Below the pieces are notes generated by a model, which ran no database searches, was not told the origin of the DNA, and saw only the letters and a program-made list of their open reading frames with translations. Made by a program: the position numbers and the translations under genes. Positions 1-42,150 of a DNA stretch of 42,150 nucleotides are shown here, one piece after another (the first letter of the stretch is position 1; each line of letters opens with the position of its first letter). This stretch comes from a virus, in IMG/VR virus record IMGVR_UViG_3300036790_000187, positions 1 through 42,150 of that record; one strand, written 5' to 3'.

Positions 1-127
1 CCTTCAGCTGGAACTCGATGTCCTTGCGTCGCTGTTCCGCAGCCTGACGACGAGCCTCAGACTTGATGACGTAAGGCAGCTGAATGATCATGTCGAGCTT
101 GCCGGAGCTGGATTGTTCGTCGACTTG
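1..127. repeat. Terminal direct repeat, left copy (assembly overlap)
   Basis: Identical to 42024-42150. It lies inside the portal gene and joining the copies restores one reading frame, so it is an overlap of a circular assembly, not a biological terminal repeat. Confidence 0.95.
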
Positions 128-736
128 GTCCAGCATGTTCAGCTTCCGGATCAGACGCTGAAGAGTCGAACTCGGCTCGTTCATCACCTGATACAGCGGG
201 TTCTCGACGATCGCGACCAGACTCTTGGGGAGCGTGATCTGCTGACGATAGCCCTTCTGCTCGTTGTAGAGCATTACTCGAACGTGCTCGGGGTACCAAC
301 CGACGACCTCGCCGACACGCATGGTCACGACGTCGTATGCGTTCGAGTTGATCGGGTCGCTTGTCGTGTCAACCGGCACGATAGCAACCACACCCTTGTC
401 GAACATCGTCATGAAGATGTCCTGACGGAACTGCTGTGCGAACTGGTCGATGTTGGCCTGAGTCGTGAAGCAGTTGTTCAGCGCGCTTTGAATGTCACCT
501 TGGTACTTACCGTCGGAGTCATTCCGAACGTGAACTAGCTGAATCGAAGCTGCGTCCAAACTCATGCGAGTGAGGATCGAGGAGATGATCGAACGTTCAT
601 TCGAGAAGTTCAAACGCGTTCGGTCAGGTCTTACGCCGAAAGTCGCGCCTCCGGCATAGGACTGAACCATCTGGTAGTTCTGATCCCAGTTCGTGAAAGC
701 GTTCCACGCGTGCGCCAAGCGAGAGCGAATACCCAT
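1..736 (-). CDS. Portal protein, N-terminal part (gene cut by the linear ends)
   Basis: This is the first 245 codons of the portal gene, the dodecameric ring at the packaging vertex through which DNA enters the head. Translation starts at ATG 736-734 behind a perfect AAAGGAGGT site, begins MGIRSRLAHAW, and stays open to base 1. The reading continues without a break at 42023, because bases 1-127 and 42024-42150 are identical, and ends at 41422. The joined gene is 1338 bp, 445 residues. The start region (TNWDQNYQ, then DRTRLNFSNERSIISSI) and the place between large terminase and protease-capsid genes fit phage portals. It is on the short side for portals and shows no MuF fusion. The truncation is an artefact of where the circle was opened. 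Confidence 0.88.
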   Translation of the reverse strand, partial: MGIRSRLAHAWNAFTNWDQNYQMVQSYAGGATFGVRPDRTRLNFSNERSIISSILTRMSLDAASIQLVHVRNDSDGKYQGDIQSALNNCFTTQANIDQFAQQFRQDIFMTMFDKGVVAIVPVDTTSDPINSNAYDVVTMRVGEVVGWYPEHVRVMLYNEQKGYRQQITLPKSLVAIVENPLYQVMNEPSSTLQRLIRKLNMLDQVDEQSSSGKLDMIIQLPYVIKSEARRQAAEQRRKDIEFQLK

Positions 737-755
737 GAGCAACCTCCTTTCTGGG

Positions 756-2498
756 CTATTCGAAAGCGTCCTTGTTGGCCTTCCATGCGATGTATGCGTC
801 CATCATCGCGGCCACGTTGTCGATTTTGTCTGCAACCCGCTTCTTCAAGAGCTTTCGGTTGCCGTTGGTGTCTTCCATCGTAATGGCGTTGCCCATGGCG
901 AACTGCATCAGCACCTGATCGAATATGAGCTGTCGTTCCTGACTGAAGATCTTCAGCTCACCGAGCGGAACAGACTCCGATTTGGCTCCCTGAATGACCT
1001 TTTCAATGGCGTACGGCCCATTCTCGCCTTCCCATCTCGAAACGAATTCTTTCGAGTTGTAAGGGTCGAATCCGAGCGCACGCACATCGTATCCACAGGA
1101 CTCGATGAAGTTGTCGAGGTCGTCGTAGACCTCCATCATGTCAAGAACAGTTCCCTCAAGAACGTGCAAACTGCCCTCGTCGAGGAATTCCTGGTACTTC
1201 TGCCTCATGGCACCAGGCAGCTTCATCAGGGTGAGTGATGTGATGTAACTACGTGTCTTGACACCAAAACCGTTCCTTATAGGGAACAGAAAGGTGAAAG
1301 CACAGAAGTCATCACCCTGCGAAAGGTCGGCGCCGAGTGCGCATGGCATGCCGTCGAAGCTACGCATCCGATGCGGAAGAGTTTCCTCGTACGTGAAGAA
1401 GTACGTGTAGCCCTCCATCGGAATTCCGAACCGCTTGGCGAGAATATCGTTCCGGGAAGCAGGAGCTTTCTCGGCACGTTCGACGTCAAGCTGGTAAGTC
1501 TCGTAGGTGACGGTCTTTCCGAGGTTCGGATTAGCTTTAAGCCACATCTCTGGGTTTGCGACTTCGTCGAGTTCGTCCAGCTTGTAATGCCAGATCGAAA
1601 TATGCGGAGCTTTGTAGTCGCCTTTGAGAATGTCGGCCAATTCCAGCTTAATCGTGTCGCCGGAGCCATTTCGAACAGTTCCTTCTGAGCTAATCGCGAC
1701 GATAAGGTAATCGTCTAGCTTCGAAGCACCCTGCTCAATCGCACCAACAACATCTTCACGAATATCGCCAGAGAGCCATTCGTCAACCGTCGAAATCTTC
1801 GGTCGGAGACCTTGGAGTTTGTTGATCGCCATGGGTCGGACTTCGAGTAGCGAGCCTGTGAGGAAATTTTCGACGCCTTTCTTTGTCGAAGCCAACTTCA
1901 CACGCATTGCTTTGGACCCGGTGGTGTTTTGCAGAGAGCCTTCTGTCATGAACTCAAACAGAGGTCCGCGACTTCTTGTGATGGCAGTTCGGAAAGGTGA
2001 CATCACCTCGTCCGCTTGCTTCATCGTCGGAGCAGTGGTGATCTGGTGGGTAGTCGACGTGTCGACGTTCATGAAGTAACTCTGTATGCAGGCAGCATAC
2101 ATCGACTTCGCAGCACCTCGTGCAACGATGAGATACTGCTTGGTTGTGAGTCGCTTCTTTATCGTCCGGTTGACATAGTTCCCACCATGTCCGTCAGGCT
2201 TCGGTTCGTAAACGCTCCTGTTGACGAAGTAATACCAACCGAAGATCTGCTCGGACCAGAGCTTGAAGGACGGAAGCAGATGAAGATCGCTGCCATCAGT
2301 GAGAGTAAGTTCATTCTCACAGTAAGCAAAGAACCCTTCTACGGCTTTGTCGTCGTACCAGATGTTCGGGTTGGCGATGAGCGCGTCGATACGGTTCATC
2401 TCCATGGAGATCTCCCGATTGACTGGGATGTCTCCTCGAACTACTGCCTCGCGGAACTGACCGTAGTAAGTTGGGACTGCCGTGTTCGACAAGCTCAT
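756..2498 (-). CDS. terL: Terminase large subunit
   Basis: Packaging motor ATPase and nuclease, 580 residues, a usual length for the family. The N-terminal ATPase has a Walker A-like VARGAAKSMYA, followed by a Walker B strand ending in TVDEW. The C-terminal RNase H-like nuclease shows its spaced acidic residues in ALGADLSQGDD, LGFDPYNSKEF and the late KKRVADKIDNVAAMMDA. It lies 20 bp upstream of the portal start and just after the lysin-like gene. It would pull DNA into the prohead with the portal and cut concatemers with the small subunit. Nothing suggests truncation. The association with an HNH endonuclease gene nearby is typical of cos-packaging phages. Confidence 0.93.
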   Translation of the reverse strand: MSLSNTAVPTYYGQFREAVVRGDIPVNREISMEMNRIDALIANPNIWYDDKAVEGFFAYCENELTLTDGSDLHLLPSFKLWSEQIFGWYYFVNRSVYEPKPDGHGGNYVNRTIKKRLTTKQYLIVARGAAKSMYAACIQSYFMNVDTSTTHQITTAPTMKQADEVMSPFRTAITRSRGPLFEFMTEGSLQNTTGSKAMRVKLASTKKGVENFLTGSLLEVRPMAINKLQGLRPKISTVDEWLSGDIREDVVGAIEQGASKLDDYLIVAISSEGTVRNGSGDTIKLELADILKGDYKAPHISIWHYKLDELDEVANPEMWLKANPNLGKTVTYETYQLDVERAEKAPASRNDILAKRFGIPMEGYTYFFTYEETLPHRMRSFDGMPCALGADLSQGDDFCAFTFLFPIRNGFGVKTRSYITSLTLMKLPGAMRQKYQEFLDEGSLHVLEGTVLDMMEVYDDLDNFIESCGYDVRALGFDPYNSKEFVSRWEGENGPYAIEKVIQGAKSESVPLGELKIFSQERQLIFDQVLMQFAMGNAITMEDTNGNRKLLKKRVADKIDNVAAMMDAYIAWKANKDAFE

Positions 2499-2513
2499 CG
2501 CGAGCCCTCACTT

Positions 2514-3302
2514 CTAGGAGACGCTGGCCGCGTATCGCTGGCCCGCGCCGACGGGCTGCAGCTCGATGCCGTAGGCGTGCGGGATGTTGGCGTCCGGGAA
2601 TCGCAGGACCTTGCCGGCGTCGGTGTGGTCGGGCTTCCAGGAGTTGCTCAGAACGAGCGGGCCGGTGTCGAGCAGCAGGACGACGCGAAGGTCGGGCTGG
2701 TTGTTGCCGACCGTGTCGAATGCGACCTGCACGATGTGCTTGCTTCCTTGGCTCCAGGAGAGCGTGACGAAACCGCCTTGTGCCTGCATGCTGTCCTCCT
2801 CGTCGTCGACCGTCGGAGCGGCCGGTGTCGCTGTTGATGCCGGCTTCGGGTCGATGCCAGGCAGGTACGGCGCGGCTGAGGAAGTGTCGTACTTGTCGTT
2901 GGACGCGTACTGCTTCATCAGAGCGCCGGCGGGGATCGTCGGGTCGTTGTCGTACTTGGCGATCCACCAGTTGGGTTCGGCGACCTTGGCGAGACTGAAG
3001 GCGAGCTTGCCCGCGGACCAGTTCGAGAAGTTCGTGTTGATCCACGGGTCTTCGCCGGCGGCACGACGCATCTCGACCCAGCCGACCCACTGCTGCCAGG
3101 TCCCGTTGTCGGGCGGACCGTCGCCGATGACGCCTTCGTTGTGCGCCGGGTTCGTCGTGATCTTGATGACCAGCTTACTCGGGAACTTCGCAGCGATGGC
3201 CGCAGCATCGGGCCAGTTGCCGTCGTCGTAACCGAGGTAGCCGTCTCCGCCAGCCGGCAGATTGTTGACGTCGATCGCGTCGTAGAACGTTCGGGTACTC
3301 AT
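2514..3302 (-). CDS. Putative endolysin with GH25-like (glycoside hydrolase-like) fold
   Basis: A 262-residue protein. The first ~145 residues resemble the TIM-barrel glycoside-hydrolase-like proteins of actinobacteria and their phages: FYDAIDVNNLPAGGDGYLGY at the start, then a WVGWVEMRRAAGEDPWI segment and a WWIAKYDNDPTI strand. A Pro/Thr/Ala/acidic linker follows (about 150-170), then a beta-rich C-terminal domain of about 90 residues that may bind the wall. The canonical GH25 Asp-x-Glu pair is not clear; the matching stretch reads HNEGVIGDGPPDN, so catalysis is unproven. Its ATG overlaps the stop of the upstream gene (ATGA). It sits before the terminase, far from the holin, so a virion-borne or structural wall hydrolase is an alternative to a classic endolysin. 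Confidence 0.5.
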   Translation of the reverse strand: MSTRTFYDAIDVNNLPAGGDGYLGYDDGNWPDAAAIAAKFPSKLVIKITTNPAHNEGVIGDGPPDNGTWQQWVGWVEMRRAAGEDPWINTNFSNWSAGKLAFSLAKVAEPNWWIAKYDNDPTIPAGALMKQYASNDKYDTSSAAPYLPGIDPKPASTATPAAPTVDDEEDSMQAQGGFVTLSWSQGSKHIVQVAFDTVGNNQPDLRVVLLLDTGPLVLSNSWKPDHTDAGKVLRFPDANIPHAYGIELQPVGAGQRYAASVS

Positions 3303-3724
3303 GAGCTTGCCGCCTTCGTGACGACCGTCTTGAGTGCCTTGCCTGCCGGACTGTTGACGGTGTTGTAGATGTCGGCCAAGGTCTTGCCTGCGGCGAGAAC
3401 CTTCTTGACGTGCGAGTGACCCTTCTCGAACTTGTTCGGGGTCTGGCCGGCGAGGTTGCGATGGTTCGCCTCGAGCTGCATCCGAGTGTTCAGTTGCTGA
3501 AGCTCGTGGTTGGCCAGAGACTTGACTCCGCCGGTGCGCAGCTTCGTCTTGATCGCCTCGGCGTTCTGATGATCCTCGGAGCCGGCACCATTGGAGGTGG
3601 AGGAGCGCGAGGAGGAGGAACCTTTACGCACGCCCCACTTCATTCCCTTGACACCGTGATGCGCTAGAACGTTTCCCACCACGGTTGCACCGGTGGCTGC
3701 GGTGTCGGATCCGGGTCCGTCCAC
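3299..3724 (-). CDS. HHGVKGMKWGVR-type virion-associated protein
   Basis: Predicted 141 residues from GTG 3724-3722, which has a GGAAGGAG site four bases upstream; the frame stays open further up but without such a site. Near the start it carries AHHGVKGMKWGVRKG, a signature found at the ends of many phage head or tail proteins of Gram-positive hosts and often near capsid or connector genes. A Ser-rich linker and a helical C-terminal part rich in Ala, Lys and Leu follow. It overlaps the end of the gp6-like connector gene by about 60 bp and the start of the lysin by four, so it is translationally coupled. The exact role of the motif is not known to me; a structural or maturation role is inference. 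Confidence 0.6.
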   Translation of the reverse strand: MDGPGSDTAATGATVVGNVLAHHGVKGMKWGVRKGSSSSRSSTSNGAGSEDHQNAEAIKTKLRTGGVKSLANHELQQLNTRMQLEANHRNLAGQTPNKFEKGHSHVKKVLAAGKTLADIYNTVNSPAGKALKTVVTKAASS

Positions 3725-4062
3725 GAGACTCCTTCCCTCTTCGTGTTGAGCCGCCATTCGAACATCTGGAGCTGTTCGTTCATCGCGTTGATGACGAACG
3801 AGTTCTGTGGCGGGTCGAACAACATCCGTACACGAAGACCCATGTAGGTCTTGACGGAGTTGAGATTGTTGTCGGTCCCGACGAAGGCGTCCCACGTGGT
3901 CGAGTTGTCCTCGATCATGAAACCTGCGTCAGGTCCGATGCCCAGCTGGTTCAGAACCATGAACACTGAGTTGATGTGCAGTACAAACTGATCATCGAAC
4001 ACAGTGTAACTGGGATCTACACTGCAGATTCTTTTGATTCCGTCGAGAATACTGTCGGCCAC
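3664..4062 (-). CDS. gp6-like head-tail connector (adaptor)
   Basis: A 132-residue protein that matches the pattern of small phage connector proteins: ADSILDGIKRICSVD at the start, HINSVFMVLNQLGIGP in the middle, a TTWDAFV turn, and the LRVRMLFDPPQNSF and MFEWRLN helices near the end. Such adaptors bind under the portal and join head to tail. I place the start at GTG 4062-4060 because GGGAGG lies eight bases upstream; an upstream extension is possible but lacks a ribosome site. The tail end is Pro/Trp rich. It lies between an HNH nuclease gene and a structural gene, and away from the other head-completion genes at 38.7-39.3 kb. Confidence 0.7.
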   Translation of the reverse strand: MADSILDGIKRICSVDPSYTVFDDQFVLHINSVFMVLNQLGIGPDAGFMIEDNSTTWDAFVGTDNNLNSVKTYMGLRVRMLFDPPQNSFVINAMNEQLQMFEWRLNTKREGVSWTDPDPTPQPPVQPWWETF

Positions 4063-4087
4063 GTGGAACACCTCCCGGGTGCCTGTG

Positions 4088-4495
4088 TCACCACAACTTC
4101 GTGTCGCCTCGTCTGCGCTCAACGAGTTTCCTCGGAAGCAGATCTGCGTTTCCGTAGTGGATCGCGTTGTGTGTTCGATGAGTCACTGAGATTAAGAACT
4201 CAGGATCGAGTATCTTTGGATCTCCTTCTACGATGTCTTCGACATTCATCGGATTCATGTGGTGAATGTAGATCTTGTCGTGGATATCGTAGCCATCGAT
4301 CCCGAGGTCGCATCCTTCATCACGTAGGATCACATAACTTCGGATATTGCGCCATTCAGTGGATCGATAAAAGTCTTGGTTGAGATAACGATCGAAGCCG
4401 AAGGTTATATCTCCAACCTGGCCATGTAACGCGAGGTATTTGTATCTTTCCTCGAGCGTATCCAAACGGCGGAGCTGAGAATAAGTTCTAACCAT
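4088..4495 (-). CDS. HNH endonuclease next to the terminase
   Basis: A 135-residue HNH nuclease. The fold is visible as TEWRNIRSYVILRDEGCDL (start of the beta-beta-alpha unit), the His pair in IYIHHMNPMN, and the final THRTHNAIHYGN. Start at ATG 4495-4493, overlapping the end of the small terminase gene by eight bases, so it is coupled to it. HNH proteins encoded beside terminases take part in cutting DNA at cohesive ends during packaging (established for HK97-type phages). This is the most likely job here, rather than homing. One cysteine only is seen in the region, so it is not the zinc-bound four-cysteine type. Confidence 0.85.
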   Translation of the reverse strand: MVRTYSQLRRLDTLEERYKYLALHGQVGDITFGFDRYLNQDFYRSTEWRNIRSYVILRDEGCDLGIDGYDIHDKIYIHHMNPMNVEDIVEGDPKILDPEFLISVTHRTHNAIHYGNADLLPRKLVERRRGDTKLW

Positions 4496-4838
4496 CGTAT
4501 TCGTCCGCTTGATCCATCGACTCGGGTGCATGCCCCGAGTAAGTGCGCATTGCGTCCAGAGCTTTCTTGTATAGCTCCTCCACTCTCGCTTGGGAAGCCA
4601 GTTGATCGATCCGAGACTTCGTCAAGATGTTCTCGTGCTCGATCTTCTGCTGCTCAAGCTTCTCCCGTGTGGAACCAAGCTTCAGGAAGTGCGTAACTTC
4701 CTGTGACGTGGCGCTGCCTTCACGAATTCGCTTCTCAACGAGGTCGTAAGCCAGTGAGATCAGCTGGCTTTCCCTACCTTCAGGAGTTGTGGCTGGTCTG
4801 CTGCGCCTAGAATTCGAGCCCCCAGACTTTGCTGGCAC
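4488..4838 (-). CDS. terS: Terminase small subunit (putative)
   Basis: A 116-residue protein starting at GTG 4838-4836, eight bases after AAAGGAG. After a basic Ser/Arg-rich N-terminus it reads TPEGRESQLISLAYDLVEKR, then SATSQEVTHFLKLGSTREKLE and a charged helix ending in RVEELYKKALDAM. I recognise this as the pattern of a small-terminase family common in phages of Gram-positive bacteria. The protein would form a ring that recognises the packaging site and loads the large subunit. It is the first gene after the longest gene-free stretch (4839-5191), which fits a packaging site directly upstream. The downstream HNH and large terminase genes support the call. Confidence 0.65.
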   Translation of the reverse strand: MPAKSGGSNSRRSRPATTPEGRESQLISLAYDLVEKRIREGSATSQEVTHFLKLGSTREKLEQQKIEHENILTKSRIDQLASQARVEELYKKALDAMRTYSGHAPESMDQADEYDG

Positions 4839-5191
4839 AGTTACAACTCCTTTCAGCTAAGGTTTCAGGACTATGTAGCGGGCTTTCCCCCGGATCAAGA
4901 TCACAAACCTCCTGGTTTTTGTCCCTCCGGGGCAATTTTTGGTGGACAGGCGATGCATAGGGGGGTCTAATTTTGCGAGACCCCGCCCCCATACCTAACC
5001 TAGAGATAGCTCCTACGAAGTTGCGATCTCATTGTGTTACGTAAAACAAAGTACAAGTTTGTTGAACTCATCAACCAATCAGAAGTCCGAACATCAATCG
5101 AATGATACGACTGATGAACAGACAACTGATCGATCGACGACAAGCAACAACGACAACGATAGTGGTACATCATTGTAGTGTGTGGGTGTAG
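4839..5191. other. 353-bp gene-free region, candidate cos/packaging site and module boundary
   Basis: No supported gene lies here. It separates the end of the RNA polymerase module from the first late gene. The part near the terminase gene (about 4890-4990) holds short GC-rich blocks (CCTCCGGGGC, GGGGGGTCT, ACCCCGCCCCC) among A/T tracts, as cohesive-end sites often do. The distal part (5000-5190) is AT-rich with short palindromes (TTACGTAA at 5037-5044, GTTGA-N5-TCAAC near 5070, GATCGATC near 5130). A late promoter would be expected here, but I see no convincing -35/-10 pair. Assignment as cos rests on position and the HNH/terminase context, not on a recognised sequence. Confidence 0.4.
4962..4984. 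repeat. GGGGTCT inverted repeat upstream of the terminase gene
   Basis: A perfect 7-bp inverted repeat, GGGGTCT, with a 9-base spacer AATTTTGCG, then AGACCCC. The arms and parts of the spacer resemble the arms of the four 37-bp promoter elements at 21.5-25.5 kb, but there is no TATAAT here and the spacing is shorter. No U-run follows on either strand, so it is not a typical terminator. A protein-binding site or part of the packaging site is possible. Confidence 0.5.
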
Positions 5192-5452
5192 CTATTCGTT
5201 TGTTATGCTGCTGACTGCAGGTGCTTGTACCTTGATGTAGAAGTCACCGTTGTTGGCGACGATGTCATCAATCGCTTGTTCGATTGCCAAACTCTGATCT
5301 GCATCAGATAGTTCGTCTGACGTTCTCACCACACGACCTAGATACGAAAGTGTATTGTAGCCAGCTTGTTCATCCCAAGTCCGCCACTGATCGAACTCTG
5401 TGAACGGATCGTAAGGATTGTCTGATGTGGTGAGCATGTGTTCATCCATCAT
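5192..5452 (-). CDS. Small conserved acidic phage protein coupled to the RNA polymerase gene
   Basis: An 86-residue acidic protein. It contains DNPYDPFTEFDQWRTWDEQAGY, then TLSYLGRVVRTSDELSDADQS and a final alternating stretch GDFYIKVQAP. I recall similar 85-90 residue proteins in phages of Gram-positive gut bacteria, but know no function. Its ATG overlaps the stop of the RNA polymerase-like gene (ATGA), so the two are translated together, which suggests a partner or accessory role in transcription. This is inference from coupling alone. It is the last gene before the gene-free stretch. I see no clear terminator after it. Confidence 0.75.
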   Translation of the reverse strand: MMDEHMLTTSDNPYDPFTEFDQWRTWDEQAGYNTLSYLGRVVRTSDELSDADQSLAIEQAIDDIVANNGDFYIKVQAPAVSSITNE

Positions 5453-8109
5453 GCATCACCTTTACTAAGGCTTCGTTTGAGTGTAGACACAGACACACCA
5501 AGTTGATCAGCGACTTCTGCCTGTGTGTAACCATTACGAAGCATTGCAATTGCTTGGGTGACCTTGTTGCTAGTCAACTTGTCTCGAGACTTCGGTGTTG
5601 CTAGTTGCTTGACCTTGTCAAGATCAGCATTGTTCAAGATGTCGCGAAGTCGACTGGCACTGATCGCACCGGCTTGGATAGCGGCCCATTCGTCATCAGT
5701 GATTTCGATACGGGTCTTCTTTGCACCAGTACGATTACGAGCTTCTGTCAATGCCTGAGCTTTGATCTTCTTGATCTCAGACGGTTCTAGATCAGGATTC
5801 GCATTCTTCTTCTGACTTACGACAGAGTTTGCGATCACCTGAGCTTGTCGTTCTAGCGGACTGTTCCGAAGTGCAAGGTTCAGTTTCGCTTCGAGCGACT
5901 TGACCTGACTCGCGTAGTGATTCTTTGCAGCAGGTGAATACGGTGTCGGTTTGATCGTCACCGCTTGTTTCCTTGCTTGGTTTGCCAGATCTTTCAGTTT
6001 GTTCGAATGATCGGCGTAAATCTTTTCGATCGGTGTTCCAGACGACAGTGTGTGAGCATCGTCTGTCTCAGCCAACTTCGTTGAGGTGATCGTCTTCTTT
6101 ACTAGCTGGCCGGCACGATTGGTGTAACTCGTGCCAGTTTCTTCGTAGACTTTCTTACCTGTCTCTTTGTCGACTGGTCCACCTTCTGCAGCCGAACGAG
6201 ACTTTCTTTCAGGAACACGAGTTTCAGAAGTCGCCAAGGAGATCAGAGTCGAAGCGCCAGCATTCTTCTTTCCCTGATACTTTTCCTTGAGCTGTGCGAT
6301 TCCGTTGTCAACGGCAGATTGTTTCCAATCCAAATTGTGCTTTTCTGCATCGATGACAACCATTGAATGCCGGACTGCTCGAGCAAGTTCGGTACTCGTT
6401 GCACCACGAATCGTCATGTCAGTGATCAAGTTTGAAACCTGACCCATTTGAACTGCCTTGGTTTTCGGAGTCATCCTAGTCATACCTTCATAACTAGGGT
6501 AAGCTCGTTGCGGGTCGAAACCCTTCAAACCATCAAGCGCAGGTGCGGTTTTGATCTTACGACTGTTGTTCGGAATGACCAGAACGGTGTCACCATCGAA
6601 GTCAGCTCCAGACAAGCGCTCAGCGACACTGCTGTGAATGCCGATTGCGTCTTTCGCATTTCCGAGAAGTTTCTTCGCTTCCGGCTGCCGATTGTTTACG
6701 GTAAGTTCCGGAATTTCGAAGATGCCACCGTGAGGATAACGAACCAATGCCACGCGTTCGCCATCTCGGAAGTTAGGTGCATAAACTTCCGTCTCCTTCA
6801 TCGAATTGACTGGGAGTATGACATGCGAACCTTGACGGGGCAACGCTGCAGCTTTCAGATGAACAGCCGACGAATCGGCGTCATCAGCATACGATTCCAA
6901 CAGCTTCTTACGAACTGCCGGATTGTCGAGCGAACTGATCTCGTCGAGTTCGTTCTTCTTGCGCTGGAACGTCATGTCGAGCTGAGCCTTAGCCAAAGCC
7001 GGACTTTGCTTCGACAACATCTGAGACGACAAACTCTTTGACCAGTTTTCCCAGTCACCCTCCTCATTGACAATGTTCATCGCTGAGGTGACGTGCTTTT
7101 CGCCATCAGATCCGGTTTCCTGAATCTGACGAACGACTGCACCGAACGGGTTGTCAGGATCGTCTTTCATCGACTTCATGGCATCGAGCTTGTTGCCTGT
7201 CGACTTCTTGTTCGTGTTGAACTGCAGATCCGTGCCTTCAGGCAAGTCGTCCTTGTACATCGCCATGCCCTTGAGATAGTGCGTGCCACCAACAGCAACA
7301 CGAACCTGAGCATAACGAGCTGAGCCAAGCGACAGATCTTTGGTTCCAGGACGTACGTAGATGACGCCGTCAGCGTCTGTTCCGCCTTGTTCGGCGTATC
7401 GTACGTCAACACGACTGGGATCGACTGAAAGCGGTGGCAGAACCTTGTCGTAAGTACGACCACCATCGTCAGAGAAGTTTGTGATCTGCTGGATGTTGTC
7501 GCGATTCCGCAGAACTTCGCTATAAGTGGTGTCAGGTCCTGCAAGAACCTTGATCGTGGTGAACTGACCGGTTCCGAGTTGTTCCACCTTGACGTAATGA
7601 ACGGTGTAGCCTTCTTCTTGCAGTCGAGCGACTGCTACAGAAAGCTTATTCGAACTCACGCCTACATGATGTTCGACGCCAGAACCGATGTCGATGTATC
7701 CCTTTTCAGAGACCTGATCTTTCAACATGTTCGACGTCGACTCGAGGATGTCGGCCTTGTCTTTGGTGCCAGGTGCAAGAAGCGCACGAACTGACGATTC
7801 GTTCAAACTCATTCGTTCGCCGATAGCGACGTTTGAGTAACCCTTGTCCTTGAGTCGCTGCGCCATGTTGATCTGCGACTGCTTCTCTGCATTCTTCGCG
7901 ATCGAACGACCGGCACGAAGTTGGGTTGTGGTCATTCCGAAACCACGAGCGATCTCAGTGTCGCTCATACCTTGTTCGCGAAGACCATCAATCGTGCTGA
8001 GGAAAGTGCGGTTTCGCTCTTCCTGAGTTCCACCAGAACCCCAGGGATAACGCCCTGACTTGCGAAGGATGCCGTAGTGTTCTAACCACGTGTCTTCATC
8101 CATCTCCAT
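5449..8109 (-). CDS. Putative single-chain (YonO/QDE-1-like) RNA polymerase with helix-turn-helix domains
   Basis: An 886-residue protein starting at ATG 8109-8107 behind AAGGGGGTGG. Residues 501-511 read GADFDGDTVLV, the metal-binding ADFDGD signature of the double-psi beta-barrel in the beta-prime subunit of cellular RNA polymerase and in single-chain YonO/QDE-1-like polymerases. The N-terminus has HYGILRKSGRYPWGSG followed by two helix-turn-helix-like segments (about 38-72 and 82-112). The C-terminus has a third (about 848-881, NGYTQAEVADQLGVSVSTLKRS). A second barrel with its basic residues was not identified by eye. It probably transcribes phage genes, with the HTH parts binding DNA. The gene looks less GC-rich than the structural genes. 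A regulator that merely reuses the barrel is the alternative. Confidence 0.65.
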   Translation of the reverse strand: MEMDEDTWLEHYGILRKSGRYPWGSGGTQEERNRTFLSTIDGLREQGMSDTEIARGFGMTTTQLRAGRSIAKNAEKQSQINMAQRLKDKGYSNVAIGERMSLNESSVRALLAPGTKDKADILESTSNMLKDQVSEKGYIDIGSGVEHHVGVSSNKLSVAVARLQEEGYTVHYVKVEQLGTGQFTTIKVLAGPDTTYSEVLRNRDNIQQITNFSDDGGRTYDKVLPPLSVDPSRVDVRYAEQGGTDADGVIYVRPGTKDLSLGSARYAQVRVAVGGTHYLKGMAMYKDDLPEGTDLQFNTNKKSTGNKLDAMKSMKDDPDNPFGAVVRQIQETGSDGEKHVTSAMNIVNEEGDWENWSKSLSSQMLSKQSPALAKAQLDMTFQRKKNELDEISSLDNPAVRKKLLESYADDADSSAVHLKAAALPRQGSHVILPVNSMKETEVYAPNFRDGERVALVRYPHGGIFEIPELTVNNRQPEAKKLLGNAKDAIGIHSSVAERLSGADFDGDTVLVIPNNSRKIKTAPALDGLKGFDPQRAYPSYEGMTRMTPKTKAVQMGQVSNLITDMTIRGATSTELARAVRHSMVVIDAEKHNLDWKQSAVDNGIAQLKEKYQGKKNAGASTLISLATSETRVPERKSRSAAEGGPVDKETGKKVYEETGTSYTNRAGQLVKKTITSTKLAETDDAHTLSSGTPIEKIYADHSNKLKDLANQARKQAVTIKPTPYSPAAKNHYASQVKSLEAKLNLALRNSPLERQAQVIANSVVSQKKNANPDLEPSEIKKIKAQALTEARNRTGAKKTRIEITDDEWAAIQAGAISASRLRDILNNADLDKVKQLATPKSRDKLTSNKVTQAIAMLRNGYTQAEVADQLGVSVSTLKRSLSKGDA

Positions 8110-8125
8110 GAACTAACCACCCCCT

Positions 8126-8689
8126 TTACGCGTCGAGGTCTTGCCTGATCGCATCGATTCGCTTGTCGAAGGTAACTATCCGATCCATGATGAACAGGAT
8201 CTTTTCCGGATCAGCTTCGTACACCTTGATCTCGTCGTTCTGGTAGATCCGAAGCTCAGTCTCGATGAGATGCGGCTTCATTTCGTATTCCAGGCAGAAC
8301 AAGCCGGCGTAGACGTACAACTGGTTCTCAGACGTCCTCGTGATGCCGGTCTTGAGATCGTGGATTCGCAGCTTATCACGACGAAACGCAATCGTGTCCG
8401 CAGTGCCGTAGCAGTTGTACGAGTAGAACAACAGCTGTTCCGGAGTCATCTTGAAACCGATAGCGTCATTCACGTACTGGTTCATCGTCGTCGGAGTGTC
8501 AGGCAGCCTTTGTCCGAGGCGAATAGCTTGGCGTGCGAACTCGTGTAGCTCGGTACCGCGGCGTGCCGCCATGTGGCTTGTGAAGGCCACGTCGAGCTTG
8601 TTGTCGTCGTAGTTGATCCAGTGGTAGTTACTTGCTCCGAGGAACGCGTGAGTTCCTGCGAGATTGGGAGAGTGCGTGTTGAAGCGCAA
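8126..8689 (-). CDS. PD-(D/E)XK nuclease, RecB-like
   Basis: A 187-residue nuclease. The core is GTADTIAFRRDKLRIHDLKTGI: an Asp in the GTAD strand, then D-L-K as the (D/E)XK element, followed by the QLYVYAGLF helix that carries the conserved Gln-x-x-x-Tyr. Upstream lies ARRGTELHEFA, the family's His-containing motif I. The four cysteines of Cas4-type iron-sulphur nucleases are absent, so this is the plain RecB/YqaJ-like form. It starts at TTG 8689-8687 with AGAGGAAG six bases upstream and overlaps the end of the VRR-NUC gene by about 60 bp. Likely roles are recombination, end processing or degradation of DNA during replication. Confidence 0.8.
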   Translation of the reverse strand: MRFNTHSPNLAGTHAFLGASNYHWINYDDNKLDVAFTSHMAARRGTELHEFARQAIRLGQRLPDTPTTMNQYVNDAIGFKMTPEQLLFYSYNCYGTADTIAFRRDKLRIHDLKTGITRTSENQLYVYAGLFCLEYEMKPHLIETELRIYQNDEIKVYEADPEKILFIMDRIVTFDKRIDAIRQDLDA

Positions 8690-8951
8690 GTAGCACTTCC
8701 TCTTCGTTAGAAGGGTAGATGACGGCAGCGAATGACATGTCGTTCAACAGCTCCAGGTAGTATACCTGATTCGGCTGGAACGATTCATGCTCGCTCTTCT
8801 TCACCTCAAGCATTGCCCAGTGCCGTCCGTAAAGGACAAGCAGATCGGGAATGCCCTGACGATAGCCAGAGTCATTCTTGAGAATCAAACAGCCAGGAAG
8901 CAGATGTTCGATCTTCTTGATGAGCTTCGCCTGGAAGTCGCGTTCTAGCAA
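8628..8951 (-). CDS. VRR-NUC domain nuclease
   Basis: A 107-residue protein made up of a VRR-NUC domain, a compact PD-(D/E)XK nuclease. It shows ILKNDSGYRQGIPDLLVLY (metal-binding Asp in GIPD), then HWAMLEVKKS (the E-x-K element) and SFQPNQVYYLELL. VRR-NUC proteins of phages cut branched DNA, and replication forks or Holliday-like joints are likely substrates. I choose TTG 8951-8949 as start because AAGGAG lies ten bases upstream; the frame is open for another 32 codons but would lack a ribosome site and would run into the next gene. It is flanked by two other nuclease genes. Confidence 0.82.
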   Translation of the reverse strand: MLERDFQAKLIKKIEHLLPGCLILKNDSGYRQGIPDLLVLYGRHWAMLEVKKSEHESFQPNQVYYLELLNDMSFAAVIYPSNEEEVLLALQHALSQSRRNSRVPRSK

Positions 8952-9010
8952 GCGTATTCTACTCCTTCTATTATATGCTACGATTGCGACACGACCTGAT
9001 ATCTGCGTCG

Positions 9011-9532
9011 CTAGTCTACTGCACGGAACACTTGGTTTGTTGGCCACACTGGACGACCAGAGTGGACGGAAACAGCTATGTCGGATTGCAACAAACCGAG
9101 TTGCACAGCTGCATCCCAGATACTGTCGAAGCGTTCACCGTTTCCGACATCCTCGACAGCATAGGCGTCGTACGGTCCTTCTTCGAACTGATGGAAATAC
9201 TTGGTGGCGTACCATCGTGGACGGATCGCCAAGTTGTCGACTCGATTGTCGAACCGATCGCCGTTCAAGTTTATCGGCGTGTCGAATGGTTCTTGGATCA
9301 TGACGGTGAAGAAAGCCTTAACTACCAACAGAGCAACAGCCCGCTTGTACTGCACACGGTTCTTGGTGAGTCCGACGTTCACAACGCCAGACTGATTCAC
9401 CAACCTCGTCATCTGCCGGCCGGTCTCTTCGTTGCGGACCAAACCGGTGTTGCTGACCGAGTAAGCCGGGAACGAGTGGATGCGTCGCCACTCGAGGAAC
9501 TGCATCACAACCGGATGAAACTCAGCGATCAT
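9011..9532 (-). CDS. NUMOD4/HNH-type endonuclease
   Basis: A 173-residue protein. Residues about 13-35 (EWRRIHSFPAYSVSNTGLVRN) match the NUMOD4 DNA-binding motif. The later stretch VALLVVKAFF, then INLNGDRFDNRVDNLAIR, is the typical HNH-nuclease segment in which N-x-x-D-N-R-x-x-N-L is conserved. The strict His residues of the HNH core are not obvious (the position before NGDR is Asn-Leu), so activity may be weak or lost. Such genes are often mobile homing endonucleases. It lies beside an AT-rich intergenic region with an inverted repeat, and two more nuclease genes follow. Confidence 0.7.
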   Translation of the reverse strand: MIAEFHPVVMQFLEWRRIHSFPAYSVSNTGLVRNEETGRQMTRLVNQSGVVNVGLTKNRVQYKRAVALLVVKAFFTVMIQEPFDTPINLNGDRFDNRVDNLAIRPRWYATKYFHQFEEGPYDAYAVEDVGNGERFDSIWDAAVQLGLLQSDIAVSVHSGRPVWPTNQVFRAVD

Positions 9533-9599
9533 AGGAAGCCCACTTCCCTTGGTGCAAGGTGGGTTGTCACGGAACGTAATCAGTCGGCGCGATCGGGGG

Positions 9600-9714
9600 T
9601 TGTCAACTTGTCACTTAGTTTCGAAAAACTTTTTATTTATGCATTCCTAGTATCTATAGATATCAGGAAGTCCATCACGGGGTAGTTTTTTCAAATAAAG
9701 TGACAAGTTGACAA
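9600..9714. repeat. 17-bp inverted repeat in AT-rich intergenic region, candidate origin or operator
   Basis: The 275-bp gap 9533-9807 holds TTGTCAACTTGTCACTT (9600-9616) and its perfect inverse AAGTGACAAGTTGACAA (9698-9714), 81 bp apart. The right arm extends into a tandem TGACAAGT-TGACAAGT (9701-9716). Between the arms the DNA is AT-rich and includes the 12-bp palindrome TATCTATAGATA (9651-9662). The layout of iterated sites around an AT-rich core fits a replication origin or a regulator's operator. No good -10 lies at the right distance from the TTGACA motifs. It is placed between the SF2 helicase and the nuclease genes. Confidence 0.6.
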
Positions 9715-9807
9715 GTTGGCCTGCACAAATCGGACATCTTAGGCATGGAAAGCTTGCGATCTGCGGTGTAACGCGCAAGCCGTCTTGCCATTTCCCTTGC
9801 CAAATCT

Positions 9808-10983
9808 TTAAACGATCTTGCCAGATTTGACAAATCTGCTCTCGTTGAAGCTCTTTTTGCCCTTCAAGGCTCTCATGACGACACGATCGATGACGGATTT
9901 CGACAAGAGCGTGTAGTAGTAGAGCTCCGTAAACGGAGTATTCAGACGGTCGATTCGGCCATGTGCTTGATGCCAATTCTTGTACGAGTAGGTAAGCGAG
10001 TAGAACACGGTCGCGTCCGTCGTCGTACAATTCCATCCTTCTGCGCCGGCGACGTACTGAACCAAGTACAGCCACCGTTCGGTATTCGGGATTGCCTCGT
10101 GCTTGTGACCGTTCCACTCCGCTATCTGAGCTTCCCCGCTCAAGGTGCGAAGCATCTCCAACTCGTAATCGAAGTTGTAGAAGACGATCAGTCGCGGATG
10201 TTTCTCGTGCAACTTCCGAATCGCGTCGAGGCGTGACGGATCCGAATAGACAACCTTGCGCATGATGTAGAACAGTTCGGCTACACTTTGCACAGGGCGT
10301 TCTGCGTACACGTTCCAACGCTGCTTTATTACTGTGTCGTACTTGTCGGCGTCGAATTCGACAGGTACTTCCTTGCTGTGTCTGGTCGTGTGCCTGTCGT
10401 ACGGCATGTGAACCAAGATGGAGTCGCGTAATCGGACTAGTTTCCCAACACTGATGTAGTGGTCCACCTTCGGGAACTTGCTGTAGGTATTGTAGACCAC
10501 GTGTTCGCGTTTGAACGCCGTACGGTTCTCGTAGAACCCATTGGCGATGAATACCGGAATGTAGTCCAGCCAGGTGTCGCCCGGCGTCGCACTCAGCAGT
10601 ATCCAGTTGTTGTGCTTGGAAATGAAGATGAACGCTTTTGCCCATTCTCCAGATCCGACAAGTCGCTGCTCGTCGAAGATGAAGAAGGCCCCCCGAACGT
10701 TCTTGTACTTGCCGATGTTATTCCACGAGTCAACGCGGAGAACACCAGCGACGGTGGCGTCTTTGGACTTGTACACCCCGAACTTCACGAACTCGGCTTC
10801 CCAGTCGAGCTCATCTCGCTTTCTTGCAGTGGTGATGACATAGACGTCCTTTGGCGCCTCATTACGCATGTAATAAGACGCCGCCGTGATCGACTTGCCG
10901 CTCCCGACACCCCCATACAGGATCTTGCCATTGGCGAGCTCACCAAGTGCTTTCTCCTGATGGGGGTACAGGTTTACTACCAT
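9808..10983 (-). CDS. SF2 DEAD/SNF2-like helicase
   Basis: A 391-residue ATP-dependent helicase or translocase of superfamily 2. Motifs in order: a Q-motif-like LYPHQEKAL at the start, Walker [12 protein letters not shown] (about 21-31), Walker B FFIFDEQR, motif [11 protein letters not shown], and, in the second RecA domain, [11 protein letters not shown] and motif [12 protein letters not shown]. The DEQR form of motif II differs from the usual DEAD/DEAH. Starts at ATG 10983-10981, seven bases after AGGAG. The compact size matches small phage helicases that work with replication proteins or in recombination. It stands upstream of the three nuclease genes and downstream of the replication block. 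Confidence 0.88.
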
Positions 10984-11001
10984 TGCGGGCTCCTGGTGGG
11001 G

Positions 11002-11643
11002 TCAGGCCGCACTTCCGGGGGAGTCAGATGTGCCGGTCTCGAAGAAGTTGGAGTTTCCGCCGATGTTCGCGTTCACCGGCTTGCGCTTCTTGGTGTTCCT
11101 GCGACGAGGCAGCTTCTTCGTTGCCTCCTCGACCTTGACGCCGTACTTGTTGCCGCCGGCGTCGATCGATTCCTGCATCTTGCGGACGTCCTCCGGCGTT
11201 GCCTTCTTCGGCAGTGTGAGTACTGCGGAAGGCGTTGGCAGCTGCTCTGCCGCCTTGTCGAAGGCTTCGTCCCACTCGTCCAAGCCGAGCTCCTTGTCGG
11301 CCGCCTTGATGGCTGCCATGACCGTCGTGGGAGCGTCGGCGAGGTTCATCTCCTGCGTCGCTTCCGGATCCGCCATCTCCCTGATCTCGTCCAGCAAGAC
11401 GAGGTTCGGCTGCATACCGCGCCGGCCTCTTCCCGTCTCGTATTCCGGAATCGCCGGGTTGATGAGCTTCAGCTTGGTCGCGTCGTACAAGGTGTTCTTG
11501 GTGATGTCGTTCTTATCCGGCTCGGGCGCCGGCGGGTAGTCCTTCGTCATGATCTCGTCGGCATTGATCAGCCGCGGGAAGTGGATGTCGCGGTCCTCGG
11601 CGAACTCCACGATGAGCGAATCGAATATCGGACTGTCGGACAT
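11002..11643 (-). CDS. Conserved replication-region protein of unknown function
   Basis: A 213-residue protein that I do not recognise. The start chosen is ATG 11643-11641 (MSDSPIFDSLIVEF) with a GAAGGGAAG site upstream; the open frame extends 24 codons further but into sequence that looks non-coding. The N-terminal half is acidic with Pro-rich PPAPEPDKND. The middle is helical and Ala/Asp/Glu rich. The C-terminus carries a strongly basic RRRNTKKRKPVN stretch and a flexible end. It lies between the 131-residue gene and the SF2 helicase, so a role in DNA metabolism is plausible but not shown. Confidence 0.7.
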   Translation of the reverse strand: MSDSPIFDSLIVEFAEDRDIHFPRLINADEIMTKDYPPAPEPDKNDITKNTLYDATKLKLINPAIPEYETGRGRRGMQPNLVLLDEIREMADPEATQEMNLADAPTTVMAAIKAADKELGLDEWDEAFDKAAEQLPTPSAVLTLPKKATPEDVRKMQESIDAGGNKYGVKVEEATKKLPRRRNTKKRKPVNANIGGNSNFFETGTSDSPGSAA

Positions 11644-11756
11644 GAGAACTTCCCTTCGTCGGTGGCGCACGTGAACGGGACGAGGTGCAGACCAGATTTC
11701 TCCCTTGGCCCACACCCCGATCCCACTGAGTGAACATTATTAAGTTGTTCCTCGAT

Positions 11757-12152
11757 CTAATTCTTCTCGGTCAATTCCATCACACGTAACGCCGCCGTTT
11801 CGGCGATCATTCCCTGGTTCGCGCCGCCCTTCAGCAAGTCCGCGGATCCGTCCGACATCGCGGCCAGAATCGTCTGGAAGACCGCGGAGAACGTCTCACG
11901 GTGCTGCGACGCGGCGTAGAACGTCTTCTTGTACCGCTCGTCCGACAGGATGGTGAAACTGCCGTCACGCAGCTTGACGATCCAGTCGCTGACCACGCCA
12001 CGGACGTTTCCGAGGTAGACGCAGTTCTGTCCCTCGGTCTCGCCCTCGTACAACATTCCGCCGTCGCCGGCGCACCAATCCAGCGTCTCGCCGAAGTCCT
12101 CCATCTGGATGACACGAGCGTCGACGATGTCGAGCTTGATGGTCTCGCTCAT
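11757..12152 (-). CDS. Unknown 131-residue protein
   Basis: Starts at ATG 12152-12150 (MSETIKLDIVDARVIQMEDF), eight bases after GGAGG. It looks like a small beta-rich domain (YLGNVRGVVSDWIVKLRDGSFTIL) followed by a long helix-rich tail (AVFQTILAAMSDGSADLL, AALRVMELTEKN). Two cysteines (DWCAGDGG, QNCVYLG) are far apart. I do not recognise the family. The gene is in the replication block, after a small membrane protein gene and 113 bp before the next gene downstream. Confidence 0.7.
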   Translation of the reverse strand: MSETIKLDIVDARVIQMEDFGETLDWCAGDGGMLYEGETEGQNCVYLGNVRGVVSDWIVKLRDGSFTILSDERYKKTFYAASQHRETFSAVFQTILAAMSDGSADLLKGGANQGMIAETAALRVMELTEKN

Positions 12153-12171
12153 TTCTAGGGCCTCCACGCCT

Positions 12172-12381
12172 CTAGTGAACGTAACGGTGTCGAGCAATGT
12201 GCTTGGTCTTCTCCTTGATCTCCTCGCGGATCACCAGGCGCAGCGGAATGCGGTAGACGATCTGCTTGCGGACGCCCATCCAGCGCTCGAAAGCGGCGTC
12301 CATGTGCTTCTCGTCGATCAGAACCTTAGCTCCGACCGCCAGCACGAGGATGGCTTCCAAGAGCAGGATGAGCATCAGCAT
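12172..12381 (-). CDS. Small membrane protein, 69 residues
   Basis: One N-terminal hydrophobic segment (LMLILLLEAILVLAVGAKVLI) is followed by a basic cytoplasmic-looking tail with many Arg, Lys and His (VYRIPLRLVIREEIKEKTKH). Starts at ATG 12381-12379 with AGGAGAT in front. No family recognised. It sits in the replication operon, nine bases downstream of the stop of the 70-residue gene. A membrane anchor for replication proteins is one possibility but only a guess. Confidence 0.65.
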   Translation of the reverse strand: MLMLILLLEAILVLAVGAKVLIDEKHMDAAFERWMGVRKQIVYRIPLRLVIREEIKEKTKHIARHRYVH

Positions 12382-12390
12382 TTCTATCTC

Positions 12391-12603
12391 CTATTCGATT
12401 CCGAATTCTTCCTTGGTTCGTTCGGCTACTATTTCCATGATGCGCTTCGCCTCGTCCGGATTCGTCATATCGCGGCCTTCAACGATCCCTTGGATGATCA
12501 GCTGATTGATCTGATCGAATTGCCAGGCGATCACGCTCTCCAGGTTCAGTTTGACTTCCTCGTCAAAAGCCTTTCCGAACCACGGCTCAAAGGAATCGCT
12601 CAC
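12391..12603 (-). CDS. Small acidic helical protein, 70 residues
   Basis: A short, mostly helical, acidic protein (MSDSFEPWFGKAFDEEVKLN, then MEIVAERTKEEFGIE). The ATG overlaps the stop of the ssDNA-binding-like gene (ATGA), so it is coupled to it. I do not recognise it. The coupling hints at a partner of the upstream protein. Confidence 0.65.
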   Translation of the reverse strand: MSDSFEPWFGKAFDEEVKLNLESVIAWQFDQINQLIIQGIVEGRDMTNPDEAKRIMEIVAERTKEEFGIE

Positions 12604-13124
12604 TCCTCGAATTCCTCGATGTCGTCGGGCTCGTTGTACCCGATCTCGTGGACGTCCGCGTATCGGAGTTCCAGCTCGTCCTCGTGGATCGTCGCGTAGA
12701 TGGACTTCAGGTAGGCCTTGCGACCGGTGTTGCCGTTGACCGACCAGTCGTACGGACGCAGCATCAGGTCGATCTTGTCGATCTCCGCCACGTCCAGTAT
12801 GTCGGCGGTGTCCTCGTCCAGCGTCGTGCGACCACGGGACGTGAGCATGATGACGCGCGGCGGACGTCCCTTGTACGAGACCGTCACCGGGATGAAGCAG
12901 AACTCTTCGTCGCCTTCCTCCTTCGGCGGACGACGCTTGATGTTCCAGCTGTCCTTCTCCAGGGTGTCGGCGATCTCCGGCGTGATGACCACCGCGAAGT
13001 TGCGCTTGCCGGCCGCGTTGAACTGACGCTCCTCGCCGGCGAAGTTGCGGAAGACGATGCGTACGTTCGACAGGATGATCTCGCCCTTGTCACCGTACGT
13101 CAGATCGGGTGCGTAGTCGTCCAC
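12600..13124 (-). CDS. Probable single-stranded DNA-binding protein of phage type
   Basis: A 174-residue protein of a family I know from many phages of Gram-positive bacteria. Characteristic stretches are IILSNVRIVFRNFAGEERQF, GKRNFAVVITPE, NIKRRPPKEEGDEE, RVIMLTSRGRTTLDED and the RKAYLKSIYATIHEDELE strand-helix. The beta-rich core followed by an acidic tail (EPDDIEEFEE) is the usual layout of ssDNA-binding proteins, where the tail recruits partners. It lies in the replication block with the polymerase fusion upstream. The function is inferred from fold pattern and context; it is not a canonical bacterial SSB. Confidence 0.55.
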   Translation of the reverse strand: MDDYAPDLTYGDKGEIILSNVRIVFRNFAGEERQFNAAGKRNFAVVITPEIADTLEKDSWNIKRRPPKEEGDEEFCFIPVTVSYKGRPPRVIMLTSRGRTTLDEDTADILDVAEIDKIDLMLRPYDWSVNGNTGRKAYLKSIYATIHEDELELRYADVHEIGYNEPDDIEEFEE

Positions 13125-13126
13125 GG

Positions 13127-13414
13127 TCAGATCTCCGAATCCAGGAACTTGCGGTTGTCGGTCTTGGTGTAGGTGTCGACGTACGTCTCGCGCAAGTCAC
13201 CGTTGTGCGTGACCTCGTAGTACATGTTGTCCTCGAGCGTCGTGCACACCAACGCCTTCCAGTTCTGGAGCGTCTTGCAGAACCAGACGACGTAGATTCC
13301 GAACGCCGGGTTCTCGAAAGTCTCCGGCGGAAGTTCGTCCTCCAGCTTCAGGATGACGATGTGCATCGCCAAATCCTGGTAACTGACGTTCTCGTTCTGC
13401 GGAACCGACGGCAT
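13127..13414 (-). CDS. DUF6275-like protein
   Basis: A 95-residue protein. The C-terminal half has the pattern IYVVWFCKTLQNWKALVCTT, then MYYEVTHNGD and ETYVDTYTK, which I recognise as the DUF6275 family of phage proteins of unknown function. Start set at ATG 13414-13412 (MPSVPQNENVSYQDLA); the ribosome site is weak, and translation may depend on the preceding 73-residue gene, whose stop is about 13 bases upstream. It is encoded directly before the ssDNA-binding-like gene. Confidence 0.72.
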   Translation of the reverse strand: MPSVPQNENVSYQDLAMHIVILKLEDELPPETFENPAFGIYVVWFCKTLQNWKALVCTTLEDNMYYEVTHNGDLRETYVDTYTKTDNRKFLDSEI

Positions 13415-13427
13415 CACACGCGTGTCG

Positions 13428-13649
13428 TCATTCCAGTTCTGCCTCTCGCGCAGATTCACCTGACCCCTCACTCTCCACCGGTGCAGCAAGGCGGAAACCA
13501 CCAGCCCCGGTATCATATACAATTTCATAACCGTCCAACATTCCGAGATCGTGCATGGATGACCAGGCGTCGAACTGTTGTTTGCTCTCGAGACCAGAGA
13601 GGCAGGAACCCAGCGAAACCGGATCCCCACCTCTCGCGTCGCTGTACAT
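13428..13649 (-). CDS. Unknown 73-residue protein
   Basis: A small protein (MYSDARGGDPVSLGSCLSGL, later YEIVYDTGAGGFRLAAP) with a charged C-terminal tail. Its ATG follows the upstream stop directly (TAGATG), so translation is probably by re-initiation. No family recognised and no strong ribosome site. The segment around 13500-13520 is more AT-rich than the flanking genes. I accept it because it exactly fills the gap between two coupled genes. Confidence 0.5.
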   Translation of the reverse strand: MYSDARGGDPVSLGSCLSGLESKQQFDAWSSMHDLGMLDGYEIVYDTGAGGFRLAAPVESEGSGESAREAELE

Positions 13650-14123
13650 CTAGTCCACTCGTCCATGACGATTGCACGAACAGCCCGAGGTGCACGCGAA
13701 TCCGTGCTGATGCGGCTCCTGGTACGTACAGGCGTCGTTGTAGCATCGCCCGTGTTCCTGGTTGAGCCACTCGGTGTAGCGACCGTCACGGTAGGCTTGC
13801 GCCGCTTCTCCGATCAAGTCGTCGTCCGTCTTCCGGGCCGCGTTCGGCATCTCAGCCGAGATCGAGAACGGTCCGAGCGTGCCGCCAAGGTGCTTGCTCA
13901 AGCTGGCCGACTGGATCGTGAACGTCGCCAGAATGTTGTTGCCCTCGGTGTACAGCTGGGCGTGACCCACGACACGCTTGGCGCCGTCGCTCGTTTCCTG
14001 CGTCACCGGAACCGTGTCGAACCTCTGACCGTTGTCCAACGCTTCCTTCAGCGAGTTTGCCAGATCGTCGCTGCGACCCACCTGACCCGTCAAGACGTCC
14101 CACTCTCTCGGCGTGAGAGTCAT
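13650..14123 (-). CDS. Unknown protein with Cys/His-rich C-terminus
   Basis: A 157-residue protein (MTLTPREWDVLTGQVG at the start). The central part, HAQLYTEGNNILATFTIQSA followed by LGGTLGPFSISAEMP, looks beta-rich. The last ~35 residues hold a cluster of Cys and His: RCYNDACTYQEP, then FACTSGCSCNRHG. With five Cys and several His the tail may bind zinc. Not recognised. It belongs to the replication operon, next to a 32-residue basic protein. Confidence 0.65.
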   Translation of the reverse strand: MTLTPREWDVLTGQVGRSDDLANSLKEALDNGQRFDTVPVTQETSDGAKRVVGHAQLYTEGNNILATFTIQSASLSKHLGGTLGPFSISAEMPNAARKTDDDLIGEAAQAYRDGRYTEWLNQEHGRCYNDACTYQEPHQHGFACTSGCSCNRHGRVD

Positions 14124-14124
14124 G

Positions 14125-14223
14125 TCACACCGCCTTGCGCTTGTTGATCTTCCGGGCCTGGACGCGTATCTCCTGCAGGTAGGACTCCTGCTTCGCCCAC
14201 GCCTTCTGCCGCTTCTTACGCAT
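14125..14223 (-). CDS. Tiny basic protein, 32 residues
   Basis: MRKKRQKAWAKQESYLQEIR, then VQARKINKRKAV. Fourteen of 32 residues are Lys, Arg or His-like basics, so binding to nucleic acid is plausible. It starts at ATG 14223-14221 behind GGAGGAATA, and the TAA of the upstream gene overlaps its ATG. Strong ribosome site and coupling support a real gene in spite of its length. Confidence 0.6.
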   Translation of the reverse strand: MRKKRQKAWAKQESYLQEIRVQARKINKRKAV

Positions 14224-14468
14224 TATTCCTCCGTTTCGTATTCGTCCTCGGTCGGCTCCCTGCAGTACTCGTCGTAGTACGCGTCAATGGCGCCAACACG
14301 GTACTTCGGCGACAAGTGATTGGAGAAGCGCCGCCACTCAGTGCGGACTCGCTTTCGCCTCTCGTATTCACCCTTGTCTTCAAGCTCTCGAACAGTCTTC
14401 CCGAACTCGCGAGCCCGATTGCAGACTCGTGCCCTTTCGTTCTCGGTCTCTTCTCGTACCGTGCTCAC
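14223..14468 (-). CDS. Basic/charged coiled-coil-like protein, 81 residues
   Basis: Starts at GTG 14468-14466, overlapping the stop of the replicase gene (GTGA). The sequence is highly charged and helical (VSTVREETENERARVCNRAR, RELEDKGEYERRKRVRTEWR), then a NHLSPKYRVGAIDAYYDEYC stretch and an acidic end. Coupled to the polymerase fusion, so possibly an accessory factor. The frame stays open far upstream inside the polymerase gene, but that part is the shadow of another frame. No family recognised. Confidence 0.6.
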   Translation of the reverse strand: MSTVREETENERARVCNRAREFGKTVRELEDKGEYERRKRVRTEWRRFSNHLSPKYRVGAIDAYYDEYCREPTEDEYETEE

Positions 14469-17400
14469 TTGACGAACGCCTCGAAGTTGCCGAAGTTCTC
14501 GACCGTCTCGATGGCGTCGTTCACCATGTTCTCGAAGTAGCGCATATCGATGACGTCGGTGATGTAACCGCTGCCCTCGTTCCAGATCACCAACTCTTCG
14601 AACGTCCAGTTGGCCAGATCCAAGCCGAACGACTGAACCATCTCCGCTTCGAGCCAGAGGTAGTTCTTGGTGCCCGTCACGGCGTAGGTCTTGTCGTCCT
14701 TGACGCGGAGGAGAGACGCGCCACCAGCCGACTTGACCACCGGAACGAACAATCCAGTACGACCCACGAGATGCATGCCCTTGTAAGGCGTCGTCGGAGT
14801 TGCCTCGGCCTCGTTGAAGTCGAGGTACATCAACCCCTGCTTGACCTCCTTGGACTCGCAGAGGTCGCTGAACGTGATCGGCTCTAGACTGAACAGAGCC
14901 TTGAACACCACCGGATGCTGGAACTGCGCACCGGTTGCCGTCCATACGCCGTCCTTGCGAGCGACGTAGACCGCGTCATTCACGAGGCAGAACTTCTCGT
15001 AAGTAGCCTCGTGTTCGAACTCGTAGCCATATTTGGCGCCGAAGTCGCTGACGAACTGGATGATCTCCGGAGTTGCGTTGGGGATCTTGATCGAGTCCGT
15101 CTTGATGTGTGCGACCGTGAAACCCTGCTCTTGCACCGCGTGCTTCAGGTCGATCATGAACAGCGCACCGCGCTTCGCGCAGATGTTGTCCTTGTTGCGC
15201 GGATCACGGAACGGGTTGTCGAACTTCGCCGATGTGAGACCATAGACGATGTTGATTGCGATCTTCAGCGCATCCGACAGAGCCTTGAGGCCGGCCTTGT
15301 CGTCTTCGTTCTCGAGGTATGGGACCAATTTCCCACCGAGCATTTTTCTGGCGTCGTCGAACTGGCGCCGCTTGATCGCGATCCTCGCTTTTTTCAGCTC
15401 GGAGAACGCCGGCGTGTAATCGCCGAACATCTCCAGGTTCTCGATCGAAGTCGGATGCATGGAAGCGACGTCCAGAAGCGCGACATTCTCGTAAATGCCG
15501 GGCTCGGCGTAGACGTAACCTCCCTCTCCGACGAGTTCATCCCGGTATGTGCTCTTCCCGAAATCATAGACGTATCCCGGGAATTCCTCGCTCAAGTCCG
15601 TGTAAATGAACTTGCTCTGTGGACGACGGTCGTTTCCGAAGATGATCGTCGCAGCGTGCTTCTGGGTGGTGTCGTTGACCGTCAGACCGGACAGCTCGGT
15701 CAGGATCTGCCGTGCGGCGTAGTCGCCCTGCCGTGCCTTGTGTGTGGCCTCGGTGGCGAGAACGTCGTTTACGCAGTAGTCGACGACCTTCGGCCAGAGC
15801 GCGGGATCGACCGGCTCATCCCACGGAAGATCGAGCTCCATATGGTGCAGACCGAGTTCGATCTCCCACTTCTTGAGGCTCTTCTTCTCGGTGGCGTAGT
15901 CGTAGATGTCCGCATACGAGAGGTTGTACGCCTCGCCGAACATCGCGTTCGGGTTGCCGTCGATGATCTTCTTCGACAGCTCGTACAGCTGCTGGTTGTT
16001 GTATCCCATGAACGCAGCCCACAGGATGTGGTTGTCGTATCGCCGGTTGTTGAAGCCCACCAGTTTGAACTGGAACAGCGGTTCGATGTCCGTCACCTTC
16101 GGATTGATCATCCGCACGACGGTATCGCTGTTCTCGAACTTCCAGCAGATGACGAACAGGTTCGGATAGACCTCGATGTCGAAGAACACCAGGCGCTTAT
16201 CCTTGACGAACACCTCGTGGTTCTTGGTGAGACTTTCCACCGTGGCTTCGGAGGCGAACTTCATCTGCTTCACGGTCTTCAGACACGCGAGAGCCTGGTT
16301 ACTGCTGTTGTTGGCAAACGCCATGATCTTCGGACGCATGTCGGTCACGTCGTAGACCATACCGCTCTTGTACGCGTCGTCCAGGATCTTCACGATGAAG
16401 TCGATTGACGGCTTCGTGCCCGGGTGGATCTCCTTTCGCAGGTTACGTGCGATCAGTTCCCGGAGGCCCTTCTCGCTTTGGAGCGTTTTGGTTTCGATCA
16501 CAGTTGTCTTCTCCTTGAAAGGGAGACCACTGCTGATTGATGCAACAGGAATCCCGTTACACTTCGTCAGCTTTCGTCGGAGTGAGGCATTTCCGGAATA
16601 GACCTTGACCTCGATTCCATCGGAGTAAACCGATGAAAGTTCGGTGACATCGCCAGTGTAGTCATAGTGGAGATGGACTCCTCCACCAGACTTTGAAAGT
16701 TCGGCGTACGTAGCAGGCCAAGCGGATGCCGCCTCGAGATTTCGCTCAAGTGATTTTTTTCCATCACTGTCCTTGAGGTCAAAGTCAATGACGATGTGGT
16801 TTTCGGGGACGTTGACGTAGTGCACCTTGGAGGTGTCCACATCGGCAAGGGTCGTCTTCACATCCGACCACTTGTACAGAGGGGTCTCTTCTTCCGTGGC
16901 GCCCTGTGCCGGCAGCTCCGCATAACCTAGGTCGAAGATCGACTCGGTTTCGTCCAACACCAGCGAGAAAGTCTTGGTGTCGTGCATGAGCGGAGCCTTG
17001 TATGGCTGGGCCGTGAAGCCGCAGAAGTAGCTTCGATGAGCTGTACCGTCTACCGTGATGCGATCGTGGTATTCGGAGAAGTAGTTCTTGAGTTCCTCTC
17101 GAAGCCTGGGTTGAGTCATCTTGTACTCGAGCGCGGCTTCGGTGCAGTACTCCTTGTACATCGCCCAAGCCTGCTTGAGCGTCGTGCTGTCCTGCTCCTT
17201 GAAGATGTCGAAGTAGGCTTCAATGAAGTTGAAGAACATGTCCGTCTGGGACATCATTTCCAGCGGACGGTAGGCGCTGTAGTAGTTCTTACCCATCGCC
17301 CGATAAACTTCGAGGCAGTGATGCGCGATTGCACCCAGCTCAAAATCGATCTGCTGCATCAGTGTGAGATACCGGTTCACCGGCAGCAATGAGCCACTCG

Positions 17401-18286
17401 GGTGAACATCGATGAGCCTCCGGATGATTCCGGACTTGGCGTCACTGATCTTGACGGGTTTGTTGGTGCCCATGAACAAGAAGGCGTTGATCCGAGACAT
17501 GTAGCTCGGCTTGTACTTCTCGTTCATCGTCATCTCTTCGTGAGAGGTGATCGAGTTGAGCCGGCTGTTGTCCTCGATCTTGGACAAGTCGCCGTCGTGC
17601 TGGAACGCAACCAAGGGGTTGTGCTTGAATACCTCGGTAGCGAAAGAGTTGTTATTTCCCACGAGTGCTTTAGCGTCGAAAGCCGTGTAGTAGCTTTCGA
17701 ACAGCATCTGCATGATGTTCATGATCGTGGACTTGCCAGACCCAGGGGGGCCGTAGAACACCAGGAACTTCTGCAACTTCTTAGAGTCCCCAGAGAGCAC
17801 GGCCCCAATGGCCCATTCGAACTTCGCTCGCTCCTCGTCGGTGTACAGGGTAGTGGTGATCTCGTCCCATGCGGGATGCGGACCCTCGGCCAGAGAGTAC
17901 GGAAGTCGACGGCTCACGTAATCCGTCTTCTTAACCTCCGTGTTGGCGAACGTAAACTTCTCGTCGAGCTGATGCGAGTTGTCGCTTACGTTCTTCATAA
18001 ACTTGCGGAACTGGTTCCACCCGTTAGTGCCGTATGAACGGAGGAGTTTCGCATTGCACGACACGCCGTCGGCTTTCAGCTTGTCCGCGAACTCGGTTAC
18101 TGCTTGATCGACGAGACGCTGTACATCGTACTCGTCGGTGGACCAAAGGCCTTTTTCATCATCCCATATTGCGTAAAACGATTGACCGCGGACCATGAGA
18201 TCCTGTGATCTACCTACGGTGAAGTCGGGGAATACTTCGGTGACACCGCCCCGAGCTTCCTTCGTGCAGATTTGAAAGAAATCCAT
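14465..18286 (-). CDS. Replicase fusion: SF3 helicase + AEP-type primase + family B DNA polymerase
   Basis: One uninterrupted 1273-residue reading frame. Helicase part: Walker A GPPGSGKST (179-187), motif B region VAFQHDGDLS (226-235), motif C LFMGTNKP (270-277), as in D5/P4-like superfamily 3. Primase part (about 465-600): IDFD (500-503), GGGVHLHYDY (534-543, with the motif-II His) and IEVKVYSG (558-565), the three signatures of archaeo-eukaryotic primases. Polymerase part: exonuclease motifs FFDIEVYP (701-708), GFNNRRYDNH (744-753), YCVNDV (837-842); polymerase motifs DVASMHP (939-945), KIAINIVYG (1008-1016) and KTDS (1062-1065, in place of the usual DTDS). It would unwind, prime and copy the phage genome. 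Starts at ATG 18286 after AGGGAGGG. Confidence 0.85.
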   Translation of the reverse strand: MDFFQICTKEARGGVTEVFPDFTVGRSQDLMVRGQSFYAIWDDEKGLWSTDEYDVQRLVDQAVTEFADKLKADGVSCNAKLLRSYGTNGWNQFRKFMKNVSDNSHQLDEKFTFANTEVKKTDYVSRRLPYSLAEGPHPAWDEITTTLYTDEERAKFEWAIGAVLSGDSKKLQKFLVFYGPPGSGKSTIMNIMQMLFESYYTAFDAKALVGNNNSFATEVFKHNPLVAFQHDGDLSKIEDNSRLNSITSHEEMTMNEKYKPSYMSRINAFLFMGTNKPVKISDAKSGIIRRLIDVHPSGSLLPVNRYLTLMQQIDFELGAIAHHCLEVYRAMGKNYYSAYRPLEMMSQTDMFFNFIEAYFDIFKEQDSTTLKQAWAMYKEYCTEAALEYKMTQPRLREELKNYFSEYHDRITVDGTAHRSYFCGFTAQPYKAPLMHDTKTFSLVLDETESIFDLGYAELPAQGATEEETPLYKWSDVKTTLADVDTSKVHYVNVPENHIVIDFDLKDSDGKKSLERNLEAASAWPATYAELSKSGGGVHLHYDYTGDVTELSSVYSDGIEVKVYSGNASLRRKLTKCNGIPVASISSGLPFKEKTTVIETKTLQSEKGLRELIARNLRKEIHPGTKPSIDFIVKILDDAYKSGMVYDVTDMRPKIMAFANNSSNQALACLKTVKQMKFASEATVESLTKNHEVFVKDKRLVFFDIEVYPNLFVICWKFENSDTVVRMINPKVTDIEPLFQFKLVGFNNRRYDNHILWAAFMGYNNQQLYELSKKIIDGNPNAMFGEAYNLSYADIYDYATEKKSLKKWEIELGLHHMELDLPWDEPVDPALWPKVVDYCVNDVLATEATHKARQGDYAARQILTELSGLTVNDTTQKHAATIIFGNDRRPQSKFIYTDLSEEFPGYVYDFGKSTYRDELVGEGGYVYAEPGIYENVALLDVASMHPTSIENLEMFGDYTPAFSELKKARIAIKRRQFDDARKMLGGKLVPYLENEDDKAGLKALSDALKIAINIVYGLTSAKFDNPFRDPRNKDNICAKRGALFMIDLKHAVQEQGFTVAHIKTDSIKIPNATPEIIQFVSDFGAKYGYEFEHEATYEKFCLVNDAVYVARKDGVWTATGAQFQHPVVFKALFSLEPITFSDLCESKEVKQGLMYLDFNEAEATPTTPYKGMHLVGRTGLFVPVVKSAGGASLLRVKDDKTYAVTGTKNYLWLEAEMVQSFGLDLANWTFEELVIWNEGSGYITDVIDMRYFENMVNDAIETVENFGNFEAFVK

Positions 18287-18302
18287 CTACCCTCCCTTCG
18301 TA

Positions 18303-18833
18303 CTACCCCAGTTCCAGAACGTAAGCGCTCAGCTGGTACCAGAGTTCTACATTGCGTTGGTCTTGATCCGGATGAAGAAGCGGGAAGAATCCGCCGTCGC
18401 CGTTCTCCTTGTAAGTTCGGAATATCACCCGGTCTAGAATCTTGTTGATGTGTTTTCTGGGAAGCCGCCAATCGTCACTGTACTTGTTAATGCCGAGGTT
18501 CTCCATCAAGGCCCAGAACCAATAGTGAGGCTCACCGTCAGCTTCGAACGAAAGCCGACGAGAAAGCCCCACCATCAGTTCCAGAACAGAGCAGCCGAGT
18601 GCCATCCACTCACGGTCTACCTCATCGAGTCGTTCGTCCTCGATGAACTCGGCGCGAAGAGCTTTCCCATCCTCGAGACGATTGTCGTCATTCGGAACCA
18701 GCCAGACGAACTCCTTGGTGTAGAGTTCCTTCAGCAGCTTCCAGTAAGTCAGGGTCTTCTCTGTCACAGTTGGATCAGCGACTTGACGATACAGCCATGT
18801 GTAGTACAGTTCGTCAAGCGGCTTGGTGATCAC
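18303..18833 (-). CDS. Conserved phage protein of unknown function, 176 residues
   Basis: I recognise the pattern (PLDELYYTWLYRQVADPT, YTKEFVWLVPNDDNRLEDGK, LRAEFIEDERLDEVDREWMA, SRRLSFEADGEP, WFWALMENLGINKYSD, VELWYQLSAYVLE) from many phages of Gram-positive bacteria, where it stays near the replication or accessory genes. No function known to me. Helical, Trp and Asp rich, soluble. It begins at GTG overlapping the upstream stop (GTGA) and lies 16 bp before the polymerase gene, so both are co-expressed. Confidence 0.75.
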   Translation of the reverse strand: MITKPLDELYYTWLYRQVADPTVTEKTLTYWKLLKELYTKEFVWLVPNDDNRLEDGKALRAEFIEDERLDEVDREWMALGCSVLELMVGLSRRLSFEADGEPHYWFWALMENLGINKYSDDWRLPRKHINKILDRVIFRTYKENGDGGFFPLLHPDQDQRNVELWYQLSAYVLELG

Positions 18834-19594
18834 CCACTGTCACCGAGCCCCGCGACAACTTCGGAGTACTTGCGCTCGTCGCGCAGAACCTCCAAGTACA
18901 TCTGGATCTGGTCGTTGCGGATGTACACGACGTTCGGGTCGCCGGACATGGTGCCGAAGTCGCTGAGGTTCGTGCCGACGGTCAGCAGTCGGGACGCGTC
19001 GTCCAAGATGTCGTCGCCTTCACCGCACAGCGTGTCGTCGCCCTCGTAGTAGGTGATGGTCGAGGAAGAGTAGTTGGCCTCGTTGGAGAGCGCCTCGTCG
19101 GAGCTCACGACGTACGGCTTGTTCTTGTCCACGCGAGACTCTCGCTTCGGTTGTGCTGCCGCCGGCCCGAACTTGTCGGAGATGTGCTGCTCGGGAGTGA
19201 CGATGTTGTCCTGGATCGCTTCCTCGATGTACTTCGGAATCGCCCATGCAGTCTGGTCTTCAGCGTCGGGAACAAACGCGTTCTCAGCGACCTCGGTGGC
19301 TGCCGCGACGAGCTCCTGTTCGCCGCGATAACCCTTGAGGGCATTCTCCGCACGCTCGGCCGAAGCCGCATATCGGAGAATGCTGCCGTTGAGGTCCAGG
19401 TTCTCACGCTCGTATTCCTTCACGAGCGACGTCTGGTCTTCGAGCTTGTTCTGGTAGAACTCCAGCTCCGACTGCGCCTCGATGTACTTGGCACGGAGCT
19501 TACGTCCTCCTAACGCATAGCCGACGCCGAAGCTGACGGCCAGCGCACCCAGGAGCGCGATCGGAGGAACGTTGTACGACTTGAACTCTTCCAT
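18830..19594 (-). CDS. Membrane-anchored coiled-coil protein with YEGDDTLC/DPNVVYIRN motifs
   Basis: A 254-residue protein. An N-terminal membrane segment (IALLGALAVSFGVGYALGG, about 12-30) is followed by a coiled coil (about 35-95, EAQSELEFYQNKLEDQTSLV), a linker, then a globular end with KPYVVSSDEALSNE, TITYYEGDDTLCGEGDDI and GDPNVVYIRNDQIQMYLEV. I know this C-terminal pattern from accessory proteins of Gram-positive phages, where it accompanies DUF6353 proteins as it does here. Function unknown. It may be anchored in the host membrane with the coiled coil and end domain in the cytoplasm. Start ATG after AAGGAGG. Confidence 0.75.
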   Translation of the reverse strand: MEEFKSYNVPPIALLGALAVSFGVGYALGGRKLRAKYIEAQSELEFYQNKLEDQTSLVKEYERENLDLNGSILRYAASAERAENALKGYRGEQELVAAATEVAENAFVPDAEDQTAWAIPKYIEEAIQDNIVTPEQHISDKFGPAAAQPKRESRVDKNKPYVVSSDEALSNEANYSSSTITYYEGDDTLCGEGDDILDDASRLLTVGTNLSDFGTMSGDPNVVYIRNDQIQMYLEVLRDERKYSEVVAGLGDSG

Positions 19595-19603
19595 TTCGCC
19601 TCC

Positions 19604-20500
19604 TTAGATGAGGTCGTAGACGACGCCGTCCACGTTGAAGTCGAGCCAGATCGAGCGCTCGTCCCCGTTGATGAAGGACTGGCCGGTCTGGAGGTTGCGC
19701 AGGATGCCGAAGTCGACGAAACCGTCGCCGTGTCCCTTGACCCAGCCGACGACCTGGCCGGCGGAAGACCGCTCCAGCCCGAGCGCGTCGTAGACCTCGT
19801 TCAGGAAGACGTGGCCGCGGGCGTTGAGCAGATCGTTCATGTAGTTCTGCTGGGAGCGCAGGAAGGCCTGGTTGTACATGTTCTGCGGGTTCCAGTTCTG
19901 CGTGGTGTCCCGGTCGAACAGACGGGCGTACATCGACATCCCGTTGGGATTGCGCTCCTTCACGGTCTTGACCGCGACGCCCTCGTCGGTGTCGACGGCG
20001 ATCTCCCGGTCGATCGTGCCGAACCTGAAGTCCTTGTCCTTCTCCTCGCCGAGCTCGTCCACGACCCGCGCCCTGTACTCGCGGAATCCCTTGTCGAGCG
20101 CCGCGTAGGCCGCCGTGAGAGCGATGTTGCGCCGCCGCATGATGACGTGCGAGCCGGTGAGGCAGCCGATCGAGATCACGCCGACGGCGAATGCCGGCGC
20201 GTACAGCTTGCCAATCTTGACGGCGGTCTGGATGCGGTTGAGCGCCCGGTCCTTGTTGGCGTCCTCCTGGTCGTAGTCCTCGACTTCGAGCGCCTCGGCG
20301 TCCTCGATCTCGACCTTGTTCTTCTCGGCCTCCTCGAGGATCTGCTCCATCTTGAGCGTGGCCTGACTGGCCAGGACGACGGTAGTGACGACGCCGACGA
20401 CGCCCACTGCGAAGAGAATCGTGGGCGAATGCTTCTTGGTCTGCAGAGCCTGCCGACCCACCTGACTGGTGACCTTGTTCTTGATGGCCGCGAGGCGCAT
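19604..20500 (-). CDS. DUF6353-like membrane protein, copy 1
   Basis: A 298-residue protein with two hydrophobic segments: PTILFAVGVVGVVTTVVLAS (about 25-45) and YAPAFAVGVISIGCLTGSHV (about 100-119). Between and after them are charged helices (NIALTAAYAALDKGFREYRA). The C-terminal ~90 residues form a mixed domain. The layout matches the DUF6353 family and also the second copy at 23188-23964, so the two are paralogues. Function unknown; localisation in the host membrane is expected. It begins at ATG after AAGGAG and precedes the coiled-coil protein gene by nine bases. Confidence 0.75.
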   Translation of the reverse strand: MRLAAIKNKVTSQVGRQALQTKKHSPTILFAVGVVGVVTTVVLASQATLKMEQILEEAEKNKVEIEDAEALEVEDYDQEDANKDRALNRIQTAVKIGKLYAPAFAVGVISIGCLTGSHVIMRRRNIALTAAYAALDKGFREYRARVVDELGEEKDKDFRFGTIDREIAVDTDEGVAVKTVKERNPNGMSMYARLFDRDTTQNWNPQNMYNQAFLRSQQNYMNDLLNARGHVFLNEVYDALGLERSSAGQVVGWVKGHGDGFVDFGILRNLQTGQSFINGDERSIWLDFNVDGVVYDLI

Positions 20501-20532
20501 CTTGTACTCCTTGGATGTTGTGTAGTTGTGAA

Positions 20533-20682
20533 CTACCGGCTGAAGCGGTCGGCGACGGTCTTCCGCTTCTTCATGATGATGTCCACGATGCCGTTGGCGA
20601 TGCTGTCGATGGACTCGTCCTTCTTCATGTGCAGGGCGTAGCCGGCGATCACGCCGATGGCCAGCGAAACGACGATGCGCAT
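20533..20682 (-). CDS. Small membrane protein, 49 residues
   Basis: Starts at ATG 20682-20680 (MRIVVSLAIGVIAGYALHMK) after TTAGGAGAG. A single N-terminal membrane segment precedes a charged helix (DESIDSIANGIVDIIMKKRK). No family recognised. One of at least seven small single-pass proteins in the accessory module. Confidence 0.65.
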   Translation of the reverse strand: MRIVVSLAIGVIAGYALHMKKDESIDSIANGIVDIIMKKRKTVADRFSR

Positions 20683-20689
20683 TTCTCTC

Positions 20690-21322
20690 CTAATCGATGG
20701 GCTCGGTCTTGGGCAGAACGAGCATGTAGCCGTTGGTACCCACACGCCTTACGCCGGCCATCTCCAGGCTCGTCCAACCCCACTTCGAGTCCGTGTGGTG
20801 GAACGGCTCACCCACGAGCTCGTACAAGTCCTGGACGGTCGCCTGCTCGTATTTGCCGATGTAGTCGACGAGCGTGTTGATGACTTCCTCGGCCTCGGAC
20901 CTTGAGTCGAGAACGATGCCGTCGAAGTCGTGTGAGCCTCGTGCACGGCGGTTCACAGACGGACGCTCGGCCGGCCTCGGCGAGTTCGAATACCGGTTGT
21001 TGTAGTTGGTGTAGTTCGTTCCGCCGAACGCGGTGGAGCTGGAACGACGGCGGTTCGGGCGTGTCTCGCCGTAGATCATGCGCTCGAAGCCCTGACTTAC
21101 GGCGTCGGTCATCATGTCCTTGAGCGCCGGCACCAGGACGTCTCCGACGATGTAGTCGAATACGCTCTGGTCGGAGTCGGCGAGGAACATTTCACGGAAT
21201 CGGACACCGAGCGGCTTCTTCCGACGGCTGACCTTCCCGCTGACTATCGGACCCTTCTTCTTTTCGGGGACACTTTCGTCTCCCGCAGCCTTCGGATTCT
21301 GGCTGTTGCTGGGGAATTCCAC
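20690..21322 (-). CDS. Conserved accessory phage protein (PSNSQNPKA/FDGIVLDSRSEAEEV type)
   Basis: A 210-residue protein with a characteristic order of motifs: FPSNSQNPKAAG at the start, KKGPIVSGKVSRRKKPLG, DYIVGDVLVPALKDMMTDAV, RMIYGETRPNRRRSS, a low-complexity Asn/Tyr/Ser/Arg linker, FDGIVLDSRSEAEEVINTLV, YGLT-like SKWGWTSLEMAGVRRV and MLVLPKTEPID. I recognise this arrangement from many phages of Gram-positive gut bacteria. Its function is unknown to me. The basic linker may bind nucleic acid. GTG start. Confidence 0.72.
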   Translation of the reverse strand: MEFPSNSQNPKAAGDESVPEKKKGPIVSGKVSRRKKPLGVRFREMFLADSDQSVFDYIVGDVLVPALKDMMTDAVSQGFERMIYGETRPNRRRSSSTAFGGTNYTNYNNRYSNSPRPAERPSVNRRARGSHDFDGIVLDSRSEAEEVINTLVDYIGKYEQATVQDLYELVGEPFHHTDSKWGWTSLEMAGVRRVGTNGYMLVLPKTEPID

Positions 21323-21351
21323 GTGGTTTGCCTTCGAAAGGGAAAACTAAA

Positions 21352-21370
21352 AGTCCAAGTAATTTGGACT
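21352..21370 (-). terminator. Rho-independent terminator after the 47-residue gene
   Basis: On the minus strand AGTCCAA-ATTAC-TTGGACT forms a perfect 7-bp hairpin, followed by TTTAGTTTTCCC. It closes the promoter-gene-terminator cassette that begins at 21592. Confidence 0.75.
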
Positions 21371-21395
21371 AATAGTCTTAAGCCGGTACGATGGG

Positions 21396-21539
21396 TTACT
21401 GCGTCAATTCTTTGGCGTCGAAGTGCTCGTCGATGCGCTTTTCGACTCGCTGCTCCGCTTTCATCGTGTAGCCGATGGCGGCGGAGACAACGAATCCGAA
21501 TGCGGTCTTGACGATCAGCTTCTGGAGCTTGGGGGTCAT
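21396..21539 (-). CDS. Small membrane protein, 47 residues (cassette 1)
   Basis: Reads MTPKLQKLIVKTAFGFVVSA, then AIGYTMKAEQRVEKRIDEHF and DAKELTQ. One short hydrophobic segment, then a charged helix. It has its own copy of the 37-bp promoter element 17 bp upstream and a terminator 26 bp downstream, so it is transcribed alone. The ribosome site (GAAAGG) is only moderate. Function unknown. Confidence 0.62.
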   Translation of the reverse strand: MTPKLQKLIVKTAFGFVVSAAIGYTMKAEQRVEKRIDEHFDAKELTQ

Positions 21540-21555
21540 GGCAGGCCTTTCGGTA

Positions 21556-21592
21556 GGGGTCTCATTATAGGCCCCGTTTTTCCTGCGACCCC
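21556..21592 (-). promoter_or_regulatory. Repeated promoter element, copy 1
   Basis: A 37-bp element on the minus strand: GGGGTCGCAGGAAAAAC at the upstream end, TATAAT as a perfect -10, then GAGACCCC. The GGGGTC and GACCCC ends are inverted repeats around the promoter. There is no TTGACA -35. It lies directly upstream of the 47-residue gene. Other copies: 24692-24728, 25043-25079, 25447-25483. Confidence 0.75.
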
Positions 21593-21596
21593 CGTG

Positions 21597-21869
21597 TCAG
21601 CTGCCGTCGCCGGCCGGCGCGGGGATGGTGAGGTTCGGGTAGATGACGTTGAAGTTGCCGATGTAGTCGGTCGCGAAGACGAGGTGACCGGCCCAGTCGG
21701 GAGTGGCGTCGCCGGAACGGCTGATGTTCACCTGCGTGTCGTCGACCACGTTGCCGGGGATCTGGAGGTACGCGTAGACGTCGAGCGGCTGCCCGACGAA
21801 GAGATCGGCCCACTGCTCATTGGTGACGGCGTCGTTACCGTCCGCGGGGAGGTCCTGCGTATCGGTCAT
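21597..21869 (-). CDS. Unknown 90-residue protein
   Basis: Starts at ATG 21869-21867 (MTDTQDLPADGNDAVTNEQW) with AAAGGTG upstream; the frame is open for 47 more codons but without start evidence. It is acidic and looks beta-rich toward the end (HLVFATDYIGNFNVIYPNLT), ending in a flexible Pro/Ala/Gly tail. Not recognised. Its stop is followed four bases later by promoter element copy 1. Confidence 0.62.
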   Translation of the reverse strand: MTDTQDLPADGNDAVTNEQWADLFVGQPLDVYAYLQIPGNVVDDTQVNISRSGDATPDWAGHLVFATDYIGNFNVIYPNLTIPAPAGDGS

Positions 21870-22033
21870 TCTTTTTTTCACCTTTCGTTGGTTGGGAAAT
21901 CTGGGCGAGGGCACCTTTTTCTTGTTCGGATTACAGTGGTCGTCTCCTGGTGGGGGGAATTGGAGACAGACGGCGCAGGGGGAGGCGCGTTTCACTGAAG
22001 CGTCAAACAAGACTGAAAGCGGCGGTCGTTTAA

Positions 22034-22089
22034 GATTTGCATCCGGAATAACACCTCAGGAGACCCCTCTACCAAAGTGCTTGCAAATC
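22034..22089 (-). other. 56-nt stem-closed element in the 237-bp gap 21870-22106
   Basis: On the minus strand GATTTGCA (22089-22082) pairs perfectly with TGCAAATC (22041-22034). Between the arms lie GGTAGAGGGG, reminiscent of a D-loop, and CCTGAGG. It is too short for a tRNA and no anticodon arm can be drawn. The rest of the gap shows no gene or clear promoter. It could be a leader structure for the 90-residue gene or a degenerate tRNA-like piece. Confidence 0.3.
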
Positions 22090-22106
22090 CCCTCGTAAGA
22101 ACGGAG

Positions 22107-22631
22107 TTAGGCGGCCTGGCGGTTCTTGCGCTGGAAGGCCACCATCAGGTGATCCTTGGACATCTTGCGGGGATCGTCGCCGACGACCGCGTTGAACTGG
22201 GCGTCGTCCATGTTCAGGAGTTCCGTGTGGGTGTACTCCTTGTTCTCGGGCAGCTGGACGTCCTCCACCATGCGGCCGAGATCACCGGGCAGGATGCCCT
22301 TGACGAACTCCACGCCGGCTCCGGGGTTGCTGATGAGCTCCATGAAGAGCTCGTCGTAGGCCGGGCTGTTCATGAACTGGTTGACGATCTCGTCGTTGTG
22401 GACGAAGCTGCTGCCGCTTCGGATGCCGACGGACTTGCTGATGAACATCTTGAACGTGTCGATGATCTGCCGGCCGTCCTGGGAATCGACGATTCCCTGC
22501 AGGTACGCCTGCATGCCGCCCTCGGTCGTCATCTGCATCTCGATGAGCGCGGACTTGCTGAGGTTGAAGTACCAGTCCTCATCGACGTTCTCGCCATCGA
22601 TGTCCTTGTAGGTTATGGTTTTCTTGAGCAT
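22107..22631 (-). CDS. Conserved phage protein (LKKTITYKDIDGE type), 174 residues
   Basis: The pattern MLKKTITYKDIDGENVDEDW, YFNLSKSALIEMQMTTEGG, IVDSQDGRQIIDTFKMFISK, FMNSPAYDELFMELISNP and GILPGDLGRM is familiar from phages of Gram-positive bacteria, where the protein appears beside DUF6353-type genes. Similar proteins have been labelled tail assembly chaperones in some annotations, but here the gene is in the accessory module, not the tail operon, and a separate chaperone exists at 37227-37766. Function therefore open. ATG after AAAGGAATA. Confidence 0.72.
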   Translation of the reverse strand: MLKKTITYKDIDGENVDEDWYFNLSKSALIEMQMTTEGGMQAYLQGIVDSQDGRQIIDTFKMFISKSVGIRSGSSFVHNDEIVNQFMNSPAYDELFMELISNPGAGVEFVKGILPGDLGRMVEDVQLPENKEYTHTELLNMDDAQFNAVVGDDPRKMSKDHLMVAFQRKNRQAA

Positions 22632-22680
22632 CTTCTATTCCTTTCGCTGTCTCCAATCGGAGAGAACGGGTATCAAACCT

Positions 22681-22815
22681 GACGAACGCTGTGGGCAGCG
22701 CGAGGCTCACGACCTGGCGACGGTTGGATTTACGCCCAAACGGGCGAACCCAAGCGATCCAGCATCGCTTCCTTCACTCCCGTGCGGCGCTCGGTTCGGC
22801 CACACAGCGTTCGTC
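22681..22815 (-). ncRNA. Candidate structured RNA of about 135 nt
   Basis: In the 200-bp gap between two genes, the minus strand starts with GACGAACGCTGTG and ends with its exact complement CACAGCGTTCGTC, a 13-bp closing stem. Inside are a perfect hairpin AAGCGAT-GCTGG-ATCGCTT and a second two-part hairpin, TTGGGTT then CGCCC-GTTT-GGGCG then AATCCAA, plus further GC-rich pairing options such as AGCGC with GCGCT. No reading frame explains it. It does not fold as a tRNA. It begins 18 nt after the stop of the upstream gene, so it may be processed from the operon mRNA. Known classes (6S-like, others) cannot be assigned by eye. Confidence 0.55.
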
Positions 22816-22832
22816 AGGAGTCTGGTTGAGGC

Positions 22833-23132
22833 TCAGGCCTCGGGGGTCTCGTCCGTCTCCTCGACGGCGGAGTTGCGCTTGCGGATCACCAGGACGGCCG
22901 TCCCGAGGATCGCGGTGGTGACGGCGCCGGCGATGACGCGCTTGTTCTTCGCCAGCCGCTTGGCCTTGACGACCAGGAACGAACTTCCCTTGGTGTCGTC
23001 CTCGCCGAAGAACGTGACGTCGCCGTCGGAAGTGCGGATCTCGGTCACGGTCGCCTCGCTGGCCTTCGCCTGGTGCGGGACGGTGGCGTCCTTCTCTTCG
23101 ACGGTGCTGTCGGCGGTGTTCTTGGTGGCCAT
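22833..23132 (-). CDS. Single-pass membrane protein, 99 residues
   Basis: Start at ATG 23132-23130 (MATKNTADSTVEEKDATVPH) with GAAGGG upstream; a TTG eight codons earlier is the alternative. A charged N-terminal half contains DGDVTFFGEDDTKGS, then a membrane segment (VIAGAVTTAILGTAVLVI) preceded by KRLAKNKR and a short acidic tail. Not recognised. It is followed by the candidate structured RNA. Confidence 0.65.
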   Translation of the reverse strand: MATKNTADSTVEEKDATVPHQAKASEATVTEIRTSDGDVTFFGEDDTKGSSFLVVKAKRLAKNKRVIAGAVTTAILGTAVLVIRKRNSAVEETDETPEA

Positions 23133-23187
23133 GTTGGTGAAATACCCTTCAGTCAACGTAGTTAAGGAAGCGCCTGTACGCTTCTCT

Positions 23188-23964
23188 TCAATGTAAGGAC
23201 CAGTAGCCGCGGACCGGAATCGTCTGGAATCCGATCGTGATGCACGGCTTACCGTCCTCGGTGATGGCCGAACCGTACTCGACTTCGAGTCTGGCGTCGG
23301 TGTTCCATCCGATCTCGTCGGACTCCGCCGTCTTGGCGAGCCCGATGCGGTCCCAGAAGTCCGTGAGCGAGGCGTAGTCGCTGTTCAGGATCTGGTAGTT
23401 GGTGTCGTTCTGGGCCTTCTTGAGCGTCTCGAACGTGCTCTTGAAGTATCGTCCCGAGTGCGTGTCCAGCACGAGAACTTCGGCCTCGTTCAGGACGTAG
23501 ACTTCCGCCGGCGGGTTCTTGTTGACCCGATCCTGCGCGATCTCGTCTCGAACCTCCTGCTCCTTGCTTTCACCGAGCTTCTCGATAACCTTGGTTTTGT
23601 ACTCCTGGAATCCTTCCTGGGCGATGGAATATGCGGATGCCAGGACTGCGGCACGCCGCGTGCTCACGTGGTTGGCGCTGATGATACAAGCGCCGGTCAC
23701 GAGTCCCATTCCGACAGCCGGAAGATATAGCTTCCAGATGTCCGGAAACACGATCTTGACCTTCTCGAACGTCGGAAGCGGCTCGAACTCGTTGTCCACC
23801 AACTTGTGATGATTGACCGCCATTACCTCAGCGGCCTTGAACGAGGCTCGGCCAGTGAGAATCGCGGTGGTGACCAGACCGGTCACTCCGAGTGCGGTCA
23901 AGATGGTGGGAGCGTTGTCGGCGGTCGCCTTCTGTGCTCGCTTGACGATGGCGCCGATATTCAC
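23188..23964 (-). CDS. DUF6353-like membrane protein, copy 2
   Basis: A 258-residue paralogue of the 19604-20500 protein. Shared layout: APTILTALGVTGLVTTAILT (about 18-37), LYLPAVGMGLVTGACIISAN, and RRAAVLASAYSIAQEGFQEY, then KTKVIEKLGESKEQEV. The C-terminal part holds VYVLNEAEVLVLDTHSGRYF and ITIGFQTIPVRGYWSLH. Two membrane segments and a soluble end domain are predicted. Starts at GTG overlapping the upstream stop (GTGA). Function unknown in this family. Confidence 0.75.
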   Translation of the reverse strand: MNIGAIVKRAQKATADNAPTILTALGVTGLVTTAILTGRASFKAAEVMAVNHHKLVDNEFEPLPTFEKVKIVFPDIWKLYLPAVGMGLVTGACIISANHVSTRRAAVLASAYSIAQEGFQEYKTKVIEKLGESKEQEVRDEIAQDRVNKNPPAEVYVLNEAEVLVLDTHSGRYFKSTFETLKKAQNDTNYQILNSDYASLTDFWDRIGLAKTAESDEIGWNTDARLEVEYGSAITEDGKPCITIGFQTIPVRGYWSLH

Positions 23965-24398
23965 TCAGCACTCCTCTGGAGATGGACGGTCGCGGAGTTG
24001 CCCAGCATCGAGAACTCGAAGCTGAGGTCGCCGTCCTTGTAGGTGAAGGTCTTGGTTGTGTCCTGGGACAACTGCGGGTCGCCGTCCGCCTTGGAGACGA
24101 TCTGCCCGTCGGTCGAGGACGTCTTGAACGTTCCCGCCCAGTATGCGCCGGAGATCACGTCCGAACTCATTCCGATGGATATCTTGCCGTCGGATGTGAT
24201 CGTGGCCGTCATCGTGACTCCGCCGTCGCCGCTCTTCTGGTTCCACGTGCCCACGAGGTTGACGGGCTGGACGTTCGCCACGGCGGATATTCCGCGGGGA
24301 TCCGAAGTACGAGTGTGGTCACCGACCAACACGAAACCCCCGGCGAAGAGCGCTATGGCGGCGAACAAGGACCAGACGGTCCAGTGGATCTTACGCAT
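23961..24398 (-). CDS. Secreted or membrane-anchored beta-rich protein
   Basis: A 145-residue protein with an N-terminal signal or anchor (RKIHWTVWSLFAAIALFAGG, about 2-21) and a beta-sandwich-like remainder: VGTWNQKSGDGG, ATITSDGKISIGM, GAYWAGTFKTSSTDG, KTFTYKDGDLSFEFSMLGNS, VHLQRS. No lipobox cysteine is present. The pattern resembles small secreted proteins of actinobacteria, where GTW, YWAGTF and FTYKDGxLSFE recur. A phage gene taken from a host is likely, perhaps acting at the cell surface. The ribosome site AGGAGTG is good. It lies after a terminator and no promoter was seen in front of it. Confidence 0.65.
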   Translation of the reverse strand: MRKIHWTVWSLFAAIALFAGGFVLVGDHTRTSDPRGISAVANVQPVNLVGTWNQKSGDGGVTMTATITSDGKISIGMSSDVISGAYWAGTFKTSSTDGQIVSKADGDPQLSQDTTKTFTYKDGDLSFEFSMLGNSATVHLQRSAE

Positions 24399-24435
24399 GG
24401 TGCACTCCTATCGTGTGAATCGGAAAACGCAAAGC

Positions 24436-24460
24436 CTAAACACCTTGTTAGGGTGTTCAG
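24436..24460 (-). terminator. Terminator after the 67-residue gene
   Basis: On the minus strand CTGAACACC-CTAACAA-GGTGTTTAG forms a 9-bp stem with one G-U pair, followed by GCTTTGCGTTTTCC. Similar in sequence to the terminator at 24754-24783. Confidence 0.7.
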
Positions 24461-24469
24461 ACTTTTTGG

Positions 24470-24673
24470 TTAGATGAGGTCGTCCTCGAGTTCGGTGTTC
24501 TTCGCGGCTTTGGCGGCGTGGTACTTCTTCAGGAGCTTCTGAGCGCCGATGGTAAGGGCAGCACCGATGACGACTCCGATCGCGATGTTTGCGGTCGTGA
24601 CGGGGGTCTCACTGGTGACGTACTCACCTTCGGAAATCTCTTCGGCACCTTTGGTCTTAACGACGGCAAGCAT
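24470..24673 (-). CDS. Small membrane protein, 67 residues (cassette 2)
   Basis: MLAVVKTKGAEEISEGEYVT at the start, one membrane segment (ANIAIGVVIGAALTIGAQKL), then a Lys/Ala-rich helix and an acidic end. It has its own promoter element (24692-24728) and terminator. Ribosome site AAAGGAAC. Not recognised. Confidence 0.68.
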   Translation of the reverse strand: MLAVVKTKGAEEISEGEYVTSETPVTTANIAIGVVIGAALTIGAQKLLKKYHAAKAAKNTELEDDLI

Positions 24674-24691
24674 GGAAGTTCCTTTCGGGTA

Positions 24692-24728
24692 GGGGTCTCA
24701 TTATAAGCCATGTTTTTTTCGCGACCCC
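24692..24728 (-). promoter_or_regulatory. Repeated promoter element, copy 2
   Basis: Same 37-bp layout as copy 1: GGGGTCGCGAAAAAAAC, TATAAT, GAGACCCC on the minus strand. It lies 18 bp upstream of the 67-residue gene, and immediately after the terminator-bounded previous cassette. Confidence 0.78.
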
Positions 24729-24753
24729 TCGCAAATTCCCTACCGAAAAGGAA

Positions 24754-24783
24754 AACCTAAACACCGGGTTAGGGTGTCAGGTT
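24754..24783 (-). terminator. Terminator after the 77-residue gene
   Basis: Minus strand AACCTGACACC, loop CTAACCC, then GGTGTTTAGGTT: a long stem with one bulge, followed by TTCCTTTTCGG. Shares the CTAAC loop and GGTGTTTAG arm with the 24436 terminator, so the two cassettes look duplicated. Confidence 0.7.
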
Positions 24784-24791
24784 TGTAAGGT

Positions 24792-25025
24792 CTAGTGGGT
24801 GGGTGATGTCTTGACGGCGATCTTGCAGATGCTGCTCACCACGGCCACCGTGACGATCGATCCGACAATGATCTTCGCGGTCGGGCGTAGGACGTCCTCC
24901 ACCAATCCGTTGAGGATGTTGGCGGCGGACTCTCCTATTTCCGAGGCGATCTCGTTGTCGAGTTCGGTTTCGTTCTTGGGGGTCTTGGCGAGGCTGATGT
25001 CTGCGACAATGCGCTTCTTGAACAT
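24792..25025 (-). CDS. Small membrane protein, 77 residues (cassette 3)
   Basis: Start set at ATG 25025-25023 (MFKKRIVADISLAKTPKNET), directly downstream of promoter copy 3; longer readings would include the promoter. An amphipathic helix is followed by a C-terminal membrane segment (IIVGSIVTVAVVSSICKIAV). The ribosome site is weak. Not recognised. Confidence 0.65.
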   Translation of the reverse strand: MFKKRIVADISLAKTPKNETELDNEIASEIGESAANILNGLVEDVLRPTAKIIVGSIVTVAVVSSICKIAVKTSPTH

Positions 25026-25042
25026 GGCAGTCCAATCAGATA

Positions 25043-25079
25043 GGGGTCTCATTATACGCCATGTTTTTTCTGCGAGGCA
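25043..25079 (-). promoter_or_regulatory. Repeated promoter element, copy 3
   Basis: Minus strand TCGCAGAAAAAAC, TATAAT, GAGACCCC in the same 37-bp spacing. The upstream arm is degenerate (TGCCTCGCA in place of GGGGTCGCA), so the inverted repeat is broken here while the -10 and downstream arm are kept. Confidence 0.75.
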
Positions 25080-25094
25080 CAAAGTAAACACAAA

Positions 25095-25127
25095 CCCCGT
25101 GCAAGAGTGGTTAGCTCTCACACGGGG
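25095..25127 (-). terminator. Terminator after the 92-residue gene
   Basis: Minus strand CCCCGTG-TG-AGAG, loop CTAACCA, CTCT-TG-CACGGGG: a GC-rich stem with an internal mismatch, followed by TTTGTGTTT. Confidence 0.78.
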
Positions 25128-25150
25128 CGTGTTGGGATTGTACGGGGTGG

Positions 25151-25429
25151 TTAGCGGGACTTCAGGACGAATCCTAGTGCCTTCGAAGTCACGACGTGCG
25201 CTCGCTCGTAACCGAGGATCAGAGCGATGCCGGCCAGGTTGCCAGCGACGAGAACCATGGTGTCGGGGCTCACGCGCTTGGGGGAAGTGGCTTCCTTCAG
25301 CTTGTAGAGCTCCTTCACCCGGTCCAGGGTCGTCTGGTAAGCGGGATCGGCGATCTTCAGTTCCTTCAGTTCCGAGAGAGCGGCGTCGATGGTCTCGTCG
25401 AGCACAATGGTCTTCGGCTTGATGATCAT
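25151..25429 (-). CDS. Small membrane protein, 92 residues (cassette 4)
   Basis: A helical charged N-terminal part (TIDAALSELKELKIADPAYQ, RVKELYKLKEATSPK) and a C-terminal hydrophobic segment (DTMVLVAGNLAGIALILGYE). Its own promoter element (25447-25483) and terminator make it independent of the tail operon. Not recognised. Confidence 0.68.
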   Translation of the reverse strand: MIIKPKTIVLDETIDAALSELKELKIADPAYQTTLDRVKELYKLKEATSPKRVSPDTMVLVAGNLAGIALILGYERAHVVTSKALGFVLKSR

Positions 25430-25446
25430 GGCTTAGCCTCTCAGTA

Positions 25447-25483
25447 GGGGTCTCATTATAACCTAAGTAATTCCTGCGACCCC
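25447..25483 (-). promoter_or_regulatory. Repeated promoter element, copy 4
   Basis: Minus strand GGGGTCGCAGGAATTAC, TATAAT, GAGACCCC, 37 bp. Both GGGGTC/GACCCC arms are intact; the A-tract is diverged. It marks the start of the accessory module right after the Acb2-like gene. Confidence 0.75.
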
Positions 25484-25492
25484 ATGAAAGGA

Positions 25493-25876
25493 CTAGCTCG
25501 CCGGCGGAGTCGCCGGATCGGTCTGCGACGCCTGGTTCTGCGTCTGGGTCAGGTCGGCCGAAGTGGTGGACTGCGAGACGGTCGGGGTGATCGTCGCCGG
25601 AGCCGGAGTCGCCGCGGAGGTGGTGTTGTCGGGCTTCACGCCGGACTTGGCCTTCTGGTGCGCCAGGTTCTTGGCCTCGGTCTCCGCGGCGGCGAGCGCG
25701 TGGTGCGCCCAGCCGGAAGCCTCCTCCAGAGCGTTGACGAGCTTGGTCTTGGCCACGCCGGCGGGGATCGCGTCGTCCAGGGACTTCACGAACGCCTTGA
25801 ACGAAGTCGCGACGGCCTCGCCGTGCTCCTTGACCGCGCTGAATCGGTTGTTGATCTCGGTCTCGCTGAGGGTCAT
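25493..25876 (-). CDS. Acb2/Tad1-like putative anti-defence protein
   Basis: A 127-residue protein. The first ~65 residues read INNRFSAVKEHGEAVATSF, then LDDAIPAGVAKTKLVNALEE and ASGWAHHALAAAE. The combination of an N-terminal RF, a helix, and a closing LEEAxxWAxxA helix is the pattern of the Acb2/Tad1 helical-hairpin family, whose characterised members are phage sponges that sequester cyclic nucleotide signals of CBASS and Thoeris. A disordered Thr/Ala/Pro/Gln tail (about 75-127) follows, longer than in the compact members. Position at the border of late and accessory genes fits. The assignment is by eye; an unrelated helical protein remains possible. Confidence 0.5.
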   Translation of the reverse strand: MTLSETEINNRFSAVKEHGEAVATSFKAFVKSLDDAIPAGVAKTKLVNALEEASGWAHHALAAAETEAKNLAHQKAKSGVKPDNTTSAATPAPATITPTVSQSTTSADLTQTQNQASQTDPATPPAS

Positions 25877-25893
25877 ATTTCCTGCTTCCTTGG

Positions 25894-26331
25894 CTAGAGA
25901 GACGCGCCGTGCGCCGTGCCGCCGGTGGTTTGGGTCGCCGAGGATGTGATCTCCTGCGGTGAAGTTGTGGACACGATCTTGAAGGTCGCCTCAGCCATCT
26001 TCTCCAATTCCTCGGGAATCTGGTTGAGGTTGAGCGAGAAGACCTTCTTGAGATCGGTCTCGGCTACCTCGATGACGCCGGCGTACTTCGCCTCGCTGGC
26101 GTTGTACGTGGCCGTCGAGTAGCCCAGGACGCCGCCCAAGATCGTGTTGACCGAGGCGATGGAGGCCATCACCTGCCCCACGTCCGGGAAGTTCCAGATC
26201 TGGCTCAGCGCATAGTACAGAGCGGCGCAGAGCGGCAGACCGATGGAGGCGACGTGCTTGAGGACGTTGTACGCCCCACTGCTAAGCAGCGGCGTTTTGG
26301 TTGCCGCGGAACTGGGTGACGACGTTGACAT
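25894..26331 (-). CDS. Holin
   Basis: A 145-residue protein with a Ser/Thr-rich N-terminus and two membrane segments: ASIGLPLCAALYYALSQIW (about 28-46) and a second at VMASIASVNTILGGVLGYST (about 54-73), then a charged cytoplasmic helix region. The arrangement, with LP, ALY and QIW in the first segment and a Gly-rich second, matches r1t/phi-LC3-like holins common in phages of actinobacteria. Holins open the membrane at lysis. It overlaps the previous membrane protein gene by 50 bp. The tail (about 85-145) is longer than in many holins. Confidence 0.72.
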   Translation of the reverse strand: MSTSSPSSAATKTPLLSSGAYNVLKHVASIGLPLCAALYYALSQIWNFPDVGQVMASIASVNTILGGVLGYSTATYNASEAKYAGVIEVAETDLKKVFSLNLNQIPEELEKMAEATFKIVSTTSPQEITSSATQTTGGTAHGASL

Positions 26332-26671
26332 CGGGTAGATACCTTTCGTTGGTGAATATCTCGCCGTGTTGAGCGTGAGTCTGGAACGGAAGCATGCGCA
26401 CGTCGTTCCAGATGCGCTCGGCGATGCCGTTACCCCCGAGCTCCTTGTACGGCTGGAAGAAGTACTTCTCGAACTCCTCGAGCTCGTCCTTGGTGATCCA
26501 CCCGCGCTCGATGTAGTGCAGACCGAGAGTGGTGATCTTGTCGTACGCGATACCCATCATCAAGCGAGCGTTCGCGCTGTTGCGGTGGTTGCGATGCTCC
26601 AGAAACTTCCAGAAGCCACCTGAACCGAGAACCGAACCCACGATGATGATCAGTGCGTGCTGGAGCCACAC
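26282..26671 (-). CDS. Membrane-anchored tail/lysis-region protein, 129 residues
   Basis: Start at GTG 26671-26669, eight bases after AAAGGAG. An N-terminal membrane segment (WLQHALIIIVGSVLGSGGFW) precedes a soluble part with GIAYDKITTLGLHYIERGWI, TKDELEEFEKYFFQPYKELG and GNGIAERIWNDVRML. The YxPYxxLGGNG pattern with one N-terminal anchor occurs in small proteins of phage lysis or late regions in Gram-positive hosts. It may be a second holin-like or spanin-like factor. Overlaps the holin gene. Confidence 0.65.
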   Translation of the reverse strand: MWLQHALIIIVGSVLGSGGFWKFLEHRNHRNSANARLMMGIAYDKITTLGLHYIERGWITKDELEEFEKYFFQPYKELGGNGIAERIWNDVRMLPFQTHAQHGEIFTNERYLPDVNVVTQFRGNQNAAA

Positions 26672-26688
26672 AGTGGGGTCTCCTTTCT

Positions 26689-27435
26689 TTACAGTGGATC
26701 GGCTACCCCACCACCCCCAGAAGGCGATGCCGGCGTGCCTATCAGAACAGGGCTCTTGAGCGCGTATGGCTGTGCTTGTTTCCAAACACCACCGGTACGC
26801 ACATAAGGGATCGCCGGCTTCCAGACTCCGTTGACGTTCACGTACACGCCAAGGATCGTCTTTGCGCTAGATGAAGCTGACCAGCCCCCCCAGCCGTTCG
26901 CGTTCCTTGCCCTGACCCAAAAGTAATAAACGGTGTTCATGGCCAGGTTCTTTACCACGTATGGGGACGTGGCAGTTACTTCTGTCGTCGCCGTAGTCGA
27001 ACTCGTCCCATACCCGAGTTGATATCCGAGAATCGACGAACCACCATTGTTTGGAGCTGACCACGAAACCGTCACTGTATCGACCGTCACAGCGCTCAGA
27101 GTAGGCTTCGATGGTGCTGATGGAACTGTGGATCGGGATATCGCCTGACTGAAAGTAGTCGGACCGCCGAAGCCTGCAGTTCCAGTGGAGTTGAGCTTGA
27201 ACGTGACTGTCTGGTTCGTCGTAACGGTCCAGGCTCCGAGACGCTGCCAACCGGTGTTAGCAGAATATCGGAACGACTGCCATGAGCTTGATGAGCCGTT
27301 GACGATATAAGCCCACGGCAAGTCGTAGTCGAACGTTGTCGAGTTGTTCGCGTTGATCCAGAACTCCACCGTGCTACCGGTGTCCCGGATCATCATCGTG
27401 CCCGAGCCGCCAGTGGACTTGGTGTAGTCAGTCAT
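26689..27435 (-). CDS. Minor tail protein with fibronectin type III domain
   Basis: A 248-residue protein. N-terminal beta-sandwich (about 1-105, with VEFWINANNSTTFDYDLPWA), then an FN3 domain (about 106-196: VPSAPSKPTLSAVTVDTVTV, SWSAPNNGGSSILGYQLGYG, TVYYFWVRARNANGWGGWS). The end has two short copies of a V-x-G-V-W-K-x-A motif (VNVNGVWKPAIPYV and TGGVWKQAQPYA). Such repeats and FN3 domains are common at tail tips, where they bind cell-surface sugars. It is the last structural gene before the lysis genes. Confidence 0.8.
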   Translation of the reverse strand: MTDYTKSTGGSGTMMIRDTGSTVEFWINANNSTTFDYDLPWAYIVNGSSSSWQSFRYSANTGWQRLGAWTVTTNQTVTFKLNSTGTAGFGGPTTFSQAISRSTVPSAPSKPTLSAVTVDTVTVSWSAPNNGGSSILGYQLGYGTSSTTATTEVTATSPYVVKNLAMNTVYYFWVRARNANGWGGWSASSSAKTILGVYVNVNGVWKPAIPYVRTGGVWKQAQPYALKSPVLIGTPASPSGGGGVADPL

Positions 27436-27443
27436 GGATACAC

Positions 27444-27683
27444 CTAGCTCACGATCTTGAAGTAGATGTCCCCATCGTTACCACCGGACGGATCTGCCGT
27501 CCCGGAGGATATGCCGGCCGCAGTGCGGAAACCGGCTTTACCCACGGGGATCATCGCCAGAAGAGCGGCGACGTAGTCACGGGTTCGGTTGATCTCACGG
27601 CCACCCCAGCGAACACGGCCTTCTTCGCCTGTGTCGGGGACGGTCTGATATCCTGCCGCGGTTGCCTGATCTCCTACAGCCAT
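27444..27683 (-). CDS. Small tail protein, 79 residues
   Basis: Begins at ATG 27683-27681 (MAVGDQATAAGYQTVPDTGE), five bases after a perfect AGGAGG; the same frame is open further up inside the hub gene but that part is a shadow. Contains VRWGGREINRTRDYVAALLA and ends GGNDGDIYFKIVS, an ending often seen in proteins that sit at tail tips or fibres. The role in the tail tip is inferred from its place between the hub and FN3 genes. Confidence 0.7.
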   Translation of the reverse strand: MAVGDQATAAGYQTVPDTGEEGRVRWGGREINRTRDYVAALLAMIPVGKAGFRTAAGISSGTADPSGGNDGDIYFKIVS

Positions 27684-27696
27684 GCCAAACCTCCTA

Positions 27697-28857
27697 TCAG
27701 GGCTGGTTGCCCCACACGTCCGTCGTGTCCGAATCGAGATCGAACCAGGCCTTGTTGTTATTCCAGCCGAGCCACGTTCCCGTGTTGATGGTCTCGTAGC
27801 TGACGAGCGTCGGGTAGTTCTTCTCTCCGGTGTCGTCCTCGCTGAATATCTGCTCGGTGACGCGCATCTGCGTCTGCACACCGTCGGAGTTCTGCTCTTC
27901 GACGAGGTCACCGAGGAAATAGTCAACGCTGTAGACGTACTGACTCTGTTCGCTGACCTCTCCGTCAAAGAGATAGCTCGTTCGAGCTCCTGCGAGAGCT
28001 TCCAAGCCGGCCTGCTGAAGTTGAGCACTCGTGGGACTAGTGAGGTTCGTCGCGTCCACGATCAACACCCGGCGTTCGAAAGCTGTGATCATCGTCGGGT
28101 CGACACCGTCAGCGAAGACTATCGTCGTGGTTCCGTCGGGAGCTTTGACATACGCCACATTCTTGGCTGATGAAATATCCGTCAATTCCTTGGTGTTCTG
28201 CAGGTTGTCCAGCTGAGGCGCGAACACAACCGCCGGCAGATCCGTCTGATCAGTCGTCCGATCACTTCCGGCGTAGATGTCGAAATATAGCTGACCAGTC
28301 AGACTGTTGCAGAGCATCCTGAATCCGAGGTCGTATGGAACGCATATGTTCGTCACCATCGTCGTGAACAACGTCGGAGGAACGGTTGCGGTGTTAGTAA
28401 CCGTGATCGAGTCAGCCGGCTCGGATATGGTTGACGCTGGAATACCGGGCATCGTGCCTTCGGTTATCCCAGGAATCGCATCGCCGATATCCCAAGTTCC
28501 CGTCACACAAACGTCATGGAACATGGCTCTTGCAATGGTGGCCGGCGGATTGGTGTACGGCGTGATGGCGCCGGCGCGGTCGTCGAACAGTTTCTCGATC
28601 GAGTGACCGATGACGATTAGATTCCGACTTCCGTCGTCGTTCCAGTCATCCTCGACCGAGTCGATACGCATGATGTAGTTGGACTTGTTCATGGCCAACC
28701 ACGTGTCCGGCTTGAGGATCGACCGGAACGCGTACGTAGATGGTACGTTCAGTTGGAAGTCGCCGTACGCCTGCCACCGCTCAGTCCAGATCAAGGATTC
28801 GAACTGATCGATGACATATTGGCGACGATTCAACGGATTCAGCGTGTACAGTTCCAT
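27697..28857 (-). CDS. Tail hub protein, siphovirus ReqiPepy6 Gp37-like
   Basis: A 386-residue protein matching the Gp37-like tail family: ELYTLNPLNRRQYVIDQFES and LIWTERWQAYGDFQLNVPST at the start, then an RIDSVEDDW strand, VIGHSIEKLFDDRAG, FLGDLVEEQNSDGVQTQMRV and a LVSYETINTGTW end. These proteins form the hub at the tail end, comparable to gp27 of T4-type baseplates. The ATG overlaps the stop of the distal tail gene (TGATG). Full length, no anomalies. Confidence 0.85.
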   Translation of the reverse strand: MELYTLNPLNRRQYVIDQFESLIWTERWQAYGDFQLNVPSTYAFRSILKPDTWLAMNKSNYIMRIDSVEDDWNDDGSRNLIVIGHSIEKLFDDRAGAITPYTNPPATIARAMFHDVCVTGTWDIGDAIPGITEGTMPGIPASTISEPADSITVTNTATVPPTLFTTMVTNICVPYDLGFRMLCNSLTGQLYFDIYAGSDRTTDQTDLPAVVFAPQLDNLQNTKELTDISSAKNVAYVKAPDGTTTIVFADGVDPTMITAFERRVLIVDATNLTSPTSAQLQQAGLEALAGARTSYLFDGEVSEQSQYVYSVDYFLGDLVEEQNSDGVQTQMRVTEQIFSEDDTGEKNYPTLVSYETINTGTWLGWNNNKAWFDLDSDTTDVWGNQP

Positions 28858-29702
28858 CAGAGAGCACCGAACCTTGCCGTGTACGACACGGAAACCGGGA
28901 ACGATCCTCCGCCGGAAGCATTGAACAGAAGACTGTTACTACCCTTGGCGAGCTGCGCCCATGTCGACTGAGGTGACACCGCGTACAGGATGGAGGTCGT
29001 CACGCCGGCTCTGAGGAGAGTCAGGTACTTGTTTCCGGGTACCGTGCTGAGCGTCAGGACATCGCCTGCGAGGAGAGCGTATGCGATATCCAACGTCCAG
29101 GTGTTGCCTTGAGGGTCTGTGTAGTACATGGTGAGCTCGGAACACGTCGCATTGACGTTTATCGTCGCGACGAAACCGCTTGATACGGTTCCGAGATATC
29201 CCATGTCCGTCGCCGTCGTGTCAGCAGTTGTGAGCGTACTGATCGTCTTGACGACGGGATCGATGAAGTCGGGATCGGTGTTGATGACGGATATCGTCAC
29301 GATCGGATCCTGCACGAACATGGGAGATTCGCAGGACTCGATGTATCCGCCAATCAAATATCCGTCCTCAGAAGCATCGTCGGTGTTGTCGACGTAGAAC
29401 TTCAGACTGACATTGTCTTTCGGCGTGAAGATATCGTAGACATTCCTCCGGAGGGAAAGAACGTCAGTGATCGTAGGATCGGGAACGAGCTCCAGCGTGA
29501 GCACTATATTTCTCGTGTCACGACGAGCTGACTGGTAGACGGCTCCGTCTTGGTTCGCGAAGCTCGTCGAGACGATGGTCGCCTTCACGGGGTCCAACCC
29601 GGTGATACTTTGAATGTTGATTCCACTCGAGGTATCACCGAGCTGGAGCGTGAGGAGGCTACCCTGGCTGTTCGTCGCCTCCATTTTGGTAAACAAGGAC
29701 AC
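28857..29702 (-). CDS. Distal tail protein (Dit-like)
   Basis: A 281-residue protein directly after the tape measure, where distal tail proteins are found. It has the expected pattern: SGINIQSITGLDPVKATIVS, FANQDGAVYQSARRDTRNIV, LTLELVPDPTITDVLSLRRN, VYDIFTPKDNVSLKFYVD, then GGYIESCESPMFVQDPIVTI. The C-terminal half is a beta-rich carbohydrate-binding-like module. It would attach the tape measure end to the hub. Start at GTG 29702-29700 overlaps the tape measure gene by 44 bp; an ATG six codons later is possible, as neither has a good ribosome site. Confidence 0.8.
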   Translation of the reverse strand: MSLFTKMEATNSQGSLLTLQLGDTSSGINIQSITGLDPVKATIVSTSFANQDGAVYQSARRDTRNIVLTLELVPDPTITDVLSLRRNVYDIFTPKDNVSLKFYVDNTDDASEDGYLIGGYIESCESPMFVQDPIVTISVINTDPDFIDPVVKTISTLTTADTTATDMGYLGTVSSGFVATINVNATCSELTMYYTDPQGNTWTLDIAYALLAGDVLTLSTVPGNKYLTLLRAGVTTSILYAVSPQSTWAQLAKGSNSLLFNASGGGSFPVSVSYTARFGAL

Positions 29703-32700
29703 CCCTCGCTTGAGACAGTTGGTTCTTCGTCTGACGGTAGAGATCCACCGCCGAGATTGCCTTCGGCGAGTAGTTGTTCTGGGTGAAGCTTACCGGCGGA
29801 GGAGTCTTCGGACTGTTGGCAACGTTGGTGATCACATCGCTGTTGTCGGAATATCCCGCGGAGGCAATCTTGGCCGACGACGTAGATGCACCCACACTGA
29901 CGGTGTCCGGTGTGAGAATATCGGTGATCTGTCCAGCACTCTTCTTGACGTTCGACAGATCCACCACAGGCGTGATGGTCGGCTTGACGTTCGTGTTGGC
30001 GTTGATCATATCCGACAGACCCGCGATGGTCTTGCTCATCGAGGTGAGTGCGGTCTGACCCACGTTTGTCGCGGAGTCGCTGACAGCGTCGCCCATAGAG
30101 TCGAGACCGTCGGTGAATCCTTGGGTGGTGAAGGCGCCGAGTGCGAACGCCTCCTTGGACGGAGAGTGAATATCCAGCACCTTGCCGAGCGCGTGCAGGA
30201 CGTCGCCTGCGATGCTCTCAGCCTTGCTGATCAGACCGCTTGCCTTGCTCGCCAGGCCGCCGGTCATACCGTCGATGATGGCTTCACCAAGGTTTACGCC
30301 GGCAGCGTCCAGCGCTGAGGTGTGACTGCGGATACCATTCGCAACTCCGTTGATGAAGTTGATGACGGCTTGGATACCCGCGTTGACAATCTTCACACCG
30401 CCGGCGCTTACGCCGTTGATGAATGCGATGACTACGTTGGCAGCGGCGTTGGTAACTTGTCCGATTCGTCCCGCGATTCCGTTGAGTACCCCGACCAGTA
30501 TTTCAATACCGGCATTGGTGAACTTCGGAACCTGGTTTACGAGATCCGCCAACAGCAAGTCCACGAGCTTCATGAACGTGGTGTTGATCTGCGGACTGTA
30601 CTTATTGATGTCCTGCAGGAACATCACGAGGATGTTGCCCAAGGTCGTGTTGATCTTAGGCGATTCCTGATTGATCGCTGTCAGCAGCGCCGTGAGAACC
30701 ACGGTGATTGCCTTGACGATGGCAGGACCGGCTGTCGCGATCGTGGTTGCGAACGCGATTACTGCGAGGCCGATCTCAGTGCCGACCTTCGGAAGCAGAC
30801 CCAGCAGTGCGCTGACGATGCCTGTTAGTGCTGCAGCTGCGGCTGTTCCCGCTACGGCGAGAGCAGTCAAGCCGGTGGCGAACAGGAACACACCTGCGCC
30901 GGCTAGAGCGACGCCTACACCCATCAGAGCGATTGCGCCACCCACGGCAAGAAGTGTCGGTGCCAAGGGCGTCAGCAGAAGACCTGCCGCGGCCAAGATC
31001 ACGAACACCCCTGCGAGACCCGCCAGCGCTTCTCCGAGAGATGCCCACGGCATGTTGCCCATGGTGGTGATGACTGGAAGCAGGATCTCCAGAGCAGCAG
31101 CCGCTACGATCAGCGCGGCGGATCCTGGGAGAGTGACCTCCATGAGGATCAGTGCGGCAGCGATCAGAGCAAGAGACACCGTCAATGCAGTGAGAGCTTT
31201 ACCGATGGAGTCCCAAGGCATTGCTCCCATTTTGACGAGTGAGTCCGCAACCAACCCAAGAGCGACTGCAGCTAGGGCGAATGCCGCGGCACCAGTCAAA
31301 GACTCTTCCATGAACACCATGGCAGCCGAGATCAGCACCATAGCGCCGGCCATCTCGGTCAAACCTCGACCGATCGTGCTCCAAGACTGAGAACCCATCT
31401 TGGCGATGGCGTTGCTGATCAGTCCCAGAGACGATGCCACGATGAGAACCGAGGCAGCCGACAGAACCGAGTCCGGAGGAATCAGGTACAACGCACCCGC
31501 GATCAGAGCAAGACCGCCGGCCATCGTGGACAGACCCTTGCCGATGGTTTCCCACGAGTACTGGGCGATCTGACCGATGGCAGAAGCCAGAACCTTGATT
31601 CCGGTAGCCAATAGGATGATGCCTGCGCCTTGCAGAACACCACCGGTGTCGGCTTCGGTGAACTTCTCGAACAATCCGAGGCTCACCAAGAGCGTTCCGA
31701 CCCCGACAAGACCCTTGGCCATCTGGTCCCAGTTGAGGACCGAGAGCGTTACGACGGCCTTTGACAGGTCGTTGACGCCTCGTGCGAAGGCCGTGAGCCC
31801 GAGACCGCTGGCAATCAAGCCTTCTGGGTTACCCATGAGCTTGAGTGTCGCCAACAGCTCAGCCAGCAGGACCGAGAGACCTGTCAGTCCCTTGGCGAGC
31901 TGATCCCAGTTGAGCTTGGACAGGGATGTGACGGCGATGACTAGAACGTCGACTGCTGTTGCCAACAGGATCAACGACGCCATCATGACCGGCATCTTGG
32001 CCCAGCCTTCACCTTCGATGAACTTCTCGAAGATGACGAGCGAACCCATCAGCTGGGTGAACATCACGGTGATTGCACTGCTGGCTCGGATGAGGCCGGC
32101 ACTGTCGATTCGTGACAGAGCGATGACAGACACCGTCAAGAGGGCTACTGCGGCTGCGATCGCAAGCAGCGTTGCCGCCTTGAGCGTCTTCTGCATCGTT
32201 TCGAAGGTCTCGTTCAGTGCTTCGAACGATTCCTTGATGGTGTCGACGATTTCGCCGAGTCCACCGCTCTTGTTCGTGAATGCGGACACGAACTTCTTGA
32301 GCAGCAATATCAACGAACCGAACAAACCGGTGTTGATAAGGTTGACGACGTCCTGGAAGTTCAGACTGCCGACAGCCGTGACGATGTTGGAAGCAAGGTT
32401 CTTGAAGAACGTGTCGAACTTCGAAGTGATCGGTTCGATGAACGCTTCGATCTGGTTCAGGTGGTTCGAGAAGGCAGCCCAAAGATCATTAACAACCTTG
32501 AGCAATCCCCCCAGCGGTCCTAGCTGGATATTGATCTTCGAGAAGGTGTTGCTCGGGTCGACTTTACCCGAGATCTTGTCGAAGATATTCTCGATCCACA
32601 CACCGACATTCTGCAGCAGCGTGATTGTGATCGGGATTACATCCGCCAGGAGCTTGAAGAACTCCTGAACACCTTGACCTTCTTCGACGAAGTTCTTGAA

Positions 32701-34176
32701 CTTGACGATGAGGTCGCCGGCCTTGGCCGTCAGCGCGAGGAAGTCGCCAGGCGCAGCGCCCATGTAGATGAGTACAGAGCCTATTGCCTCAGCCAATTGC
32801 TTGGCGACAAAGACAACCAGACTGAAGATTGAGAAGATTCCCTCGAACGTCTGCTTCAGATCGTTAGAGGTAGTCGCTCCCATTTTGAACATGTCGACCA
32901 AGTCCTTGAAGCCCTTGGTCAGGGAGACGAGGTTCTCGGCTGTTACCGGCGGAAAGACCGCTTCGAAAGCCGACTTGACGACATCCAGTATCGCACCGAG
33001 CTCGTGGAAGGCATCGGTGATGGCCTGAATCAGGATCGTACGACCACCGAGAGTCGACCAGACCTGAAGCAGTGCGTTCAGAGCATAGATCGGACCTGTC
33101 AGCGCATTCTCAGCGGCGTTGTGCACGCTGGTGAACAGGTCGGTAGCTTGGTTGATGTCACCGAAGATAGTCTTGAAGATGGCACCGTATGCCGTCCCGA
33201 CTTCTTCCTTGAGGGCCTCGGTGAGCTGATCCAGGGTCTTGATCTTCGTGGCCGCGTCAACCGCGACTTCGGCCTGCTTGTAGATCGCCTCGGCCTGAGC
33301 TTCGGTGTAGCCCATAGCCTTGATCTGAGCGACGCTGAGGTCGCCGGTGAACTGACTGAGCGTCTTCGTTAGAATCGTCGAGGTGAGCCAGCCCTGTTGT
33401 AGGCTGTTCCTGAACGAGCCGGCCTTCTTGATGATGCTGTCGATCGCGACACCGCTTGCGCGGGCCGTGTTGACCAGAGCGGTCTGGAAAGTCTTACCAC
33501 CGAGGCCGGCGTTGACGACAGAGTTCCAGTCCTGCAGCTTGACGGAGCCTGCTGCGATAGCCTGCGACAGCTGGTACATCGCGCTTGTTGCTTGCTGCGA
33601 CGTCGCGCCGGAGAACGCAGCCAGGTTGGCGATACCCTTGATCGCGGAGACCGAGGTGTTCAGGTCGACGCCGGCCGCAGTGAACTGGCCGATGCTGGTG
33701 GTCATGTCGCTGAAGCTGTACACCGTCTGGTTGGCGTACGTCTTCAGAGTGTTCAGAACACCGGTGACCTGGTTTAGAGTCGTCCCCGCAGACGCCGTGT
33801 TCGCGAGGATCGTCTGTGTTGCTTGGATCTGCTCCGTATAGGATTCGAGACCGTCCTTGATCGGATCGACAACGAAATCCTTGGCGAGCTCAATACCTGC
33901 GTCGACGATTTTGCCGGTGATGTCGGCAAGAGCAGCAACGCCGACCACACCCAAAGCCGAGAACTTACCGGCGATGGAATCGACACCGCTTGCAAGGTTG
34001 CCCAGCGAAAGACCCTTGGACGCTTCAGCGTCGATGTCCTCGAGACCCTTGGTGGCTCCCGAGAGCTTCAGACTGCTGTTCAGCTTGTCCAGCGAAGCGA
34101 GAGTGGTGGAGATGCCCTTCTCGAATGCTGTGTTGTCGAACAGCATCTGCACAACACGTTGATCGATACTGCTCAT
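29659..34176 (-). CDS. Tape measure protein
   Basis: A 1505-residue protein that sets tail length. Start ATG 34176-34174 overlaps the stop of the upstream gene (ATGA), begins MSSIDQRVVQMLFDNTAFEK, and supports dropping an upstream extension. The first ~350 residues have the conserved tape measure region (AAGVDLNTSVSAIKGIANLA, LAAFSGATSQQATSAMYQLS, then a QAIAAGSVKLQDWNSVVNAG stretch). Residues from about 750 to 1110 hold six hydrophobic repeats of 56-60 residues, each beginning with a W-x-x-x-G-x-x-L motif (LNWDQLAKGL, YSWETIGKGL, MPWDSIGKAL). The C-terminal part has the usual amphipathic helices and VLDIHSPSKEAF, a motif found near the ends of tape measures. Confidence 0.92.
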   Translation of the reverse strand: MSSIDQRVVQMLFDNTAFEKGISTTLASLDKLNSSLKLSGATKGLEDIDAEASKGLSLGNLASGVDSIAGKFSALGVVGVAALADITGKIVDAGIELAKDFVVDPIKDGLESYTEQIQATQTILANTASAGTTLNQVTGVLNTLKTYANQTVYSFSDMTTSIGQFTAAGVDLNTSVSAIKGIANLAAFSGATSQQATSAMYQLSQAIAAGSVKLQDWNSVVNAGLGGKTFQTALVNTARASGVAIDSIIKKAGSFRNSLQQGWLTSTILTKTLSQFTGDLSVAQIKAMGYTEAQAEAIYKQAEVAVDAATKIKTLDQLTEALKEEVGTAYGAIFKTIFGDINQATDLFTSVHNAAENALTGPIYALNALLQVWSTLGGRTILIQAITDAFHELGAILDVVKSAFEAVFPPVTAENLVSLTKGFKDLVDMFKMGATTSNDLKQTFEGIFSIFSLVVFVAKQLAEAIGSVLIYMGAAPGDFLALTAKAGDLIVKFKNFVEEGQGVQEFFKLLADVIPITITLLQNVGVWIENIFDKISGKVDPSNTFSKINIQLGPLGGLLKVVNDLWAAFSNHLNQIEAFIEPITSKFDTFFKNLASNIVTAVGSLNFQDVVNLINTGLFGSLILLLKKFVSAFTNKSGGLGEIVDTIKESFEALNETFETMQKTLKAATLLAIAAAVALLTVSVIALSRIDSAGLIRASSAITVMFTQLMGSLVIFEKFIEGEGWAKMPVMMASLILLATAVDVLVIAVTSLSKLNWDQLAKGLTGLSVLLAELLATLKLMGNPEGLIASGLGLTAFARGVNDLSKAVVTLSVLNWDQMAKGLVGVGTLLVSLGLFEKFTEADTGGVLQGAGIILLATGIKVLASAIGQIAQYSWETIGKGLSTMAGGLALIAGALYLIPPDSVLSAASVLIVASSLGLISNAIAKMGSQSWSTIGRGLTEMAGAMVLISAAMVFMEESLTGAAAFALAAVALGLVADSLVKMGAMPWDSIGKALTALTVSLALIAAALILMEVTLPGSAALIVAAAALEILLPVITTMGNMPWASLGEALAGLAGVFVILAAAGLLLTPLAPTLLAVGGAIALMGVGVALAGAGVFLFATGLTALAVAGTAAAAALTGIVSALLGLLPKVGTEIGLAVIAFATTIATAGPAIVKAITVVLTALLTAINQESPKINTTLGNILVMFLQDINKYSPQINTTFMKLVDLLLADLVNQVPKFTNAGIEILVGVLNGIAGRIGQVTNAAANVVIAFINGVSAGGVKIVNAGIQAVINFINGVANGIRSHTSALDAAGVNLGEAIIDGMTGGLASKASGLISKAESIAGDVLHALGKVLDIHSPSKEAFALGAFTTQGFTDGLDSMGDAVSDSATNVGQTALTSMSKTIAGLSDMINANTNVKPTITPVVDLSNVKKSAGQITDILTPDTVSVGASTSSAKIASAGYSDNSDVITNVANSPKTPPPVSFTQNNYSPKAISAVDLYRQTKNQLSQARGVLVYQNGGDEQPG
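30850..31925 (-). repeat. Six degenerate 56-60 residue repeats inside the tape measure gene
   Basis: Each unit starts with a Trp motif: LNWDQLAKGL, LNWDQMAKGL, YSWETIGKGL, QSWSTIGRGL, MPWDSIGKAL, MPWASLGEAL, followed by three hydrophobic helices rich in Ala, Leu and Gly. The units are diverged at DNA level. They form the membrane-like, Trp-spaced part of the tape measure. Confidence 0.75.
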
Positions 34177-34553
34177 TGGGAAGTCACCGCCGTCCAAACC
34201 TTGTTCGCGATGTAGTCAAATATGGGCGCCATCGCCGGATTGATGTAATCCCGGCCTTGCACATACCCTCCAGTTCCGGTTGCATAACCGTATTGGAGCA
34301 TGATACTGACAGGGAAACCGTTCTCGATGTCAGTGTTGGTCCAGGCTATGGAATATACGCCGTCGTTTGCCTGCACGTCGTATCCCCACGAACCTGCGGC
34401 TAGACCAGTGTCGTGCGGTGTCGCCGAGGAAAGAGCCGTAACACCCATCTCACCACACGATTCGAGAATCGACAAGATGTTCAGATTCTTCGCATGGTTC
34501 AGGAAAGATTCGATCGAATCGAAATCTCCTGTGACGGTGAATGTGACAGGCAT
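34173..34553 (-). CDS. HK97 gp10-like tail/neck protein
   Basis: A 126-residue protein with the pattern of HK97 gp10-like proteins: ILESCGEMGVTALSSATPHD, TGLAAGSWGYDV, MLQYGYATGTGGYVQGRDYI and NPAMAPIFDYIA. These act in joining tail to head. Here the gene lies unusually late, between the tailspike and the tape measure. Strong GGAAGGAG site. Overlaps the tape measure gene. Confidence 0.75.
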   Translation of the reverse strand: MPVTFTVTGDFDSIESFLNHAKNLNILSILESCGEMGVTALSSATPHDTGLAAGSWGYDVQANDGVYSIAWTNTDIENGFPVSIMLQYGYATGTGGYVQGRDYINPAMAPIFDYIANKVWTAVTSQ

Positions 34554-34567
34554 TACGGCTCCTTCCT

Positions 34568-36415
34568 TTAGAAAGCGGCTTCGAACAGAACGTAGGCAAC
34601 GGTGGAGTTGTCGGAGGCATTGGTGCTCTTGATGGTGAAACCGGTGCCGGCTGTCACCACACTGACATACGGAGCTCCCACGTTCGCCAAGGTGCCTGGC
34701 GTGTGCTGCCCCACGAATATACGCGTGTTCGCAGTCACAGATGTGTTCGCGACGGTGATCGTTCCACCGGAGAGGATGGCCGTGCCCATTCGAGCATTCG
34801 TACCTTCCTTAATCCGCAAACCCTTGCCGAGCATCGAGATGATGATGTCGCTGTCGGTGGTTCCGATCTGAGCGACGCCGTACCGACCCCACGTCGTGTC
34901 ACGAGCTGCCGTGCCGGGACCGATATTCATCGAGCCGTCCGCAGTCAAGCGGAACGTGTCGAATGCGGCTGTGCCACTCTGGTTCTGCGACAGGACAACA
35001 CTCGACGACGAAGACTGCTGCGAAGACAGCAATCCCTGTGTGATGATGCCCTGAGCGAAGTTCACACGAGACAGGAAGTTGAACGAACCGGACGTCGTGT
35101 CCATCATGGCGTTCGGAACGTTCGTGTACCAGTTGGTGTTGTTCTGGCCGACGCCGGCGAACATCGAGTTCCACACTCGGACGTTCTGCAGGTTGGGTAC
35201 AGCCAAGCTCTTCTGGATGCCGGCCGTCCCTGTCGCCGTCACCGCGGTCTCGAACCTCGGATTGACGATGTTACCGATGGAACTACCGGTCCAGTTGATG
35301 TCGTAGTTGGTGCCCGATGCTCCACTACCGTTGGCAGTGAAATATAGGTTCAACAGCTCGATCGGATTGCCAGTTCCCTCGACGGAGACGCCGTGCGTCG
35401 CGTTGTTGACGATGTTCAGGTTCTCAAGGGCGAGAACACGGCATGCGCCGGTGATCCGGACACCGATAGTCCCGAGCTGGATCGTGCCGAAAGCCATCTT
35501 CGTGTTGTAGGGCGTTCCGTTCGTACCGTCCTCGAAGAGAACCGCCGGAGCCAGATTCGACCCTTCGAGGTCGACGCCACGGAACACGTTGGTGATGCAG
35601 TTGCCCTTGAGGTGGACTGCCGAACCCGTTCCCGCAGTCAGCCAGACGATGACGTTGTCAACGTAGACGTTCCAAGCGTCCTCGAGGTCGATGCCGTCGA
35701 GGTTCTCGGAAGTACCGGTGGCGACACCCATTGCGGCCATCTGAACGTTCGAAACGAACGAGCTGACAGAGCCAGAGCCGGCGTTGCCCAGGAATCGGAT
35801 GCCACCGGCGCAGTTTCGGATGATCAGGCTGTCGAGCATGGTCCCGCTCGGGTTGGAACCCGAAGGAGTTCCGCCGACGACGTGGATCGCCCAGCCGTTG
35901 AGGTACCAGAAGTTGCAGTTGGTGACCTTGGCGGCACGTACGTTGTTCACGTAAATGCCGTGAGCCACCGGATTGCTTGTGGTGGTCGTGTTCGATCCGA
36001 CGATCGACAGGTCCTTGATGGTGCAGTTCGCACCGGTGATTGCGATGACGTCGGTGCCGGAGAACGTGCTTCCGACGACGATCTTAGTCGCCTCGACGCC
36101 GGCGCCTTCGATGATGATCCCGAAGCTGTTCAGCGTGATAGCCGTCGTGCCGCTGATCACATATGATCCGGCTCGTACGACGATCTTTCCGCCCCAAGTC
36201 GGGTTGATGGCGCCGATGGCGGATATGAAAGCCGCATCGTTCGCAGTGGCACCATCGCCGACACCACCATGGTCGTTCAGGTCGACGACCCATGTGTCTT
36301 TCTTGACGGATATAGCCGGTGCTTGCGCATCGGGTACGACTCCGCCAGCCAGATCGGCCTTAGCGTCGAGGGCTGATTGGATCGCTTCCTGCGTCATACT
36401 CGTGACGGTTGCCAT
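34568..36415 (-). CDS. Tailspike-like beta-helix protein (pectate lyase superfamily)
   Basis: A 615-residue protein. N-terminal helix (TSMTQEAIQSALDAKADLAG) and linker lead to a pectate-lyase-type right-handed beta-helix: VVDLNDHGGVGDGATANDAA is the entry motif, then stacked strands such as ITGANCTIKDLSIVGSNTTT, HGIYVNNVRAAKVTNCNFWY and LDSLIIRNCAGGIRFLG. The region after about 430 is less regular and may trimerise. Such proteins bind and often cut surface polysaccharides. Catalytic residues cannot be named. The position between tail-tube and tape measure genes is unusual, as spikes normally follow the hub. AAAGGAG site. Confidence 0.82.
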   Translation of the reverse strand: MATVTSMTQEAIQSALDAKADLAGGVVPDAQAPAISVKKDTWVVDLNDHGGVGDGATANDAAFISAIGAINPTWGGKIVVRAGSYVISGTTAITLNSFGIIIEGAGVEATKIVVGSTFSGTDVIAITGANCTIKDLSIVGSNTTTTSNPVAHGIYVNNVRAAKVTNCNFWYLNGWAIHVVGGTPSGSNPSGTMLDSLIIRNCAGGIRFLGNAGSGSVSSFVSNVQMAAMGVATGTSENLDGIDLEDAWNVYVDNVIVWLTAGTGSAVHLKGNCITNVFRGVDLEGSNLAPAVLFEDGTNGTPYNTKMAFGTIQLGTIGVRITGACRVLALENLNIVNNATHGVSVEGTGNPIELLNLYFTANGSGASGTNYDINWTGSSIGNIVNPRFETAVTATGTAGIQKSLAVPNLQNVRVWNSMFAGVGQNNTNWYTNVPNAMMDTTSGSFNFLSRVNFAQGIITQGLLSSQQSSSSSVVLSQNQSGTAAFDTFRLTADGSMNIGPGTAARDTTWGRYGVAQIGTTDSDIIISMLGKGLRIKEGTNARMGTAILSGGTITVANTSVTANTRIFVGQHTPGTLANVGAPYVSVVTAGTGFTIKSTNASDNSTVAYVLFEAAF

Positions 36416-36427
36416 GGATTCTCCTTT

Positions 36428-37216
36428 CTACGAAGAAGTGGCGGTGTAAGTTCCATCGCCGTTATCCACGACGGTGTCCCAGGTTACCTGGAAGTTGTTG
36501 ACGTCGAGCATCACCAGATCTGCATCCGGTGCAGTCAGTGTGAATGTTCCGTCGCCGTTGTCGGTAACCGTGAGGTGGTCGCCGGTGTCGATGAGGTCGA
36601 GGATCTCTTGGACGTCGGGGAGTCTTGGAGCTGTGTCGTCGGTTCCGTACAGAATCCCCTCGATGCCGACGAGCGTGTCAGGGTCTATATCTCTGGAATC
36701 GACGATGAAGTGCGAGGTTCGAGTGTAGCCGGATATCGCAGGAGGAAGCGATGTGAGAGTCCAGCTGAAGTCGTCAGGGTCTTGCGCGGTGCTGATGGTC
36801 TTGTACGCCCTTTGAGCGGGCGCTGCCAAAGCACCATAGACCAGGTGGATTTTGTAGCCGGCCGTCGGATTGGTGTCGCTTCCGACCATCGTTCGATAGC
36901 TGAGACCGAACGGTTGCCTTCTTTGTCCTGTAGCCATGAATCCGGAACGAAGATAGCTCATTCCGTCGCAAGGCTCGAACTCGTCAGGGTAGGTGTAAGC
37001 GGTGAGCGTCGACGAGTACTCTTCACGAGCGGCTGTGTTGAGGTACTTCTCGCCGTCCACGTAATACGGCTTGGCGTCTCCGCCGGTGACGTTCTCGGTT
37101 ATGGAGGTCAGGCCGTTCCAAGGAACGCCGTCTGCTTCGCCGACGTACAAGACGCCTCGATCCACACCGTTTTCGTAGAAGCGAGATCCTACTTCGCCCC
37201 ATGCGATTCTTGTCAC
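36428..37216 (-). CDS. Tail-tube protein paralogue 2
   Basis: A 262-residue protein whose first ~195 residues are clearly homologous to the 37783-38649 protein: FYENGVDRGVLYVG, VPWNGLTSITENVTGGDAKP, LTAYTYPDEFEPCDGM, RRQPFGLSYRTMVG, AGYKIHLVYGALAAPAQRAY. The C-terminal end differs: two short NGDGTFT/NGDGTYT beta motifs in place of the Ig-like domain. It may form a second class of tube subunit, cap or decoration. GTG start with AGAGGAGG close by. Confidence 0.82.
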   Translation of the reverse strand: MTRIAWGEVGSRFYENGVDRGVLYVGEADGVPWNGLTSITENVTGGDAKPYYVDGEKYLNTAAREEYSSTLTAYTYPDEFEPCDGMSYLRSGFMATGQRRQPFGLSYRTMVGSDTNPTAGYKIHLVYGALAAPAQRAYKTISTAQDPDDFSWTLTSLPPAISGYTRTSHFIVDSRDIDPDTLVGIEGILYGTDDTAPRLPDVQEILDLIDTGDHLTVTDNGDGTFTLTAPDADLVMLDVNNFQVTWDTVVDNGDGTYTATSS

Positions 37217-37226
37217 GATCCTCCTC

Positions 37227-37766
37227 TCATCCGCTCGTTCCGAGTTGTGCTCTACGCTGTGCGTTCAGTTCGCGGTTTCTCGCAGCAAGTTCCGCCGGGG
37301 TCATTTTCCGCTTCGGCGCATTCTTCTGGTTGATGACTCGAACCAGAGTGAGAAGTCGGTTCAGATGCCAGTGTTGACACTCGAATGGGATCTGCATTGC
37401 GACCATCCAGTAGTAGATGACCTCAGCAGTGATGATCTCCCGGTTTCGTTGTGCGCCGGCGTCGCCGAACCACGTTGCTGTCTGCTTGGAGTTGATGTAC
37501 CTGTCGATGTCGTCGATGTTCTGCTTGGAAAGGTGTTGGTAAACATCCAGCGGAACATCCGGTGTGAGAGTCATGTCTACCACGTACTGGAACAACTGCT
37601 CCGTCGTCTTCTCAGTCGAACTGAGGAACGGTTGCTCGTAGAACGACTCCCATTTTGACAGCGAGACAAGAGAGTGCTCCAGTTCGATCACAACGACGTT
37701 TGCGGCAACGAACTCATCGGTCGCCTCGTCGAAGTCTTCCGACATAGGGACTTCAATTCGGAGCAC
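37227..37766 (-). CDS. Tail assembly chaperone (putative)
   Basis: A 179-residue protein encoded between the two tail-tube genes. Features are an acidic N-terminus, LEHSLVSLSKWESFYEQPFL, KTTEQLFQYVVDMTLTPDVP, QKNAPKRKMTPAELAARNRE. The SLSKWES...FL pattern and the MTPAELA end match tail assembly chaperones, which keep the tape measure soluble during tail building. Start at GTG 37766-37764, seven bases after GGGAGG. I could not find a convincing slippery heptamer for the usual frameshifted second product, and no leftover frame is evident downstream. Confidence 0.68.
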   Translation of the reverse strand: MLRIEVPMSEDFDEATDEFVAANVVVIELEHSLVSLSKWESFYEQPFLSSTEKTTEQLFQYVVDMTLTPDVPLDVYQHLSKQNIDDIDRYINSKQTATWFGDAGAQRNREIITAEVIYYWMVAMQIPFECQHWHLNRLLTLVRVINQKNAPKRKMTPAELAARNRELNAQRRAQLGTSG

Positions 37767-37782
37767 TCTCTAGCCTCCCTTC

Positions 37783-38649
37783 TTAGCCGGCGCTGTAGAC
37801 GAATTCCCACTCGGTCTGGGTCTCGTCCGGGAACTTGTAGCCCTGGTTCGGCGACGCGGTCACGACCTTGTTCTCGGTGATCGTGACGGTGCCGGTGACG
37901 GCCACGCCGTCGATGTAGTAGGTCACGCCGGTCACGGTGGGAACCGTGATGACGTTCGCCGCGAAGGTCGGAGCGGTCGGAGTGACCGTGGTGACGGTAC
38001 CCGAGAAGATCGCCAGCACGTCGTCCGGGCTCGGCAGAGTCGGATTGGTGCCGCTGGTTCCGTACAGGAACCCCTCGAGCGTGCTGAGCGCGTCGGCGTC
38101 GACCTTGGTCGAGTCGATCTCGAGCGTCGCGGTGGGCTGCTGACCCGACACGGCGACCGGAGTCGTGGTGATGGACCAGGTGAACTCGATCGCGGTCGGG
38201 CTGTCGTTGACGGAGTCGTACTCCTTCTGCGACGGAGCCGCCAGGGCGCCGTACACCAGGTGGAGCTTGTAGCCGGCCTGCGTGCCGTGAACGTCGTCGC
38301 CGACCAGCGTCCGGTAGCACATCCCGAAGGGCTGCCGCGGCTGCTGACCGATCGCCACACCGGCTTCGGGCTCGACCGAGCCGTCGCACGGAGCGAACTC
38401 CTCCGGGTAGGTGTAGGCCGAGATGTCGGCCTCGAAGTACTCGGTGGACATGAGCTGGAGGTACTTGATGTTGTCCGCGTACAGCGCGGTCGGAGTTCCG
38501 CCGGTGGGCTTCTCGGAGACCTTGGTGAGCCCGTTCCAGGCCACGCCGGTGTCGTAGACACCCGAATCGTTGGGCAGGTACAGGACGCCTCGATCGATAC
38601 CGGTCTCGTACCGACGCCCTCCCGTCTGGTCCCAGGTGAGTGCAGTCAC
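37783..38649 (-). CDS. Major tail-tube protein with Ig-like C-terminal domain
   Basis: A 288-residue protein in the place of the major tail protein. The core (about 1-215) has RYETGIDRGVLYLPNDSG, VAWNGLTKVSEKPTGGTPTA, ISAYTYPEEFAPCDGS, RQPFGMCYRTLVGDD and GYKLHLVYGALAAPSQKEYD. The end (about 220-288) is an Ig-like or Big-type domain (PTFAANVITVPTVTGVTYYI, DGVAVTGTVTITENKVVTAS). Such domains decorate the tube surface and may bind cells. GTG start with GAGAGG in front. Confidence 0.85.
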   Translation of the reverse strand: MTALTWDQTGGRRYETGIDRGVLYLPNDSGVYDTGVAWNGLTKVSEKPTGGTPTALYADNIKYLQLMSTEYFEADISAYTYPEEFAPCDGSVEPEAGVAIGQQPRQPFGMCYRTLVGDDVHGTQAGYKLHLVYGALAAPSQKEYDSVNDSPTAIEFTWSITTTPVAVSGQQPTATLEIDSTKVDADALSTLEGFLYGTSGTNPTLPSPDDVLAIFSGTVTTVTPTAPTFAANVITVPTVTGVTYYIDGVAVTGTVTITENKVVTASPNQGYKFPDETQTEWEFVYSAG

Positions 38650-38659
38650 GTTGTGCCTC

Positions 38660-38965
38660 TCAGAAATAGAGATTGAAGACGTCGTGGTTCAGGTTCTGCA
38701 CGACGTAGAACCGGTTTTTGATGCACTTCGGGAGTGCAGCGACCTTACCGGGGATAGTGCTGTCAGGATTGGGGTCGATGACGGTCACCTGATAGCGCTC
38801 GTCGTAAATATACGGCACCCCATCGGCGAACTGCGTCTTGGCGATGTACCGCTGATACACGATGCACGGGTACACCATCTGAAGCGTCTCTGGCGGCTGA
38901 AAATATACATTCTCAGAACCCAGAAGCGCTTCGAGAATCGCCTGAAGATCAAGCCGTTGGCCCAT
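38660..38965 (-). CDS. Tail completion / head-tail joining protein
   Basis: A 101-residue protein (MGQRLDLQAILEALLGSENV; YFQPPETLQMVYPCIVYQRY; YIYDERYQVTVIDPNPDSTI) with the pattern of small neck proteins encoded directly before the tail-tube gene (tail terminator type). Start at ATG 38965-38963, eight bases after GGGAGG; a GTG three codons earlier would overlap that site. It overlaps the preceding gene by 17 bp. Confidence 0.65.
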   Translation of the reverse strand: MGQRLDLQAILEALLGSENVYFQPPETLQMVYPCIVYQRYIAKTQFADGVPYIYDERYQVTVIDPNPDSTIPGKVAALPKCIKNRFYVVQNLNHDVFNLYF

Positions 38966-39278
38966 TGTAGACACCTCCCAGCGTGATCAGCAGGCGGGGA
39001 CTCTGCACTTCGACTGAAGCGACGAACCACAGAGTCCCGTTCCACTGGACATACCGCATGGCGAAGAAATTCTCAAGGGCGTAGGCATCCGCCACAATGG
39101 ATATGGAGTTGTTGACGGTGAGATCGTCGTTGACTTTCTCGCCGCTAGCAAGCTGGCGTGTGTTCCGAAGTACATCTCCCATGTACTGGACTTCGGTGAT
39201 GACATCTTCCCACACGCCAGAATGCGGAGCCGTTTCCACGGATGCGCCGTAACCGACTTTCCCGTAGAACCTCGCCAT
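38949..39278 (-). CDS. Head-tail connector (stopper-like)
   Basis: A 109-residue protein (MARFYGKVGYGASVETAPHS; WEDVITEVQYMGDVLRNTRQ; LTVNNSISIVADAYALENFF; MRYVQWNGTLWFVASVEVQS) with the small beta-barrel pattern of head-tail stopper proteins. It lies directly after the capsid gene, whose stop overlaps its ribosome site. Confidence 0.68.
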   Translation of the reverse strand: MARFYGKVGYGASVETAPHSGVWEDVITEVQYMGDVLRNTRQLASGEKVNDDLTVNNSISIVADAYALENFFAMRYVQWNGTLWFVASVEVQSPRLLITLGGVYNGPTA

Positions 39279-39287
39279 GTTTTAGCC

Positions 39288-41432
39288 TCAGCTGTTGCTG
39301 TTGGCGCCGTCCGGGTTCGGGCGGTTGAAGGTCCAGTACGCCGTCTGGTTGCCGGACAGCGGGAAGTAGTAGCCCGACGCCGGAGTGGCCTGCACGGTCA
39401 TGCTGGTGTCCACGGCGATGGCGGTCTGCGCGCCGGCCGTGAGGGTGTTGCCGTTGCCGTCCTTGTAGACGACGCCGGTCTCGGTCGGGATGGTGACGAC
39501 GCCGGTGCTCGCGACGAAGGTCGGGACGGTCGGGGTGACGGCCGTGTCCGAGGTCGGCACGGTCCAGATGACCAGAGCCGCCTTCGGGGTGGAGAGCGCG
39601 CCGGAGATGCGGGTCTCGCCGAGGTACTTGTACTGGTTGTAGTCGATGTCGAAGAAGTCGAAGAGGTTGACCTCGCCGCCCTTGTCCGCGCCGACGTTGT
39701 AGTCCGAGGTGTTGAAGATGACGCCCCACAGGTTGGCCGGCGCGGTGCCCGACTCCATGACCTCGACCGGGATGATGTCCGCGACGTTCATCGCGGCCGC
39801 CAGCGACGCCTTGTCCGGGTAGAGCCGCCGGTTCAGAGTGTCCTTGATGAGGAGCATCTTCGTGAGGTTGCCCCACGTGGTGTACAGGGTCGGCATGCCG
39901 GTGCCCTTGTAGTACTCCATGGAGGCGAGGACCGCCTCGACGAGCGTCTCGTAGTTCGGGGTCGACGTGAGGTTCACGTTGACGTCCGTCTTGTAGAGCT
40001 CGTGCTCGTTGACGATCGAGCGCAGGCCGGCGCCGCTCTGCGCGTTGCCGGGGTCGGCGATCTTGTCGACGTCCTCGATGTCCCGGCCGTCGCTGATGAG
40101 GATCGCGCGGGCGATCTCCTCCTTCAGCATGACCATCATCTCGTCCTTCATCCACGCCACCACGTCGAAGTCGGTGATGTCGATGATGTCGTCGCGGTCG
40201 AGCTGCTGCTTCTTGTAGATCGTGGTCGGGGTGGTGAAGCGCTTGGAGACCGAGAACCACTCCTCGCGCTTGATGTTCCCCTTGACGTAGCCCTTGGCGC
40301 GGGCCTCGTCCATGGTGATGTCCGCGACGATGGACTTCACGCGGGAGAACGGGGAGTGACTCAGTCCGTCGAGGAACGGCTGGACCCACTCCATGCGCCG
40401 GCTGTTGAACTTCGGCGTCGAGTCGAGGGACTTGTATTCCGGGAAGAGGACGTCGATCGGGGTGATGCCGTGCGCGAGCACCGCCTCCTCGAACGCCATC
40501 TTCAGCGTCATGCCGGGCTTCTGGGCGGCCTCGAAGATCGCCCGCTTGTCGTTGGCGTTGAAGAGGACGTCGACGTGCTGGAACTTGTTGCCCGTGTCGG
40601 GGTTGGTCGCGCCGTGCTGCAGCCCACGCGAGTTCTGGAGGGCGGTGGCACTGTGCGTCTCGAAGACGTTGGTCATGTTGGGATCGGCTCCTTCCTGGTG
40701 GCTGAGGTCACCCTCGCCGGACTTGTTGTTGTCGGAGTGCTCGGCGTCGGTGTCCGACCCGTCTCCGTCGCCTTCGTCTCCGTCGTCACCGTTGCCGGCG
40801 TTCTCGACGGCCTGACCGACGACGTAGTTCATGAAATCCTGCTGCTCGGGCGTCATGGAATTCCAGACGTCCTGCAGAGGCTTGTCGGTGGCGTCACCCG
40901 GAGCGTCGTTTCCGTCACCGCTGGTACCGCCGTCACCGTCAGTGTCCTCGCCGTGGAAGAGCGCCAGGCCGGTGAAGATGATCGCCTCGTCCTCGAGCTC
41001 GTCCATCGAGCCGTCGGCGTGACGGATGTTGACGTGGTCGATGACAGCGCCCTTGTTCGCGCCGGCCAGAACGAGGCTGGTCTCACGGATGTTGCCGTGT
41101 ATGACCGCCTTGCCGCCGTTCATGGCCTTCTCGATGAGGTCGTTGGCGTAGATCGACAGCGCCTTGACATCGCCGTGCTTGACGAGCTCGTGCGCGTTCT
41201 TGCCGCTCGGCGTCGAGTTGAAGTAGCCGTCTATGCGGACGCCGGGTTCCGGCTCCATGACGTGCTTGAGGATGCCGTAGCCCAGGACGTTGTCCGCACT
41301 GTTGTGACCGTGCTGCCAGACGAGCGGGACCTGCATTCCGTCGTTGTGCTTGAACGCGTCGGCCATGATCGTTCGTCCGTCAGTGCACTTGATGTTGGCC
41401 TTCGTGGCCCAGCCGCTGAAGTCAGGCTCCAT
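39288..41432 (-). CDS. Prohead protease fused to HK97-type major capsid protein
   Basis: A 714-residue fusion. Residues 1-160 form an S78-like prohead protease: PLVWQHGHNSADNVLGYG (His), VRIDGYFNSTPSGKNAHELV, VKALSIYAND (nucleophile Ser93), IRETSLVLAGANKGAVIDHV. An acidic, Gly/Asp-rich linker with VWNSMTPEQQDFMNYVVG (about 160-250) may act as scaffold domain. The capsid part runs from about 253 (NMTNVFETHSATALQNSRGL) with KSIVADITMDEARAKGYVKG, DFDVVAWMKDEMMVMLKEEI and AAMNVADIIPVEVMESG. The last ~75 residues are an Ig-like decoration (TVPTFVASTGVVTIPTETGV). ATG start behind AGGAGG; overlaps the portal end. Confidence 0.9.
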   Translation of the reverse strand: MEPDFSGWATKANIKCTDGRTIMADAFKHNDGMQVPLVWQHGHNSADNVLGYGILKHVMEPEPGVRIDGYFNSTPSGKNAHELVKHGDVKALSIYANDLIEKAMNGGKAVIHGNIRETSLVLAGANKGAVIDHVNIRHADGSMDELEDEAIIFTGLALFHGEDTDGDGGTSGDGNDAPGDATDKPLQDVWNSMTPEQQDFMNYVVGQAVENAGNGDDGDEGDGDGSDTDAEHSDNNKSGEGDLSHQEGADPNMTNVFETHSATALQNSRGLQHGATNPDTGNKFQHVDVLFNANDKRAIFEAAQKPGMTLKMAFEEAVLAHGITPIDVLFPEYKSLDSTPKFNSRRMEWVQPFLDGLSHSPFSRVKSIVADITMDEARAKGYVKGNIKREEWFSVSKRFTTPTTIYKKQQLDRDDIIDITDFDVVAWMKDEMMVMLKEEIARAILISDGRDIEDVDKIADPGNAQSGAGLRSIVNEHELYKTDVNVNLTSTPNYETLVEAVLASMEYYKGTGMPTLYTTWGNLTKMLLIKDTLNRRLYPDKASLAAAMNVADIIPVEVMESGTAPANLWGVIFNTSDYNVGADKGGEVNLFDFFDIDYNQYKYLGETRISGALSTPKAALVIWTVPTSDTAVTPTVPTFVASTGVVTIPTETGVVYKDGNGNTLTAGAQTAIAVDTSMTVQATPASGYYFPLSGNQTAYWTFNRPNPDGANSNS
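40670..40700 (-). promoter_or_regulatory. Possible internal ribosome site and start for the free capsid protein
   Basis: Within the fusion gene, minus strand AGGAAGGAG is followed 11 bases later by ATG 40676-40674, exactly at the protease-linker/capsid border (Met253, MTNVFETHS). Initiation here would give a 462-residue capsid protein without protease. The spacing is slightly long. Confidence 0.4.
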
Positions 41433-42150
41433 TTTGACTGTTTCCTCCTGTCCCTGTGAGTTGCCGCTGTAGCAGCGGATGGATCGCCGGTCTTGGTACC
41501 GGACTCAAGCCCGGTGGCTGAGCCGACGGTAGGAATTGCTGCTTCTGAGGCATCCGACTGTCTGGCGGAGGCGGTGGCGTCGGCATGTTGCTGTTGATCA
41601 GCTGATCTGCCTTCGGATCCTTCGACGGCTTCCAACCGATTGCGTTGCGGAGTTCGTTGGCGGAAGCAATCTCGTTCCTGGACAGCATGTCGGCGATCTT
41701 CGCGAAGTCCGCCATCGGAACAAGAGAGAACGGGTTCCTGAAGTAGGTGATGGACTGACCCTGAGACCTTGCGGTCTTGCTCAGGAACGTCGCCTTCATG
41801 GCTTCGACCACGGCAGTCACGATCGGCTCGATGGTTCGGACGAGGTAGTTGTTCATCGTGGCCTCGTCGGCTGAGCCATTCATGATCGTGTCAGTGAGCC
41901 CGAGCTGATCGTACAGCATGGACGTCAAGTACGTGATCTGATCCATCAAGTTGTTCGTTGCCGGCCTGTTGAGCTGAGTGATCTTCTCGGTTCCGTCAGT
42001 GTAGGCGATGCCGTACTGACTGCCCTTCAGCTGGAACTCGATGTCCTTGCGTCGCTGTTCCGCAGCCTGACGACGAGCCTCAGACTTGATGACGTAAGGC
42101 AGCTGAATGATCATGTCGAGCTTGCCGGAGCTGGATTGTTCGTCGACTTG
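41422..42150 (-). CDS. Portal protein, C-terminal part (continues at base 1 copy)
   Basis: The remaining part of the portal gene (see 1-736). It reads through 42150 because 42024-42150 duplicate 1-127. Portal-like features are IIQLPYVIKSEARRQAAEQR, QITYLTSMLYDQLGLTDTIM, ADEATMNNYLVRTIEPIVTA, VVEAMKATFL, MADFAKIADMLSRNEIASAN and ELRNAIGWKPSKDPKADQLI, the last being the usual GW.P end motif. A Pro-rich tail follows. The stop at 41422 overlaps the start of the protease-capsid gene by 11 bp. Confidence 0.88.
   Translation of the reverse strand, partial: QVDEQSSSGKLDMIIQLPYVIKSEARRQAAEQRRKDIEFQLKGSQYGIAYTDGTEKITQLNRPATNNLMDQITYLTSMLYDQLGLTDTIMNGSADEATMNNYLVRTIEPIVTAVVEAMKATFLSKTARSQGQSITYFRNPFSLVPMADFAKIADMLSRNEIASANELRNAIGWKPSKDPKADQLINSNMPTPPPPPDSRMPQKQQFLPSAQPPGLSPVPRPAIHPLLQRQLTGTGGNSQNGA
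42024..42150. repeat. Terminal direct repeat, right copy (assembly overlap)
   Basis: Exact copy of bases 1-127. The length of 127 equals a common assembler k-mer size, which supports an artefact of circular assembly. Confidence 0.95.

Follow-up and report, generated by a model that had tools for sequence, protein, structure and literature searches.

The DNA analysed here, which we call the window (42,150 nucleotides), carries an open reading frame of 886 uninterrupted codons at 5449-8109 on the minus strand, the strand on which the other phage genes identified in the window also lie. In a PHROGs profile search, residues 2-883 of its product matched phrog_4291 ('RNA-dependent RNA polymerase') over the full length with 1380 bits, and by this match phrog_4291 is the family to which the window protein belongs; from the reading frame, the profile match and an AF2 model searched with Foldseek, we annotate the gene as that of a single-chain two-barrel RNA polymerase of 886 aa. 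The neighbouring genes, all on the minus strand, comprise an exonuclease gene directly upstream (8126-8689; phrog_3953, 8e-74), which is the same neighbour in relatives, an 86-aa partner gene (5192-5452; phrog_4303) whose start codon overlaps the polymerase stop codon, and, beyond the interval 4839-5191, the first late gene (4488-4838; phrog_4259), an HNH endonuclease gene adjoining cos (4088-4531; phrog_4321, 2e-65) and the late gene for the terminase large subunit (756-2498; phrog_9, 5e-111). The polymerase sits between the early genes and the cos/late genes, and relatives keep the order exonuclease, polymerase, partner, noncoding stretch and late genes (HNH, terminase, portal, capsid). Because an identical 127-nt direct repeat stands at both ends of the window (1-127 = 42024-42150), the window is probably a complete genome of 42,023 bp that was assembled as a circle. 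After the portal gene lies a 714-aa open reading frame (39288-41432, minus strand); the annotation of phage RosaAsantewaa gives a fusion of major capsid protein and protease for the gene at this position.

Homologues of the polymerase were found by tblastn in 250 records of a phage collection, with host genera that include Streptomyces, Arthrobacter, Gordonia and Lactococcus and with many culturable phages among them. Contigs of bacterial genomes, mostly from Clostridia, often carry the family too, and these copies are presumably prophages. Most records, the SEA-PHAGES entries, label the protein an HTH protein, and several RefSeq entries label it an RNA-dependent RNA polymerase. A preliminary description made from the letters alone had proposed a phage polymerase candidate at 5449-8109; the reading frame is real and the polymerase assignment is supported below, whereas the strand had been left out, and the family turns out to be widespread, with polymerase already as its name in PHROGs and RefSeq.

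The metal-binding motif ADFDGD lies at residues 502-507 (6589-6606, minus strand) in the context RYPHG...DAIGIHSSVAERLSGADFDGDTVLVIP, exactly where it had first been read. Across 213 full-length homologues (170 at <90% identity), which reach down to ~41% identity to the window protein, the metal triad D503, D505 and D507 is identical in every sequence, as are D247, R270, K280, G281, R457, P459, D564, D587 and K590; within the motif itself only F504 departs from invariance, being kept in 212. As the triad and the other catalytic residues are identical in 213/213 homologues, the alignment indicates that the motif is not a chance occurrence. The second (beta-prime-like) barrel region, residues 427-513 (6571-6831, minus strand), holds R457xP459H460 and the metal triad and was delimited from the model strands and an alignment with YonO over 434-564. 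The putative first (beta-like) barrel region, residues 234-298 (7216-7410, minus strand), was placed from model strands and carries D247-G248, Q268, R270 and K280-G281, invariant in 213/213. In the model, the basic residues R270 and K280-G281 fall in a strand-rich region upstream of the metal triad, and the motif together with the secondary structure suggests that this region forms the other of the two barrels, giving basic residues to the active site. The SEA-PHAGES annotation would instead make the protein a catalytically dead regulator, an HTH DNA-binding protein, and the HTHs are indeed real; the invariance of the catalytic residues down to such low identity makes this reading, the commonest in the records, extremely improbable.

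AlphaFold, given an alignment of 59 sequences at 41-79% identity to the window protein, returned a model of the polymerase with a pLDDT of 83.5 and a pTM of 0.71. Upon searching the PDB with Foldseek, we found that all 10 matches at E<=1e-3 were two-barrel single-chain polymerases, namely QDE-1 (2e-9), P74-26 gp62 / P23-45 gp64 (9e-8) and maize/Arabidopsis RDR2 (1e-6, 1e-5), with the largest chains of cellular multisubunit RNAPs following at E 0.007 and above; P23-45 gp64 was also matched in BFVD. The TM-scores were low (~0.24-0.44, with an rmsd near 20 A), meaning that the local fold was matched and the domain placement was not, and hence the overall domain arrangement is not established. The structural comparison that the preliminary description had proposed thus bears out the fold, though not the arrangement of the domains. 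Neither Pfam nor PHROGs nor the listed Foldseek hits contained the palm domain of a T7-type single-subunit RNA polymerase. At the level of sequence, searching the PDB with the single protein or the family profile yielded HTH-type and unrelated matches only, plus a weak match to the active-site region of P23-45 gp96 (E=0.52); similarity to other polymerases was undetectable outside the DxDGD region, and in whole-profile hhalign comparisons the catalytic block alone aligned, weakly. Together, the fold search and the invariant catalytic residues support the proposal of a single-chain two-barrel polymerase of the YonO/QDE-1 kind, and on the predicted structure we hold with high confidence that the protein is a two-barrel RNA polymerase, distantly related to the cellular gene-transcribing enzyme.

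Taken at face value, the PHROGs and RefSeq names would make it an RNA-dependent RNA polymerase, and the best structural matches do include QDE-1 and RDR2; the eukaryotic-type RdRP model PF05183, however, matched at E=0.027 with 13.6 bits, well below its gathering cut-off of 23.8 bits. The literature searched contained no functional study of the family behind the name of phrog_4291. Moreover, DNA-binding HTHs are fused at both ends of the protein, the phage that carries it has a dsDNA genome and is not known to pass through an RNA stage, and YonO and P23-45 gp64, which belong to the same superfamily, use DNA templates. We consider RNA-dependent synthesis very improbable and, by analogy with these enzymes, DNA very likely to be the template.

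The HTH-like segments that had been noticed at both ends differ in how firmly they can be assigned. At the C-terminus, residues 844-883 (5461-5580, minus strand) form a secure, sigma-region-4-like HTH, with matches to Pfam HTH_7 (1.9e-9) and Sigma70_r4_2 (26.1 vs cut-off 25.7 bits) and a further match above the cut-off for HTH_23. At the N-terminus, predicted helices at 36-45, 50-56, 61-88, 93-100 and 104-110 fit two tandem HTHs, and profile matches over 45-65 and 80-119 lie below the Pfam cut-offs at E ~1e-3; owing to the helix positions and these sub-threshold matches, a tandem pair is probable, made up of residues 36-70 (7900-8004, minus strand; CENP-B_N, E=0.0015) and 78-112 (7774-7878, minus strand; RepB over 80-119, E=7e-4). 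The HTH units are common to the whole polymerase family and are no fusion peculiar to the window phage, and it is plausible that they take part in promoter recognition.

Ahead of the N-terminal HTHs, residues 9-26 (8032-8085, minus strand) carry the motif LxHYGxxRxSGRYPWGSG, most positions of which are kept in ~206-210 of the 213 homologues within a segment predicted to be disordered (residues 6-32, pLDDT <50), and which was absent from the plasmids searched. Its beginning, LxHYG(I/V), is similar to the first residues of the 25-aa tag DUF7211: hhalign gave 83% for 8 aligned columns, and roughly half the N-termini of the polymerases outscored nearly all controls, a relation that we regard as suggestive only. 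DUF7211 itself (PF23847, HxGxKGMKWG) occurs on late-region proteins, in the window at 3299-3895 (minus strand) as well as at L055, L178, L048 and many prophage loci, and is fused in relatives to Gln_amidase-like or 2'-5' RNA ligase-like domains; it may tag proteins that act on the bacterial host for delivery or for the virion.

We found the polymerase to be accompanied by the partner in every case tested, making the partner obligate; the first reading had missed it, and it is not described in the papers searched. Where at least 450 nt of sequence followed the polymerase, the partner was present on the same strand in 126/126 loci and adjacent in 122, and the converse search, starting from the partner alone, found the polymerase upstream in 74/74 loci (best-scoring hits, mostly close relatives of the window). 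Each of the two occurs in 250 phage records with the same genus tallies, as compared by totals and tallies, and a partner of this type was absent from the stretches of YonO loci examined. The partner has the consensus MLTTxDNPYDPFxQFDxWxxFDxxxGYNT with invariant T9, D11, N12, P13, P16, W23 and D27, and its predicted model is a confident small fold (pLDDT 91); a fold search gave no PDB match and profile searches no Pfam or NCBIfam match. Because the two genes overlap and never separate, their arrangement suggests a working pair; we lean towards the partner acting directly on the polymerase, and the simplest guess for its role is that of a specificity or initiation factor.

Downstream of the partner, the interval 4839-5191 had been put forward as a target of the polymerase. 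This is not supported as stated, since the conserved sequence within it is that of a cos site: the element at 4921-4990 (minus strand), a G-rich/C-rich repeat with TGCAT CGCC... and GCCCCGGAGGGAC, is conserved across loci and reads GGGGGCGGGGTCTCGCAAAATTAGACCCCCCTATG|CATCGCC...GCCCCGGAGGGAC, it contains the published virion ends of Streptomyces phage RosaAsantewaa (...CTGCATCGCCCGCCT / CCTATATTTTCCTCCGGGGG), and TGCAT is where several contigs stop. The interval as a simple promoter region was accordingly rejected. The element remains recognisable downstream of the partner from Streptomyces (actinobacterial) phages to Clostridia prophages, and when its Clostridia form was sought by DNA pattern alone, 10/10 loci with upstream sequence had the polymerase and the partner there, which may reflect shared descent of the block or an element that also serves transcription. 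Scanning 4839-5191 for promoters and terminators gave no more hits than shuffled sequences, and there was no Rfam match in the window or in seven relatives. As the conserved sequence is explained by cos, no promoter is identified between partner and late genes; the interval does stand where the late genes begin, as in the case of YonO, and a late promoter may still lie in it. We also considered a two-component polymerase in which the partner is a dedicated initiation factor and the conserved cos-spanning element is the main start site. Such an arrangement, which we think unlikely, would let late transcription work only after the genome ends join and would couple gene expression to circularisation and packaging.

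Clostridia relatives, prophages with this polymerase, carry, between cos and the first late gene, a 28-bp RNA hairpin with a UUUCUCCUUUC-containing loop (L199:11290-11419, L165:11081-11222, L157:11148-11304 and 16 more loci) that was not found in the window and is without an Rfam match. Its sequences point to strong covariation: 24 of the 28 pairs show changes on both sides, the covariation score is 0.74 vs 0.34, and the G-U pairs (72/537) fit the sense strand only. Pairing holds in 93% of cells, compared with 75% for shuffled sequences and no more than 50% after sliding, in sequences that were picked by longest inverted repeat, a choice that favours pairing but has less influence on compensatory changes and on the slide control.

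The repeated elements that had been proposed as possible targets of the polymerase do exist. A repeat scan found their core GGGGTCTCATTATA (reverse complement TATAATGAGACCCC) in 4 exact copies, where 0.07 copies would be expected even if up to 2 mismatches are allowed, within early promoter-like repeats on the minus strand at 25436-25483 (TATAATGAGACCCC), 25032-25079, 24681-24728 and 21545-21592. Where inspected, each stands shortly before a small early gene, and in relatives the TATAAT element either directly follows the lysis genes or precedes the polymerase gene by ~3 kb. Because the element precedes the polymerase gene in relatives, the host enzyme must read it first, and as the promoter for making a polymerase cannot depend on that polymerase, the repeats suit the host enzyme, a possibility that the preliminary description had also allowed and with which the early-gene position is in line. 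As targets of the phage polymerase the repeats are unlikely, and the position before early genes and upstream of the polymerase gene leaves that proposal unsupported; they look like host-type promoters. The TATAAT is flanked by an inverted repeat GGGGTC...GACCCC and has a poor -35 box; the repeats are operator-like and perhaps under the control of a repressor or activator.

These repeats also bear on whether the polymerase might be packaged in the virion and injected to transcribe the first genes, like P23-45 gp96 or the enzymes of crAss-like phages or N4. Virion polymerases are known in the two-barrel superfamily (PMC10770324), and the LxHYG(I/V) motif resembles the start of the tag found on other proteins of these phages, including that of ORF 3299-3895. 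But the similarity spans 8 residues only, the polymerase gene is at the end of the early region, and the TATAAT promoters of the early genes fit the host enzyme, and we therefore regard a virion polymerase as improbable.

We instead consider it likely that the protein unites both double-psi barrels in a single chain, makes RNA on a DNA template and transcribes late genes together with its partner. The host enzyme would transcribe the early genes, that of the polymerase included; the phage polymerase would then take over the operon of structural and lysis genes, starting near cos (4839-5191) in the manner of YonO in SPbeta, and its HTHs, perhaps with the partner as initiation or specificity factor, would aid late transcription. 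Taken by itself, the late-gene role is one that we favour with moderate confidence. A function in priming or assisting DNA replication or recombination, rather than in late transcription, would fit the exonuclease and VRR-Nuc genes that adjoin the polymerase in relatives, but is quite improbable given that PHROGs profiles assign the phage its own primase/polymerase (14465-18286), that the enzyme carries a sigma-4-like HTH and that YonO, the precedent, serves late transcription.

Few polymerases of the single-chain two-barrel type have been studied so far, and the YonO paper (PMC5467207) poses as an open question how enzymes like YonO locate their promoters. In some 250 sequenced phage records the phrog_4291 family combines a sigma-4-like HTH, built into the polymerase chain, with a small obligate partner, and since many of these records come from culturable phages, promoter recognition becomes directly testable. 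Reading the protein as such a polymerase would also correct the misleading 'RNA-dependent RNA polymerase' and 'HTH protein' labels.

Among known systems, QDE-1 and plant RDR2 (fold matches at 2e-9 and 1e-6) are cell-encoded RdRPs that serve eukaryotic RNA silencing, whereas the phage protein falls short of the Pfam RdRP model; neither is known to carry HTHs. The non-virion RNA polymerase P23-45 gp64 / P74-26 gp62, a single-chain two-barrel phage enzyme (PMC10770324), matches in fold at 9e-8 but is smaller (~600 aa), has no detectable full-length sequence similarity to the window polymerase and serves early and some middle genes of its own phage. In NC_009803 the crystallised gp64 of Thermus phage P23-45 (L307/L309) goes by the annotation 'head protein'.

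YonO of Bacillus phage SPbeta (phrog_8308) is likewise a single chain, of ~840 aa, and shares with the window polymerase the motif order DG, R...KG, RxPH, DxDGD, GxxSNxIT, ID..K (in YonO D249-G250, R266, K271-G272, R492xP494H495, FDNDGD and GxxSNxIT). Its transcripts of the SPbeta late genes start right behind yonO itself, beside an unannotated noncoding RNA (PMC5467207), and yonO lies directly upstream of the late operon, similar to the position of the polymerase in relatives. The YonO profile, by contrast, matches the window polymerase over residues 435-515 only (E=6.6e-4) and not over the full length; its hhalign alignment covers the catalytic block only (E=0.005, probability 7%), pairing RxPH, DxDGD and GxxSNxIT. 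YonO ends in CxxC...CxxC (C799, C802, C816 and C819 invariant), where the phrog_4291 family has its HTH, and there are no cross-hits between YonO loci and the phrog_4291 profile. By its anatomy the window polymerase works like YonO, yet the separate profiles and the four-cysteine C-terminus in place of an HTH set the two apart as families. Very probably, the window protein is an RNA polymerase that has its double-psi barrels in a single chain and belongs to a family of its own, phrog_4291, distinct from YonO: a widespread variant of an already known enzyme type, with a likely function in late-gene transcription.
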